Origin: Nevskia sp.
GTDB taxonomy: Bacteria > Pseudomonadota > Gammaproteobacteria > Nevskiales > Nevskiaceae
DNA: 51,499 bases
NCBI RefSeq assembly: GCF_023266035.1
Contig: NZ_JAHFRY010000012.1
Span: 1 to 51,499, forward strand
Direction: 5' to 3'
Shown: positions 1 through 51,499 of the stretch, piece after piece
Layout: the number at the start of each line of letters is the position of its first letter
How positions within the stretch are numbered: position 1 is the stretch's first letter
Made by a program: the position numbers and the translations under genes
Notes under the pieces: generated by a model
What the model was told of the DNA's origin: nothing
The model's input: the letters and a program-made list of their open reading frames with translations, nothing else
Database searches by the model: none

Positions 1-21
1 GTTTCCAGTCACGGACGTCTC

Positions 22-366
22 ATGAATTTTTCCGTTGTCGCTCAGACTGCCGGCCTGCTGCTGCTGTCGAATCTGTTCATGACCTGGGCCTGGTACGGCC
101 ACCTGAAGACGCTCGGCGACAAGCCGCTGTGGATCGCGATCCTGTCCAGCTGGGGCATCGCGTTGTTCGAGTACTCGCTGATGGTGCCGGCCAACCGCAT
201 CGGCTTCGGTACCTTGAGCCTCGCGCAGCTGAAGATCCTGCAGGAGGTCATCACGCTGCTGGTGTTCATGCCGTTCGCCCTGCTGGTGATGAAGCAGCCG
301 CTGAAGCTCGATTTCCTGTGGGCCGGTTTGTGCATGTGTGGCGCCGTCTACTTCATCTTTCGCTGA
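22..366 (+). CDS. DUF486 / DMT-like small membrane protein
   Basis: A 114-residue, strongly hydrophobic protein with four predicted membrane segments (about residues 5-22, 35-55, 70-90 and 95-113). The central stretch with VPANRIGFG and the LKILQEV segment match the DUF486 family, a half-size relative of drug/metabolite transporters. No substrate is known for the family and none can be read here. Its length is normal for DUF486. The start is the first ATG after the window edge, so upstream regulatory sequence cannot be judged. It lies 69 bp before the amidase on the same strand and may be co-transcribed with it. Confidence 0.85.
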   Translation: MNFSVVAQTAGLLLLSNLFMTWAWYGHLKTLGDKPLWIAILSSWGIALFEYSLMVPANRIGFGTLSLAQLKILQEVITLLVFMPFALLVMKQPLKLDFLWAGLCMCGAVYFIFR

Positions 367-435
367 TCGCTGCGGCATCTTCCGCAGATCGCGGCGGCAT
401 TTCCCGCCGATCGCACAACCACTTTTCTTCCCATC

Positions 436-1911
436 ATGTTCAAGGAATATCCGGCGTACGACGCCACCGGCCTCGCCGAACTGGTCGCTCGGCGCGAGCT
501 GGGTGCCGGCGAGTTGCTGGATGCCGCGCTTGCCCGTCTCGATGCGGTCAACCCGAAGATCAACGCCTTCTGCGCGCCGATGATCGACGCCGCCCGGCGG
601 CGCGCCAACGGTCCGCTGAGTGGCCCGTTTGCCGGCGTACCGTTCCTGATCAAGGACATCGCCCAGAATGTGGCCGGCGTGCCGACCAGCGCCGGCAGCC
701 GTGTGCTGAAGGATTGGTGCCCGGAAGTCAGCTCCGAAATCGTGTTGCGTTTCGAGCGCGCCGGCCTGGTCAGCTTCGGCAAGACCACCACGCCCGAGCT
801 GGCGCTGAAGGGCTGCACCGAATCGCTGCTGTTCGGCGCTACCCGCAATCCCTGGAATCTGTCGCGCACGCCGGGCGGTTCGTCCGGCGGCGCCGCTGCG
901 GCTGTCGCAGCCGGCATCGTGCCGGCAGCCAGTGCTTCCGATGGCGGTGGCTCGATCCGCATTCCGGCTTCGTACTGCGGCCTGTTCGGTCTCCGTCCCG
1001 GCCGGGGTCGGGTGCCGCCGGGGCCGAGCCACGACGAGTTCTGGGAAGGCGCTTCCAGCGAGCACGTGCTGAGCCACACGGTGCGTGATTCGGCGCGGAT
1101 GCTCGATGCCATTCACGGTGCCGATGAAGGCAGCCCGTTCCGCATCGCCGGGCCCGAGCGGCCGTATGCCGAGGAAGTCGGTCGCGATCCGGGAAGGCTG
1201 CGGATCGGTTTTTCGACCGCATCGCCGATCAACCAGCCGGTCGATCTCGACTGCGTCCGCGCTGTGCACGAGACCGCGAAGCTGCTGGAAAGCCTCGGCC
1301 ATCACGTCGAGGAAGCCGCGCCCGAGATCGACGGCGAGGCGCTCGCCCACTGCTACCTGACCATGTATTACGGCCAGACCGCGGCGACCGTCGACCACGC
1401 CCGCGAACTGAGCGGTGCGGAAGAAAGCGCGTTCGAACTCGATACTCGCGTGCTGGCCGCATTCGGCCGCAGCCTGACCGCTGGCGAGTACGTGGCCAGT
1501 CGTCAGCGCTGGAATGATTTCATGCGCGCGATGGGCCGCTTCCACAGCCGTTTCGATCTGTATCTGACGCCCACCGTAGCGCAGCCGGCAGCGGGCATCG
1601 GTGCGCAGGACACGCCGTTGGCGGAAAGGATCGGCTTGCGTGCGGTGCTCAAGCTCGGCCTTGCCCGGCGCCTGCTGGACAGCGGCGTGGTCGACAGGAT
1701 CGCCGCCAAGAGCCTGGGCCGCGTGTCGTTCACGCAGCTGTCGAACCTGACTTTCACGCCGAGCATGTCGGTGCCGCTGGCGAGCTTCGCCGACGGCATG
1801 CCGCTGGGTGTGCAGTTCGTTGCCGCCACCGGCGGTGAAGGGCTGCTGATCAGGCTCGCTTCACAGCTGGAACAGGCGCAGCCCTGGGCAGGGCGGCGAG
1901 CTGCGATCTAG
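436..1911 (+). CDS. Amidase signature (AS) family amidase
   Basis: A 491-residue amidase signature enzyme that hydrolyses a carboxylic amide, substrate unknown. The Ser-cisSer-Lys triad is visible: Lys73 in FLIKDI, the glycine/serine motif GGSSGG at 147-152, and the nucleophile Ser173 in DGGGSIRIP. The downstream CGLFGLRP is the usual AS continuation. The overall resemblance is to 6-aminohexanoate-cyclic-dimer hydrolase-like amidases rather than GatA, since no gatB or gatC lies nearby. No signal peptide is seen, so it is probably cytoplasmic. No clear Shine-Dalgarno precedes the ATG. Its stop codon overlaps the stop codon of the convergent M23 peptidase gene, so the two 3' ends leave no room for a terminator. 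Confidence 0.9.
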   Translation: MFKEYPAYDATGLAELVARRELGAGELLDAALARLDAVNPKINAFCAPMIDAARRRANGPLSGPFAGVPFLIKDIAQNVAGVPTSAGSRVLKDWCPEVSSEIVLRFERAGLVSFGKTTTPELALKGCTESLLFGATRNPWNLSRTPGGSSGGAAAAVAAGIVPAASASDGGGSIRIPASYCGLFGLRPGRGRVPPGPSHDEFWEGASSEHVLSHTVRDSARMLDAIHGADEGSPFRIAGPERPYAEEVGRDPGRLRIGFSTASPINQPVDLDCVRAVHETAKLLESLGHHVEEAAPEIDGEALAHCYLTMYYGQTAATVDHARELSGAEESAFELDTRVLAAFGRSLTAGEYVASRQRWNDFMRAMGRFHSRFDLYLTPTVAQPAAGIGAQDTPLAERIGLRAVLKLGLARRLLDSGVVDRIAAKSLGRVSFTQLSNLTFTPSMSVPLASFADGMPLGVQFVAATGGEGLLIRLASQLEQAQPWAGRRAAI

Positions 1912-2699
1912 GTTCTACTGACACCGGACGAGGCGCGCCGAGGACGCTTCGGCGCCTCGACCACCGGCTTCGGCGCAGCGGCGGCAACCCGTGGCCGGCG
2001 CACCGGCTTCTTCAGCGCATCGATGCGCAGCAGCAGATTCGGATCCGGGCAGCGGGCCATCCAGGTGGCTTTTTCCGAGGCTCGGCAGACGCCTGGATAG
2101 TCGCCTTCGCGGCCATCGAGTTCGCGGATGATCTGGAAGTGCAGATGCGGCGCCCAGCCGACGTTCTCGTGCGGCTGACCGAGCCAGCCCAGCGGTTCGC
2201 CGATGCCGACCTTGCGGCCACGCGGCGACAACTGCAGCGACTGCCGCGACAGATGCCCGTACAGCGTGTGGAAGCGGATGCCCTGCAGCTCGTGTTCGAG
2301 GATCAGGGTCGGGCCGTAGTCGCCGAATTCCTTGTTGTCGCGCGTCGAATGAACGACCCCCGGCAGCACCGCGTGCACCACGGTGCCGGCCGAAATCCAC
2401 AGGTCGACGCCGAGATGCACGGTGCGTGGTTCTTCCGAGCCGGTGCCGTAGAGATCGCTCATCCGGTACAGCGCGCGATCCTCACCGTAGCCGCCCGCGG
2501 CGAAATCGGCATTGGCGACGCGCAGCTTGCGCAGGATCCAGCGATGGAACGCGGCGGCATCGGCCGGGTCGGTGCCTTCCAGGGCGTCCGGGCCGGGGCC
2601 CAGGATCAGCGGCAGGCAGCGCTTCGTATTCAGCGCGAACGATAGCGGGCTCGCGGCCGGCGTCGTCGCCAGTAACTTGCTGAAGGTGTCGCGTGCCAT
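1908..2699 (-). CDS. M23-family metallopeptidase
   Basis: A 263-residue protein with the zinc site of M23 (LytM-type) endopeptidases: His95 and Asp99 in HLGVD, His149 in LYGHL, and the HLH pair at 185-187. The family usually cuts peptidoglycan cross-bridges. I see no convincing signal peptide, so the location and target are uncertain; the particular N-terminal extension (about residues 15-85, with ALNTKRCLPL) resembles M23 domains found next to or fused to aminotransferases. The reading frame continues upstream to 2822, but those 41 residues look non-coding, and the ATG at 2699 gives the sensible N-terminus. It follows the cbpA-like gene on the same strand after 119 bp. Confidence 0.8.
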   Translation of the reverse strand: MARDTFSKLLATTPAASPLSFALNTKRCLPLILGPGPDALEGTDPADAAAFHRWILRKLRVANADFAAGGYGEDRALYRMSDLYGTGSEEPRTVHLGVDLWISAGTVVHAVLPGVVHSTRDNKEFGDYGPTLILEHELQGIRFHTLYGHLSRQSLQLSPRGRKVGIGEPLGWLGQPHENVGWAPHLHFQIIRELDGREGDYPGVCRASEKATWMARCPDPNLLLRIDALKKPVRRPRVAAAAPKPVVEAPKRPRRASSGVSRT

Positions 2700-2818
2700 C
2701 GTGCTCAGGCCCCGTCCATAAACCCTGTCATTGCCGAGCGCTGCGCGGGCTGAACCCGGAGCTGGCAACGGCAAACCGTCATTGTGCCGCGTAGCGCGCC
2801 GCAAGTCGCCCCCGATTT

Positions 2819-3709
2819 TCACGATGTGCCCCGTGTGCGAGGGTCGAAGTTCGGGAATTGCGCCTGCATCTGCTCGTAAACCTGTCGCTGGGCATCGGTT
2901 TCCGGTGCCGGTGTCTGCACCTGGATGGTGACGAACTGATCGCCGTCCGGACTGCCGGGCAGGCCGCGTCCTTTCAGGCGCAGGCGTCGTCCAGACAACG
3001 TGCCCGGTGGCAGGTTCAACTCGACGGTGCCGCCGAGCGTCTGCACCGGCACCGCCTTGCCGAGCGCGGCTTCCCAGGGCGCCACGTTCAGGTTCATGTG
3101 CAGATCGCGACCCTCCGGCTTGAACAGCGGATGCGGCGAGAACGTCACATCCAGCAGCAGGTCGCCGCCACGCGGCGCCTGGCCGGGCAGGCGAATGGTC
3201 TGGCCGGAGGCCACGCCCTTCGGGATGCGCACATTCAGCGTGCGATTGCCGATCGAGATGTTGCGGGTGGCGCCGCTGTAGGAATCTTCGAGTGCGATCG
3301 ACAGCGAGGCCTGCTGATCGCGCGGTGGCCCGCCGAAGCCGCCGCCCTGATCGAAGCCGCCGCCCGCGCCACCGGCGCCGCCGAACAGCGTCGAGAAGAA
3401 ATCGGAGAAATCGCCACCGCCGGCGCCACCGCCCATGCCGCCACGGCCACCACCGCCCCAGCCGGGGGGCGGCGTGAAGCGCTGACCGTTCTGCCAGTTG
3501 GGACCCAGCTGGTCGTAGGCGGCGCGCTTTTTTGGGTCGCCGAGCACTTCGTTGGCTTCATTGGCGGCCTTGAAGCGATCCTCGGCGTCCTTGGCCTGGT
3601 TACGGTCCGGATGGAATTCGCGCGCCAGCTTGCGATAGGCGCGCTTGATCTCGGCCTCGCTGGCGGTACGCGGCACGCCCAGAATCTTGTAGTAATCCTT
3701 GTATTCCAT
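2819..3709 (-). CDS. cbpA: DnaJ-type co-chaperone, CbpA-like
   Basis: A 296-residue type B Hsp40. The J domain covers residues 1-70 with the HPD motif at 33-35, which stimulates DnaK ATPase. A glycine/phenylalanine-rich linker (about 80-125) follows, then two C-terminal peptide-binding domains. The zinc-finger cysteine repeats of true DnaJ are absent, which points to CbpA, the curved-DNA-binding J protein. No CbpM modulator gene lies beside it: the next gene downstream is the M23 peptidase. A 210-bp divergent region separates it from gshA. The family assignment is firm; the CbpA-specific DNA-binding role is inferred. Confidence 0.88.
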   Translation of the reverse strand: MEYKDYYKILGVPRTASEAEIKRAYRKLAREFHPDRNQAKDAEDRFKAANEANEVLGDPKKRAAYDQLGPNWQNGQRFTPPPGWGGGGRGGMGGGAGGGDFSDFFSTLFGGAGGAGGGFDQGGGFGGPPRDQQASLSIALEDSYSGATRNISIGNRTLNVRIPKGVASGQTIRLPGQAPRGGDLLLDVTFSPHPLFKPEGRDLHMNLNVAPWEAALGKAVPVQTLGGTVELNLPPGTLSGRRLRLKGRGLPGSPDGDQFVTIQVQTPAPETDAQRQVYEQMQAQFPNFDPRTRGTS

Positions 3710-3919
3710 CGTTTTCCGAAAGCGGCGGCGGGATGTCGAAAACCTGTCAAGGCGTCGCTCAATGGCTTGGGGGCGAGCGCCGATCGTTCAAGAGCCCGGC
3801 CATGGCGACAGCGCTCGCGGCCGCCGCGCGAAGTGAAGGATTAGAGGTCTGGACGATGTTAACGATCGGTTACGCTACGTCTCCCGCGCGCACCCTCGCG
3901 CCAGCCGGCAGATGCCGTC

Positions 3920-5248
3920 ATGCCTTCGCTCTCGCACCACGCCGTTCCCAACCTGACCACCGCCCAGACGGCGCCCCTGTTGCGTTTCGAAAGCCTGCTG
4001 CTCGAGCGCGCGGCCGAGATCGAACGCTGGTTCCGCAATCAATGGGCGACCACGCCGCCGCCGTTCTACTGTTCGGTGGATCTGCGCAACGCCGGCTTCA
4101 AGCTGGCGCCGGTCGATACCAACCTGTTTCCCGGCGGCTTCAACAATCTGAACCCGGCGTTCGAATCGCTGTGCGTGCAGGCGATCCAATCGGCGCTCGA
4201 TCGGGTGATGTCGACCGCCTGCGACGTGCTGCTGGTGCCCGAGAACCACACCCGCAATCGCTTCTATCTGGAAAACGTTGCCGCCTTGCAGGGGCTGATC
4301 CAGAAGGCTGGCTATACGGTGCGTCTTGGCTCGCTGCGCAGCGATCTGAATGAACCGGAGACCATCACACTGGATTCCGGCCGCACCCTGCATCTGGAAC
4401 CGATCCATCGCGACGGCGATCAGGTCTATGTCGGTGATTTCCGGCCCTGTGTCGTGGTGCTCAACAACGACCTGTCGGCCGGCCGGCCGCCGATTCTCGA
4501 CCAGATCGCCCAGCCGGTGATCCCGCCGCTCGGCGTGGGCTGGAACACGCGCCTGAAGACCCAGCACTTCGGCATCTACCGCGAAGTGGCGGCCGAGTTC
4601 GGCAAGCTGCTCGGCATCGATCCCTGGTGGGTCGATCCGCTGTTCCGCAACTGTGGTCAGATCAACTTCAAGACGCGAGAAGGCGAGGACTGTCTGGCCT
4701 CGAACGTCGAACTGCTGCTCGAAGACATCGCCGAGAAGTACCGTGAGTACGGCGTCAAGGACGAGCCGTTCGTGATCGTCAAGGCTGACGCCGGCACCTA
4801 CGGCATGGGCGTGATGACTGTGCGCAGCGCCGACGAGATCCGCAACATGAATCGTGACGCGCGCAAGAAGATGGCTTCGGCCAAGGAAGGCAACGAAGTC
4901 ACCGGCGCGATCATCCAGGAAGGCGTCTACACCTTCGAGCGCTGGGGTGATGAGCAATCGACCGCCGAGCCGGTGGTCTACATGATCGATCGCCATGTGG
5001 TCGGCGGCTTCTACCGTGTGCACGGCGGCCGTTCGAACATCGAGAATCTCAACGCGCCCGGTGCCAGCTTCCAGCCGCTGGCGTTCGCCGAACCCTGCAA
5101 CTGCCCGGACACCGCGCAGAACCCGGACGCCTCGCCGAACCGCTTCTACGCTTACGGCGTGGTCGCTCGCCTAGCTTTGGTGGCGGCGGCGCGGGAAACC
5201 GCCAACGCCCAGATGCGCGAGCCGAGCGTTGCCGAAGTCGCGGCCTGA
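3920..5248 (+). CDS. gshA: Glutamate--cysteine ligase, Acidithiobacillus-type
   Basis: A 442-residue enzyme for the first step of glutathione synthesis: ATP-dependent formation of gamma-glutamylcysteine. The sequence matches the family first described from Acidithiobacillus ferrooxidans (TIGR02049 type), not the E. coli or plant-type GshA. Recognisable stretches are the N-terminal WFRNQW and FYCSVDLRNAG, the central FKTREGEDC, and the nucleotide-binding-like VKADAGTYGMGVM. The length is usual for this group. The partner GshB lies at 46819-47784, so the window encodes both enzymes of the pathway. There is no strong Shine-Dalgarno; the ATG is the first in frame and gives the N-terminus expected for the family. 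Confidence 0.9.
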   Translation: MPSLSHHAVPNLTTAQTAPLLRFESLLLERAAEIERWFRNQWATTPPPFYCSVDLRNAGFKLAPVDTNLFPGGFNNLNPAFESLCVQAIQSALDRVMSTACDVLLVPENHTRNRFYLENVAALQGLIQKAGYTVRLGSLRSDLNEPETITLDSGRTLHLEPIHRDGDQVYVGDFRPCVVVLNNDLSAGRPPILDQIAQPVIPPLGVGWNTRLKTQHFGIYREVAAEFGKLLGIDPWWVDPLFRNCGQINFKTREGEDCLASNVELLLEDIAEKYREYGVKDEPFVIVKADAGTYGMGVMTVRSADEIRNMNRDARKKMASAKEGNEVTGAIIQEGVYTFERWGDEQSTAEPVVYMIDRHVVGGFYRVHGGRSNIENLNAPGASFQPLAFAEPCNCPDTAQNPDASPNRFYAYGVVARLALVAAARETANAQMREPSVAEVAA

Positions 5249-5277
5249 AGCCTCACCGGGCCTGAGACTTTGATCCG

Positions 5278-5484
5278 ATGATCAAGCTCCTGCTCTGGCT
5301 GCTGCTGTTCGTGCTGTGCTGGCCGCTCGCGCTGCTGGCCCTGGTGCTGTACCCGCTGTTCTGGCTGATCGCGCTGCCGTTCCGGCTGGTCGGCATCACT
5401 TTCGAAGCTCTGTTCGCGCTGCTGCGCGCCGTGCTGATGTTGCCGGCGCGTCTGCTCGGCGGCGGCCCGCGCAGTTCAACCTGA
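5278..5484 (+). CDS. Small hydrophobic membrane protein, unknown
   Basis: A 68-residue protein made almost wholly of Leu, Trp, Phe, Ala and Val, with two likely membrane helices (about residues 3-30 and 32-56) and a short polar tail. I do not recognise a family. Almost all codons end in G or C, as in real genes here, and it fits tightly between gshA (29 bp upstream) and the decarboxylase-like gene (9 bp downstream), so it is probably translated as part of that transcription unit. A role in the membrane or as a small regulator can only be guessed. Confidence 0.65.
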   Translation: MIKLLLWLLLFVLCWPLALLALVLYPLFWLIALPFRLVGITFEALFALLRAVLMLPARLLGGGPRSST

Positions 5485-5493
5485 ATCCGCATC

Positions 5494-6198
5494 ATGTCCA
5501 TCCTGCTCACCCCTGACCGCGATTTGCCGACCGTCCCGCTGGCGCCGGCACCCTGGTCGCTGACCGGCAGCGGCTACATCCTGATGGTCAAGCTGCCGTC
5601 GACGGTGCTCGACGATCCGCGCCACGTGCCGCAGGAACTGCGCGGCAAGCGCAGTGGCAAGTACGCGACGGTGATGCTGGTCGACTACGAGGATTCCGCA
5701 GTCGGCCCGTACCGAGAGTTGCTGTACATCCCGGGCAAGTTTCCGTTCAAGGGTGGGCCCAAGAAAAAGAATTACCAATCGATCACCCGCATCTATGTGT
5801 CGAGCATGGAATCGGTGGTCAACGGTCGCCGCAACTGGGGCATTCCGAAGGACGTGGCCAGCTTCGACTACCGCTATGGCGTTGATGGCATCGATCGCTT
5901 CGATACCCGCCTCGACGGCAAGCCGTTCGCCAGCTTCACCTTCAAGCCCGGCAAGCTGAAGTGGCCGTTCTCGACCGCGATCGTGCCCAATGCCCTGCTG
6001 CAGTTGGCGCAGCTGCACGGTGGCCAGCAGTTCGTCTATGCACCTTCGGCGAGCGGCAAGCTGCAGTTCGCGAAGCTGCTGGACTGGTCGTTCGACAGCA
6101 CGCTGTTCCCGGACTTGAGCCAAGGCAAGGTTGTGGCCTGCGTCAAGGTGGCGCGCTTCACGATGGGCTTTCCGGTGTCGGTAGTGACGCCGGCCTGA
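5494..6198 (+). CDS. Acetoacetate decarboxylase-like protein
   Basis: A 234-residue member of the acetoacetate decarboxylase (ADC) fold family. The stretch NGRRNWGIPKDVA places Lys119 where ADC has its Schiff-base lysine. The surrounding strands (ATVMLVDYED, YRELLYIPG, FASFTFKPG) fit the ADC double-cone fold. Whether it really decarboxylates acetoacetate is open, because many family members act on other small keto acids or lack activity; the tandem acid/lysine context of classical ADC is only partly kept. No signal peptide. It is 9 bp behind the small membrane protein and 59 bp before an EamA transporter. Confidence 0.75.
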   Translation: MSILLTPDRDLPTVPLAPAPWSLTGSGYILMVKLPSTVLDDPRHVPQELRGKRSGKYATVMLVDYEDSAVGPYRELLYIPGKFPFKGGPKKKNYQSITRIYVSSMESVVNGRRNWGIPKDVASFDYRYGVDGIDRFDTRLDGKPFASFTFKPGKLKWPFSTAIVPNALLQLAQLHGGQQFVYAPSASGKLQFAKLLDWSFDSTLFPDLSQGKVVACVKVARFTMGFPVSVVTPA

Positions 6199-6257
6199 GA
6201 TAGCGGCCGTTTGCTGGCGGCCGCAGGTTTCCCGCGCATGAATGCCGTAGCCAGACG

Positions 6258-7148
6258 ATGAACTTCGGCATCGGCGAGTTCTATTCCCTGAGCTGCGCGC
6301 TGGTCTGGGCGATTGCGGTCGTGCTGTTCAAGAAGGCCGGCGAATCCTTGAGCCCGTTCGCGCTGAACCTGTTCAAGAACACGCTGGCGGCGAGCCTGCT
6401 CGGCCTGACCGTGCTGTTCGTGTCGCCCGCCGTGCCGGCGCTGCCGCCCTTGTCGCTGCTGCTGATCCTGCTGTCCGGCTGGCTCGGCATCTGCCTTGGC
6501 GATACCTACTACCTGCGTGCGCTGAACCAGATCGGCGCCAGCCGCATGGCGGTCGCGCAGACCTTGTACTCGCCATTCGTGATCGGCCTGTCGGCCCTGT
6601 TCCTCGGCGAGCATCTGCGCGGGCCGCAATGGCTGGGCGCGTCGCTGATATTGCTCGGCGTGGTGCTGGTGACCTGGAGCCGCGATCCGACGCGCAGCGC
6701 GATCGACACCCGCAGCCTGAGAGTCGGCACCGCGATCGGCGTGCTGTCGGTACTGCTGATGGCGATCGGCATCGTCATCGCCAAGCCGATGCTGGCACTG
6801 CACGATTTCCTCTGGGTGGTCTGGCTGCGCCTGATCGGTGGCCTGATCGGCATGGCGCTGATCGTGGCCTGGCGTCGCAACGGGCCGGCGGTGATCGCCG
6901 AGTTCCGCAGCGTGCGTCACTGGCCGCAGGTGATCGCCGGTTCGATTGCCGGCAGCTATCTGTCGATGCTGCTGTGGCTGGCCGGCTACAAGTACACGAG
7001 CGCTTCGGTATCGGCGGTGCTCAACGAGACGGCGGCCGTGTTCATCGTGCTGTTCGCGGTGCTGTTCCTGCACGAGCGCGTGCGGTCTCGGCAGTACGCC
7101 GGAATCGCGCTGGCCATGCTCGGTGTTGCGCTGGTGGTGCTGCGCTGA
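6258..7148 (+). CDS. EamA-family (DMT) transporter
   Basis: A 296-residue inner-membrane protein with about ten membrane helices arranged as two EamA repeats (roughly residues 5-138 and 150-295). Typical signatures are the end of each repeat: ALFLGEHLRGPQWLGASLIL in the first and LFLHERVRSRQYAGIALAM in the second. The family exports or imports metabolites and amino acids, but substrates cannot be read from sequence. Length is typical. The ATG at 6258 directly precedes the first helix. It follows the decarboxylase-like gene on the same strand. Confidence 0.88.
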   Translation: MNFGIGEFYSLSCALVWAIAVVLFKKAGESLSPFALNLFKNTLAASLLGLTVLFVSPAVPALPPLSLLLILLSGWLGICLGDTYYLRALNQIGASRMAVAQTLYSPFVIGLSALFLGEHLRGPQWLGASLILLGVVLVTWSRDPTRSAIDTRSLRVGTAIGVLSVLLMAIGIVIAKPMLALHDFLWVVWLRLIGGLIGMALIVAWRRNGPAVIAEFRSVRHWPQVIAGSIAGSYLSMLLWLAGYKYTSASVSAVLNETAAVFIVLFAVLFLHERVRSRQYAGIALAMLGVALVVLR

Positions 7149-7286
7149 GCGACGCAAATACGGCGCGCTTCTCAATGATTTTCGCGGCTGTCGCGAGGCC
7201 GGCGCCGCCCATCGCGGTTCGATTGCGAAGGGCCGGCGGCGGTCGCAAAGTCGTCACGAGATTTCTCGTTAATAAAAGAGCAAGCC

Positions 7287-8282
7287 GTGAAAAAATACTA
7301 CTCAGCCTGGTTGGGTCGCTGCGTTGCGGGACTGCTGCTGGCCCTGTCCTGGAATGCTGCCGCGGCGGCCGCCAAGGCCACCGCCGTGTCCGGCAGCATC
7401 GATCCCATCAGCGGTTATCAGACGCTCAGTGGCAGCCTGAAGCGGGTCTGGACGCTGCTCAATGGCACCTACGTGCAAACCACCTCCGGCACTACGGCCG
7501 TTGCGGCGACGATCAAGGTAGCCGGCGTCAGCCGCCGTTACATCATCGTGCGGCCCAACCCGGCGCCTGCAGGCGCGCCGGTGCTGCTGCTGCTGCATGC
7601 CAACGGCGTGACGCCGGAGAACATGGCAAACCTGACCGAAGTGGCCGACTACGTGCAGACCCAGGGCTTCTGGGCCGTGCTGCCGGCCGCGATCGGCGGC
7701 ACCTGGAAGGATGATCCGAGCACCAGCAACAAGGACGACACGCTATTCATCTCGGCGCTGATCGATACGCTGGTCACACAAGGTGTCGATGCCAGCCGCG
7801 TCTACGCGGGCGGCTATTCGAACGGCGGTTTCATGGCCGAGCGACTGGCCTGCGAGTTGTCGGACAAGATCGTCGCGTTCGGCATCAATGCCGCAACCCT
7901 GCGCACCGGCCTGGCCAATGTCTGCGCGCCAACCAAGCCCCGCGCCAAGGTTTATCTGCTTGGCACCGCCGACACCATCGTTCCCTACGATGGCGCCTTC
8001 AACATGAAGTCGGCGCTGTCGACGATGGCCTACTGGAACAGCAAGCAGGGCTGCGGTGGCGTCCTGGCCAGCTCGCTTCCGGACCGCGCCGCCGACGGCA
8101 CCACGGCGCAGCTGACGCGCTACACCGGCTGCAATGGCGGCACGCTCGAGAACCGGCTGTACACGATCACCGGCGGCGGCCACGCCTGGTCCGGCGGCCT
8201 GACCAGCGCGCAGTACGTCACCAGCCAGGACCTCAAGGCCACCGGCGTGATCTGGAGTTTCGTCAGCGCCTATCGGCGCTGA
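7287..8282 (+). CDS. Secreted CE1/LpqC-type esterase (PHB depolymerase-like)
   Basis: A 331-residue exported alpha/beta hydrolase. Residues 1-29 form a Sec signal peptide (MKKYYSAW start, Leu-rich core, Ala-rich cleavage region). The catalytic triad is visible as Ser178 in GGYSNGG, Asp229 in GTADTIVP and His299 in GGGHAWSG. This is the arrangement of LpqC, poly(3-hydroxybutyrate) depolymerase and feruloyl esterase relatives (carbohydrate esterase family 1). The real substrate, polyester or plant phenolic ester, cannot be decided. Four cysteines after position 185 could form disulfides outside the cytoplasm. No substrate-binding domain is attached. The region upstream (7149-7286) is somewhat AT-richer near the start and may hold its own promoter. 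Confidence 0.83.
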   Translation: MKKYYSAWLGRCVAGLLLALSWNAAAAAAKATAVSGSIDPISGYQTLSGSLKRVWTLLNGTYVQTTSGTTAVAATIKVAGVSRRYIIVRPNPAPAGAPVLLLLHANGVTPENMANLTEVADYVQTQGFWAVLPAAIGGTWKDDPSTSNKDDTLFISALIDTLVTQGVDASRVYAGGYSNGGFMAERLACELSDKIVAFGINAATLRTGLANVCAPTKPRAKVYLLGTADTIVPYDGAFNMKSALSTMAYWNSKQGCGGVLASSLPDRAADGTTAQLTRYTGCNGGTLENRLYTITGGGHAWSGGLTSAQYVTSQDLKATGVIWSFVSAYRR

Positions 8283-8412
8283 AATCCCGCGCCACTCGGG
8301 GAGCGCTGCCGCCGCTGCGCTTCACGAGCGATTCCGGAACGTTTCAGCGAGCTTGGCGTCAGACTCCTGCGCGATATAGCCCGCAGGCCAATCACGGGCT
8401 GGAGTCGATCGG

Positions 8413-10509
8413 ATGAATCAGTGGCTGACAGGAGCGGTGATGGCTTTGACCTTGTTCGGTAGCGGCATCACGGCCAGCACGGCGGCGGAAACGGCAGGCG
8501 ACGATCCCTACCTCTGGCTGGAAAACGTCGATGGCGATCAGGCGCTGGACTGGGTCCGCGCCCGCAATGCGGTCTCGCAGAAAGAGCTGGAAGCCTCGGC
8601 CGATTTCAAGCCGATCCACGAGCGGCTGCTGAAGATCTACGACTCGAACACGCGCATCCCGTTCGTCACCAAGATCGGCCCGCTTTACTACAACTTCTGG
8701 CGCGACGCGAAGCAGGTGCGTGGCGTCTGGCGGCGTACCAGCCTGGCCGAATATCGCAAGCCGGAACCGGCCTGGGAAACGGTGCTCGATCTCGATGCGC
8801 TGGCCGCCACCGAGCAAGAGAACTGGGTCTGGAAGGGCGCGTCCTGCGTGCATCCGGACAACGACCGCTGCCTGCTCAGTCTGTCACGCGGCGGCGGCGA
8901 TGCCGTGGTGATCCGCGAGTTCGATATCAGCAAAAAGAGCTTCGTTGCCGACGGTTTCCAGCTGCCGGAAGCGAAGTCCGACGTCGTCTGGGCCGATCGC
9001 GACCGGGTGCTCGTTGCCACCGATTTCGGTGCCGGCTCGCTGACCGACAGCGGCTATCCACGCATCGTTCGCGAATGGCAGCGCGGCACGCCGCTGGCCG
9101 ATGCGGTGCAGGTGTTCGCTGGCGCCAGGGAAGACGTCGCAAGCGGCGCCATGGTCGTCGATTCCGGCGGCCATCATCATGAGCTGATGCGCCGTGCCAC
9201 CACCTTCTACAGCGGCGAAAGCTGGCTGCGGGTCGACGGTGAATTCAAGCGTCTGGAGGTGCCGGAGGACGCCCAGGTTGGCTTGTGGCAGGACCAGCTG
9301 ACCGTCGAGCTGCGCAGCGATTGGGCGATCGGCGGCAAGACCTATCCCGGTGGTTCGCTGCTGGTCATCGGTCTCGCCGATTTCCTCGGCGGCAAGCGCG
9401 CGTTTGCCAGTCTGTACACGCCGGGGTCGCGCAAATCGCTGAGCGGCCTCGCCAAGCTGAAGTCCGCGCTGATCGTCAACGAACTCGACAACGTCCGCAG
9501 CAAGCTCTACGAGCTGAAGCAGGTCGATGGCATCTGGACGCGCACGGCAATCGACGCGCCCGCCTTTGGTGCGCTCGGGGTCTCGGCTGTCGACGATGAC
9601 GAGTCCAATGACTACTGGTTGACCATCACCGATTTCCTGACCCCGACCAGCCTGCACTACGCCGCACTCGGCAAGCCGGGCAGCGACAAGCTGAAAGCCT
9701 TGCCGAGCTACTTCGATGCCCAAGGACTGGAGATCAGCCAGCACGAGGTGAAGTCGAAGGACGGCACCAAGGTGCCGTATTTCCAGGTGTCGAAGAAGGG
9801 CCTCAAGCTCGACGGCAACAATCCCACGCTGCTCTACGGCTATGGCGGTTTCGAAGTGTCGATGCAGCCGGGCTACAGCGCCGGCATGGGCGCGGCCTGG
9901 CTGGAGCGCGGCGGCGTCTATGTGCTGGCCAATATCCGCGGCGGCGGCGAGTTTGGCCCGGCTTGGCATCAGGCGGCGCTGAAGGCGAACCGCCAGCGTG
10001 CTTACGACGATTTCATCGCCATCGCCGAAGACCTGAGCAAGCGCAGGCTGACCAGCCCCAGGCATCTCGGCATCCAGGGCGGTTCCAACGGCGGCCTGCT
10101 GATGGGCGTGATGCTGACTCAGCGTCCGGACCTGTTCGGCGCCGTGGTCTGCCAGGTGCCGCTGCTCGACATGCGCCGCTACAACCAGCTGCTCGCCGGT
10201 GCGTCGTGGATGGGCGAATACGGCAATCCGGACATTCCCGAGGAATGGGCCTGGATCTCGAAATACTCGCCGTACCAGAACCTCAAGAAGGACGCGAAGT
10301 ACCCGAGAGTGCTGTTCACCACCTCGACCCGCGACGACCGCGTACACCCCGGCCACGCCCGCAAGATGGCCGCTCGCATGGCCGAGCAGGGCCATGATTT
10401 CCTGTACTACGAAAACATCGAAGGCGGCCACGGCGGCGCGGCGAACAACCAGCAGCAGGCCTACATGAATGCGCTGGCCTACACCTTCTTCTGGAAGCAG
10501 CTGCGCTAG
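8413..10509 (+). CDS. Prolyl oligopeptidase-family serine peptidase (S9A)
   Basis: A 698-residue peptidase with an N-terminal signal peptide (about residues 1-25, ending in an Ala-rich stretch), so probably periplasmic. A beta-propeller fills roughly 50-440 and gates the active site. The C-terminal hydrolase domain has Ser558 in GGSNGG, Asp642 in TRDDRV and His673 in EGGHGG. The family cleaves short peptides after proline, but relatives may have other specificities. Length is normal for S9A. It ends in a strong inverted repeat shared with the convergent CSLREA gene. Confidence 0.92.
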   Translation: MNQWLTGAVMALTLFGSGITASTAAETAGDDPYLWLENVDGDQALDWVRARNAVSQKELEASADFKPIHERLLKIYDSNTRIPFVTKIGPLYYNFWRDAKQVRGVWRRTSLAEYRKPEPAWETVLDLDALAATEQENWVWKGASCVHPDNDRCLLSLSRGGGDAVVIREFDISKKSFVADGFQLPEAKSDVVWADRDRVLVATDFGAGSLTDSGYPRIVREWQRGTPLADAVQVFAGAREDVASGAMVVDSGGHHHELMRRATTFYSGESWLRVDGEFKRLEVPEDAQVGLWQDQLTVELRSDWAIGGKTYPGGSLLVIGLADFLGGKRAFASLYTPGSRKSLSGLAKLKSALIVNELDNVRSKLYELKQVDGIWTRTAIDAPAFGALGVSAVDDDESNDYWLTITDFLTPTSLHYAALGKPGSDKLKALPSYFDAQGLEISQHEVKSKDGTKVPYFQVSKKGLKLDGNNPTLLYGYGGFEVSMQPGYSAGMGAAWLERGGVYVLANIRGGGEFGPAWHQAALKANRQRAYDDFIAIAEDLSKRRLTSPRHLGIQGGSNGGLLMGVMLTQRPDLFGAVVCQVPLLDMRRYNQLLAGASWMGEYGNPDIPEEWAWISKYSPYQNLKKDAKYPRVLFTTSTRDDRVHPGHARKMAARMAEQGHDFLYYENIEGGHGGAANNQQQAYMNALAYTFFWKQLR

Positions 10510-10511
10510 CG

Positions 10512-10562
10512 GCCAACGTGACGAGACCGGGCTGGCACTGTGGCCGTCCCGGTCTCGTTGGC
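10512..10562. terminator. Bidirectional hairpin between convergent genes
   Basis: The arms CGAGACCGGG (10522-10531) and CCCGGTCTCG (10548-10557) are perfectly complementary, and GCCAA/TTGGC extends the stem past a 5-nt bulge on the 5' side. It sits exactly between the stop codons of the peptidase gene and the convergent CSLREA gene. There is no good T-run on either side, so it could end transcription in both directions or only protect the 3' ends. Confidence 0.5.
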
Positions 10563-10563
10563 G

Positions 10564-11907
10564 CTATTGAAGTAGCTCGTAGGCGCCAATATCGCAGCGC
10601 AGACCACGACGGCCGTCATCGTTCGGTGGGCGGCGTGCGCCGCGCTGGTCGACGGCTGCGCAGGCGTCGGTTGCTGACGACGGATCGATCGCATCGACGA
10701 GCAAGCTGCCGCGGCGCGGCTTATGGGTGGCGGTCACGCCGCCGCCGAGACGCAGGGGTTCGATCAGTGTTCCGATCGAGTTGCTGTCGATCTGATATTG
10801 CCCCGGACAGAAATAGTTCGAGAGACTGACGATGGTGTTCTGCGACGTATAGCTGCCGTCGTTCACGCAATCGGTGTTCGAGACTTCAGGCGGAATATCC
10901 AGATCGTACGGCGGTTCATCTTCATCAGGCGGTTCCCGCATCAAATGAGCGGAAAGATTGCCGGACATCAACGATCCATACAGCGAAACTGTTCCTGAGT
11001 TGTACAGGCCTCCGCCGATGTTGTTGGTGATGGTGACGAACGACAGGTTCATGGTGCCGAAGTTGGCCACGGCACCAACAAGGTCGAAGGCAAAATCTTC
11101 AGCGATCTTGTTGAAGTTTCCAGAGATGGTTGAACTGCTGGCCTCCAACACGCCTACGTTGTAAATGGCAAAGCCGCCGGAGTACTGACTAGCGCTGTTG
11201 CTAGAAAACAGCGATTGCTCGATGTAGGCGCTGCCCGCGTTGTATAGGCCGCCACCGGATCTGCTTCCGTTGGCGCGGACTTCGCTGCGCCGCAGGAACA
11301 GCGTTCCGGAGTTGAACAGTCCTCCGCCTGAGCTTGAAGAATTGACATTCTCGATCAGGCAGTTCTCCAGTGTCATCGTGCCTTGGTTGGCGATGCCACC
11401 ACCGCGTGTTGCATTCGAGATCAAAAAATCTGCAGTAATTCTAGTGTTGCGCAGCATCGCCGTGCCGGCATTGAGAATGTTGCCGCCGCCGTTCGGGGCA
11501 CTTGAATTGGCTCCTTTTGTAATCGTCAGGCTCGTGGCTCTGAAACTGGCGCCAGAAAGAATCTCCAACACGCGGTCACGGTAGCCGCCGTCGATGATCG
11601 TGGTGTCGCGAGCGGCTCCGGCAATGTCGAGTGCGCCGCCGACGTCGAGATCGCCCACCGAGTTGTCCTGCTCGTCGCCCACGCCGGCAGTGCCCAAGCT
11701 CAGTACATACCGGCCTGCCGGCAAGCGGATCAGATCGGCACCGGGATGCAGGTTCGCGGCCTGTACTGCTTCGCGTAGCGAACAATCGCTGTTGCAGACA
11801 CCGTCGAAAGTATCGTCGGTCTTGGTCACCGTGTAAGTCGCTGCCATGGCTGGCATGACCGCTGTGCAGGCGAGCATCGCCAGCGCTGTTCTGAGTAAAG
11901 TCGTCAT
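10564..11907 (-). CDS. CSLREA-domain beta-helix surface protein
   Basis: A 447-residue exported protein. Residues 1-22 are a signal peptide ending AMA. The motif CSLREA is at 42-47, preceded by Cys38, and defines a family of secreted proteins in which this N-terminal segment precedes a right-handed parallel beta-helix. The rest is full of short Gly/Asn/Ser turns (such as NGGGNILNAGT and GGGIANQGT) spaced like beta-helix coils of about 20-25 residues. The C-terminal part ends in DIGAYELLQ, typical of these proteins. The role is probably adhesion or polysaccharide binding. The middle of the gene is visibly AT-richer than its neighbours, which may be a sign of transfer or relaxed codon choice. 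Confidence 0.82.
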   Translation of the reverse strand: MTTLLRTALAMLACTAVMPAMAATYTVTKTDDTFDGVCNSDCSLREAVQAANLHPGADLIRLPAGRYVLSLGTAGVGDEQDNSVGDLDVGGALDIAGAARDTTIIDGGYRDRVLEILSGASFRATSLTITKGANSSAPNGGGNILNAGTAMLRNTRITADFLISNATRGGGIANQGTMTLENCLIENVNSSSSGGGLFNSGTLFLRRSEVRANGSRSGGGLYNAGSAYIEQSLFSSNSASQYSGGFAIYNVGVLEASSSTISGNFNKIAEDFAFDLVGAVANFGTMNLSFVTITNNIGGGLYNSGTVSLYGSLMSGNLSAHLMREPPDEDEPPYDLDIPPEVSNTDCVNDGSYTSQNTIVSLSNYFCPGQYQIDSNSIGTLIEPLRLGGGVTATHKPRRGSLLVDAIDPSSATDACAAVDQRGARRPPNDDGRRGLRCDIGAYELLQ

Positions 11908-11938
11908 TGGTTTGTCTCCCCGAGTGTTTGTCTGTGCC

Positions 11939-11965
11939 TCCCGATCGGGATGGCACGGAATTCCG
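11939..11965. promoter_or_regulatory. Two adjacent perfect palindromes upstream of the CSLREA gene
   Basis: TCCCGATCGGGA (11939-11950) and CGGAATTCCG (11956-11965) are perfect palindromes whose centres are 16 bp apart. They lie 32-58 bp upstream of the CSLREA start, inside the 275-bp divergent region shared with the lipoprotein hydrolase gene. Paired dyads like this can be repressor operators; no regulator is recognisable next to them. Confidence 0.3.
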
Positions 11966-12182
11966 CCGCTGCGATCTACCTCCGCAGTTTTCTAGTAATC
12001 GCGATCGTGACATCGCTGGAAACAAGCTCGCATGAGTGCTTGCGCGAATTCAAGCGCTCCAGGGGTGGTCGATAAATGCTGGTGGTGGTCTGCCGGCGGT
12101 CTGACGGAATGGCCCGCATCGTTGGCGGCGAATTCCCTAAACTCCGCAGCACAACCAGAAAAATTCGATCGAGGAGCGAGTC

Positions 12183-14126
12183 ATGAACAAGTTGATGCGG
12201 GCGCTGTTGCCAGGCCTGTTGCTGTTGCTGTCCGCCTGCAACAGCAAGAGTTCGTCGGCGACCGATCCTGTCGACCCCGGCACTCCGCCGCCGGTGGTCG
12301 CGTGCAGCAATCCGCTGCCGGCCGGGGCCTTCGACCGTTCTCTGGTCGTCAACAGCCCGTCGGATTCCGATCCTTCGACCCACCCGACGCCGACCTCGAC
12401 GATTTACTTCACCGTGCTGCTGCCCGAGCGCTGCCCGGGCGCCGGTTATCCGCTGGTGCTGCACAGCCACGGCTACGGCGGCAAGCGGCTGCGCACCCTG
12501 GCGGCGACCGGCAGCCTGCCGACCGGTGACCCGCACTTCCCGTCGATCGACGCGCTGACCCAGGCCTTGCCGCGCCATGGCTATGCGGTGATCAGTGTCG
12601 ATCAGCGCGGTCACGGCGAATCCGCTGCCAACACCAAGGCGCGGATCATCGATCCGGCGCTGGAAATCCAGGATCTGCGGCGCATCCTCGACTGGGCTTA
12701 CGACAACGCCGCGGCCTACAACTTCCAGACCGAGACCGGCACCGGTATCGACCGCGATCTGAAGGTCGGCACCATCGGCTACAGCTATGGTGGCGGCTAC
12801 CAGATGACGCTTGCCGCGCTCGATCCGCGCATCGACACCATCGTGCCGAACGGCACCTGGAACAATCTGCTGTACAGCCTGCTGCCCGGTGATGGCGTGA
12901 AGCTGGGCTTCGATGGCCTGCTGTGTCTGCTCGGCGCCACCGGTGGTGTCGAGAACACGCCGATCGTCGCGGCTTTGTGCAATCAGGTGGGCGTGCAGAA
13001 CCTGTTCGCGTCGACGGTGCGTACCCGCGACGATCTGGTTGCCGCCCTCGGCCGGCCGTTGACGCAGCCGCGGACGATCGAGGAGGCCGAGGTCAATCCG
13101 TTCTTCTACAGCCACAGCACGCGCTACTTCGAGACTCAGCAGGCGGCTGGCCAGCCCTGGGGTTTCGGTGAAACGAGTGCAACCTTGCGGCGGGTGCCGG
13201 CGCTGTTCCTGCAGGGCAATCGCGACGTGTTGTTCAACCTCACCGAAGCCAAGCGCAACGCCGACTACTTCGCGGCGACGGGCGCCGATGTGCGCCTGCT
13301 GTCGACCGAAGGCGGGCATATGAATCCGCTCGCCAACCAGATTGAAGGCACCGCCAACTGCGGCACGGTGATCGGCCTCGACAGCATCCTCGCCTGGTAC
13401 GACCGCTGGCTGAAGGGCGTCGACTCCGCCGCCTTCGACGGCATTCCGAAAGTCTGCATTTCGGTGGCGGATACGGTCGCCGGCCAGCCCGGTGGCACGC
13501 CCGCAGGCTTGGCGCTCGATGCCATGCCGGTCGGCTCGCAGACCGGTGCCGGCGGCGTGCCGGCGCGACTGGAAACGGCGACGGTCAACGTTGGCGCGGT
13601 GCTGTCCAGCGCACCGACCTTCGTGCCGGTGACCACGATCGCAGGCAGCGGCCGAGTGCTGGCCGGCGTGCCTCGTATGAGTTCGATCAGCGTCGTCGGT
13701 GGGCCCAACGTGCTGCCGCGTGCAGCTATCGCCCTGGTCGGTGTCGGCATCCGTCGCAATGGTTCGCTGATCCTCGTCGATGATCAGATCACGCCATTCG
13801 TCGAAGGCCTGCACACCTTCAATCGTGGCCACCAGAACAGCATCATCGAGCTGCCGGCGATCGGTGAGCAGTTGCTGGATGGTGACGAGGTTGGCCTGCT
13901 GTTCTACGAGCAGCAGGTGCAGTACGCAGCGATCCTCAGCGCAACCAGCGCCCCGAACCTGACCAATGTCGTCAATGTGGCGCTGGGCACTACGCTGCCG
14001 GCGTTCGGTTCATCGCTGGACGGCAGCCTGCTCTCCGCGCCGAACCCCTATGACGCCGTGGCGACCGGCATCGAACTGCCGATCCTGATTCCGGCCGAGT
14101 ATCCGGGCGCGTCGCTGCGCCGCTGA
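12183..14126 (+). CDS. Lipoprotein alpha/beta hydrolase with C-terminal domain
   Basis: A 647-residue predicted lipoprotein: the signal peptide has the lipobox LLSAC with lipidated Cys20, and a Ser/Pro-rich tether follows. The hydrolase domain (about 60-430) carries Ser201 in GYSYGG, Asp348 in NRDVLF and His379 in EGGHMNP. The remaining 200 residues form a beta-rich C-terminal domain resembling the jelly-roll part of X-Pro dipeptidyl-peptidase/CocE-type hydrolases, although the match is loose. Substrate unknown. A good Shine-Dalgarno (GAGGAGCGAG) precedes the ATG. The gene is followed by a strong hairpin before the kinase gene, so the two are probably separate transcription units. Confidence 0.78.
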   Translation: MNKLMRALLPGLLLLLSACNSKSSSATDPVDPGTPPPVVACSNPLPAGAFDRSLVVNSPSDSDPSTHPTPTSTIYFTVLLPERCPGAGYPLVLHSHGYGGKRLRTLAATGSLPTGDPHFPSIDALTQALPRHGYAVISVDQRGHGESAANTKARIIDPALEIQDLRRILDWAYDNAAAYNFQTETGTGIDRDLKVGTIGYSYGGGYQMTLAALDPRIDTIVPNGTWNNLLYSLLPGDGVKLGFDGLLCLLGATGGVENTPIVAALCNQVGVQNLFASTVRTRDDLVAALGRPLTQPRTIEEAEVNPFFYSHSTRYFETQQAAGQPWGFGETSATLRRVPALFLQGNRDVLFNLTEAKRNADYFAATGADVRLLSTEGGHMNPLANQIEGTANCGTVIGLDSILAWYDRWLKGVDSAAFDGIPKVCISVADTVAGQPGGTPAGLALDAMPVGSQTGAGGVPARLETATVNVGAVLSSAPTFVPVTTIAGSGRVLAGVPRMSSISVVGGPNVLPRAAIALVGVGIRRNGSLILVDDQITPFVEGLHTFNRGHQNSIIELPAIGEQLLDGDEVGLLFYEQQVQYAAILSATSAPNLTNVVNVALGTTLPAFGSSLDGSLLSAPNPYDAVATGIELPILIPAEYPGASLRR

Positions 14127-14139
14127 AACTGCCGCTGAT

Positions 14140-14168
14140 ACCGCGCTGACATCATGTGTCAGCGCGGT
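14140..14168 (+). terminator. 12-bp perfect hairpin, terminator-like without T-run
   Basis: ACCGCGCTGACA (14140-14151) and TGTCAGCGCGGT (14157-14168) are perfect complements around a 5-nt loop. It begins 13 bp behind the hydrolase stop. No T-run follows, and the flanks repeat the words CTGATACC and GACATCA on both sides, so it could equally be an operator for the kinase gene 57 bp downstream. Confidence 0.45.
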
Positions 14169-14224
14169 GACATCAGACTGATACCGGCGCTGCGTACGCT
14201 GGGCGGATAGAAGCAAGTGCTGTG

Positions 14225-17200
14225 ATGAACCCGGACCGAAGCGTTGCGATGACCGATGCCGAACCACCGTTCTCCGCTGAAACGCCAGCAGACGCAGACC
14301 TCAGCCGGCTGAGTGCGGCGGTGGGCGACGGGCATCAGGCCAATCTGGCCGATTGGGCCGATCTCGCCGAATCGCTGCCCGGCGCGGTGTTCCAGCTCAG
14401 CATGGATCGTGATCGGCGCATCCGCTATCACTACGTCAGCAGCCGGGTTCGCGAGGTGCTGGGGATCGAGTCTCAAGCGGTACTCGACGATCCCATGCTT
14501 CCGCCGAGCCTGGTGCTGCAGGAAGATTCGGCGCCGCTTTACCAGGCTTATGTGCAGTCGGCGGTCGACGTGAAGCCGTTCTCGGTCGATGTCCGCATCG
14601 TCCGGCCTGATGGCGTGCAGCGCTGGATGCGCACTTCGGCCACGCCGCGCAAGACCGACTACGGTTTTCTCTGGAACGGCTGGTGGAACGATGTCACCGA
14701 CGAGATCGAAAGCCGCGAACGATTGATCGCCACCGAACGCTCGCTGCGCGATGTCGCCGAGCGCGCCGAGCGGCAGCTGCGCACGATCACCGATTCGCTG
14801 CCCGGCGTGGTCTACCAGTACCGCATGGCGCCGACCGAAGTCGGCCGCTACACGATGATCAGCGATCAGGGCGCCGCCCTGTTCGGCAAGACCCGCGACG
14901 AGGTGCTGAACAATCCGATGAGCTTGATCGGCCTGGTCAGCGGCGCGGACCGGGCGAAGCTGGTCGGCGGTTTCATGCTCGGTGCCAAGGAGCAGCGCAA
15001 CATCGAAGTCACCTATCGCTCGAAGGTGGCGGGCGATCGCGAAGCCTGGCTGCGCACCTTCGCCAAGCCGGTGCCGCAGGACGATGGCTCGGTCGCCTGG
15101 AGCGGCTTCACGCTCGATGTCAGCGCCGAAGTTGCCACCCGGCAGAAACTGGAAGCCACCGAGCAGCGCCTGAGCGAGATCGTCAAGGCGGTGCCGGGGC
15201 TGGTCTATCGCTTCCGGGCCTTCGGCGACAACCAGTTTGAAACCACCTTCGTCAGCGAAGGTATCCGCGAACTGGCCGGCATCGAACCGTCCAGCGATCC
15301 TGTGCGGCTCAACGCCCAGATCATCCAGGCGATCATGCCGGACGACCTGGTTGCGATGCTGGCGGCGACGGCAGAGTCGATCAAGACCCAGACCGAGATG
15401 CGCCGCGATTTCCGGATCCGCCACCTGAAGACCGGCGAACTGCGCTGGCTGCGCACCATCGGCATGCCGCGTCGCCAGGCTGACGGCAGTACCGCGTTCA
15501 CCGGCGTCTGGCAGGACATCAGCCACGCCAAGGCGCTGGAACTGGAATTGACCGCGGCGACCGAAGCGGCACAGGCCGCGAGCCGCGCCAAGAGCGAGTT
15601 TCTGGCCAACATGAGTCACGAGATCCGCACGCCGATGAATGCGATTCTCGGCTTGTCGCAGCTTGGCAATCGCTCGCGCGATCTGCCGCAGGCGCGCGAT
15701 TATCTGGCCAAGATCCACAGCTCGGCGCGATCGCTGTTGCAGTTGCTCAACGACGTGCTCGATGTCTCGAAGATCGAAGCCGGCAAGCTATCGCTCGAAG
15801 CGACACCGTTCCAGCTGCATGCGGTGCTCGAAAACCTGTCCGGCATGCTCAGCGTGCATGCCGCGCAGAAAGGCCTGGAGCTGTCGTTCGATATCGACGC
15901 CAGTGCGCCCGATGCGCTGATCGGTGATCCGTTCAGGCTCGGCCAGATTCTCGCCAACCTCACCGGCAACGCGATCAAGTTCACCGATGCTGGCGACGTC
16001 GTGGTGCGAGTCGGCGTGGTCGAACGCAGCGAGCACGAGGTGCGGCTCGGCTTTGCCGTCGAGGACAGCGGCATCGGCATGAGCCAGGACGAGATCAGCC
16101 GACTGTTCCGGGCGTTCTCGCAGGCTGATTCCTCGACCACGCGCCGCTACGGCGGCACCGGGCTGGGGCTGACGATCTGCAAGCGTCTGGTCGAGATGAT
16201 GGAGGGCGACATCAGCATCGACAGCCAGCCGGGGCAGGGCAGCTGTTTCCGCTTCACGGTGCGCTTCGGAGTCGCCGCCACGCCGGCGGCGCGCGTCGTG
16301 CCGGAAGCATTGCGCGATCTGCGTGTGCTGGTGGTCGATGACAACCCGATTGCGAGTGAAATTCTTGACAGCCATCTCACGGACTTCGGCTTCCGCGTCA
16401 CCGTTGCCGGCGATGGGATCGAAGCGGTGGCGCGGGTCCGGGGTTCGCGCCACGATCCCTTCGGCCTGGTGCTGATGGACTGGCAGATGCCGCAGATCGA
16501 TGGCATCGAAGCGGCGCGACGGATTCGCGCCCTCGGCCCGCCGCAACCGCCGCTGATCATCATGGTCACCGCGTTCGGTCGCGAGGAAATCGAGCACGAG
16601 GCGCGCGACGTCGGACTCGATGGATTCCTGGTCAAGCCTGTCAACCCATCGCTGCTGCTCGATGCCATTCTCGATGCCTTCGGCAGTCCGGCGTCGTCGT
16701 CTGCGCCGGCGGTTGGCGAGGAACTGCCGCGACCGGTATCGCTGCGCGGCTTGAAGGTGCTGGTGGCCGAGGACAACGAGATCAATCAGCAGGTCGCCAG
16801 TGAACTGCTCGAAGCGGCGGGGGTCGAGGTGTGCATTGCGCCAAACGGCTGCGTTGCCGTCGAAATGGCGAGCGCCCAGCGCTTCGATGCCGTGCTGATG
16901 GATTTGCAGATGCCGCTGATGGACGGCCTAGAAGCCACCCGCCGCCTGCGCGAGATCGGCGGCGCGCTGGCGTATCTGCCGATCATCGCGATGACCGCCA
17001 ACGCGATGCCTGCGGACCGCGCGCGCTGCCTGGCCGCCGGCATGAACGACCATCTCGGCAAGCCGATCGATGTGCGCCGCCTGTATGCGCTGCTGGCGCA
17101 CTGGAGCCAGACCGGGCCGGTACTCGCGTCGGCGCCGGCAGCGCTGCCATGGGTGCCTGCAACCCCGCCGTCGAACGTCTCGGTGGCCGGCGATGATGGT

Positions 17201-17533
17201 TGCGATTTCGCCACCGCGATCGAACGTCTGGGCGGCAGCCGGGATCTGTGGACGAAGTTGGCGCGGCGCTATCTCGATACGCCGCGCGCTGCAGTGGAGA
17301 TCGAACAGGCGCTCGCCGCAGGCTTTGCCGGTGCGGCGAAACGGGCGGCCCATACGATCAAGGGTGTGGCGGCAACGCTGGGTGCCGTCGACGTCGCCGA
17401 TGTCTCGGCCCAGCTCGAGCAGGCGCTGCTGAGCGATGCCGCAGCGGACGAAATCCGGCTGCGGCTGATCGTGCTCGATCGGCTCGACGTGGGCCTTCGT
17501 AACGCCATCCGCCAGCAGCTCGACGCCGGCTGA
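14225..17533 (+). CDS. Hybrid sensor histidine kinase (3 PAS, 2 REC, Hpt)
   Basis: A soluble 1102-residue kinase with no membrane segment, so it senses something inside the cell. In order: three PAS-like sensor domains (about 47-160, 183-300, 314-435), each ending in a conserved W/G-D turn; the dimerisation/phosphoacceptor domain with His465 in MSHEIRTP; a HATPase domain with the N, G1 and G2 boxes (NLTGNAIKF, DSGIGM, GTGLGL); two receivers with phospho-Asp752 (LMDWQMP) and Asp893 (LMDLQMP); and an Hpt domain with His1043 in AAHTIKG. This is the BarA/ArcB style of multistep phosphorelay, with an extra receiver. A GTG lies directly before the chosen ATG and another ATG at 14249 is possible. 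The response regulator follows after 75 bp. Confidence 0.92.
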   Translation: MNPDRSVAMTDAEPPFSAETPADADLSRLSAAVGDGHQANLADWADLAESLPGAVFQLSMDRDRRIRYHYVSSRVREVLGIESQAVLDDPMLPPSLVLQEDSAPLYQAYVQSAVDVKPFSVDVRIVRPDGVQRWMRTSATPRKTDYGFLWNGWWNDVTDEIESRERLIATERSLRDVAERAERQLRTITDSLPGVVYQYRMAPTEVGRYTMISDQGAALFGKTRDEVLNNPMSLIGLVSGADRAKLVGGFMLGAKEQRNIEVTYRSKVAGDREAWLRTFAKPVPQDDGSVAWSGFTLDVSAEVATRQKLEATEQRLSEIVKAVPGLVYRFRAFGDNQFETTFVSEGIRELAGIEPSSDPVRLNAQIIQAIMPDDLVAMLAATAESIKTQTEMRRDFRIRHLKTGELRWLRTIGMPRRQADGSTAFTGVWQDISHAKALELELTAATEAAQAASRAKSEFLANMSHEIRTPMNAILGLSQLGNRSRDLPQARDYLAKIHSSARSLLQLLNDVLDVSKIEAGKLSLEATPFQLHAVLENLSGMLSVHAAQKGLELSFDIDASAPDALIGDPFRLGQILANLTGNAIKFTDAGDVVVRVGVVERSEHEVRLGFAVEDSGIGMSQDEISRLFRAFSQADSSTTRRYGGTGLGLTICKRLVEMMEGDISIDSQPGQGSCFRFTVRFGVAATPAARVVPEALRDLRVLVVDDNPIASEILDSHLTDFGFRVTVAGDGIEAVARVRGSRHDPFGLVLMDWQMPQIDGIEAARRIRALGPPQPPLIIMVTAFGREEIEHEARDVGLDGFLVKPVNPSLLLDAILDAFGSPASSSAPAVGEELPRPVSLRGLKVLVAEDNEINQQVASELLEAAGVEVCIAPNGCVAVEMASAQRFDAVLMDLQMPLMDGLEATRRLREIGGALAYLPIIAMTANAMPADRARCLAAGMNDHLGKPIDVRRLYALLAHWSQTGPVLASAPAALPWVPATPPSNVSVAGDDGCDFATAIERLGGSRDLWTKLARRYLDTPRAAVEIEQALAAGFAGAAKRAAHTIKGVAATLGAVDVADVSAQLEQALLSDAAADEIRLRLIVLDRLDVGLRNAIRQQLDAG

Positions 17534-17567
17534 TCCCGCCTGGAAGCAATGACACGCTAATCTCTGC

Positions 17568-17606
17568 ATGCGCAGCGCAAGCCTGCGTTCGCCCAGAGGA
17601 GCCTGA
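17568..17606 (+). other. 12-codon mini-ORF ahead of the response regulator
   Basis: An ATG at 17568 opens a 12-codon frame (MRSASLRSPRGA) that stops at TGA 17604-17606. It contains the Shine-Dalgarno of the following regulator gene and ends 2 nt before that gene's likely CTG start. It could be a translated leader that couples ribosomes onto the regulator, or the true start of the regulator if one base has been lost or gained in this read. Nothing shows that it is translated. Confidence 0.35.
17595..17601 (+). promoter_or_regulatory. Shine-Dalgarno deciding the regulator's CTG start
   Basis: AGAGGAG lies 7 nt before CTG 17609, an ideal distance. No ATG, GTG or TTG exists in the regulator frame between the in-frame TAA at 17558-17560 and codon 17696, which would already be inside the receiver domain. 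Confidence 0.5.
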
Positions 17607-17608
17607 CC

Positions 17609-18361
17609 CTGTCACCCCGGATCGCCATCGTCGACGACGACCCGCTGCTGCGTGAACTGCTGGTCGATTACCTGGCGGGCCAGGGCTATTCGGCGTTGCC
17701 CTGCGACGGTGGCGCCAGCCTGCGCGACCTGTTCGCGAGCAGCCCGCCGGACTGCGTGATCCTCGATCTGGTGATGCCCGATGAAGACGGCCTGAGCGTG
17801 CTGCGCTGGTTGCGCGCCGGCTCCGATGTGCCCTTGATCATGCTGACCAGCAGCGATGCGCTGGCCGATCGCATCGTCGGTCTCGAACTCGGTGCCGACG
17901 ATTACGTTGCCAAGCCTGCCGATCTGCGTGAACTGCTGGCCCGCGTGCGCAGCGTGCTGCGCCGGCATCGGCCGGCGGTGGCCGCGCCGCCAGCATCAGA
18001 CGCGGCGCAGGGCATGCTGGCGGAAGACAGCGCGCGCTGGTTCGGCCGCTGGCGGCTCGATCGGGCACGGCGCCGCCTGGTTGATTCGACGGGCGATATC
18101 CTGCTGATCACCGGCGCGGAGTTCGGCCTGCTGTGCGCGTTCGCCGAGCATCCGAACGTGATCCTGTCGCGCGACAAGCTGCTGATGCTGTCCGGCACCG
18201 ATCCCGGCGAAGTGTTCGATCGCGCGATCGATCTGCGCATCACCCGGCTGCGCAGGAAGATCGAACCGATCCCCGGCGACCCGACCGTGATCCGCACTGT
18301 GCGCGGCCACGGCGGCGGCTACCAGTACCTGCTCTCGAACGGCCCCAACCACGGCCACTGA
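17609..18361 (+). CDS. OmpR-family response regulator, probable CTG start
   Basis: A 250-residue DNA-binding response regulator. The receiver has the acid pocket IVDDDP (Asp9-Asp11), phospho-Asp53 in ILDLVMPDEDG, and the Lys of YVAKPAD. A winged-helix domain occupies about 145-245, with the usual VRGHGGGYQY end. The start is odd: the receiver's first strand is encoded from 17615 on, but the only upstream start codons in frame are CTG (17603, 17609), and 17609 has a perfectly spaced AGAGGAG. A TTG at 17696 would delete the acid pocket and is unlikely. Either a real CTG start or a one-base error linking to the ATG at 17568 is possible. Its position behind the hybrid kinase makes it the likely end receiver of that relay. 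Confidence 0.88.
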   Translation: MSPRIAIVDDDPLLRELLVDYLAGQGYSALPCDGGASLRDLFASSPPDCVILDLVMPDEDGLSVLRWLRAGSDVPLIMLTSSDALADRIVGLELGADDYVAKPADLRELLARVRSVLRRHRPAVAAPPASDAAQGMLAEDSARWFGRWRLDRARRRLVDSTGDILLITGAEFGLLCAFAEHPNVILSRDKLLMLSGTDPGEVFDRAIDLRITRLRRKIEPIPGDPTVIRTVRGHGGGYQYLLSNGPNHGH

Positions 18362-18375
18362 TACTGACACTGACC

Positions 18376-18828
18376 ATGAACCGCCACCCGAACCTGCTCG
18401 ACACTCCTGCCGACATCAGCGCGCTGCTGGCGGCGACGCGGCGCATCGCCGTGCTCGGCATCAAGCCGGAATCGCATGACGATCAGCCAGCGCATTACGT
18501 GCCGGCAGCACTGGCGGCGGCCGGTTACCAGATCGTGCCGGTGCCGGTCTATTACCGCGACGTCACCAGCATCCTCGGTCAGCCGGTCTATCGGCGGCTG
18601 GTCGATGTGCCGGGGCCGATCGATCTGGTCGACGTGTTCCGCTTGCCGGCCGCCTTGCCTGGTCATCTCGACGATCTGCTCGCTGCCAAGCCACGCGCGG
18701 TCTGGTTGCAGACCGGCATTCGCGACGATGTCTTTGCCATGACGCTGGCCGAGGCCGGCATCCTGGTCGTGCAGGATCGCTGCCTGATGGTCGAGCAGCA
18801 GCGGCGCGGCGCGCGGCCGGCAATTTGA
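18376..18828 (+). CDS. CoA-binding domain protein (YccU-like)
   Basis: A 150-residue stand-alone CoA-binding protein of the YccU family. The Rossmann-type start IAVLGIKPESHDDQP, the VPVYYRD segment and VWLQTGI...QDRCLMVEQQR are the hallmarks of the family. It resembles the nucleotide-binding part of succinyl-CoA synthetase alpha, but its own function is unsettled. The open frame extends far upstream inside the regulator gene; the ATG at 18376, 14 bp behind the regulator stop, gives the family's normal length and N-terminus. No link with the phosphorelay is evident beyond position. Confidence 0.85.
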   Translation: MNRHPNLLDTPADISALLAATRRIAVLGIKPESHDDQPAHYVPAALAAAGYQIVPVPVYYRDVTSILGQPVYRRLVDVPGPIDLVDVFRLPAALPGHLDDLLAAKPRAVWLQTGIRDDVFAMTLAEAGILVVQDRCLMVEQQRRGARPAI

Positions 18829-18955
18829 CGCCCGGGACGACGCGGGCGGGGTGGCCGGAACCTCGGGCTTATACTGCGCGGCCTGATTCCCGTGCCTGTG
18901 CCATGCCCGCCTGCTGTTCGAACCCATCGCCATTCGCTGTGCCCCGGTCTCGCCG

Positions 18956-19624
18956 ATGAGCGACAGCAAGCATCCGCACAGCGAAAAGCGCCTGCGCGCA
19001 GGGCTGGAACGCTTCGGGTTGGACGTGGGCCTGACCGAGCCGCTGATGCGTTACCTCGGCGAACTGGAGAAATGGAACGCCACCTACAACCTGAGCGGCA
19101 TCAAGTTCGTCGACGAGATGGTTACCCGCCATGTCTTCGATTCGCTCGCGGTGTTGCAGGCGCTGCCGGCTTACGCGCCCGGTGCGCGGATGCTCGATGC
19201 CGGCAGCGGCGCCGGCATTCCGGGCCTGATCCTGGCGATCGTCCGGCCTGATTTGAACGTCACGACGCTCGATTCCGCCGGCAAGAAAGCCCGCTTCATG
19301 CGCCATGTGATCCGCACCATGGCACTGCCGAATGCCGAAGTGTTCGAAGGCCGCGCCGAGGATCATCAGCCGGCCGAGCCGTACCCGCTGATCATCAGCC
19401 GCGCGTTCGCCAGCCTCGCCGACTATATCGGCGTGACCGAGCATCTCGGTGGCGCTGACACCCGCTGGCTATCGATGAAGGCGCATGTCGATACGGCAGA
19501 GAAAGCCGGCCTGCCGGCGGGCTTCGCGATCGAGTCGACCCATCGCCTGCTGGTGCCCGGCCTCGATGAGATGCGCCAGTTGCTGATCATCGGCCGCAGG
19601 CCTGCTGCCGACGCCGTGCTGTAG
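18956..19624 (+). CDS. rsmG: 16S rRNA (guanine-N7)-methyltransferase RsmG
   Basis: A 222-residue SAM-dependent methyltransferase (GidB) that makes m7G527 in 16S rRNA, the mark whose loss gives low-level streptomycin resistance. The SAM motif LDAGSGAGIPG is at 79-90. The N-terminal EKWNATYNLSG stretch is a family signature. Length and order rsmG-parA-parB are typical of many bacterial origin regions, but mnmG (gidA), which usually precedes rsmG, is absent: the neighbour upstream is the CoA-binding protein. A TATACT box at 18870-18875 may be its -10 element, with no convincing -35. Confidence 0.95.
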   Translation: MSDSKHPHSEKRLRAGLERFGLDVGLTEPLMRYLGELEKWNATYNLSGIKFVDEMVTRHVFDSLAVLQALPAYAPGARMLDAGSGAGIPGLILAIVRPDLNVTTLDSAGKKARFMRHVIRTMALPNAEVFEGRAEDHQPAEPYPLIISRAFASLADYIGVTEHLGGADTRWLSMKAHVDTAEKAGLPAGFAIESTHRLLVPGLDEMRQLLIIGRRPAADAVL

Positions 19625-19659
19625 CCTGTTACGCACCCGCTCTCCGTTCACCGAACTCA

Positions 19660-20451
19660 ATGACCCGCATCATCGCGATCGCCAACCAGAAAGGCGGCGT
19701 CGGCAAGACCACGACGACCATCAACCTCGCGGCTTCGCTGGCGGCGACGCGGCGGCGCGTGCTGCTGGTCGATCTCGATGCCCAGGGCAATGCGACGATG
19801 GGCTGCGGCGTCGACAAGTACCGCCTGCTCTACAGCGTTCGCGACGTGCTGCTCGAAGCGGTCACGCCGCAGGCGGTGATCATTCATCCCGAAGGCCTCG
19901 GCTTCGGCGTGATGCCGGCCAATGCCGACATGACCGAAGCCGAAATCAAGCTGCGCGAGATGCCCGCGGGTGATTTCGCGCTGAAGCTGGCGCTGGAATC
20001 GGTGGCCGTCGATTACGACTACATCCTGATCGACTGCCCGCCGGCGCTTTCCAAGCTCACCGTCAATGCTTTCGTCGCCGCCGACGGCGTGCTGATCCCG
20101 ATGCAGTGCGAGTACTACGCGCTTGAAGGGCTCACCGCGCTGGTCGACACGATCAAGAAGATCCAGCGGGTGATCAATCCGCGGCTGGAGATCGAAGGCC
20201 TGCTGCGGACCATGTTCGATCCGCGCAACAACCTGTCGAACGATGTTTCGGCCCAGTTGCTGCAGCACTTCGGCGACAAGGTCTATCGCACCCTGGTGCC
20301 GCGCAACGTGCGCCTGGCCGAAGCGCCCAGTCATGGTCTGCCGGCGATCACCTACGATCCTTCTTCGGCCGGGGCCAAGGCTTATCTGGCGCTGGCCGGG
20401 GAATTGCTGCGTCGCCATGATGGCGGTCAGATGTCTCTGGAAAATCAATAA
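19660..20451 (+). CDS. parA: Chromosome partitioning ATPase ParA (Soj)
   Basis: A 263-residue deviant Walker ATPase. The P-loop KGGVGKTTTT is at 11-20 with the signature Lys11; LLVDLDAQGNAT and ILIDCPPAL supply the Walker A' and B acids. Such a short ParA lacking an N-terminal DNA-binding domain is the chromosomal Soj type. It moves ParB-parS complexes along the nucleoid. It lies 35 bp behind rsmG, and its TAA directly abuts the parB ATG without a gap. Confidence 0.95.
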   Translation: MTRIIAIANQKGGVGKTTTTINLAASLAATRRRVLLVDLDAQGNATMGCGVDKYRLLYSVRDVLLEAVTPQAVIIHPEGLGFGVMPANADMTEAEIKLREMPAGDFALKLALESVAVDYDYILIDCPPALSKLTVNAFVAADGVLIPMQCEYYALEGLTALVDTIKKIQRVINPRLEIEGLLRTMFDPRNNLSNDVSAQLLQHFGDKVYRTLVPRNVRLAEAPSHGLPAITYDPSSAGAKAYLALAGELLRRHDGGQMSLENQ

Positions 20452-21297
20452 ATGTCGGTCAAGAAACGGGGGTTGGGCCGCAGTCTCGACGCGCTGCTCG
20501 GCAGTTCGCAGCCGCAGGCGGTGGAAACGGCGGGCGATGAGCTGCGCGAACTGGCGCTGGATAGTCTGGTCGCCGGCCGCCATCAGCCGCGGCGCAGTTT
20601 CGATCAGAGCCAGCTCGAAGCGCTGGCCGAATCGATCAAGGCGCAGGGTGTGGTGCAGCCGATCATCGTTCGCGAGATCGAAGGCGGCCAGCACGAGATC
20701 GTGGCCGGTGAACGGCGCTGGCGGGCGGCGAAGCTGGCCGGTCTGTCGGTCATTCCGGCTGTGGTCCGCAAGATGGAAGACCGCGCGGCGATGGCGGTGG
20801 CGCTGGTCGAGAACATCCAGCGCGCCGATCTGAACCCGCTCGAAGAAGCCGAAGCGCTGCGCCGGCTGATCGATGATTGCGGTCTGACTCATGAACAGGC
20901 GGCCGAAGCGGTCGGCAAGTCACGCGCTTCGATCTCGAACCTGCTGCGCCTGATCGATCTCGATGCAGGCGTTCAGATGATGGTTCGCAACGGCCTGATC
21001 TCGCTCGGCCACGCCAAGGTGCTGATGGGCGCCACGGCCAGCCGGCAGGCGGAACTGGCGAAGCAGGTGGTCGAACGCGAACTGACCGTGCGCCAGACCG
21101 AAGCCCTGCTGATGGCTACCTCGCGACCGCCGGCGGCTGCACCTGCGCCGCTGCCGCCGTCGCCGATCGCCAGCGAAATCGGCGAACGCATCGGCTTGCC
21201 GGTGACCTTGACCCAGTCTCCGCGTGGCAAGGGCAAGCTGGTGATCTCGTTCGACAACAACGCGCAGCTGCAGCAGGTGTTGAAGCTGCTGCGCTGA
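20452..21297 (+). CDS. parB: Chromosome partitioning protein ParB (Spo0J)
   Basis: A 281-residue ParB. The N-terminal CTPase domain contains the GERRWRA motif at 86-92; a helix-turn-helix (about 140-185, EQAAEAVGKSRASISNLLRL) recognises parS; the C-terminal 50 residues form the dimer domain. The start MSVKKRGLGRSLDALLG is the family's ParA-interacting tail. I read the intergenic regions for the parS consensus and found no good copy, so the sites must lie outside the window or diverge. The start codon is fixed by its contact with the parA stop. Confidence 0.95.
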   Translation: MSVKKRGLGRSLDALLGSSQPQAVETAGDELRELALDSLVAGRHQPRRSFDQSQLEALAESIKAQGVVQPIIVREIEGGQHEIVAGERRWRAAKLAGLSVIPAVVRKMEDRAAMAVALVENIQRADLNPLEEAEALRRLIDDCGLTHEQAAEAVGKSRASISNLLRLIDLDAGVQMMVRNGLISLGHAKVLMGATASRQAELAKQVVERELTVRQTEALLMATSRPPAAAPAPLPPSPIASEIGERIGLPVTLTQSPRGKGKLVISFDNNAQLQQVLKLLR

Positions 21298-21410
21298 AGT
21301 CTGCAGTGGGGCCGAAGCACACTGGCCCAAAGGTAATCTCTCGTTTCGCAAGGCACTGCGTACACTGCGGCGGCGCAGCATCCCGCGCTGAACCGATACG
21401 AGACTCGCCC

Positions 21411-22196
21411 ATGTCGCCATACAAGACCGCTCTGATCACCGGAGCCTCCAGCGGCATCGGTGCTGCCTTCGCCGCAGCACTCGCCCGGTCCGGTACCGAT
21501 CTGATCCTGGTCGCCCGTTCCGAAGACAAGCTGCGCGCACTGGCCGGCGAGCTGACCCGCGAAACCGGTCGCAACATCCAGGTAATCGCTGCCGATCTGT
21601 CGAAGCCGGAATGCGGGTCCAAGCTCAAGAAGGCGGTCGATGCACTGGAAATGCACGTCGATCTGCTGATCAACAACGCCGGCTTCGGCACCACCGGTGC
21701 GTTCGAGAAGCAGGACGCGGGCCGTGAAGCCGAAGAAATCCGCCTCAATGCGGCCGCGGTTGTCGATCTCGCCCATGCCTTCCTGCCGGCGATGCTGGAA
21801 GCCAAGCACGGCGGCATCATCAATATCGCCTCATCGGCCGCGTTCCAGCCGATGCCGTACTTCGCCGTCTATGCTGCGACCAAGGCCTTCGTCTATTCGT
21901 TCAGTGATGCGCTGTGGGAAGAAGTGCGCGGCCGCGGCGTGCACGTGATGGCGGTCTGCCCGGGACCGGTCGATACCGGCTTCTTTGAAGCGACCGGCGC
22001 TCACAACCTGCGCAAGAAAGTGCCAGCCGGAACCATGGTGTCGGCGGAAACCGTGGTCGATGCCGCTCTCGATGGTCTGGCGGGCCGCAGCCGCCTCGTG
22101 GTGCCGGGCGGATTGATGAAAATCAGCGCGGCGGCGAGCGCCCTCGTGCCGCGTGCGCTGATGACCCGCCTGGTCGGCCGCTTGATGAAGCGCTGA
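21411..22196 (+). CDS. Short-chain dehydrogenase/reductase
   Basis: A 261-residue classical SDR. The NAD(P)-binding TGASSGIG is at 10-17, NNAG at 88-91, catalytic Ser141/142 in NIASSAA, and YAATK with Tyr154 and Lys158. The sequence FLPAMLEAKHGGIINIAS and the C-terminus resemble the YqjQ/DltE-like group, whose substrates are mostly unknown. An Arg at the end of beta-2 (VARSEDKL) suggests NADPH. The frame is open upstream to 21306, but the ATG at 21411 gives the correct N-terminus. It lies between parB and the atp operon, with no sign of functional linkage to either. Confidence 0.88.
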   Translation: MSPYKTALITGASSGIGAAFAAALARSGTDLILVARSEDKLRALAGELTRETGRNIQVIAADLSKPECGSKLKKAVDALEMHVDLLINNAGFGTTGAFEKQDAGREAEEIRLNAAAVVDLAHAFLPAMLEAKHGGIINIASSAAFQPMPYFAVYAATKAFVYSFSDALWEEVRGRGVHVMAVCPGPVDTGFFEATGAHNLRKKVPAGTMVSAETVVDAALDGLAGRSRLVVPGGLMKISAAASALVPRALMTRLVGRLMKR

Positions 22197-22521
22197 AACC
22201 TGCTGCCGAGCGCCGGTCTTCAAGCCGTCGTCTGTCACGAAGCTGGTGCAGTTCGACGGTATCGATCACGGCAGCCTGATTGCCGCAACGCACCATTTCT
22301 CGCCTTTACGGTTATTTGGCGTCCTTTGGACATGGTTCTGATCTGCACCAGAAGTCTCACATCGGTGACAATTTGCATCGGCATGACGGAGCCTATGAAA
22401 AACGTAATGCGCGACGATTGCAGGGATTTCAGGACGTAATGGTTGAAGATCGGCGTTGTTGCTGCGTATACTCCGCGCGCTTCGACGCCTCCCGGCGCTC
22501 ATTGCGGAGCTCATAGCTCGC
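22197..22521 (+). other. 325-bp AT-richer control region ahead of the atp operon
   Basis: The longest gene-free stretch in the window. From about 22290 to 22470 it is clearly AT-richer than its surroundings and contains no plausible gene. It carries a sigma70-like promoter near its 3' end, followed by about 50 bp of leader to the atpI start. No rho-independent terminator for the preceding SDR gene is visible. Confidence 0.6.
22443..22472 (+). promoter_or_regulatory. Sigma70-type promoter of the atp operon
   Basis: TTGAAG at 22443-22448 and TATACT at 22467-22472 are separated by 18 bp and match the sigma70 consensus at five and five positions or nearly so. Transcription would begin near 22480, about 40 nt before the atpI ATG. 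It is the only good promoter-like pair seen in the gap. Confidence 0.55.
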
Positions 22522-24052
<1,531 letters not shown>

Positions 24053-24100
24053 AGCGCGCTGTCTGAAGGCTGTTTGATCCTCTTTTACGGAGCCTAAGCG

Positions 24101-24574
24101 ATGCAGGCCAGTATTCCATCCATCGTCGGCCAGATGATCGTGTTCGCGATCTTCGTCTGGTTCACGATGAAGTTCGTATGGCCGCCGATCACGAAGGCCC
24201 TCGACGAGCGCCGCGCGCGCATCGTCGACGGTCTGGCTGCGGCGGAGAAGGGTCAGAAAGCGCTGATCGAAGCCTCCTCGCGCGGTGACGAAACTCTGAA
24301 GGCTGCGCGTACGCAGGCTCAGGACATCGTTGCCGCCGCGAACAAGCAGGCGACCCAGATGGTCGAGCAGGCGCGTGCCGATGCCGAGTCCGAAAAGGCT
24401 CGCATCGTCGCCGCCGGCCACTCCGAAGTCGTTCGCGAAGTGACGCAGGCCAAGGATGCGCTGCGCAAGCAGGTCGGTGAGCTGGCGGTTGCCGGTGCCT
24501 CGAAGATCCTGAAGCGCGAGATCAATGCCGGCGCCCACGCCGAGCTGATTGCTGAGCTGGCGGCGAAAGTCTGA
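24101..24574 (+). CDS. atpF: ATP synthase Fo subunit b
   Basis: A 157-residue peripheral stalk subunit: one N-terminal membrane helix (about 5-25), then a long charged, Ala-rich coiled coil that dimerises and reaches F1. The [15 protein letters not shown] start is characteristic. The Shine-Dalgarno is ACGGAGCC, 7 nt from ATG. The TGA overlaps the atpH ATG by one base (TGATG). Confidence 0.95.
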
Positions 24575-25110
24575 TGGCCGAGCTGAGCACACTGGCGCGG
24601 CCGTACGCGAAAGCGGTGTTCGAGCTCGCGCGCGATGCATCGCGGTTCGGCGACTGGTCGGCGATTCTTCGCGGACTGGCTGACGCGGTCAGCGATCCGG
24701 CGGTGGCTGCTGCCATCGGCCATCCGGCGGTCAGCAAGGGTCAGCTGTCGCAGGCGCTGGTCGAGGCCATCGGCCCGCAGATCGGCGCCGACGGTTCGAA
24801 CCTGCTGCATTTGCTGATCGACAACGGCCGCCTGAAGCTGGCGCCGGCGATCGCTGCCGAGTTCGAAGCGCTGCGCGCCGAGGCCGAGGCGACGATCGAT
24901 GTCGAGATCACCACGGCATCGGTGGTCGAGCCGGCGCGTCTGGCCGAGCTGATCGATGCAGTCGCCAAGCGCCTCAGCCGCAAGTTGAATGTGACCACCA
25001 AGGTCGACGAAAGCCTGCTGGGTGGTGCCGTGATCCGCGCTGGCGATCTGGTCATCGACGGCTCGGCCGTCGGCGAACTGGATCGTTTGCGTCAGCAGCT
25101 GATTGCCTGA
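24574..25110 (+). CDS. atpH: ATP synthase F1 subunit delta
   Basis: A 178-residue OSCP/delta subunit that fixes the b stalk on top of the alpha/beta hexamer. The start LARPYAKAVFELA and the late GGAVIRAGDLVIDGS are family signatures. One-base overlap with atpF makes coupling likely. An 84-bp gap precedes atpA. Confidence 0.95.
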   Translation: MAELSTLARPYAKAVFELARDASRFGDWSAILRGLADAVSDPAVAAAIGHPAVSKGQLSQALVEAIGPQIGADGSNLLHLLIDNGRLKLAPAIAAEFEALRAEAEATIDVEITTASVVEPARLAELIDAVAKRLSRKLNVTTKVDESLLGGAVIRAGDLVIDGSAVGELDRLRQQLIA

Positions 25111-25194
25111 ATCCCCGAACCTCATTCGGCGGATTCGAACTAATTTCCCGGCCTGCCGTGGCCCAAAACGGCGAGCTAGAACCGAGCACATGAC

Positions 25195-26748
25195 ATGCAA
25201 CTGAATCCTTCCGAAATCAGCGACCTGATCAAGAGCCGCATCCAGAATTTCGCGGCCGCGACCGAGGCCCGGAATACCGGCACGATCGTGTCGCTGGCTG
25301 ACGGCATCGTCCGCATCCACGGTCTGTCCGACGCGCTGCAGGGCGAAATGCTCGAGTTCCCGGGCGTCGGCGGCGAGCCGACCTACGGTCTGGCGCTGAA
25401 TCTGGAGCGCGACTCGGTCGGCGCCGTCGTCCTCGGTGACTACAAGCACCTCACCGAAGGCGACACGGTGAAGACCACCGGCCGCATTCTCGAAGTGCCC
25501 GTCGGCCGTGGCCTGCTCGGCCGCGTCGTCGATGCGCTCGGTCGTCCGATCGACGGCAAGGGTCCGATCGTCAGCGACGGCACCAGCCCGATCGAAAAGA
25601 TCGCTCCGGGTGTCATCGCCCGTCAGTCGGTCGATGAACCGGTGCAGACCGGCTACAAGGCCGTCGACGCGATGATCCCGATCGGCCGCGGCCAGCGCGA
25701 ACTGATCATCGGCGACCGCCAGACCGGCAAGACCGCGATGGCGATCGACGCGATCATCAACCAGAAGTCCACCGGCATTAAGTGCGTCTACGTCGCCATC
25801 GGCCAGAAGGCTTCGTCGATCGCCAACGTCGTCCGCAAGCTGGAAGAGAACAATGCGCTGGCGCACACCATCGTCGTCGCCGCTGCGGCGTCCGATGCGG
25901 CTGCGCTGCAGTTCGTCGCGCCGTACTCCGGCTGCACCATGGGCGAATATTTCCGTGACCGTGGCGAAGATGCGCTGATCGTTTATGACGATCTCTCCAA
26001 GCAGGCCGTTGCCTACCGTCAGGTGTCGCTGCTGCTGAAGCGCCCGCCGGGCCGTGAAGCCTACCCGGGCGACGTCTTCTATCTGCACTCCCGTCTGCTC
26101 GAGCGTGCGGCCCGCGTCAACGCCGATTACGTCGAAAAGTTCACCAACGGTGCGGTGAAGGGCAAGACCGGCTCGCTGACCGCGCTGCCGATCATCGAAA
26201 CCCAGGCGGGTGACGTCTCGGCCTTCGTGCCGACCAACGTGATCTCGATCACCGACGGCCAGATCTTCCTCGAAACCGATCTGTTCAATGCCGGCATCCG
26301 TCCCGCCATGAACGCCGGTATCTCGGTGTCGCGCGTCGGTGGTGCGGCCCAGACCAAGGTGATCAAGAAGCTGTCGGGCGGCATCAAGCTGGCGCTCGCC
26401 CAGTACCGTGAACTCGCGGCGTTCGCGCAGTTCGCGTCGGATCTGGATGAGGCGACCCGCAAGCAGCTCGAGCGTGGCCAGCGCGTCACCGAACTGATGA
26501 AGCAGAAGCAGTACGCGCCGATGTCGGTCGCCGAAATGGCCGCTTCGCTGTACGCCGCCGAAAAGGGCTTCCTCGATGACGTTGCGGTCGAAAAGATCGG
26601 CGCTTTCGAAGTCGCCATGCAGCAGTTCCTGGCGACCAGCCACAAGCCGCTGCTCGACAAGCTGAACGTCAAGGGCGACTGGAACGATGCGCTGGAAGGC
26701 GAACTGAAGGCCGCGATCACGGCGTTCAAGAAGCAGTCCGCGATCTGA
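25195..26748 (+). CDS. atpA: ATP synthase F1 subunit alpha
   Basis: A 517-residue regulatory, non-catalytic nucleotide-binding subunit. The N-terminal [13 protein letters not shown], the P-loop GDRQTGKT at 173-180 and the C-terminal helical domain are all present. Length is standard. An ATG-like sequence 5 nt upstream (ACATGAC) is out of frame; the start at 25195 yields the conserved N-terminus. Codons are strongly biased to C/G endings, as expected for a highly expressed gene. Confidence 0.97.
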
Positions 26749-26786
26749 GTCCGCCAGTCCACCTCTAGGCACGACCGAGAACTACA

Positions 26787-27650
26787 TTGGCAGGCGCAAA
26801 GGAAATCCGCACCAAGATCAAAAGCGTGAAGAACACGCAGAAGATCACGCGCGCGATGGAAAAGGTGGCGATCTCGAAGATGCGCCGCGCCCAGGTCCGC
26901 ATGACTGAAGCGCGTCCGTACGCCGAGAAGATCCGCCGCACCATCGCCCATCTGTCGCAGGCGAACACCGAGATCACCCATCCGTTCATGGCCGAGCGGC
27001 CGGTGAAGCGGATCGGCGTGCTGGTGGTGTCGACCGACCGCGGCCTGTGCGGCGGTCTGAACACCAATCTGTTCCGTGCACTGACCCGCTCGATCCGCGA
27101 ATGGCGCGATCAGGGCCTCGACGTCGAGTACGCCGTCATCGGCAGCAAGGGCCTCGGCTTCTTCCGCCGGGTCGGTGGCAAGGTGGTGGCGCAGAACTCG
27201 CAGCTCGGCGACAAGCCGCATCTCGACCAGCTGCTCGGCTCGATCAAGGTACTGACCGATGCCTACCGCGAAGGCCGTATCGATCGCCTGTATCTGGCCT
27301 CGACGCAGTTCGTCAACACCATGACCCAGCGTCCGGGTGTGCGTCAGGTGCTGCCCGTCGAAGTCGATGCCAACGCGGTCAAGTTGGCCGACAACTGGGA
27401 TTACATCTACGAACCGAACGCCACCGAACTGCTCGATACCGTGCTTCAGCGCTATGTCGAATCGCAGGTCTATCAGGCCGTGGTCGAGAACGTGGCCAGC
27501 GAACAGAGCGCCCGCATGGTCGCGATGAAGGCAGCCACCGATAACGCCGGCAAGATCATCAACGGCTTGCAGCTCGCGTACAACAAGGCCCGTCAGGCCA
27601 GCATCACCAAGGAACTGGCGGAAATTGTCGGCGGCGCCGCAGCAGTCTAA
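26787..27650 (+). CDS. atpG: ATP synthase F1 subunit gamma (TTG start)
   Basis: A 287-residue central rotor shaft. N- and C-terminal helices form the coiled coil inside the hexamer ([20 protein letters not shown] at the start; NAGKIINGL near the end). The start is TTG at 26787, since [11 protein letters not shown] is the conserved beginning and no ATG or GTG lies nearby in frame. A poor start codon would lower output of a one-per-complex subunit between the three-per-complex alpha and beta subunits. Confidence 0.95.
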
Positions 27651-29108
<1,458 letters not shown>

Positions 29109-29112
29109 TGAA

Positions 29113-29197
29113 GCAGTGGTCAGTGGCTGGTGGCCAGTGGCCAGTTGAAACAGCCGCTGCTTTTACTAGCCACTGATCACGAGCCACTGAGCACTGC
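29113..29197 (+). repeat. Palindromic repeat between atpD and atpC
   Basis: The left part holds two near-tandem GTGG(T/C)CAGTGGC units (29116-29144); the right part holds their inverted copies. GTGGTCAGTGGCT (29116-29128) can pair with AGCCACTGATCAC (29168-29180; one G-U pair) or, as GCAGTGGTCAGTGGCT (29113-29128), with AGCCACTGAGCACTGC (29182-29197; one mismatch). The second option ends 2 nt before the atpC ATG. It looks like an inserted dispersed repeat, and no other copy was noticed in the window. Confidence 0.75.
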
Positions 29198-29199
29198 AT

Positions 29200-29619
29200 A
29201 TGGCAACCATTGAAATCGACATCGTTTCCGCCGAAGGCCAGATCCACCACGGTCAGGCATCGATGGTGTTCGCCCCGGCAGAAATGGGCGAAGTCGGCAT
29301 TGCGCCGCGTCATGCACCCCTGCTGACCCGTCTGAAGCCGGGCGCAGTGCGTGTCAAGCAAGCCGACGGCAGCGAGCAGGCGTTCTTCGTCGGCGGCGGC
29401 ATTCTCGAAGTGCAGCCGCACCTCGTGACCGTGCTCGCCGATACCGCCATCCGTGCCAAGGACTGCGACGAAGCGCTGGCAACTGAAGCGAAGCGTCGTG
29501 CCGAAGAAAAGCTGTCGAACGCCAAGAGCGATGTCGATCTGGCGAAAGCCCAGGCCGAGCTGATTCAGGCTGTCGCGCTTGCCGATTTCCTGACCAAGAT
29601 CAAGAAGTCGACGCACTGA
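29200..29619 (+). CDS. atpC: ATP synthase F1 subunit epsilon
   Basis: A 139-residue rotor-base and inhibitory subunit. The N-terminal beta-sandwich begins [19 protein letters not shown]; a C-terminal two-helix arm (about 90-137, [10 protein letters not shown]) is present and could block ATP hydrolysis. No Shine-Dalgarno is visible: the 20 nt before the ATG are the right arm of a palindromic repeat, so initiation may depend on its folding or on ribosomes arriving from atpD. It is the last gene of the operon. Confidence 0.95.
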
Positions 29620-29646
29620 TCCAGGCGAGAACGCTGCTGGAAAATG

Positions 29647-29671
29647 ACGCCGACTCCGAGTCGGCGTTTTT
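29647..29671 (+). terminator. Rho-independent terminator of the atp operon
   Basis: ACGCCGACT (29647-29655) and AGTCGGCGT (29659-29667) form a perfect 9-bp stem with a 3-nt loop, followed by a T-run at 29667-29671 and preceded by an A-run. It starts 28 nt after the atpC stop. Confidence 0.93.
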
Positions 29672-29874
29672 CATGGTGTTTCCGAATCGCCCCAGAGTTG
29701 CCCCACAGCCTTCGCGCGCAGCCGCTGGTCGATCAGGCGCTAGGATTGTCTTGAAAGTGAAGCGGCAAGGCCGTAAACATAGGCTCAGTGATGGTCTATT
29801 GAGCGGTTAAGCAACCGAGGGCGCACTTTTTGCGTTCTCCAATGTCGTAAGCACAGGTAACCGAAACCAGAGCG

Positions 29875-30351
29875 ATGCAACCGTCCCTGTTCCCCACCAT
29901 CCGACGACTCGTCGCGACCCGCGCCATGCGGATTGTGTCTTTGTTCGTGTTCGCGATGTGCACGGTGACTTGGGTGGCGCAATCGGTATCGGCGATTCAG
30001 GACAACCCGCGCGTGCCCGGCTCCGAGGCTGCGGCAATCATGGCTGCGGCGAAATCTGTGGATCTCGCGGCAGCGAAAGCGCTTGCCGTGCAGGTCGACG
30101 ACGAAGCTGTCGACTGCTCTGCCGGTAGTGAAGGCGATGAATGCGAAGCCGACGTCATGGCCCTGGTGGCCCTCGACGAAACGCATGACATCAAGCTGTT
30201 CTTCCTGCGTGAGTTCACGCATCTGCTGCAACCTGCGGTTGGCCGCGTTCCCCGCAACAGGGACTTTGGCGCCATCACGCGCATGTCGTCGGAAACCTTC
30301 CGCCCCCCGGACATCCGGATCGGGGTGCAGGGGCGTTTGCTCCAAGCCTGA
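29875..30351 (+). CDS. Exported protein of unknown function
   Basis: A 158-residue protein I do not recognise. A hydrophobic stretch at about 18-40 ends in VSA and reads as a Sec signal peptide, especially if translation starts at the second ATG (29926). The mature part is acidic around DCSAGSEGDEC, with two cysteines ten residues apart that could form a disulfide, then a basic C-terminal third. Codons are G/C-ended in this frame, which supports it over the long open frame on the other strand. It stands alone between the atp terminator and the carbonic anhydrase gene. Confidence 0.55.
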   Translation: MQPSLFPTIRRLVATRAMRIVSLFVFAMCTVTWVAQSVSAIQDNPRVPGSEAAAIMAAAKSVDLAAAKALAVQVDDEAVDCSAGSEGDECEADVMALVALDETHDIKLFFLREFTHLLQPAVGRVPRNRDFGAITRMSSETFRPPDIRIGVQGRLLQA

Positions 30352-30358
30352 GTCCACC

Positions 30359-30383
30359 GGCAACCGCGTTTTGAGCGGTTGCC
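30359..30383 (+). terminator. Hairpin after the exported protein gene
   Basis: GGCAACCGC (30359-30367) and GCGGTTGCC (30375-30383) are perfectly complementary around a 7-nt loop containing TTTT. It begins 8 nt after the stop codon. There is no T-run behind it, so termination efficiency is uncertain. Confidence 0.45.
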
Positions 30384-30532
30384 AGAAGTCTCCAGAGCCC
30401 ATCCGTAAGCGGCGTGATGCCGCATGAGGATCGAGCAAGTAGTGCAATCCGATATTCCAACGTGTCGAGCAAACTGTGTCCGCATCGAAGATGCGCGCTG
30501 CAGTCTCGGCCGACGACATTCAAGGTGACGAG

Positions 30533-31282
30533 ATGGAAAAGCTGATCAAGGGTTTCGAGTTGTTTCGCAAGGTCACGTATCCGACTAAGCAGCGCCTGTT
30601 CAAAAAGCTGGCTTCGGCCCAGGCGCCGCACACGCTGGTGATCACCTGTGCGGATTCGCGCGTGGTGCCGGAGTACTTCACCTCAAGCGATCCGGGCCAG
30701 CTGTTCGTGGTTCGCAACGTCGGCAACATCGTGCCGCCGTATGCGCAGTTCACCGGCGGCGTGTCGGCGGCGATCGAATACGCCGTTGTGGCGCTCGGCG
30801 TGAAGGACATCGTCATCTGCGGCCATTCCGATTGCGGCGCGATGAAGGCAACGCTGAATCCGGCCAGCGTCAGCGAGATGCAGGCTGTCGCGGCCTGGCT
30901 GCGCCACGCCGAAGTGGCCAAGCATGTGCTCGATGAGAACTACACGCTCGACAGCAACGCCTCCCGTCTGTACGCACTGACCGAAGAAAACGTCATTGCC
31001 CAGCTGGACCACCTGCGGACCCATCCGTCGGTCGCCGCCCGCATCGCGTCCGGCAAGCTCGGCATTCATGGCTGGATCTACGACATTGAAACGGCCGACA
31101 TCCGGGTTTTCGATCCGGATGAGCGCAAGTTCGTCACCCTGGAAATTCAGGATGACACCATCACCGCAAAGCTTCCGGTGGCGGCAGCCGATGCGCTTGC
31201 CGAGGGCAAGCGGCGCCCATCGACGGCGGCCTCGCGCGCCAATGGCATTCGCGCCGTGGTCTATGCCGGAACCGATCTGTGA
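30533..31282 (+). CDS. Beta-class carbonic anhydrase
   Basis: A 249-residue zinc enzyme that interconverts CO2 and bicarbonate. The zinc ligands are Cys39 in CADSR, His98 and Cys101 in CGHSDCG, with the catalytic Asp41-Arg43 dyad. The frame opens earlier (30476), but the ATG at 30533 has GGTGACGAG as Shine-Dalgarno and gives the conserved MEKLIKGFELFR start. There is no signal peptide, so it is cytoplasmic. The C-terminal 30 residues are longer than usual and basic. Its TGA lies inside the GTG start of the SulP gene (GTGA), which means the two proteins are made together. Confidence 0.93.
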   Translation: MEKLIKGFELFRKVTYPTKQRLFKKLASAQAPHTLVITCADSRVVPEYFTSSDPGQLFVVRNVGNIVPPYAQFTGGVSAAIEYAVVALGVKDIVICGHSDCGAMKATLNPASVSEMQAVAAWLRHAEVAKHVLDENYTLDSNASRLYALTEENVIAQLDHLRTHPSVAARIASGKLGIHGWIYDIETADIRVFDPDERKFVTLEIQDDTITAKLPVAAADALAEGKRRPSTAASRANGIRAVVYAGTDL

Positions 31283-32835
31283 GCGCCGTTCCGAACACGG
31301 CGGCGAGCAGCCCAGCCCGCAGCGGCAATCTGTTCGCTGACTTCCTGGCGTCGATCGTGGTGTTCCTGGTCGCCGTGCCGCTGTGCATGGGCATCGCGAT
31401 CGCGTCCGGCGTGCCGCCAGCGGCAGGCCTGATCAGCGGCATCATCGGCGGCCTCGCCGTCGGCGCCATTGCCGGTTCGCCGCTGCTGGTCAGCGGTCCG
31501 GCTGCCGGCTTGGCGGTGCTGGTGTTCGAACTGGTGCAGACACACGGCATCGTGGCACTCGGCCCGGTGGTGTTGCTGGCCGGACTGATCCAGGTCGTGG
31601 CCGGTATCACCGGCCTCGGCATGTGGTTCCGCATGGTGTCGCCGGCGGTGGTCAACGGCATGCTCGCCGGCATCGGCGTGCTGATCATCGCCTCGCAGTT
31701 CCACGTGATGTTCGATGCCAAGCCGCTGCCAACCGGTTTCCAGAACTTCTTCGCGGCACCGAAGCTGATCTTCAACTCGATCACCAACGGCGCAGGGGCC
31801 CAGGCGGCGCTGCTGGGTCTGGCAACGATCGCGATGATCCTGGCCTGGGACAAGCTGCGGCCGAAGCAACTGAGGCTGTTCCCCGGCGTGCTGTTCGCAA
31901 TCGTCGCGGCGACGGCGATCGCCGAACTGATGCAGTTGCCGATCAACCGAGTCGCGCTGCCGGACAATCTGGTCGCGGGGATCGACTGGGTGCTGCCGAA
32001 GGACGCGATGCTGCTGTTCTCCAAGCCGACGCTGCTGGTTTCGGCATTCGCCTTCGCGTTCATTGCCAGTGCCGAAACCTTGTTGTCAGCCGCCGCAGTT
32101 GATCGCATGCACAACGGCCCGCGCACCAAGTACAGCCGCGAGCTGGCAGCGCAGGGCGTTGGCAACGCGCTCTGCGGCCTGATGGGCGCACTGCCGATGA
32201 CCGGCGTGATCGTGCGCAGCGCGGCGAACGTGCAGGCAGGTGCAACTTCGCGGCTGTCGACGATCCTGCACGGCGCCTGGATTCTCGCCTTCGTGCTGCT
32301 GCTGCCGTGGCTGTTGCGCATGGCTCCGGTTGCAGCACTGGCCGGCATCCTGGTCTACACCGGCTTCAAGATGGTCAAGCCTTCGCAGGTCAGGGAACTG
32401 GCCGAGTTCGGTCGCGGCAATGTCGCCGTTTACGCGGTCACTGCGTTGGTGATCGTGGCCACCGATCTGCTGATGGGCGTGATGGTCGGTATCGGCTTCG
32501 CGCTGCTGCGCCTGGCACTGCGTTCGGCACGGCTGCACCTGAATCTCAAGGCCGGCAATCAGCCGAACCAGAAGACCTTGCGCATGGTCGGCTTCGCCAC
32601 CTTCCTGAACATTCCGTGGATCGTGAAGATTCTCGACGAGATCGAACCAGGCACCGAGCTGAGTTTGGACATCGAACGTCTGCGTCACGTCGATTACGCG
32701 GTACTGGTGCTGTTGCAGGATTGGGCGCGCATGGCGCCGGTCAACGGTTCCGCGCTGCTGGTCGACTGGGAACTGCTGAAGAGCCGTTCCGAAGGTGGCG
32801 ACGAGCGCCGCGAACTGGTTCAGGTCACGGCTTGA
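31279..32835 (+). CDS. SulP-family anion transporter (probable bicarbonate)
   Basis: A 518-residue inner-membrane transporter with 10-12 or more helices in the SulP fold (about 20-425); the N-terminal ADFLASIVVFLVAVPLCMGIAIASG is typical. The C-terminal 100 residues are a divergent STAS-like domain (LSLDIERLRHVDYAVLVLL). Family members carry sulfate, bicarbonate or other anions. Its four-base overlap with a carbonic anhydrase gene suggests bicarbonate as substrate, but this is inference. It starts with GTG at 31279. A strong terminator follows 47 bp after the stop. Confidence 0.9.
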   Translation: MSAVPNTAASSPARSGNLFADFLASIVVFLVAVPLCMGIAIASGVPPAAGLISGIIGGLAVGAIAGSPLLVSGPAAGLAVLVFELVQTHGIVALGPVVLLAGLIQVVAGITGLGMWFRMVSPAVVNGMLAGIGVLIIASQFHVMFDAKPLPTGFQNFFAAPKLIFNSITNGAGAQAALLGLATIAMILAWDKLRPKQLRLFPGVLFAIVAATAIAELMQLPINRVALPDNLVAGIDWVLPKDAMLLFSKPTLLVSAFAFAFIASAETLLSAAAVDRMHNGPRTKYSRELAAQGVGNALCGLMGALPMTGVIVRSAANVQAGATSRLSTILHGAWILAFVLLLPWLLRMAPVAALAGILVYTGFKMVKPSQVRELAEFGRGNVAVYAVTALVIVATDLLMGVMVGIGFALLRLALRSARLHLNLKAGNQPNQKTLRMVGFATFLNIPWIVKILDEIEPGTELSLDIERLRHVDYAVLVLLQDWARMAPVNGSALLVDWELLKSRSEGGDERRELVQVTA

Positions 32836-32881
32836 AAACCGGCTGATCGGCGGGTCTTTCGAGACCGGCTGATCAACTCTG

Positions 32882-32914
32882 GCCCGCCTCGCGATTCGCG
32901 TGGCGGGCTTTTTT
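32882..32914 (+). terminator. Rho-independent terminator after the SulP gene
   Basis: GCCCGCC (32882-32888) pairs with GGCGGGC (32902-32908), an inner CGCG/CGCG adds stability, and six Ts follow at 32909-32914. It lies before the glmU start and separates the two units. Confidence 0.9.
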
Positions 32915-32965
32915 GTGGCCCTTGCAATGGCCTTATCATCGCCGCTGAATTCCAGCGTTCATGCC

Positions 32966-34342
32966 ATGACAGACAGAGTCCACGCCATCGTTCTCGCCGC
33001 AGGCCAGGGTACGCGCATGAAAAGCGCACTGCCGAAGGTGCTGCACCCGGTTGGCGGCCAGCCGATGCTCGGCCACGTGCTCGATGCCGCAGCGTCCGCC
33101 GGCATCGTTTTGTCGCACATCGTGCTCGGTCATGGCGCCGAGAAAGTCAGCGCCTGGCTGGCCTCGCGCTCGGCAGAACCGCCGCGCTCCGTGTTGCAAC
33201 AGAAGCAGCTCGGCACCGCGCATGCAGTCTCCCAGGCGATGCCGGAGGTGCCGGATACCGCGCTGGTCGTCGTGCTTTATGGCGACGTGCCGCTGATCAC
33301 GGCGGAAACGGTGGCGGCGCTGATCACGGCCGCGAAGGATGGCTTCGCACTGGTCACCGTCACCCTCGATCAGCCGCGCGGCTACGGCCGTATCCTGCGC
33401 GACGCCGCCGGGCGGGTTACCGGCATCGTCGAAGAGAAAGACGCCACACCGGAGCAGCGCCAGATTCGCGAGGTCAATACCGGCTTGATGGCAGCGTCTG
33501 CGCGCCGGCTGCGCCGCTGGCTGAGCCATGTCGGCAATGACAACGCCAACGGGGAGTACTACCTGACCGATGTCGTCAGCCTTGCGGCCAAGGACGGCAT
33601 CGTCGTGCGCACGGTCAGTGCGGCTGCCAGTGAGGAAGTTGAAGGCGTCAACGACCCGTTGCAGCTGGCGCGCGCCGAGCGCGCCTTCCAGCGCCGCAAC
33701 GTCGAGCGCCTGCAGCGCGACGGTCTGTATCTGGCTGATCCGGCGCGCTTCGATCTGCGCGGCAGCTTGAGCATCGGCCGCGACGTGCGCATCGATGTCG
33801 GCTGCGTGCTGGAAGGCAAGGTCGAACTCGGTGATGACGTGCAGATCGGCCCGTACTGCCTGCTGCGCGATGTCAGCATCGCCGCCGGCACCCGCATCGA
33901 TGCCTTCTCGGTGCTCCATGAAGCGAGCGCAGGCCGCGCCTGCATCATCGGCCCCTATGCGCGGCTCAGGCCCGGCACCGTGCTCGGTGACGGCGTGCAC
34001 ATCGGCAATTTCGTCGAGCTGAAGAAGACCACGGTCGGCGCTGGTTCCAAGGCCAACCATCTGGCCTATGTCGGCGATGCGGTGGTCGGCGCGCGGGTCA
34101 ACATCGGTGCCGGCGTGATCACCTGCAACTACGATGGCGCCAACAAGTTCACGACGACGATCGGCGATGACGCCTTCATCGGCACCGACAGCCAACTGGT
34201 CGCGCCGGTGACCATCGGCCGTGGCGCCTACATCGCCGCCGGTTCGACGATCGCCAAGGACGCGCCGGCCGATCAGCTGACCATCAACCGTTCGCGAGAG
34301 CAGCGTTCGTTGCCGGGCTGGAAGCGGCCGACCAAGGGTTGA
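32966..34342 (+). CDS. glmU: Bifunctional UDP-GlcNAc synthesis enzyme GlmU
   Basis: A 458-residue enzyme. The N-terminal pyrophosphorylase has the nucleotide motif LAAGQGTRMKS (10-20) and Lys24 in ALPKVLHP; the C-terminal left-handed beta-helix (from about 250) carries the acetyltransferase, with AYVGDAVVGARVNIGAG and TCNYDG. It makes UDP-N-acetylglucosamine from GlcN-1-P for peptidoglycan and LPS. The ATG at 32966 is chosen because MTDRVHAIVLAAG is the conserved start; an ATG five bases earlier is out of frame. No glmS follows. The last 59 bp overlap a convergent gene. Confidence 0.96.
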   Translation: MTDRVHAIVLAAGQGTRMKSALPKVLHPVGGQPMLGHVLDAAASAGIVLSHIVLGHGAEKVSAWLASRSAEPPRSVLQQKQLGTAHAVSQAMPEVPDTALVVVLYGDVPLITAETVAALITAAKDGFALVTVTLDQPRGYGRILRDAAGRVTGIVEEKDATPEQRQIREVNTGLMAASARRLRRWLSHVGNDNANGEYYLTDVVSLAAKDGIVVRTVSAAASEEVEGVNDPLQLARAERAFQRRNVERLQRDGLYLADPARFDLRGSLSIGRDVRIDVGCVLEGKVELGDDVQIGPYCLLRDVSIAAGTRIDAFSVLHEASAGRACIIGPYARLRPGTVLGDGVHIGNFVELKKTTVGAGSKANHLAYVGDAVVGARVNIGAGVITCNYDGANKFTTTIGDDAFIGTDSQLVAPVTIGRGAYIAAGSTIAKDAPADQLTINRSREQRSLPGWKRPTKG

Positions 34343-34811
34343 GCTGCACGCGGTCGTCGTCGTCGATCAGGCGATTGGCGAGCAACCAGCGCCGCGCGTC
34401 GTCGACATCGCCTGCAAACCAGGCCGCTGCCGAGCCGAGGATGAAGCTGTAGCCCCAGGCATCCATGTCGAGGAATACCCGAGCACGTGAGTAGCCGCGC
34501 AGCTGCTCGGCCAGCAGGCACTGCAGATAGCAGACCGCGTTTTCCTCGGTGTCGGTGCCGCCGGCATCGGTGTGCAGGCCGGCGCGGCGGGCGTCGTCCA
34601 TGCAGATCCAGTGACAGGCTTCGTGGAGCGCCGAATGCACAGGCGTGTCCGGCCGCAGATAGAGCTGCGCGCCGACCAGACCAGCTTCCGGCTCGCCCCA
34701 GTAGCTGCCGGGAATCGTGGCGTCGGCTGGCAGCCAGACGATGCTCAAGCCCCAGGGGCCGAGCAGGTCGGCGAGGGCGTGATCGGGCAGGGCGGAGCAG
34801 GGCGTGACCAT
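34284..34811 (-). CDS. Conserved-looking protein with HExxH motif
   Basis: A 175-residue protein of unknown function. HEACH at 63-67 is a zinc-metallopeptidase-type HExxH. A possible third ligand region is EENAVCYLQCLL at about 89-100, where an EE-x-x pattern lies 25 residues downstream. No signal peptide. Codons are G/C-ended in this frame. Its last 59 bp run antisense to the end of glmU, so the two 3' ends overlap. Behind its start lies the 154-bp multi-hairpin repeat and then pilE. I cannot name a family; a small intracellular metalloprotease is possible. Confidence 0.65.
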   Translation of the reverse strand: MVTPCSALPDHALADLLGPWGLSIVWLPADATIPGSYWGEPEAGLVGAQLYLRPDTPVHSALHEACHWICMDDARRAGLHTDAGGTDTEENAVCYLQCLLAEQLRGYSRARVFLDMDAWGYSFILGSAAAWFAGDVDDARRWLLANRLIDDDDRVQLNPWSAASSPATNAALANG

Positions 34812-34853
34812 CCGCGAATTAGAACGTTTTTCGGCTGATGGGATTGATAAATT

Positions 34854-35007
34854 CCGTCATGCCCGCGCAGGCGGGTATCCAGTTCTGAGGTGGCGCGCTG
34901 AGGCCAAAACTGGATTGTTGAGCGCATCCCTGCGCTCAACCTGCTTGCGCAGGCTTACGCTCCGATTCGCTCCCGGCGAATCGGTCCCGCCTGCGCGGGA
35001 ATGACGG
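34854..35007. repeat. 154-bp multi-hairpin repeat with 22-bp inverted ends
   Basis: The ends are inverted copies: 34854-34875 and 34986-35007 match over 22 bp with one mismatch, with the core GCGCAGGCGGG. Inside lie three clean hairpins: GTTGAGCGCA/TGCGCTCAAC (34917-34940), CCTGC/GCAGG (34940-34953) and CCGATTCGC/GCGAATCGG (34962-34984). It encodes nothing. The ends resemble palindromes commonly dispersed in proteobacterial genomes. It sits 16 bp downstream of the pilE stop and may also act as a 3' stabiliser or terminator. Confidence 0.8.
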
Positions 35008-35023
35008 ATGGCGTGGGGCGGGG

Positions 35024-35428
35024 CTACCAGCAGGCGCTGGTCACCACACCACTGCTATCGACGGCGCTGCGTTCGGCCAGTTGGTTCAGGCTGAGGCTGC
35101 GGCAGGCCAGGTCATCGGCCTGCACGCCTTGAGCGGTCGCGCTCAGGGTGTAGCTGCTCGCGTCGCGAGCCACGGTAACGCTGTAGCGATGGTCGGCGCT
35201 GTCCTGCGGGCTGGTGATCACGCAGGCGGAATCGTCGTAGCGGCCGAACTGGGTCTGGCAGCGCTCCAGCGTCTGGGCCAGTTCGGTCAGCGCGATCCGG
35301 GCATCGGTACGCCGGCTCTTGCGCACGCTGTTCTGGTAGCTGGGCAGGGCAATCATCGCGAGCAGCGCGATCACCGTGACCACCACCATCAGCTCGATCA
35401 GCGTGAAGCCGCTTTGCTTGCGCTTCAT
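35024..35428 (-). CDS. pilE: Type IV minor pilin PilE
   Basis: A 134-residue pilin-like protein. The class III prepilin signal reads KRKQSG|FTLIE with cleavage after Gly7 and Glu12 as mature position 5, followed by the hydrophobic N-terminal helix. Four cysteines in the globular part (in ERCQTQ, DSACVI, LACRS and the final SACW) can form two disulfides. In Pseudomonas PilE helps prime pilus assembly with the other minor pilins. Its ATG overlaps the pilY1 TGA (ATGA), so translation is coupled. It is the last gene of the operon; no pilY2 gene precedes it. Confidence 0.9.
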   Translation of the reverse strand: MKRKQSGFTLIELMVVVTVIALLAMIALPSYQNSVRKSRRTDARIALTELAQTLERCQTQFGRYDDSACVITSPQDSADHRYSVTVARDASSYTLSATAQGVQADDLACRSLSLNQLAERSAVDSSGVVTSACW

Positions 35429-38400
35429 CGCATCTGCCTCCACGACAGCCGGCCACCGGGCTCGAAGCTGGGCGGCGGCTCGATGGTGGTGTCGATGCCG
35501 CCGGTGGTGCCGCTGGCCAGCTTCACCTCGAAGGCGCCGGTGGTGATGATCGCCGGCGTCTTGATGATGCCCTCCTTCGATTGCCGGCCACTGACCGCCA
35601 TCCGCACGCCACCGACCACGATCTGGTCCTCGCTGTTGAACGCGGTGTCGCGGTTGAGATCGAACGGCGTGGTGGCGCGTCGTGAGCCGCTGACCGCGTC
35701 GATCTCCATCAGGTAGCTGTCGCCGCCGAAGCCGCAGGCGGCGGTGTTCGGGATCAGCGTAGTGAAGATCACCGCGCCGCCGCGGAGGATCGGCGTCGAC
35801 ACCTGACGCTCGCCGGCATCCGGCAGGTTCAGATACCAGCCGAGCTGGCTGGCGGTCGGCGTGTTGTTGGTGGTGGCACGGACCTTCTCGGTCTGGCTGC
35901 CGAAAGCCTGCGTCACGGTGGCGATCACCTGCTGGCCGAGCAGCGAAGCCCGGCTGCTCGGTGGCGCGCTGCCGTTGTCGGCATCGCGGATCGCGTAGAA
36001 CGTGTTGCCGACCGTGCCGGCGGTGTTGTAGTCGCTGCGGAAGTACGAACCGGTGCCGAAGTAGACGAGATAGCCGCCGTCCGGATGGATGCCGACTTCT
36101 GCCCGGGCGGTGATCGGCTGGCGATTGCTGGTGGTGCAGGGGTCGGCGCTGCAGGCGCGATACAGCGGCACCGGCGTGGTGCCGCTCTTGAAGGCGAAAT
36201 CCCAGGCCGCCGGGTTGGTGCCGCGCAGGTCGATCTTCCACAGGTTGCCTTTCAGATCGCCGGCGTAGATCAGATCGGTGACCCGATCGCCGTCGACATC
36301 GACCGGGATCGGCGCCGACATGCCGTTGTCGCTGCCGACACCGGTGTCGAATTTGCGGATCACGCTGCCGTCGTCGAGCTTGACCAGATACAGCACGGCC
36401 TTGCCATTGGTGCTGTTGTAGCCGTTGGCGATCAGCGCCGCCCACTGGTCGTTGGCCAGCCGCACGATCGCCGCTTGCGGATACGAGTAGCCCATGTCGA
36501 CATCGCTGCTCGGCGTGAACTCCCACAGGACGTTGCTGGTGCCGAAGCTGGTGGGATCGGTCACGTCCAGCGCGAACACCGATTGGCCGCCGCCGCCCAG
36601 CGTGCCGAGCAACACTGTTTTCCAGTTGCCGTTGACTCGGGCATCGAGCAGGCGCACGGCGCCGTCGACGAGATAGCGATGGTTCTGGTTCCAGGCCTGA
36701 TCGCTCACCGCACTCAGGCCGCTGTAGACGGCGTCCGGCACGTAGGCCAGTTGCTCGACGCCGTCGGTGGCGCGGAAGCCATGCAGCATGCCGTCGTTGG
36801 CGCCGACATAGACCATCGTCGGGCGGGCCTTGTAGGCAGCGCTGTCGCGGAACGCCGTGTAGCTGGTGCCTTCGGTGCCCGGCAGGCGCGCGTAGCCGTA
36901 GTCCTGCTGGCCGGCGAAAGCGGGATCGGAATTGACGATGTCGCCGAGCACGGTCGTGGCGCTGCGGCGGCGCAGTGCGGGGGCAACGTCACCCTCATTG
37001 CTGCGATCGCCGCGCAGCCAGCCGAGGCGGTTCTGGCCGTTGTTGTCGGTGGTGCCGGCGCCGTCCTTGTTCAGCGCCGCGATCTGCGTGCTGTTCAGCT
37101 GGGTCCAGAGGAAACTGCGGCCACGATTGCCGAGGGAACGGGTCGGGTCGTAGGTCAGGATATTGCGACTCGCGGCGGCCGGCAGGCGCAGGGCGGCGTC
37201 CCAGATCGGCGTGCCGACGGTGCCGTCTAGCCGTACCGGCAGCGCCAGCAACTGGCCGCTCCAGTCGCCAGTGGCGAAACGCGCCTGGTAGATCGCGGTA
37301 TCGGCGGTCAGGCGCGTGGAATTGGTCGCAATCGATGCGGCTGCGCTGGTTCGCGCGGCGATGTCGTTGAGTGCGTTCTGCAGCGCGATCTGCAACTGCG
37401 ATGCGTTGTTTGCCGTGTACGACTTGCCCTGTCCGTACTCGGCGGCGTCCTGCAGCATCTGGTTGTTGATCGCCAGGCCGATCGAATAAGTCTGGATGCG
37501 CTGGGTCTTGAACGTCGCATCTTCGTAGCTGACGCCAGTGAGATCGTTGCCGGATTTCTTCAGATCAGTGTCGTAGGCGAACTTGGCCAGATCGTCGAGA
37601 TACAGCGTCCAGGCTTCCTGGCTTTCGCTGGTGCCGCTCTGGCCGCGAAAGCCGTCTGAGTAGCGCGGGAAGAACGGATAGGTGGTCGAGGTCGTCGACG
37701 GCGCCTTGCCATCCCAGTTCGGCAGGCTCAGGAAGCTGTTGGCGAGATCGTCCGGGTCGTTGGTCGGGAACGTGCTGTCGTAGGTCGGGAAGCCGTCGGT
37801 GACGACGATGACGAAGTTCTTCTGGCAGCGGTACTGCACCGGGCTCGTGTAGGTGCCGGTGTTGTAGTACGAAGTCAGTCCGCGGAAATAGCGGGTGATC
37901 TCGTAGAAGGTTTCGGCCAGCGGCGTGTTGCTGTTGGCGGCCAGCGCATTGATGGCGCTGGTGACCGTGGCTGGCGTGCTGCCGCAGTTGGCGACGATCT
38001 TGCCGCCCGGGCCCTGATCGCCACCGCTGATGGGTGGATTGAAGCGCGCCAGGCCCCAGCGCAAGGTCGGATTGGCGTTGACGATGCCGGTCGCCACATT
38101 TTTCGCCGCGCTCAGCCGGGTCTCGTTCGGAATCGTGCCGGTGGTGAGATTGCTGTTGCTCGCGTAGGTCGCGAACAGGTAGTTCAGGTAGTTGCCGGTG
38201 TAGCGGGTATTGGCGCCGGACGGTGTCGGCAGGCTCAGGCATTTGCGCGTGCCGGTACCGCTCGGCCGACCCTCGAGGCGGCCGCTGGAGCAGCCGCCGA
38301 CCTTGATGTCGCTCATGCCGACATTGCCATCGGTGGCGGTCCAGCACTGGGTGTTGCTGTTGTTGCCGCAGGTACGCGGGCTCCAGTCGGCGTAGATGGT

Positions 38401-38595
38401 CGACGGGTTGTAGCCGTCGGCCCAGATGATGTTTTCCATGCTGCCGGAGTTGTCGAACAGCAGCATCACGTTCGGCGATACGGGAGTGGACAGGAACAGC
38501 GGCGCATTCGACAGCGGGATGACCGCCTGCGCGGAACCGCTGATGACGAGCAGGGCGACGGTGGTGCAACGGACGATGGAGGCACGCATGGTCAT
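35425..38595 (-). CDS. pilY1: Type IV pilus tip adhesin/assembly protein PilY1
   Basis: A 1056-residue exported protein with a signal peptide (about 1-24). The N-terminal half contains a von Willebrand A-like domain with the MIDAS motif DNSGSM at 48-53. The C-terminal half is a modified beta-propeller; D766-x-D768-x-D770-x3-D774 in its DVDGD loop forms the calcium-binding site that controls pilus extension versus retraction in Pseudomonas. PilY1 sits at the pilus tip and serves in adhesion and surface sensing. Length is close to that of known PilY1 proteins. It lies 19 bp behind pilX and overlaps pilE by 4 bp. Confidence 0.93.
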   Translation of the reverse strand: MTMRASIVRCTTVALLVISGSAQAVIPLSNAPLFLSTPVSPNVMLLFDNSGSMENIIWADGYNPSTIYADWSPRTCGNNSNTQCWTATDGNVGMSDIKVGGCSSGRLEGRPSGTGTRKCLSLPTPSGANTRYTGNYLNYLFATYASNSNLTTGTIPNETRLSAAKNVATGIVNANPTLRWGLARFNPPISGGDQGPGGKIVANCGSTPATVTSAINALAANSNTPLAETFYEITRYFRGLTSYYNTGTYTSPVQYRCQKNFVIVVTDGFPTYDSTFPTNDPDDLANSFLSLPNWDGKAPSTTSTTYPFFPRYSDGFRGQSGTSESQEAWTLYLDDLAKFAYDTDLKKSGNDLTGVSYEDATFKTQRIQTYSIGLAINNQMLQDAAEYGQGKSYTANNASQLQIALQNALNDIAARTSAAASIATNSTRLTADTAIYQARFATGDWSGQLLALPVRLDGTVGTPIWDAALRLPAAASRNILTYDPTRSLGNRGRSFLWTQLNSTQIAALNKDGAGTTDNNGQNRLGWLRGDRSNEGDVAPALRRRSATTVLGDIVNSDPAFAGQQDYGYARLPGTEGTSYTAFRDSAAYKARPTMVYVGANDGMLHGFRATDGVEQLAYVPDAVYSGLSAVSDQAWNQNHRYLVDGAVRLLDARVNGNWKTVLLGTLGGGGQSVFALDVTDPTSFGTSNVLWEFTPSSDVDMGYSYPQAAIVRLANDQWAALIANGYNSTNGKAVLYLVKLDDGSVIRKFDTGVGSDNGMSAPIPVDVDGDRVTDLIYAGDLKGNLWKIDLRGTNPAAWDFAFKSGTTPVPLYRACSADPCTTSNRQPITARAEVGIHPDGGYLVYFGTGSYFRSDYNTAGTVGNTFYAIRDADNGSAPPSSRASLLGQQVIATVTQAFGSQTEKVRATTNNTPTASQLGWYLNLPDAGERQVSTPILRGGAVIFTTLIPNTAACGFGGDSYLMEIDAVSGSRRATTPFDLNRDTAFNSEDQIVVGGVRMAVSGRQSKEGIIKTPAIITTGAFEVKLASGTTGGIDTTIEPPPSFEPGGRLSWRQMR

Positions 38596-38614
38596 GAGTT
38601 ATCGGCCTGGGCGC

Positions 38615-39205
38615 TCAGCGCTTGAACGTCGACTGCAGCAACACCACCGGCGCTGGTTCCGCAGCCGCATTGGCACCCCAGGCGCGGGCGCTGATTCGAT
38701 AGATGATCCGTTCGCGGCGATCCTCGGTGGCGTCTGCCTGCAGGCTTTCGCCGGGCGCGGGTTCGTCGATCACTTCGAGCTGCTCGATCAGGTATTCACC
38801 GCGGGCGAGATCGATCGGCGCTGGCGGTGCATCGCTGGTCACCGAGGCCGGCCGCCACGACGGATACGCTGCATCGGCAGAGGTGCGCTGCCACATCGGC
38901 TTGTAGGCCACGCTCGGCGCATCCGGGTTGGGCGGATCGGGCAGATAGAAACCGTCGGCGGACGGGCTGGTGATGGCGACGAAGGCCGGCAGCATCGGTT
39001 GGGTCAGTGTCAGTTCGGCTTCGCGCAGTGCCGCTTCGGCCACCTGGAAGGCGATCTGGCGATCCTGGCTGTTGTGGCTCATCCGCTCTTCGAGCGTGGT
39101 GGCGCGCATCGAGCCGACCGCCAGCAGTGACAGCACCACCAGCACCACGAGGCCGACCATCAGCACCACGCCCTGCTCACCACGCGGTTTCGCAAGCCTG
39201 CTCAT
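38615..39205 (-). CDS. pilX: Type IV minor pilin PilX
   Basis: A 196-residue protein with a prepilin-like start: GEQG|VVLMVGLVVLVVLSLL. The glutamate at mature position 5 is missing (Val17), which is common in PilX/GspK-type tip pilins. The following ATTLEERMSHNSQDR and QVAEAALREAE stretches are characteristic of PilX. Its start ATG overlaps the pilW stop by four bases. It is needed with PilV, PilW, PilE and FimU/T for the tip complex that carries PilY1. Confidence 0.9.
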   Translation of the reverse strand: MSRLAKPRGEQGVVLMVGLVVLVVLSLLAVGSMRATTLEERMSHNSQDRQIAFQVAEAALREAELTLTQPMLPAFVAITSPSADGFYLPDPPNPDAPSVAYKPMWQRTSADAAYPSWRPASVTSDAPPAPIDLARGEYLIEQLEVIDEPAPGESLQADATEDRRERIIYRISARAWGANAAAEPAPVVLLQSTFKR

Positions 39206-40296
39206 GGCAGACGATTTCGCAGCGCCAGAGTCAAGGTCACGACCCGGCGCAGGCGGCCATCGCTGAACGGGCCGACGCTGACGCCGAGCAGATCGTAGAC
39301 GTGAGGATCATTGGCGCCGGCGCGACGGTTGCTGCCGGCCACCAGCAGCGCCACGCGCACGCTGACCACGCGGCGCCAGGCGTCGCTGCCGGAGAAGGCG
39401 CTGGCCGGGCGATAGACATCGGGAACCCGGTCGCCGTCGCTATCGTCGCCGTACAGCACCTGCAGGTTTTCCACACCTTCAGCGATTTCTTGTGCTTGTG
39501 TCTGGGCCTGATCGTCGACCACCCGCCACAGCGCCGGGCCGCTGCCGCGGGCGCTGTTGCGAATCAGGTAGCTGACCGTGCCGATGCGGATCAGCTGCGC
39601 GCCGGCGCTGAACTTGCGGCCGAGGTCCTGCGTCCAGTTGCCGGGTGCCGGCGAGCTGATCGCGTTGTGAACGACGTTGCCATAGCTCACCGGCACGCCC
39701 AGCGAATTGTTGCTGCTGGCCACCGTGTAGCCGCTGAGCTGGAAGATCGCAGCACCCGAGCAATCGGCGACCATCACGATGTTGCCGGCCGCCAGCGGTG
39801 CTGGGCTCAGCGGATTGATCCGCAGATCGGCCGAGGTGCTGGTCATGTCCTGGATCACGAAGACATCGGCGGCAAGGCTGGCGCGCACGGTCAGCACATC
39901 GGTGCCGGCCACGACGTTGGTCAGGCTGCTCGGCAGTGCCGGCGACCAGCCGCTGGCGGTGGCATCGAAGCCTTCGGCGTAGCGGTCATAGCGGTAACGG
40001 AAATCGCTATGGGTGAACTCGGTGCGCCCACTGCCGGCGGTGGCCGGATTCGGGTTCAGCGCGTTGCGGATCTCGCCGGTATCGCTCAGGCAGCCGCGAT
40101 AGCCGGCCATGCGCACGTCCTGGCCGATGCGTTCGCTGATGTAGCGGATCGCCTCCTGGCGCGCCGCCAGCGATTCGGTGGTGACCGAGGTGCGCGCGGT
40201 GGTCAGATAGACGCGGTAGATGCCGGCGAGCAAGACCAGGCCGATGACCATCGCGATCATCACTTCGATCAGCCCCAGGCCGGCCAGCTTCCGCAT
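39202..40296 (-). CDS. pilW: Type IV minor pilin PilW
   Basis: A 364-residue minor pilin. The prepilin signal MRKLAG|LGLIEVMIAMVIG has Glu11 at mature position 5. PilW is the longest minor pilin and joins the tip sub-complex. The open frame extends 22 residues upstream, but the ATG at 40296 gives the standard short leader. It follows pilV by 25 bp and overlaps pilX by four bases. Confidence 0.9.
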   Translation of the reverse strand: MRKLAGLGLIEVMIAMVIGLVLLAGIYRVYLTTARTSVTTESLAARQEAIRYISERIGQDVRMAGYRGCLSDTGEIRNALNPNPATAGSGRTEFTHSDFRYRYDRYAEGFDATASGWSPALPSSLTNVVAGTDVLTVRASLAADVFVIQDMTSTSADLRINPLSPAPLAAGNIVMVADCSGAAIFQLSGYTVASSNNSLGVPVSYGNVVHNAISSPAPGNWTQDLGRKFSAGAQLIRIGTVSYLIRNSARGSGPALWRVVDDQAQTQAQEIAEGVENLQVLYGDDSDGDRVPDVYRPASAFSGSDAWRRVVSVRVALLVAGSNRRAGANDPHVYDLLGVSVGPFSDGRLRRVVTLTLALRNRLP

Positions 40297-40321
40297 CGGG
40301 CGCCGCCCAGTCACAGCGCGT

Positions 40322-40798
40322 TCACAGCTGGGTGCGGAGATTGACCACGCCGCTGCCGTCATTGCCGGCGCCAGTGCCTGATCGTCCCGGTTCCTGCCAG
40401 CGCACGGTGATGGTCACCACCTGCGCTTCGACGAACACCTGGCCGTCGCCAGCTGGCAGCGCAGCATCGAGCGCCGCCTTCCAGCTGGCCAGATCGGTGG
40501 CCGCGAGATCGGCCGCGCTGGGGGCGTCGCCAAAGGCGAGGTTGTAGCGGCCGCCGATTGCCTGAGCGCGGTTCGCGCGCATGCGGTCGAGCAGATCGTA
40601 GGACTGGCCCACGGCTTCGGTCCGCAACGCCGCGCTGCTGCTGTGCTGCAGGCTCAGCACCTGCAGCGACGCTAGGCCAAGCAGGCCGATCGACAGCAGC
40701 ACGACGGCGATCAGGATCTCGATCAGCCCGGCGCCGCGCTGAAGTCGCGCGGCTGAAAATGTCGGCGATTCAGGCCGTGCAGGGCGAAATCGCGACAT
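40322..40798 (-). CDS. pilV: Type IV minor pilin PilV
   Basis: A 158-residue minor pilin. The prepilin motif is RLQRG|AGLIEILIAVVLLSIGLLGLA, cleaved after Gly22 with Glu27 as mature position 5; the 22-residue leader is long for a class III signal. The segment SYDLLDRMRANR is typical of PilV. The ATG at 40798 overlaps the end of fimT by 29 bp. Upstream in-frame ATGs would give an implausibly long Arg-rich leader. Confidence 0.88.
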   Translation of the reverse strand: MSRFRPARPESPTFSAARLQRGAGLIEILIAVVLLSIGLLGLASLQVLSLQHSSSAALRTEAVGQSYDLLDRMRANRAQAIGGRYNLAFGDAPSAADLAATDLASWKAALDAALPAGDGQVFVEAQVVTITVRWQEPGRSGTGAGNDGSGVVNLRTQL

Positions 40799-41354
40799 AG
40801 GGGTGTCCCTGCAGACTGAGCGTGATGTTGCGCTGCTGGTCCTCGGTGCAAGCCGACGGCCGCAGGCGGAAGCTCGGTTCGCTGGCATCGGCGAGGAAGC
40901 CGGTCGGCAGATAGCTGATGCGGTTGGCGCTGCCGGTCAGCGCATCGCCGGGGTCCAGCGAACCGAACAGCTTCAGCACCTGCTGACCGCCGCTGGCCGT
41001 GCCGGCTTCATCGACCGTCGCCCGCACTACCATCCAGCCACCGGACCAGTTCAGGCTGTCGGCGCACTGGTAGCGGGCGTTGACGTCGGTAGCGCCGACG
41101 ACCACCCGATACGGACACAGCGACACCACCCGCGCGGCACCGACGGCCTCGCTGCGGGCGAAATTCAGCGCACTGATCAGCGTGTTCGCTTCGGTCGCCA
41201 TGCGGTTGCCGAGCATCAGATCGCCAACCGCCGGTGCTGCCAGGGTGCCGGTGATCGCGACGATCGCCAGCGTGGTCATCATCTCCGGCAGCGAGAAACC
41301 GCGGGCGGATCGGCGGGCGATTCGACGCTTGGTTCGACTCTCGGTTCGGGGCAT
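40770..41354 (-). CDS. fimT: Type IV minor pilin FimT/FimU (GspH family)
   Basis: A 194-residue GspH-type pseudopilin, first gene of the minor-pilin operon. The prepilin motif is SARG|FSLPEMMTTLAIVAI with cleavage after Gly19 and Glu24 as position 5; the Pro just before Glu is frequent in FimT/FimU. Two cysteines are in SLCPYR and YQCAD. The start is placed at ATG 41354, which has CCAGGACG as Shine-Dalgarno; ATGs at 41402 and 41408 would lengthen the leader. FimT in some species binds DNA for uptake; FimU is structural. Which one this is cannot be settled here. Confidence 0.85.
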   Translation of the reverse strand: MPRTESRTKRRIARRSARGFSLPEMMTTLAIVAITGTLAAPAVGDLMLGNRMATEANTLISALNFARSEAVGAARVVSLCPYRVVVGATDVNARYQCADSLNWSGGWMVVRATVDEAGTASGGQQVLKLFGSLDPGDALTGSANRISYLPTGFLADASEPSFRLRPSACTEDQQRNITLSLQGHPYVAISPCTA

Positions 41355-41506
41355 GGCGGCGTCCTGGAAATGGCGGCGCCCGGCAATCGGTGCGTCGGCC
41401 ATAGGCAATAACGGCAGCTTGCAATGAACCTTTAGATGTGAATTTCCAGAGACTGACGAGTGGTGCCTGGTCTCGTTCGAGTGGGCCAGTCGATGCCCAG
41501 ATCAAT

Positions 41507-41537
41507 AAAAAACCCGGCACCAGGCCGGGTTCTTTTT
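41507..41537 (-). terminator. Rho-independent terminator of pckA
   Basis: AACCCGGC (41511-41518) and GCCGGGTT (41524-41531) form an 8-bp stem with a 5-nt loop. On the minus strand the stem is followed by six Us (A-run 41507-41512), directly behind the pckA stop. The other strand carries a T-run at 41533-41537, so it could work both ways. Confidence 0.93.
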
Positions 41538-41552
41538 ACCGCGAGTCGAAGC

Positions 41553-43229
41553 TCAGATGCGCGGTTCGATGCCGAAGGCGGCGAAGCCCTTGGTCTCGAA
41601 GTTCTTGCGGAACATGTCGCGCAGCTTGGTCGCCGTGGCGTCGTAGCCTTCCTTGTCGGTCCAGGTGTTGCGCGGATTGAGGATCGCGGCATCAACGCCC
41701 GGGCAGGACTTCGGCATCTTCAGGTTGAGGATCGGCTGGGTTTCGGTTTCGACGCCGTCCAGTTCACCGTTCAGGGCCGCGTTGAGCAGCGCGCGGGTCA
41801 CCTTCAGGCTCATGCGCTTGCCGGTGCCGTACTGGCCGCCGCTCCAGCCAGTGTTCAGCAGGATGCAGCGCGCCTTGTGCTTGGTCATCTTTTCGGCGAG
41901 CAGCTTGGCGTAGACGTTCGGCTTGTGGGCCATGAACGGGCCGCCGAAGCAGGCCGAGAAGGTCGGCTGCGGTTCGGTGACGCCGACTTCGGTGCCGGCC
42001 ACGCGTGCCGTGAAGCCCGAGACGAAGTGATACATCACGTCTTCCGGCTCCAGGATCGAGATCGGCGGCAGCACGCCGAAGGCATCGGCGGTCAGCAGCA
42101 CGATGGTTTCCGGGTGCGGGCCCTGGCCGTTCGGCATGACGTTCGGCACCACGCTCAGCGGATAGCTGAAGCGGGTGTTTTCGGCCAGCGAGCCGTCGTT
42201 CAGATCGAGTTCGTCCGGATGACATTCGGCCATCGTCTTGCCCGGCAGCGGTGGCACGTTTTCGATGATGGTGCCCGGCTTGCTCAGGGCTTCGGCAATG
42301 ACCGGCTCGGCGGACTTGTCGAGATTGATCAGCTTGGCGTAGCAGCCGCCTTCGAGATTGCACAGGCCGTTGTCGGACCAGATGGTTTCGTCGTCGCCGA
42401 TCAGGCGGCGCGAAGCATCGGCCGAAAGCGTTGTCTTGCCGGTACCCGAGAGACCAAACAGGATGGCGCCGTCGCCCTTGGCACCGACGTTCGCCGAGCA
42501 ATGCATGCTCAGGCGGCCCTGCTTCGGCAGCAGGTAGTTGCCGACGGTGAAGATGGTCTTCTTGTTGACGCCGCAATAGTCGGCGCGGCCGGCGACGATG
42601 CAGATCTGGTTCTTGGTGTCGATGATCACGGCCGCTTCCGAGCGACTGCCGTCACGCTCCGGCTCGCAGACGAAGCTCGGCACGTTGAGCATGGTCCAGC
42701 GGCGGGCATCGATGTCCTTCACGCCTGGCAGGTTCTTCGGGAACATGTTGTCGCAGAAGAACGCATGGGTCGCGTACTCGCCGACGAAGCGGTACGGCAC
42801 TGCGAAATCGGCGTCCGAACCCATGAACAGGTCCTTGACGTACAAGGTCGCCTTCTTGTCGTTCAGATGGGCGACGACCCGCTTCAGCAAGCCTTCGTAC
42901 TTGGCCGGGTCGTACGGCGTGAGATCGGCCTTGAACCAGATCTCGTCGGCCACTTCCGGCCACTTCACGGCGAACGTGTCCTTGGTACGGCGGCCGGTGC
43001 AATCCGGATCGGTGTAGAAAACCAGCGGGCCGGCAACGCCGAGCTTGGTCGGAAACGCCTTCTGGGCATCCGAGGGGCCATCGCGAGAAACCCGACCACG
43101 ATCGTTGGCGATCGCCTCATGGAACAGTTGTTCCTTGCTCAGCTCGTACTTGTAGGTGACGGACTTGAGACCGAACAGCTTCTCGAGGTCAGCCTGGAAG
43201 CTCGTCGCGGCGCTTTTCTGATCATCCAT
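41553..43229 (-). CDS. pckA: Phosphoenolpyruvate carboxykinase (ATP)
   Basis: A 558-residue enzyme of gluconeogenesis: oxaloacetate plus ATP gives PEP, CO2 and ADP. The kinase P-loop GLSGTGKT is at 259-266 with Lys265; the active-site stretch with DDETIWSDNG follows, as does the CRILLNTGWSGG region. These define the ATP-dependent class. It is monocistronic: its own terminator follows, and a 141-bp region with AT-rich stretches (CGTAAAATGTATCG) separates it from pyrC'. Together with the nearby glycolate/lactate-type oxidases it fits growth on organic acids, although no operon links them. Confidence 0.96.
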   Translation of the reverse strand: MDDQKSAATSFQADLEKLFGLKSVTYKYELSKEQLFHEAIANDRGRVSRDGPSDAQKAFPTKLGVAGPLVFYTDPDCTGRRTKDTFAVKWPEVADEIWFKADLTPYDPAKYEGLLKRVVAHLNDKKATLYVKDLFMGSDADFAVPYRFVGEYATHAFFCDNMFPKNLPGVKDIDARRWTMLNVPSFVCEPERDGSRSEAAVIIDTKNQICIVAGRADYCGVNKKTIFTVGNYLLPKQGRLSMHCSANVGAKGDGAILFGLSGTGKTTLSADASRRLIGDDETIWSDNGLCNLEGGCYAKLINLDKSAEPVIAEALSKPGTIIENVPPLPGKTMAECHPDELDLNDGSLAENTRFSYPLSVVPNVMPNGQGPHPETIVLLTADAFGVLPPISILEPEDVMYHFVSGFTARVAGTEVGVTEPQPTFSACFGGPFMAHKPNVYAKLLAEKMTKHKARCILLNTGWSGGQYGTGKRMSLKVTRALLNAALNGELDGVETETQPILNLKMPKSCPGVDAAILNPRNTWTDKEGYDATATKLRDMFRKNFETKGFAAFGIEPRI

Positions 43230-43370
43230 TGGTTTTCGTTACCACTTTTTCGCAGGGGAAGGGTCACCGGCAGCGCAGAAGGCTGACTCGGAATCGATAC
43301 ATTTTACGGAAACCGGAACCAATCCGTATCACACGGGTGATTTTGACCGGGGGAAGCCCAATACTCAGAT

Positions 43371-44627
43371 CTATCCTCGCCAGACCCTGATGGCGCGGCC
43401 GCTGAATGTCTCGCCAATGAACGGCGTATTGCGGCCGGCACTGAGCATGTTGCGGCCGTCCAGACGCCATTCCTCGGTCGGATCGATCAGGCAGAGATCG
43501 GCGCGTGCGCCGAGTGCGAAACCGCCCTGAGAAAGCCCCAGGATCTGTGCCGGACTGCCGGCCAGACGCGCGGCCAGGGACAGCGGCGTCAGCAGGCCGG
43601 CTTCGACCAGACGCAGACTCAGCGGCAGCAGGGTTTCCAGCGCCGAGATGCCCGGCTCGGTCTGCGGCAGCGGATTGGTCTTGGCATCCAGCTCGTGCGG
43701 CTGGTGATCGGAGCAGATCGCATCGATCAGGCCGCTGCCTACGGCTGCCCGCAGCGCATCGCGATCGCTCGCCGCGCGCAGCGGCGGAATGACGTGGGCC
43801 ATCGCGTTGAAGCCTTCGAGATCGGCATCGGTCATGAACAATTGATGGGCTGCGACATCGGCCGTCACCGGCAGGCCGAGACGTTTCGCCGAAGCTAGAA
43901 GTTCCACCGCGCGGGCGCTCGACAGGCGCCCGAAATGCACTCGCGCGCCCGTGTCCTCGACCAGCGAAATCCACTGCCGCATCGCCAAGGCTTCGGCGGC
44001 GACCGGAATCGCCGCCAGGCCGAGACGCGTCGCGATCGCGCCTTCATGCGCGCAGCCGTGGTTGGCGAGTGCTGCATCGAGCGGCACCACGTGCACGGTC
44101 ATGCCGAGGCTGGCCGCATATTCCAGCGCACGGCGCGCGACCAGCGGACTGGCGACCGGATTCAGGCCGTTCGATACGCCGACGCAGCCGGCGGCTTTCA
44201 GCGCACTGATCTCGGCCAGCGCTTCGCCGCCGAGGCCCTTGGTCAAGGCGCCGAGCATGTGCACATAGGCACCGGCCGCTTTCTTGGCGATGCGGTTGAC
44301 GCGGTTGACCATCGCCGTGTTGTCGATCACCGGCGAGGTGTCCGGTGGCAGGCAGACGGCGGTGATGCCCGATGCCAGCGCGGCATGGGTTTCCGAGCGC
44401 ATCGTGCCTTTCTGCGTCGCGCCCGGTTCGCGCATTCGCGCGCAGAGATCGACGATGCCCGGGATCAGCCAGCGGCCTGCGGCGTCGAAGGTTTCCTCGA
44501 ACGGGCCGCTGTCGACGCTGACGATCAGGCCGTCGCGAATCGCTAAGTCACCGACGCTGTCAGTGCCGGCGAGTGGATCGAGCAGGCGGGCGTTGCGGAT
44601 CAGCAAGTTGTTCAAGAAGGCGCTCAT
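43371..44627 (-). CDS. pyrC': Dihydroorotase-like inactive subunit PyrC'
   Basis: A 418-residue type I dihydroorotase homologue that has lost the metal site. The HxH that binds zinc in active enzymes (D-x-H-x-H) reads D60-L-C62-A-R64 here, with the usual MREPG behind it. CSDHQPHE keeps a late Asp. In Pseudomonas such proteins (PyrC' or PyrX) have no dihydroorotase activity but are required to assemble aspartate transcarbamoylase. The 4-bp ATGA overlap with pyrB fits equal synthesis of both subunits. A real dihydroorotase must be encoded elsewhere. Confidence 0.9.
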
Positions 44628-45601
44628 GCGGCGTCTCCCTGGTCGCCGAGGATCATCCCCATGACCGCCATGCGCACGGCAATACCGTGCTCGACCTGCT
44701 CGAGAATCAGCGAACGCTCGCCATAAGCGACATCGCCCTCGATCTCGACGCCGCGATTGATCGGCCCCGGATGCATCACCAGCACTTCCGGCTTGAGCTT
44801 GGCGAGACGGGCCTTGGTCAGGCCGAAATCGCGGTGGAATTCGCCGGTCGAAGGCAGGAAGGCGCCGACCATCCGTTCCTTCTGCAGGCGCAGCAGGATC
44901 ACCACGTCGGCGTCGGCCAGGCCGCTGTCGATATCGTTGTGCACGGTCACGCCCATCGCTTCGATGCCGGCCGGAATCAGGGTGCGCGGGCCGACGACTC
45001 TGATTTCCTTCGCACCCAGGATGCGCAGCGCGTGGATGTCCGAGCGGGCGACGCGCGAGTGCAGGATGTCGCCGACGATGGCGACGGTCAGGTTCTCGAA
45101 ATCCGGCCGGTGGCGGCGGATCGTGAACACATCGAGCAGGGCCTGCGTCGGATGCGCATGGCGGCCGTCGCCGGCGTTCAGGATCGCGACTTCGGGCGCG
45201 GCGTGCTGGGCGAAGAAATGCGCAGCACCCGAGGCTTCGTGACGGATCACGAACATGTCGACCTGCATCGCTTCCATGGTCTTCAGCGTGTCGAGCAGCG
45301 TTTCACCCTTCGACGTGCTGCTGGCCGCGATCTGCAGATTCAGCACGTCGGCCGACAGCCGCTTGGCGGCCAGCTCGAAGGTCATCCGGGTGCGCGTCGA
45401 AGCTTCGAAGAACAGATTGACCACGGTCTTGCCGTGCAGCAGCGGCACCTTGAGACCACGACTGCCGCGATTGCTGCTCGGTTGGCCGGCGTAGCGCTCG
45501 GCCTGGTCGAGAATGTCGGTCAGCAAAGGCCGTGACAGGCCTTCCACGGTCAGCAGGTGGCGCAGACGCCCATCGGGCGTCAGTTGCAGCGGATGCGTCA
45601 T
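44624..45601 (-). CDS. pyrB: Aspartate carbamoyltransferase catalytic subunit
   Basis: A 325-residue enzyme that joins carbamoyl phosphate and aspartate, the first committed step of pyrimidine synthesis. The carbamoyl-phosphate site STRTR is at 68-72 and the [12 protein letters not shown] stretch is present. The frame is open far upstream, but ATG 45601 overlaps the ruvX stop by four bases and gives the right length. In related organisms a pyrR gene lies between ruvX and pyrB; here they overlap directly, so PyrR is missing from this spot. Confidence 0.95.
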
Positions 45602-46119
45602 GAGGCCTCGGCCTTGGGAATTTCGGACGGTGCCGATGCGGCTGGCGTCGAGCGGCCGCAGTCGGACAGGTATTGCTCCAGGATCAGCCGCGCGGCCACG
45701 CCATCGCGCTCGCCTTTCTGCACGCGATGCTTCTTGCGGCCATCGGCGCGAGCCGAGCGGATTTCGTCGTCGGCGGCGCGCGACGACAGGCGCTCGTCGA
45801 CCAGGAACATCGGCAGCCCGTAACGGCTGCCGAGTTCCTGGGCGAAGTTGCGCGCCGGCCCGGTGATCGCCTGATCGGCGCCATCCATATCGACCGGCAA
45901 GCCGACGATCACCACATCCGGCCGCCATTCCTTGATCAGCTTGCCGATCGCGATCCAGTCCGGCTCGCGGCCGTTGGCGACCACCGGCAGCGGCCGGGCG
46001 AGGCGGGTGAGGTCGTCGCCGACCGCCATGCCGATGCGCTTCAGGCCGTAATCGAAGCCCAGATAGACGCGGGTCTTGGCTGGGCTTGGGGTCGGGGCGC
46101 CGCCGTTCGGTTCATGCAT
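45598..46119 (-). CDS. ruvX: Putative pre-16S rRNA nuclease RuvX/YqgF
   Basis: A 173-residue RNase H-fold protein. [13 protein letters not shown] with Asp23 starts the active site, VGLPVDMDG and FLVDERLSS follow, and a late Asp in [10 protein letters not shown] completes it. YqgF processes the 5' end of 16S rRNA in E. coli and was earlier proposed as a Holliday-junction resolvase. The N-terminal 15 residues and the Ala/Ser-rich tail are extra. It overlaps algH by 8 bp and pyrB by 4 bp, so all three are one operon. Confidence 0.93.
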
Positions 46120-46672
46120 GTCCGGCGCGGCTCGCGAGATGGCTGATGTCGACGCCGATCAGCCGGGTCGCGGCGATCCAGCGTTCGGCGGCCGGCGTGG
46201 CGAACAGCACGCGCTGTTCGACCGGGGCATTGAGCCAGGAATTGGCCAGCACCTCGGTTTCCAGCTGGCCTTCACCCCAGCCGGCGTAACCGAGCAGCAC
46301 CAGATAATCGCTCGGGCCTTCGCCGCGGCCGATCGCGCCGAGCACATCGCGCGACGTGGTGATGTAAAGGTTTTCGTCGACTTTCAGCGTCGAATCCCAG
46401 CCGCCCGGCGCGGTGTGCACCACGAAGCCGCGCTCCGGCTGCACCGGCCCGCCCCAGAAGACGATCGGGTCGCCCGGCATCGCTTCGTGATCGACGCCGA
46501 TCTGGTCGAGCATGTCGGACAGCCGCAGATCGGTCGGCCGATTGACGACCAGACCCAGCGCGCCCTTTTCCGAGTGTTCGCAGAGCAGGGTCACCGAATG
46601 CCGGAAGTTGTCGTCATCGAGGCCGGGCATCGCCACGAGAAACTGGTTGCTGAAGTAGCTTTCGTCGGCCAT
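46112..46672 (-). CDS. algH: UPF0301 protein AlgH/YqgE
   Basis: A 186-residue member of UPF0301. The start NQFLVAMPGLDDDNFRHSV, then LGLVVNRPT and FWGGPVQPERGFVVH are hallmarks. In Pseudomonas AlgH was linked to alginate regulation, but its biochemical role is unknown. The open frame extends upstream past the repeat, but ATG 46672 gives the conserved N-terminus. It is separated from gshB by a 146-bp gap that contains a dispersed-type repeat. Confidence 0.93.
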   Translation of the reverse strand: MADESYFSNQFLVAMPGLDDDNFRHSVTLLCEHSEKGALGLVVNRPTDLRLSDMLDQIGVDHEAMPGDPIVFWGGPVQPERGFVVHTAPGGWDSTLKVDENLYITTSRDVLGAIGRGEGPSDYLVLLGYAGWGEGQLETEVLANSWLNAPVEQRVLFATPAAERWIAATRLIGVDISHLASRAGHA

Positions 46673-46755
46673 GTGGGCAGTATCGGGTTCGATGGTCGGG
46701 GCTGACAAGCACTCGAAGCGTAAAGCTTTTCTCACCCGGAGACTGTCGTTCAAAG

Positions 46756-46822
46756 GTAGGGCGGCCCTTGGCCGCCGACGCGGTGAATCGTCGAAAGCGG
46801 CGGCGGGCATGGCCCGCCCTAC
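46756..46822. repeat. Inverted repeat overlapping the gshB stop codon
   Basis: GTAGGGCGG at 46756-46764 and CCGCCCTAC at 46814-46822 are perfect inverted copies bracketing 49 bp, with further GGCC-rich pairing inside. The right end contains the TAG of gshB (46819-46821 on the minus strand). Such GTAGGGCGG-type ends are common in dispersed palindromes of proteobacteria. Confidence 0.65.
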
Positions 46823-47784
46823 GGAGGTGTCAGACGGCGCTCGATGGCGTCGATCAGCAGGCCGCCGATGTCGGTGCCGAACGCGGCGTCGATCTCGCGC
46901 GCGCAGGTGGGGCTGGTGACGTTGATCTCGGTCAGGCTTTCGCCGATGACGTCGAGCCCGACGAACAGCAGGCCGCGGCGCACCAGTTCCGGGCCGACGG
47001 TTTCGGCAATCCGCTTCTGCGCCGCCGTCAGCGGCCGCGGCTCGCCCTTGCCGCCGGCCGCCAGATTGCCGCGCGTTTCGCTGCCTTGCGGAATGCGCGC
47101 CAGCCCGAACGGCACCGGCACGCCGTCGACCACCAGCACCCGGGTATCGCCATCGACGATCGCCGGCAGATAGCGCTGGGCGACGATGGTCCGCCGGCCG
47201 TTGTCGCTGAGCTGTTCGATGACGCTGCCGAGGTTCATGGCGTCGGCGCCGATGCGAAAGATGCCGCTGCCGCCCATGCCGTCGAGCGGCTTGTAGATGA
47301 CATCGTGATGCTCGGCATGGAAGGCGCGCAGGGTCTTGTCGTCGCGCGAGAACAGCGTCGGCGGGCACAGTTCCGGGAACCAGGCAGTGAAGGCTTTCTC
47401 GTTGCAGTCGCGCAAGGAGGCCGGACGATTGACCACCAGCGCGCCCTGCGCTTCGGCACGCTCGAGCATGTACGTCGTCGCGACGAATTCCATGTCGAAT
47501 GGCGGGTCCTTGCGCATCAGCATCGCGGTCAGGTCCCCGAGCCGCACGACTTCCGGCTCGGAGGTGAAATCGAACCAGTGCTTCTTGTCGTCGAACACGG
47601 TCACTGCGCGCGTGCGGCCCCAGGCGATGCCATCGCGCAGCCAGAGATCGCCCTGCTCGAAATAGCGCAGCGCCCAGCCGCGCGCCTGCGCTGCCAGCAT
47701 CAGCGCCAGCGTGGTGTCCTTGTAGGGTTTGATCGACCCGATCGGGTCCATGACGATGCCGAGGGTTTTGATCGGGGTTTTCAT
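46819..47784 (-). CDS. gshB: Glutathione synthetase
   Basis: A 321-residue ATP-grasp enzyme that adds glycine to gamma-glutamylcysteine. The start TLGIVMDPIGSIKPYKDTT, the glycine-rich DGMGGSGIFRI loop and LFVGLDVIGESLTEINVTSPT are diagnostic. The length is normal. The ATG at 47784 is preferred over one nine codons upstream because the family begins a few residues before GIVMDP. Its final codon and TAG lie in the arm of an inverted repeat, so the last residues may have been replaced by the repeat. It heads the gshB-algH-ruvX-pyrB-pyrC' series. Confidence 0.95.
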   Translation of the reverse strand: MKTPIKTLGIVMDPIGSIKPYKDTTLALMLAAQARGWALRYFEQGDLWLRDGIAWGRTRAVTVFDDKKHWFDFTSEPEVVRLGDLTAMLMRKDPPFDMEFVATTYMLERAEAQGALVVNRPASLRDCNEKAFTAWFPELCPPTLFSRDDKTLRAFHAEHHDVIYKPLDGMGGSGIFRIGADAMNLGSVIEQLSDNGRRTIVAQRYLPAIVDGDTRVLVVDGVPVPFGLARIPQGSETRGNLAAGGKGEPRPLTAAQKRIAETVGPELVRRGLLFVGLDVIGESLTEINVTSPTCAREIDAAFGTDIGGLLIDAIERRLTPP

Positions 47785-47895
47785 GCGCGATTCGAGTTCA
47801 TGGGGCGCCATGCGGCGGCCGGCGGCAGATGGTAACGGATGGCCCCCCTCCGAAGGATTGCGGCGACTTTGCGCGCTTGCCGCAATAATTCGCCG

Positions 47896-48936
47896 GTGAG
47901 TCGATCTGCCGATGATTTCGTCCTGCCGCCTGGCCAGGCTCTGACCGACAAGTTCCCGCTGGTCGGCGAGCAGATGCCTGCGCCCGGTTTGAGCCCCGAG
48001 ACCTGCCGGGTCGTCATCTCTGGCTGTGTCGCGCGGCCGCTGACGGTGACGTTCGCCGAATTGCTGGCGCGGCCATCGCAACTGCGCGTTGCCGACATCC
48101 ATTGCGTCACCGGCTGGTCGCGACGCGCTCTGGCCTTTCGCGGCTGGCCATTGACCGAAGTGCTGGCGGCGGCCGGCGTTACTGACGAAGCCCGATACGT
48201 GCGCTTCATCGCCCACAGCCATCGCGCACACGACACCTCGTTGCCGCTGGCGTTGGCGCTGGCAGACACCTGGCTGGTCCACGAGATCGATGGCGGGCCG
48301 CTGTCGGCCGAGCACGGCGGGCCGCTGCGCACGGTCACGCCCGGTCGTTACTTCTACAAGAGCCTCAAGTGGCTGGTCGCGATCGAGCTGCTGGCCGAGG
48401 ACCGGCCCGGTTACTGGGAGCGGGTCAGTGCCTATCACAACGAGGCGGATTTCCGGCTCGAGCAGCGCTTCGACGAAGCGCGCATCTCGTCGGCGGAAAC
48501 CGTTGCGCAGTTTCGCGAGGCGACGGATTTCACAAGCTGGCGTGACACCGTGCTGCTGAAAGCCCGGCTCGGCGGCTGGCAGCCGCGAACGCTCGAACTG
48601 TCCGGCATCCAGGCCAAGGCCTGTTCGTTCCGCAATGCCAGGTTGGCCGGCGTGAATCTGCGCGGCGCGAATCTGAGCCTGTCGAACCTCGAAGGCGCGG
48701 ACCTGCGCAATGCCGATTTCACGGCTGCCGATCTCGAAGGCGCGAGCTTCGCCGGGGCCGATCTCAGGGGCGCTCGAATGATCGATGTCGCGCTGTCGGC
48801 AACGCGCTTCTTCCGCGACTTCGCCAACGGCAAGCGGCTGGCGGCGCAGGTCGATGGCCTGGTGGTCGAAAACCCGCAGGGCCTGCTGGAAACGCAGGCG
48901 GCGTATCTGATCGAGCAGGGCGTGCGTCTGCTCTGA
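47896..48936 (+). CDS. YuiH-like molybdopterin domain fused to pentapeptide repeats
   Basis: A 346-residue protein with two parts. Residues 5-190 are a sulfite-oxidase-type molybdopterin-binding domain: LPPGQALTDKFPLVGE at the start, the molybdenum-ligand Cys70 in DIHCVTGWS, and GGPLRTVTPGRYFYKSLKW. This is the YuiH-like soluble class, lacking a Tat signal. Residues about 232-300 are pentapeptide repeats (A-x-L-x-x type: GVNLRGANLSLSNLEGADL), which form a four-sided beta-helix. I do not know a described enzyme with this fusion. GTG 47896 is chosen because it gives the family's start; an ATG at 47839 would add 19 Arg-rich residues. It is divergent from gshB. Confidence 0.8.
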   Translation: MSRSADDFVLPPGQALTDKFPLVGEQMPAPGLSPETCRVVISGCVARPLTVTFAELLARPSQLRVADIHCVTGWSRRALAFRGWPLTEVLAAAGVTDEARYVRFIAHSHRAHDTSLPLALALADTWLVHEIDGGPLSAEHGGPLRTVTPGRYFYKSLKWLVAIELLAEDRPGYWERVSAYHNEADFRLEQRFDEARISSAETVAQFREATDFTSWRDTVLLKARLGGWQPRTLELSGIQAKACSFRNARLAGVNLRGANLSLSNLEGADLRNADFTAADLEGASFAGADLRGARMIDVALSATRFFRDFANGKRLAAQVDGLVVENPQGLLETQAAYLIEQGVRLL

Positions 48937-49008
48937 GGTCAGCGTCACCAGCGCGGCCGTTACAATGCCCGCCGGCCAATCCGCCGCGCTGCCCGTGATT
49001 TCGCTGCC

Positions 49009-50550
49009 ATGACCGCTGCCGTTTCCTCCGCTGCACTTCCCGCGTTGCTCGGCCCACATTGCACGGTCGATCCCGATCGCCTACGCCGCTACGAGATTCC
49101 CGAGCGCGGCGAACCGGGCAAGGCCAGTGGTCTGGTGGTGCCGCAGAGCGAGGCCGAAGTCGCCAGCCTGCTGGCCACCTGCAGCGCCAATGGCGTGAAG
49201 CTGGTGATCAGCGCCGGCCGCACCGGTCTCGTTGAAGCGCAGCGTCCGGATGGCGAAGTGGTCTTGAGCCTGGAAAAGCTCGATCAGCCGCTGAGCTTCA
49301 CGACGCCGGATGGCGAGGTATTCCGCTTCGGTGAACGCGCCGCACCGGCCGCGCATGCCGATGCGCTGGCCGCCTGGTGGCGCGGCATCGGCGCGCCACC
49401 TTGCGCGGATGCGGTGCTCGAAGTGCAGGCCGGCATGGCGGTCGACTCGGTCAATCTGCTGCTGGCGCCGCTCAACCTGATGTGGCCGATGGAGATGGGT
49501 TCGTCGAGCGCCGCCAGCGTCGGCGGCTGCATCGCCAATGCCTCGGCCGGCGCCAATGCGGTCTGCTACGGCACCGCTGCGCATCTGGCGATCCAGGCCT
49601 TTGGCTACTCGGGCGACGGTCGCGAGGTGCTCAGCGATGCGCCGGCCTGGAAAGCGGTGCCCGAGGACTTGCTGGCGATCAACTCGGCGCAGCCGCGCCC
49701 GGAGTGGGGCCTGATCGGCACCCAGGGCGTGCTCGGCGTGATCACCCGCGCGAAGATCCGCGCCTATGCCATTCCCGGCCAGCGCGAAGCCGCACTGATT
49801 CCGGTCGCCGACATGCCGGCGGCCATGCGTATTCATGCCGCTGCGCGTGCGCTGTTCGGTGACGATGTCGAGGAGTTCGAATTCATCGGCAAGCCAGCGC
49901 TGGAACTGGTCCGCGATCTGAAAGGCGATGCCTTCCGCTCACCGCTGGCCCGTCACGATGCGCCTTACTACCTGCTGCTGCAGGTGAAATCGCACAAGGC
50001 GCACATCGATCTCGCCGGCATGCTCTATGAGTTTCTGGCCGACGCTGTGTCGCTGCCCGAGGACCAGATCGGCTACGCGCCGCTGAAGGCGCTGAAGGAA
50101 ATCCGCCACTCGATCACCGAAGCCAGCAATGCCCGCATGCGCGCACTCGGCGGAGGTCGCCTGAGCTTCGATACGGCGACGCCGGTTGCGGTGTTCGGCG
50201 ATTACCTCAAGGTGCTGGAAGCCGAGCTGAAAGCCGAGTACCCGGACATGGCGCTGATCGCCTTCGGTCACGCCGGCGTCGGTGGCGCGCATCTGCACAT
50301 CCTCGGTTCTAAGGACGCGCCGGTCGCACAGCACGCCAAGGCGCTGGTCAAGATCGTCTTCGACGTGACCCAGGACTTCGGCGGCACCTTCAGCGCCGAG
50401 CACGGCGTCGGCACCAAGTGGGGCGATGAGTTCATCGCCCGCGCACCCGCCGAAGTACGTGCTGCGCTGATCGCCGCGAAGCACCGCCATGATCCGGCCG
50501 GCACCTTGAGTCCGCGCAGCTTCGCACTGGATCGGCAGTTGGTTGGGTAA
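49009..50550 (+). CDS. FAD-linked oxidase (D-lactate/2-hydroxyacid dehydrogenase-like)
   Basis: A 513-residue flavoenzyme of the vanillyl-alcohol-oxidase superfamily. The FAD-binding domain (about 30-270) contains SAGRTGL and SVGGCIANASAGANAV; the C-terminal domain has GHAGVGGAHLHILG and the AEHGVGTKW signature. These fit GlcD/D-LDH/D-2-hydroxyglutarate dehydrogenase enzymes, but the substrate cannot be told. TACAAT at 48961-48966 may be its -10 box. Another enzyme of the same superfamily (glcD) follows after 61 bp on the same strand, which suggests a shared role in 2-hydroxyacid oxidation. Confidence 0.82.
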   Translation: MTAAVSSAALPALLGPHCTVDPDRLRRYEIPERGEPGKASGLVVPQSEAEVASLLATCSANGVKLVISAGRTGLVEAQRPDGEVVLSLEKLDQPLSFTTPDGEVFRFGERAAPAAHADALAAWWRGIGAPPCADAVLEVQAGMAVDSVNLLLAPLNLMWPMEMGSSSAASVGGCIANASAGANAVCYGTAAHLAIQAFGYSGDGREVLSDAPAWKAVPEDLLAINSAQPRPEWGLIGTQGVLGVITRAKIRAYAIPGQREAALIPVADMPAAMRIHAAARALFGDDVEEFEFIGKPALELVRDLKGDAFRSPLARHDAPYYLLLQVKSHKAHIDLAGMLYEFLADAVSLPEDQIGYAPLKALKEIRHSITEASNARMRALGGGRLSFDTATPVAVFGDYLKVLEAELKAEYPDMALIAFGHAGVGGAHLHILGSKDAPVAQHAKALVKIVFDVTQDFGGTFSAEHGVGTKWGDEFIARAPAEVRAALIAAKHRHDPAGTLSPRSFALDRQLVG

Positions 50551-50611
50551 GCGGTTCCAACTGCTTTCCGTTCATATTTGGTTTGTTGCAGCAGCCGGCT
50601 AGACTCCGGCG

Positions 50612-51499
50612 ATGAACGCGCCGACTCGCGACCTTCCGATTGATTCCGCAGCGCTGTTCGCCGCGCTGGTGGCCGTGCTGCCGAAAGGCGCGCTGCTGAC
50701 CACGGTCGAGCAGATGCGGCCCTATGAATGCGATGGCCTGTCGATGTATCGGCGGCTGCCGCTGTGCGTTGCGCTGCCGATCGACGAAGCTCAGGTCGCC
50801 GCCGTGCTGCGCATCTGTCATGCGCGTGGCGTGCCGGTGGTCGCTCGCGGTCATGGCACCGGGCTGGCCGGTGGCGCGCTGCCGGAAGAAGGCGGCGTGC
50901 TGCTGTCGCTGGCGCGGCTGAATCGCATCGTCGAGCTTGACCCGCTGGCGCGCATCGCACGCGTGCAGCCCGGCGTTCGCAATCTTGCGATCAGCGAAGC
51001 GGCGGCACCGCACGGCCTGTACTACGCGCCCGATCCGTCGAGCCAGATCGCCTGCTCGATCGGCGGCAATGTCGCCGAGAACTCCGGCGGCGTGCACTGC
51101 CTGAAGTACGGGCTGACCGTGCACAACGTCGTCGCCGCGCGCGTGCTGATGGCCGATGGCGAGCTGCTGGAACTGGGCGGCGTAGCACCGGATGCTCCGG
51201 GCTATGACCTGATGGCGCTGCTGGTCGGCTCCGAAGGTCTGCTTGGCGTGGTCACCGAAGTCACCGTCAAGCTGTTGCCGCGTCCGCAGCTGGCGCGCGT
51301 GGTGATGGCCTGCTTCGCCAGTGTCGAGCAGGCCGGGCAGGGCGTTGCCGCGATCATCGCCGCCGGCATCATTCCGGCCGGGCTGGAGATGATGGACAAG
51401 CTGGCGATTGCTGCCGTCGAGGACTTCGTCCACGCCGGTTACCCACTCGATGCCGAAGCAATCCTGCTCGCCGAAAGCGATGGCACGCCGGAAGAAGTG
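50612..51499 (+). CDS. glcD: Glycolate oxidase subunit GlcD (cut by window edge)
   Basis: The first 296 residues of a flavoprotein, open to the right edge. RGHGTGLAGGA, SIGGNVAENSGGVHCLKYG and LLVGSEGLLGVVTEV are the signatures of GlcD, the FAD subunit of glycolate oxidase, usually about 500 residues. Translation starts at ATG 50612. If the locus is typical, glcE and glcF should follow outside the window. It turns glycolate into glyoxylate using quinone as acceptor. Confidence 0.88.
   Translation, partial: MNAPTRDLPIDSAALFAALVAVLPKGALLTTVEQMRPYECDGLSMYRRLPLCVALPIDEAQVAAVLRICHARGVPVVARGHGTGLAGGALPEEGGVLLSLARLNRIVELDPLARIARVQPGVRNLAISEAAAPHGLYYAPDPSSQIACSIGGNVAENSGGVHCLKYGLTVHNVVAARVLMADGELLELGGVAPDAPGYDLMALLVGSEGLLGVVTEVTVKLLPRPQLARVVMACFASVEQAGQGVAAIIAAGIIPAGLEMMDKLAIAAVEDFVHAGYPLDAEAILLAESDGTPEEV

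Follow-up and report, generated by a model that had tools for sequence, protein, structure and literature searches.

ATP synthase genes and the palindrome between them

The window, as we call the whole 51.5-kb stretch of DNA analysed, comes from the genome of a Nevskia sp. (G000; other G numbers denote relatives or other compared genomes, and L numbers denote loci). The genes for the beta and epsilon subunits of ATP synthase follow one another in it, separated by a gap of 91 nt that is filled by a palindrome. The features of the locus are these:

27699..29108, + strand: atpD (ATP synthase beta), an ORF with Pfam ATP-synt_ab and two more ATP synthase domains
29106-29108, + strand: TGA stop codon of the atpD ORF
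29113..29154, + strand: left arm of the palindrome, GCAGTG and then heptads CAGTGGY/NNGTGGY (arm by inverted-repeat scan, units by reading)
29116..29127, + strand: left unit 1, GTGGTCAGTGGC (from the sequence)
29130..29141, + strand: left unit 2, GTGGCCAGTGGC (from the sequence)
29142..29168, + strand: apical part of the hairpin, CAGTTGAAACAGCCGCTGCTTTTACTA (from the sequence and the fold)
29156..29197, + strand: right arm of the palindrome (inverted-repeat scan)
29169..29180, + strand: right (inverted) unit, GCCACTGATCAC (from the sequence)
29183..29194, + strand: right (inverted) unit, GCCACTGAGCAC, which includes a GAG (from the sequence)
29189..29191, + strand: this weak Shine-Dalgarno-like GAG, with an 8-nt spacer to the atpC ATG (same position class of GAG in relatives)
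29200..29619, + strand: atpC (ATP synthase epsilon), with Pfam ATP-synt_DE_N and ATP-synt_DE, its ATG at 29200

The arms are 42 nt each, 81% complementary and 1 nt apart, and among inverted repeats with arm distances of up to 120 nt theirs is the longest in the window; the flanks read TGATGAA and ATATGG. Four nucleotides separate the atpD stop from the stem, whose last base, 29197, lies 2 nt short of the atpC ATG. The initial annotation had noted a palindromic repeat here, with two units and two inverted copies and with a fold ending 2 nt before atpC, and on all these points it was accurate. It had gone on to propose that the left arm can pair with either of two right arms. Both registers can indeed be drawn, the inner one (29116-29131 with 29165-29180; 16 nt, 88%) even forming a separate row in the inverted-repeat list, but this is because the arms are periodic at 7 nt, and the two are far from equal in energy. 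When the folding energies were compared, as the annotation had recommended, the full hairpin pairing both left with both right units was the best fold at -56.7 kcal/mol, and forcing the outer left arm onto the inner right arm gave -43.3 kcal/mol, which is 13.4 kcal/mol costlier. On these modelled energies a single fold dominates over the alternative register. Folding a 141-nt segment gave -63.1 kcal/mol where shuffled versions averaged -39.5 (z -6.06), far more stable than chance would give, and no shuffle out of 200 did as well. Rfam returned no family at gathering score for the element, only sub-threshold microRNA matches. A scan for intrinsic terminators found no match at 29113-29200, and no T run follows the stem.

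How accessible would the atpC start be? The mean predicted unpaired probability of the region -20..+15 is 0.28 (0.34 in a shorter segment), as against 0.47, 0.56 and 0.44 for the same region in G002, G010 and G008, relatives without the element, so the suggestion that the atpC start is buried stands as a prediction. The remark that no Shine-Dalgarno is seen was right in that GGAG, GAGG, AGGA and AAGG are all missing before the atpC start in this gap, but it overlooked the weak GAG in the right arm. A GAG at 6-8 nt before the atpC ATG is also present in the seven atpC-nearest relatives (G002, G010, G008, G016, G011, G005 and G014). In the fold model this GAG is unpaired with probability 0.33 when the RNA is free and 0.82 when 29106-29123 is held open, as a ribosome might hold it, and the accessibility of -15..+10 rises from 0.35 to 0.67. 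The modelled opening is non-monotonic, blocks shorter or longer than that to 29123 opening the GAG less (from 29106 to 29118, 0.30; to 29120, 0.58; to 29126, 0.58; to 29130, 0.42).

A dispersed family of heptad palindromes

A BLAST search of the Nevskia genome (4.5 Mb in 243 contigs) with the element, the copy count that had been called for, gave 55 matches at E<=1, which merge into 35 places, 27 of these places at E<=0.01. Since the element is a palindrome, the better places are hit on both strands. The initial annotation had taken hundreds of copies elsewhere, with no conservation at atpC, as what would count against its switch; the copies number in the tens, not the hundreds, and the lack of conservation at atpC was borne out. 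The arms are runs of heptads with the consensus CAGTGGY, each arm holding some 4-5 degenerate copies (CAGTGGY; NNGTGGY), and many copies of the element have common ends, GAAGCAGTGG...CCACTGCTTC, with NNGTGGY heptad arms and a variable apex.

Twenty loci of the Nevskia genome were examined and 16 tabulated; L002, L013, L020 and L024 were left out since their flanking ORFs are absent on one side or overlap the element. The copies tabulated are all in spacers, 13 between co-directional genes, three between convergent genes and none between divergent ones, the placement of convergent inverted pairs that are intergenic and rare between divergent ORFs. Most of them span the entire spacer, from a stop to the next start or between convergent stops: in 13 of the 16 no more than 7 nt separate the element from the flanking ORF end on either side (for L006 the shorter minus-strand left ORF was taken, on GC3). 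The exceptions are L019 (18 nt on the left), L015 (where the right ORF ends within the element) and L018, whose right edge is unsettled, 1590 being our choice and a called minus-strand ORF entering the element to 1558. A 4-nt Shine-Dalgarno match (GGAG/GAGG/AGGA/AAGG) is absent from the 22 nt before the start in all 13 co-directional copies, and in 12 of these the CACTGC of the element lies within the same distance of the start codon.

Are the two arms of a copy matched to each other? Across the 16 copies in this genome a left arm scores 16.5 against its own right arm and 18.0 against those of the other copies (p 0.95 by permutation). That the arms do not co-vary makes selection for exact pairing less likely and suggests that both are drawn from one pool of units. 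The copies orthologous between G000 and G015 (L004/L060, L012/L265, L018/L078, L019/L075 and L028/L287) have different unit variants, and indels close to the apex.

A strict form of the hairpin pattern occurs in at least 115 stretches of a species-level genome collection, where by our own rough estimate random sequence of that size would give about 7. The matches listed come from Acidobacteriota, Planctomycetota, Chloroflexi, Clostridia, Deltaproteobacteria, Bacteroidetes, Elusimicrobia, Gemmatimonadetes, Nitrospirales, Omnitrophota, the cyanobacterium Trichormus and others, among them MAGs of many phyla. Among 398 Pseudomonadota genomes the strict pattern is found in one, the Nevskia genome itself, and a scrambled control is found in none, so this comparison says little. 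With crude ORF calls the 115 matches listed divide into 47 co-directional, 16 convergent, 15 divergent, 20 inside a long ORF and 17 at edges, and the placement rule of the Nevskia genome does not appear in these cross-phylum copies. In the same 115 the arms of one copy match each other better than those of other copies (12.6 vs 11.3, p 0.0002), which is what genome-specific unit variants would produce. Among the cross-phylum matches listed, 73% of 73 cores lie no more than 25 nt from a stop codon, compared with 40% simulated in 299 element-free spacers, a weak signal since stop triplets within the units can themselves end ORFs. One of the matches listed is a CAGTGGY heptad hairpin between atpD and atpC of an unrelated Methylococcaceae MAG (L166, SCQD01000133.1); it lies just after 4244 (atpD on the + strand), 2 nt past the atpD stop, and an AAGG precedes the atpC start. 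In the Methylococcaceae MAG (G062), contigs C252, C127, C245 and C312 have CAGTGGY-type matches at steps of about 21 nt, which suggests long direct heptad arrays.

Spacers of related genomes

The presence of the element in the atpD-atpC gaps of relatives, which the initial annotation had proposed to look for, was not found: in 57 such gaps (our own and those of 56 relatives, up to order level) only our own has CAGTGGY, a comparison made without G001, G003, G022 and G015, which gave no atpC match and the last of which has several elements in common with G000. The atpD-atpC copy is thus lineage-restricted among the genomes compared. The two atpC-nearest relatives, G002 (atpC 99.3% identical) and G010 (98.6%), lack it. 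Their spacers, of 60 and 47 nt, align to each other by eye, and to the element only over a few bases before the ATG; the spacers of the nearest relatives in general are 41-60 nt long and quite different from the element.

Other heptad arrays do occur in atp operons. A script for period-7 runs gave 7 of 50 atpA-atpG gaps, 1 of 51 atpG-atpD gaps, 3 of 57 atpD-atpC gaps and 2 of 47 atpH-atpA gaps, with CAGTGGY only in our own atpD-atpC gap. By eye, in gaps shorter than 400 nt and folding below -22 kcal/mol, heptad arrays lie in six atpA-atpG gaps, one atpG-atpD gap, two atpD-atpC gaps and no atpH-atpA gap, with L224 and L231 mostly one-armed; the additional script hits (L240, L222, L212 and L232) are weak or GC-rich. 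Such arrays are at least as frequent in atpA-atpG as in atpD-atpC, and the counts are too small for a difference between gaps. An element specific to atpC finds no support in the 57 atpD-atpC gaps. The atpA-atpG arrays, seen by eye and by script, have the units GGGAGGC (G012), GTGAGAC (G009), GTGAGGC (G020 and G031), GGGAATC (G040) and CAGTCAC (G019), and the atpD-atpC gap of G012 has a GGGAATC hairpin.

Two other kinds of folding spacer were seen in the same operon. In 11 genomes of one genus (g17; L241, L245-L247, L249 and L251-L256) the atpD-atpC spacers are 63-76 nt long, differ in sequence and fold at -23 to -34 kcal/mol; they may share a conserved structure. Palindromes with units of about 9 nt (CACAGATTT and ACACAAAG types) lie in the atpD-atpC gap L243 (G046), which the period scan described below also found, and in the atpG-atpD gaps L233 and L240; they are perhaps a sister class with period 9.

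Outside the atp operon the comparison with relatives is similar. The ABC transporter spacer L028, whose element is common to G015, is only 23 nt long in G002 and G010, and the enoyl-CoA hydratase spacer L016 is 23-27 nt long and unaligned in these two; at both loci the blastn alignments end at the spacer edges. The element-free spacers of relatives barely align, so there is no definable empty site at which a target-site duplication, the mark of a MITE, could be sought. In the spacer L012, between dnaB (identified by Pfam) and a gene taken from its sequence to be alr, inspection by eye found CAGTGGY hairpins in G000 and G015 and arrays of another heptad, CAGTTTC (TTTCCAG), in G016 (L268), G007 (L272) and G012 (L276), those of G016 and G012 being found by the period scan as well. 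An apparent remnant of the CAGTTTC array precedes the ATG in G002 and G010, and G014, G005 and G008 have no array by eye. The spacer L022 has other palindromes in G002, G010 and G016 (four of six relatives mapped).

The period scan covered 204 loci that had not been fetched by repeat (870 kb, overlaps kept). Of the 14 hairpins of period 7 that it returned, one is a poly-G artefact, four come from G000 loci that had been picked for their element, and L268 and L276 come from relatives at one such locus; period 9 gave two, periods 8, 10, 11 and 12 none, periods 5 and 6 only the artefact, and shuffled sequences none. At L366, positions 2590-2626, near the end of a contig, a poly-G run abuts a poly-C run, which is probably an assembly artefact.

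Origin and possible effect of the element

The closest known system is the GGGAATC heptad inverted repeats of Xanthomonas, described, with function unknown, by Rehm et al. 2015 together with the GGGGAYT heptads of Nostoc (PMC4692102). As characterized there, the Xanthomonas heptads form convergent inverted pairs (70 cases in Xcc and 75 in Xac), are placed no more than 50 bp from starts and stops, between aligned ORFs, and are under-represented between divergent ORFs, and the GGG tracts of GGGNATC units can form G-quadruplexes. The window palindrome is likewise built of tandem 7-nt units in convergent arms and set between aligned genes, and GGGAATC arrays themselves occur in its relatives, including the atp operon (G012 and G040, above). 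It differs in its unit, CAGTGGY, which has GG tracts only, and in that most tabulated copies fill the spacer. Since the unit is not GGGNATC and lacks GGG tracts, we place the element only in the wider kind of heptad inverted repeat. The turnover of units in orthologous spacers seen here does not seem to be part of that description. The TAACTGA heptads of Beggiatoaceae (MacGregor 2015, PMC4679880) are also described as 7-nt units directly upstream of start codons where canonical ribosome binding sites are rare; unlike the CAGTGGY palindrome they are nearly all direct repeats, with another unit and no hairpin arms. A literature search by the heptad letters found no bacterial repeat among the titles listed, and as far as our searches reach CAGTGGY palindromes seem undescribed.

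The best explanation, to which we give a probability of about 0.75, is that the atpD-atpC palindrome is one copy of a dispersed intergenic heptad palindrome, tolerated in the operon, with a local effect on atpC that is plausible. The initial annotation had allowed for a parasite repeat tolerated in the operon, and with some 35 places in the genome and no conservation at atpC this fits best. The element is dispersed, close relatives do not have it, and no alignable ancestral spacer is left. We infer that it is a newcomer at atpC and is merely tolerated there; it may instead have been lost in the relatives. If it is a newcomer it did not arrive by plain insertion, because the older atpD-atpC spacer is gone. 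Some observations sit uneasily with a tolerated dispersed copy: the CAGTGGY hairpin in L166 and the GGGAATC hairpin in G012 hint that the gap may be favoured beyond our small sample, near-exact filling of spacers is unlike simple random insertion, the modelled opening of the GAG goes up and down again (0.82 to 29123, 0.42 to 29130), and the strict pattern is in just 1 of 398 Pseudomonadota genomes.

What would the copy do to atpC? Transcribed into the atp mRNA, it would form one very stable predicted hairpin reaching from 4 nt after the atpD stop to 2 nt before the atpC start. Ribosome termination structures, stable mRNA structures right after a stop codon, are reported to reduce re-initiation in synthetic E. 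coli operons (Chemla et al. 2020, PMC7518266), and here a stem of -56.7 kcal/mol follows the stop after 4 nt; such structures are defined there by position and energy, and unlike the CAGTGGY element not as a sequence family. The hairpin could act as an insulator of this type, lowering independent starts at atpC, whose translation would then rely on ribosomes that reach the end of atpD and unwind the lower stem. Opening of the atpC start by a terminating ribosome would correspond to the RNA-unfolding mode of translational coupling reviewed in PMC12548453. We put such an insulating or coupling side effect, which need not have been selected, at perhaps even odds.

As a selected coupling or insulation device, the hairpin would leave just six unpaired nucleotides from stop to start, make atpC translation depend on ribosomes ending on atpD and hold epsilon below beta. 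The placing of the stem, 4 nt after the stop and 2 nt before the ATG, the modelled gain in accessibility with 29106-29123 open and the recurrence of gap hairpins in L166 and G012 agree with this, and RNA-unfolding coupling and ribosome termination structures are both published modes (PMC12548453, PMC7518266). But 56 of the 57 atpD-atpC gaps are without CAGTGGY, a comparable placing recurs at convergent pairs, which have no start after them (L004 and L016; L018 has an unsettled right end), the arms of the genomic copies do not co-vary, and accessibility drops again once the open block passes 29123. Moreover, ribosome termination structures are described as depleted both behind non-terminal operon genes and where the spacing is below 25 nt, and as enriched where it is 25 nt or more (PMC7518266). 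We regard a selected device as unlikely. The two-fold switch that the initial annotation suspected of tuning epsilon fares far worse: that both registers can be drawn is a by-product of the 7-nt periodicity, they lie 13 kcal/mol apart, the element is in one of 57 gaps with the two atpC-nearest relatives lacking it, arms are not matched within copies, and no Rfam family reaches gathering score. A bistable RNA switch setting epsilon is hardly credible and was rejected on the fold energies. A transcription terminator or attenuator within the operon could draw on the very stable GC-rich stem, but the scan had no match at 29113-29200 and the bases after the stem are not a T run but the atpC start, which makes it extremely improbable.

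Palindromes of this sort can stabilise upstream mRNA, as is known for REP in malE-malF. A REPIN-type element mobilised by a REP-associated tyrosine transposase (RAYT) would, like the palindrome here, have two inverted arms and a variable apex and be intergenic and dispersed, and G000 has one Y1_Tnp gene. However, G015, G002 and G010 each have one too, and G002 has no match to the element at E<=0.001. By motif listing (on which this result rests, the hairpin detector having missed known CAGTGGY controls), a single, isolated CAGTGGC lies within about 1.5 kb of Y1_Tnp in G000, whereas G015, G002 and G010 have no exact unit there, and no link to a RAYT was found. REP, BIME and REPIN elements with TnpA_REP are likewise dispersed intergenic palindromes (PMC8266576), but no GTAG tetranucleotide adjoins the window palindrome, and its arms, unlike theirs, are heptad-periodic. 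Such an origin is very unlikely.

How, then, do the arrays arise? Our guess is slippage and exchange of units within arrays, plus copying between loci. A tentative idea, to which we give well under even chances, is that spacers next to stop codons are rebuilt and not just invaded, the whole spacer being replaced by two inverted arrays of a heptad characteristic of the lineage; this would leave CAGTGGY, CAGTTTC or no array at one orthologous spacer in related species, with the same heptads recurring in distant phyla. The swapping of different units in orthologous spacers, the near-exact filling in most tabulated copies and the arms that do not co-vary constrain the origin of heptad arrays, and related genomes make these constraints testable. 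For ATP synthase, expression of the epsilon gene has to get past a strong predicted hairpin absent from near relatives, a natural experiment for the epsilon:beta ratio.

The window has two further palindromes. One, at 34853-35008, consists of TCCGTCATGCCCGCGCAGGCGGG and its inverse, 96% complementary and 110 nt apart, and looks like another dispersed element. The other, at 46756-46822, reads GTAGGGCGGCC.../...GGCCCGCCCTAC and is 85% complementary.
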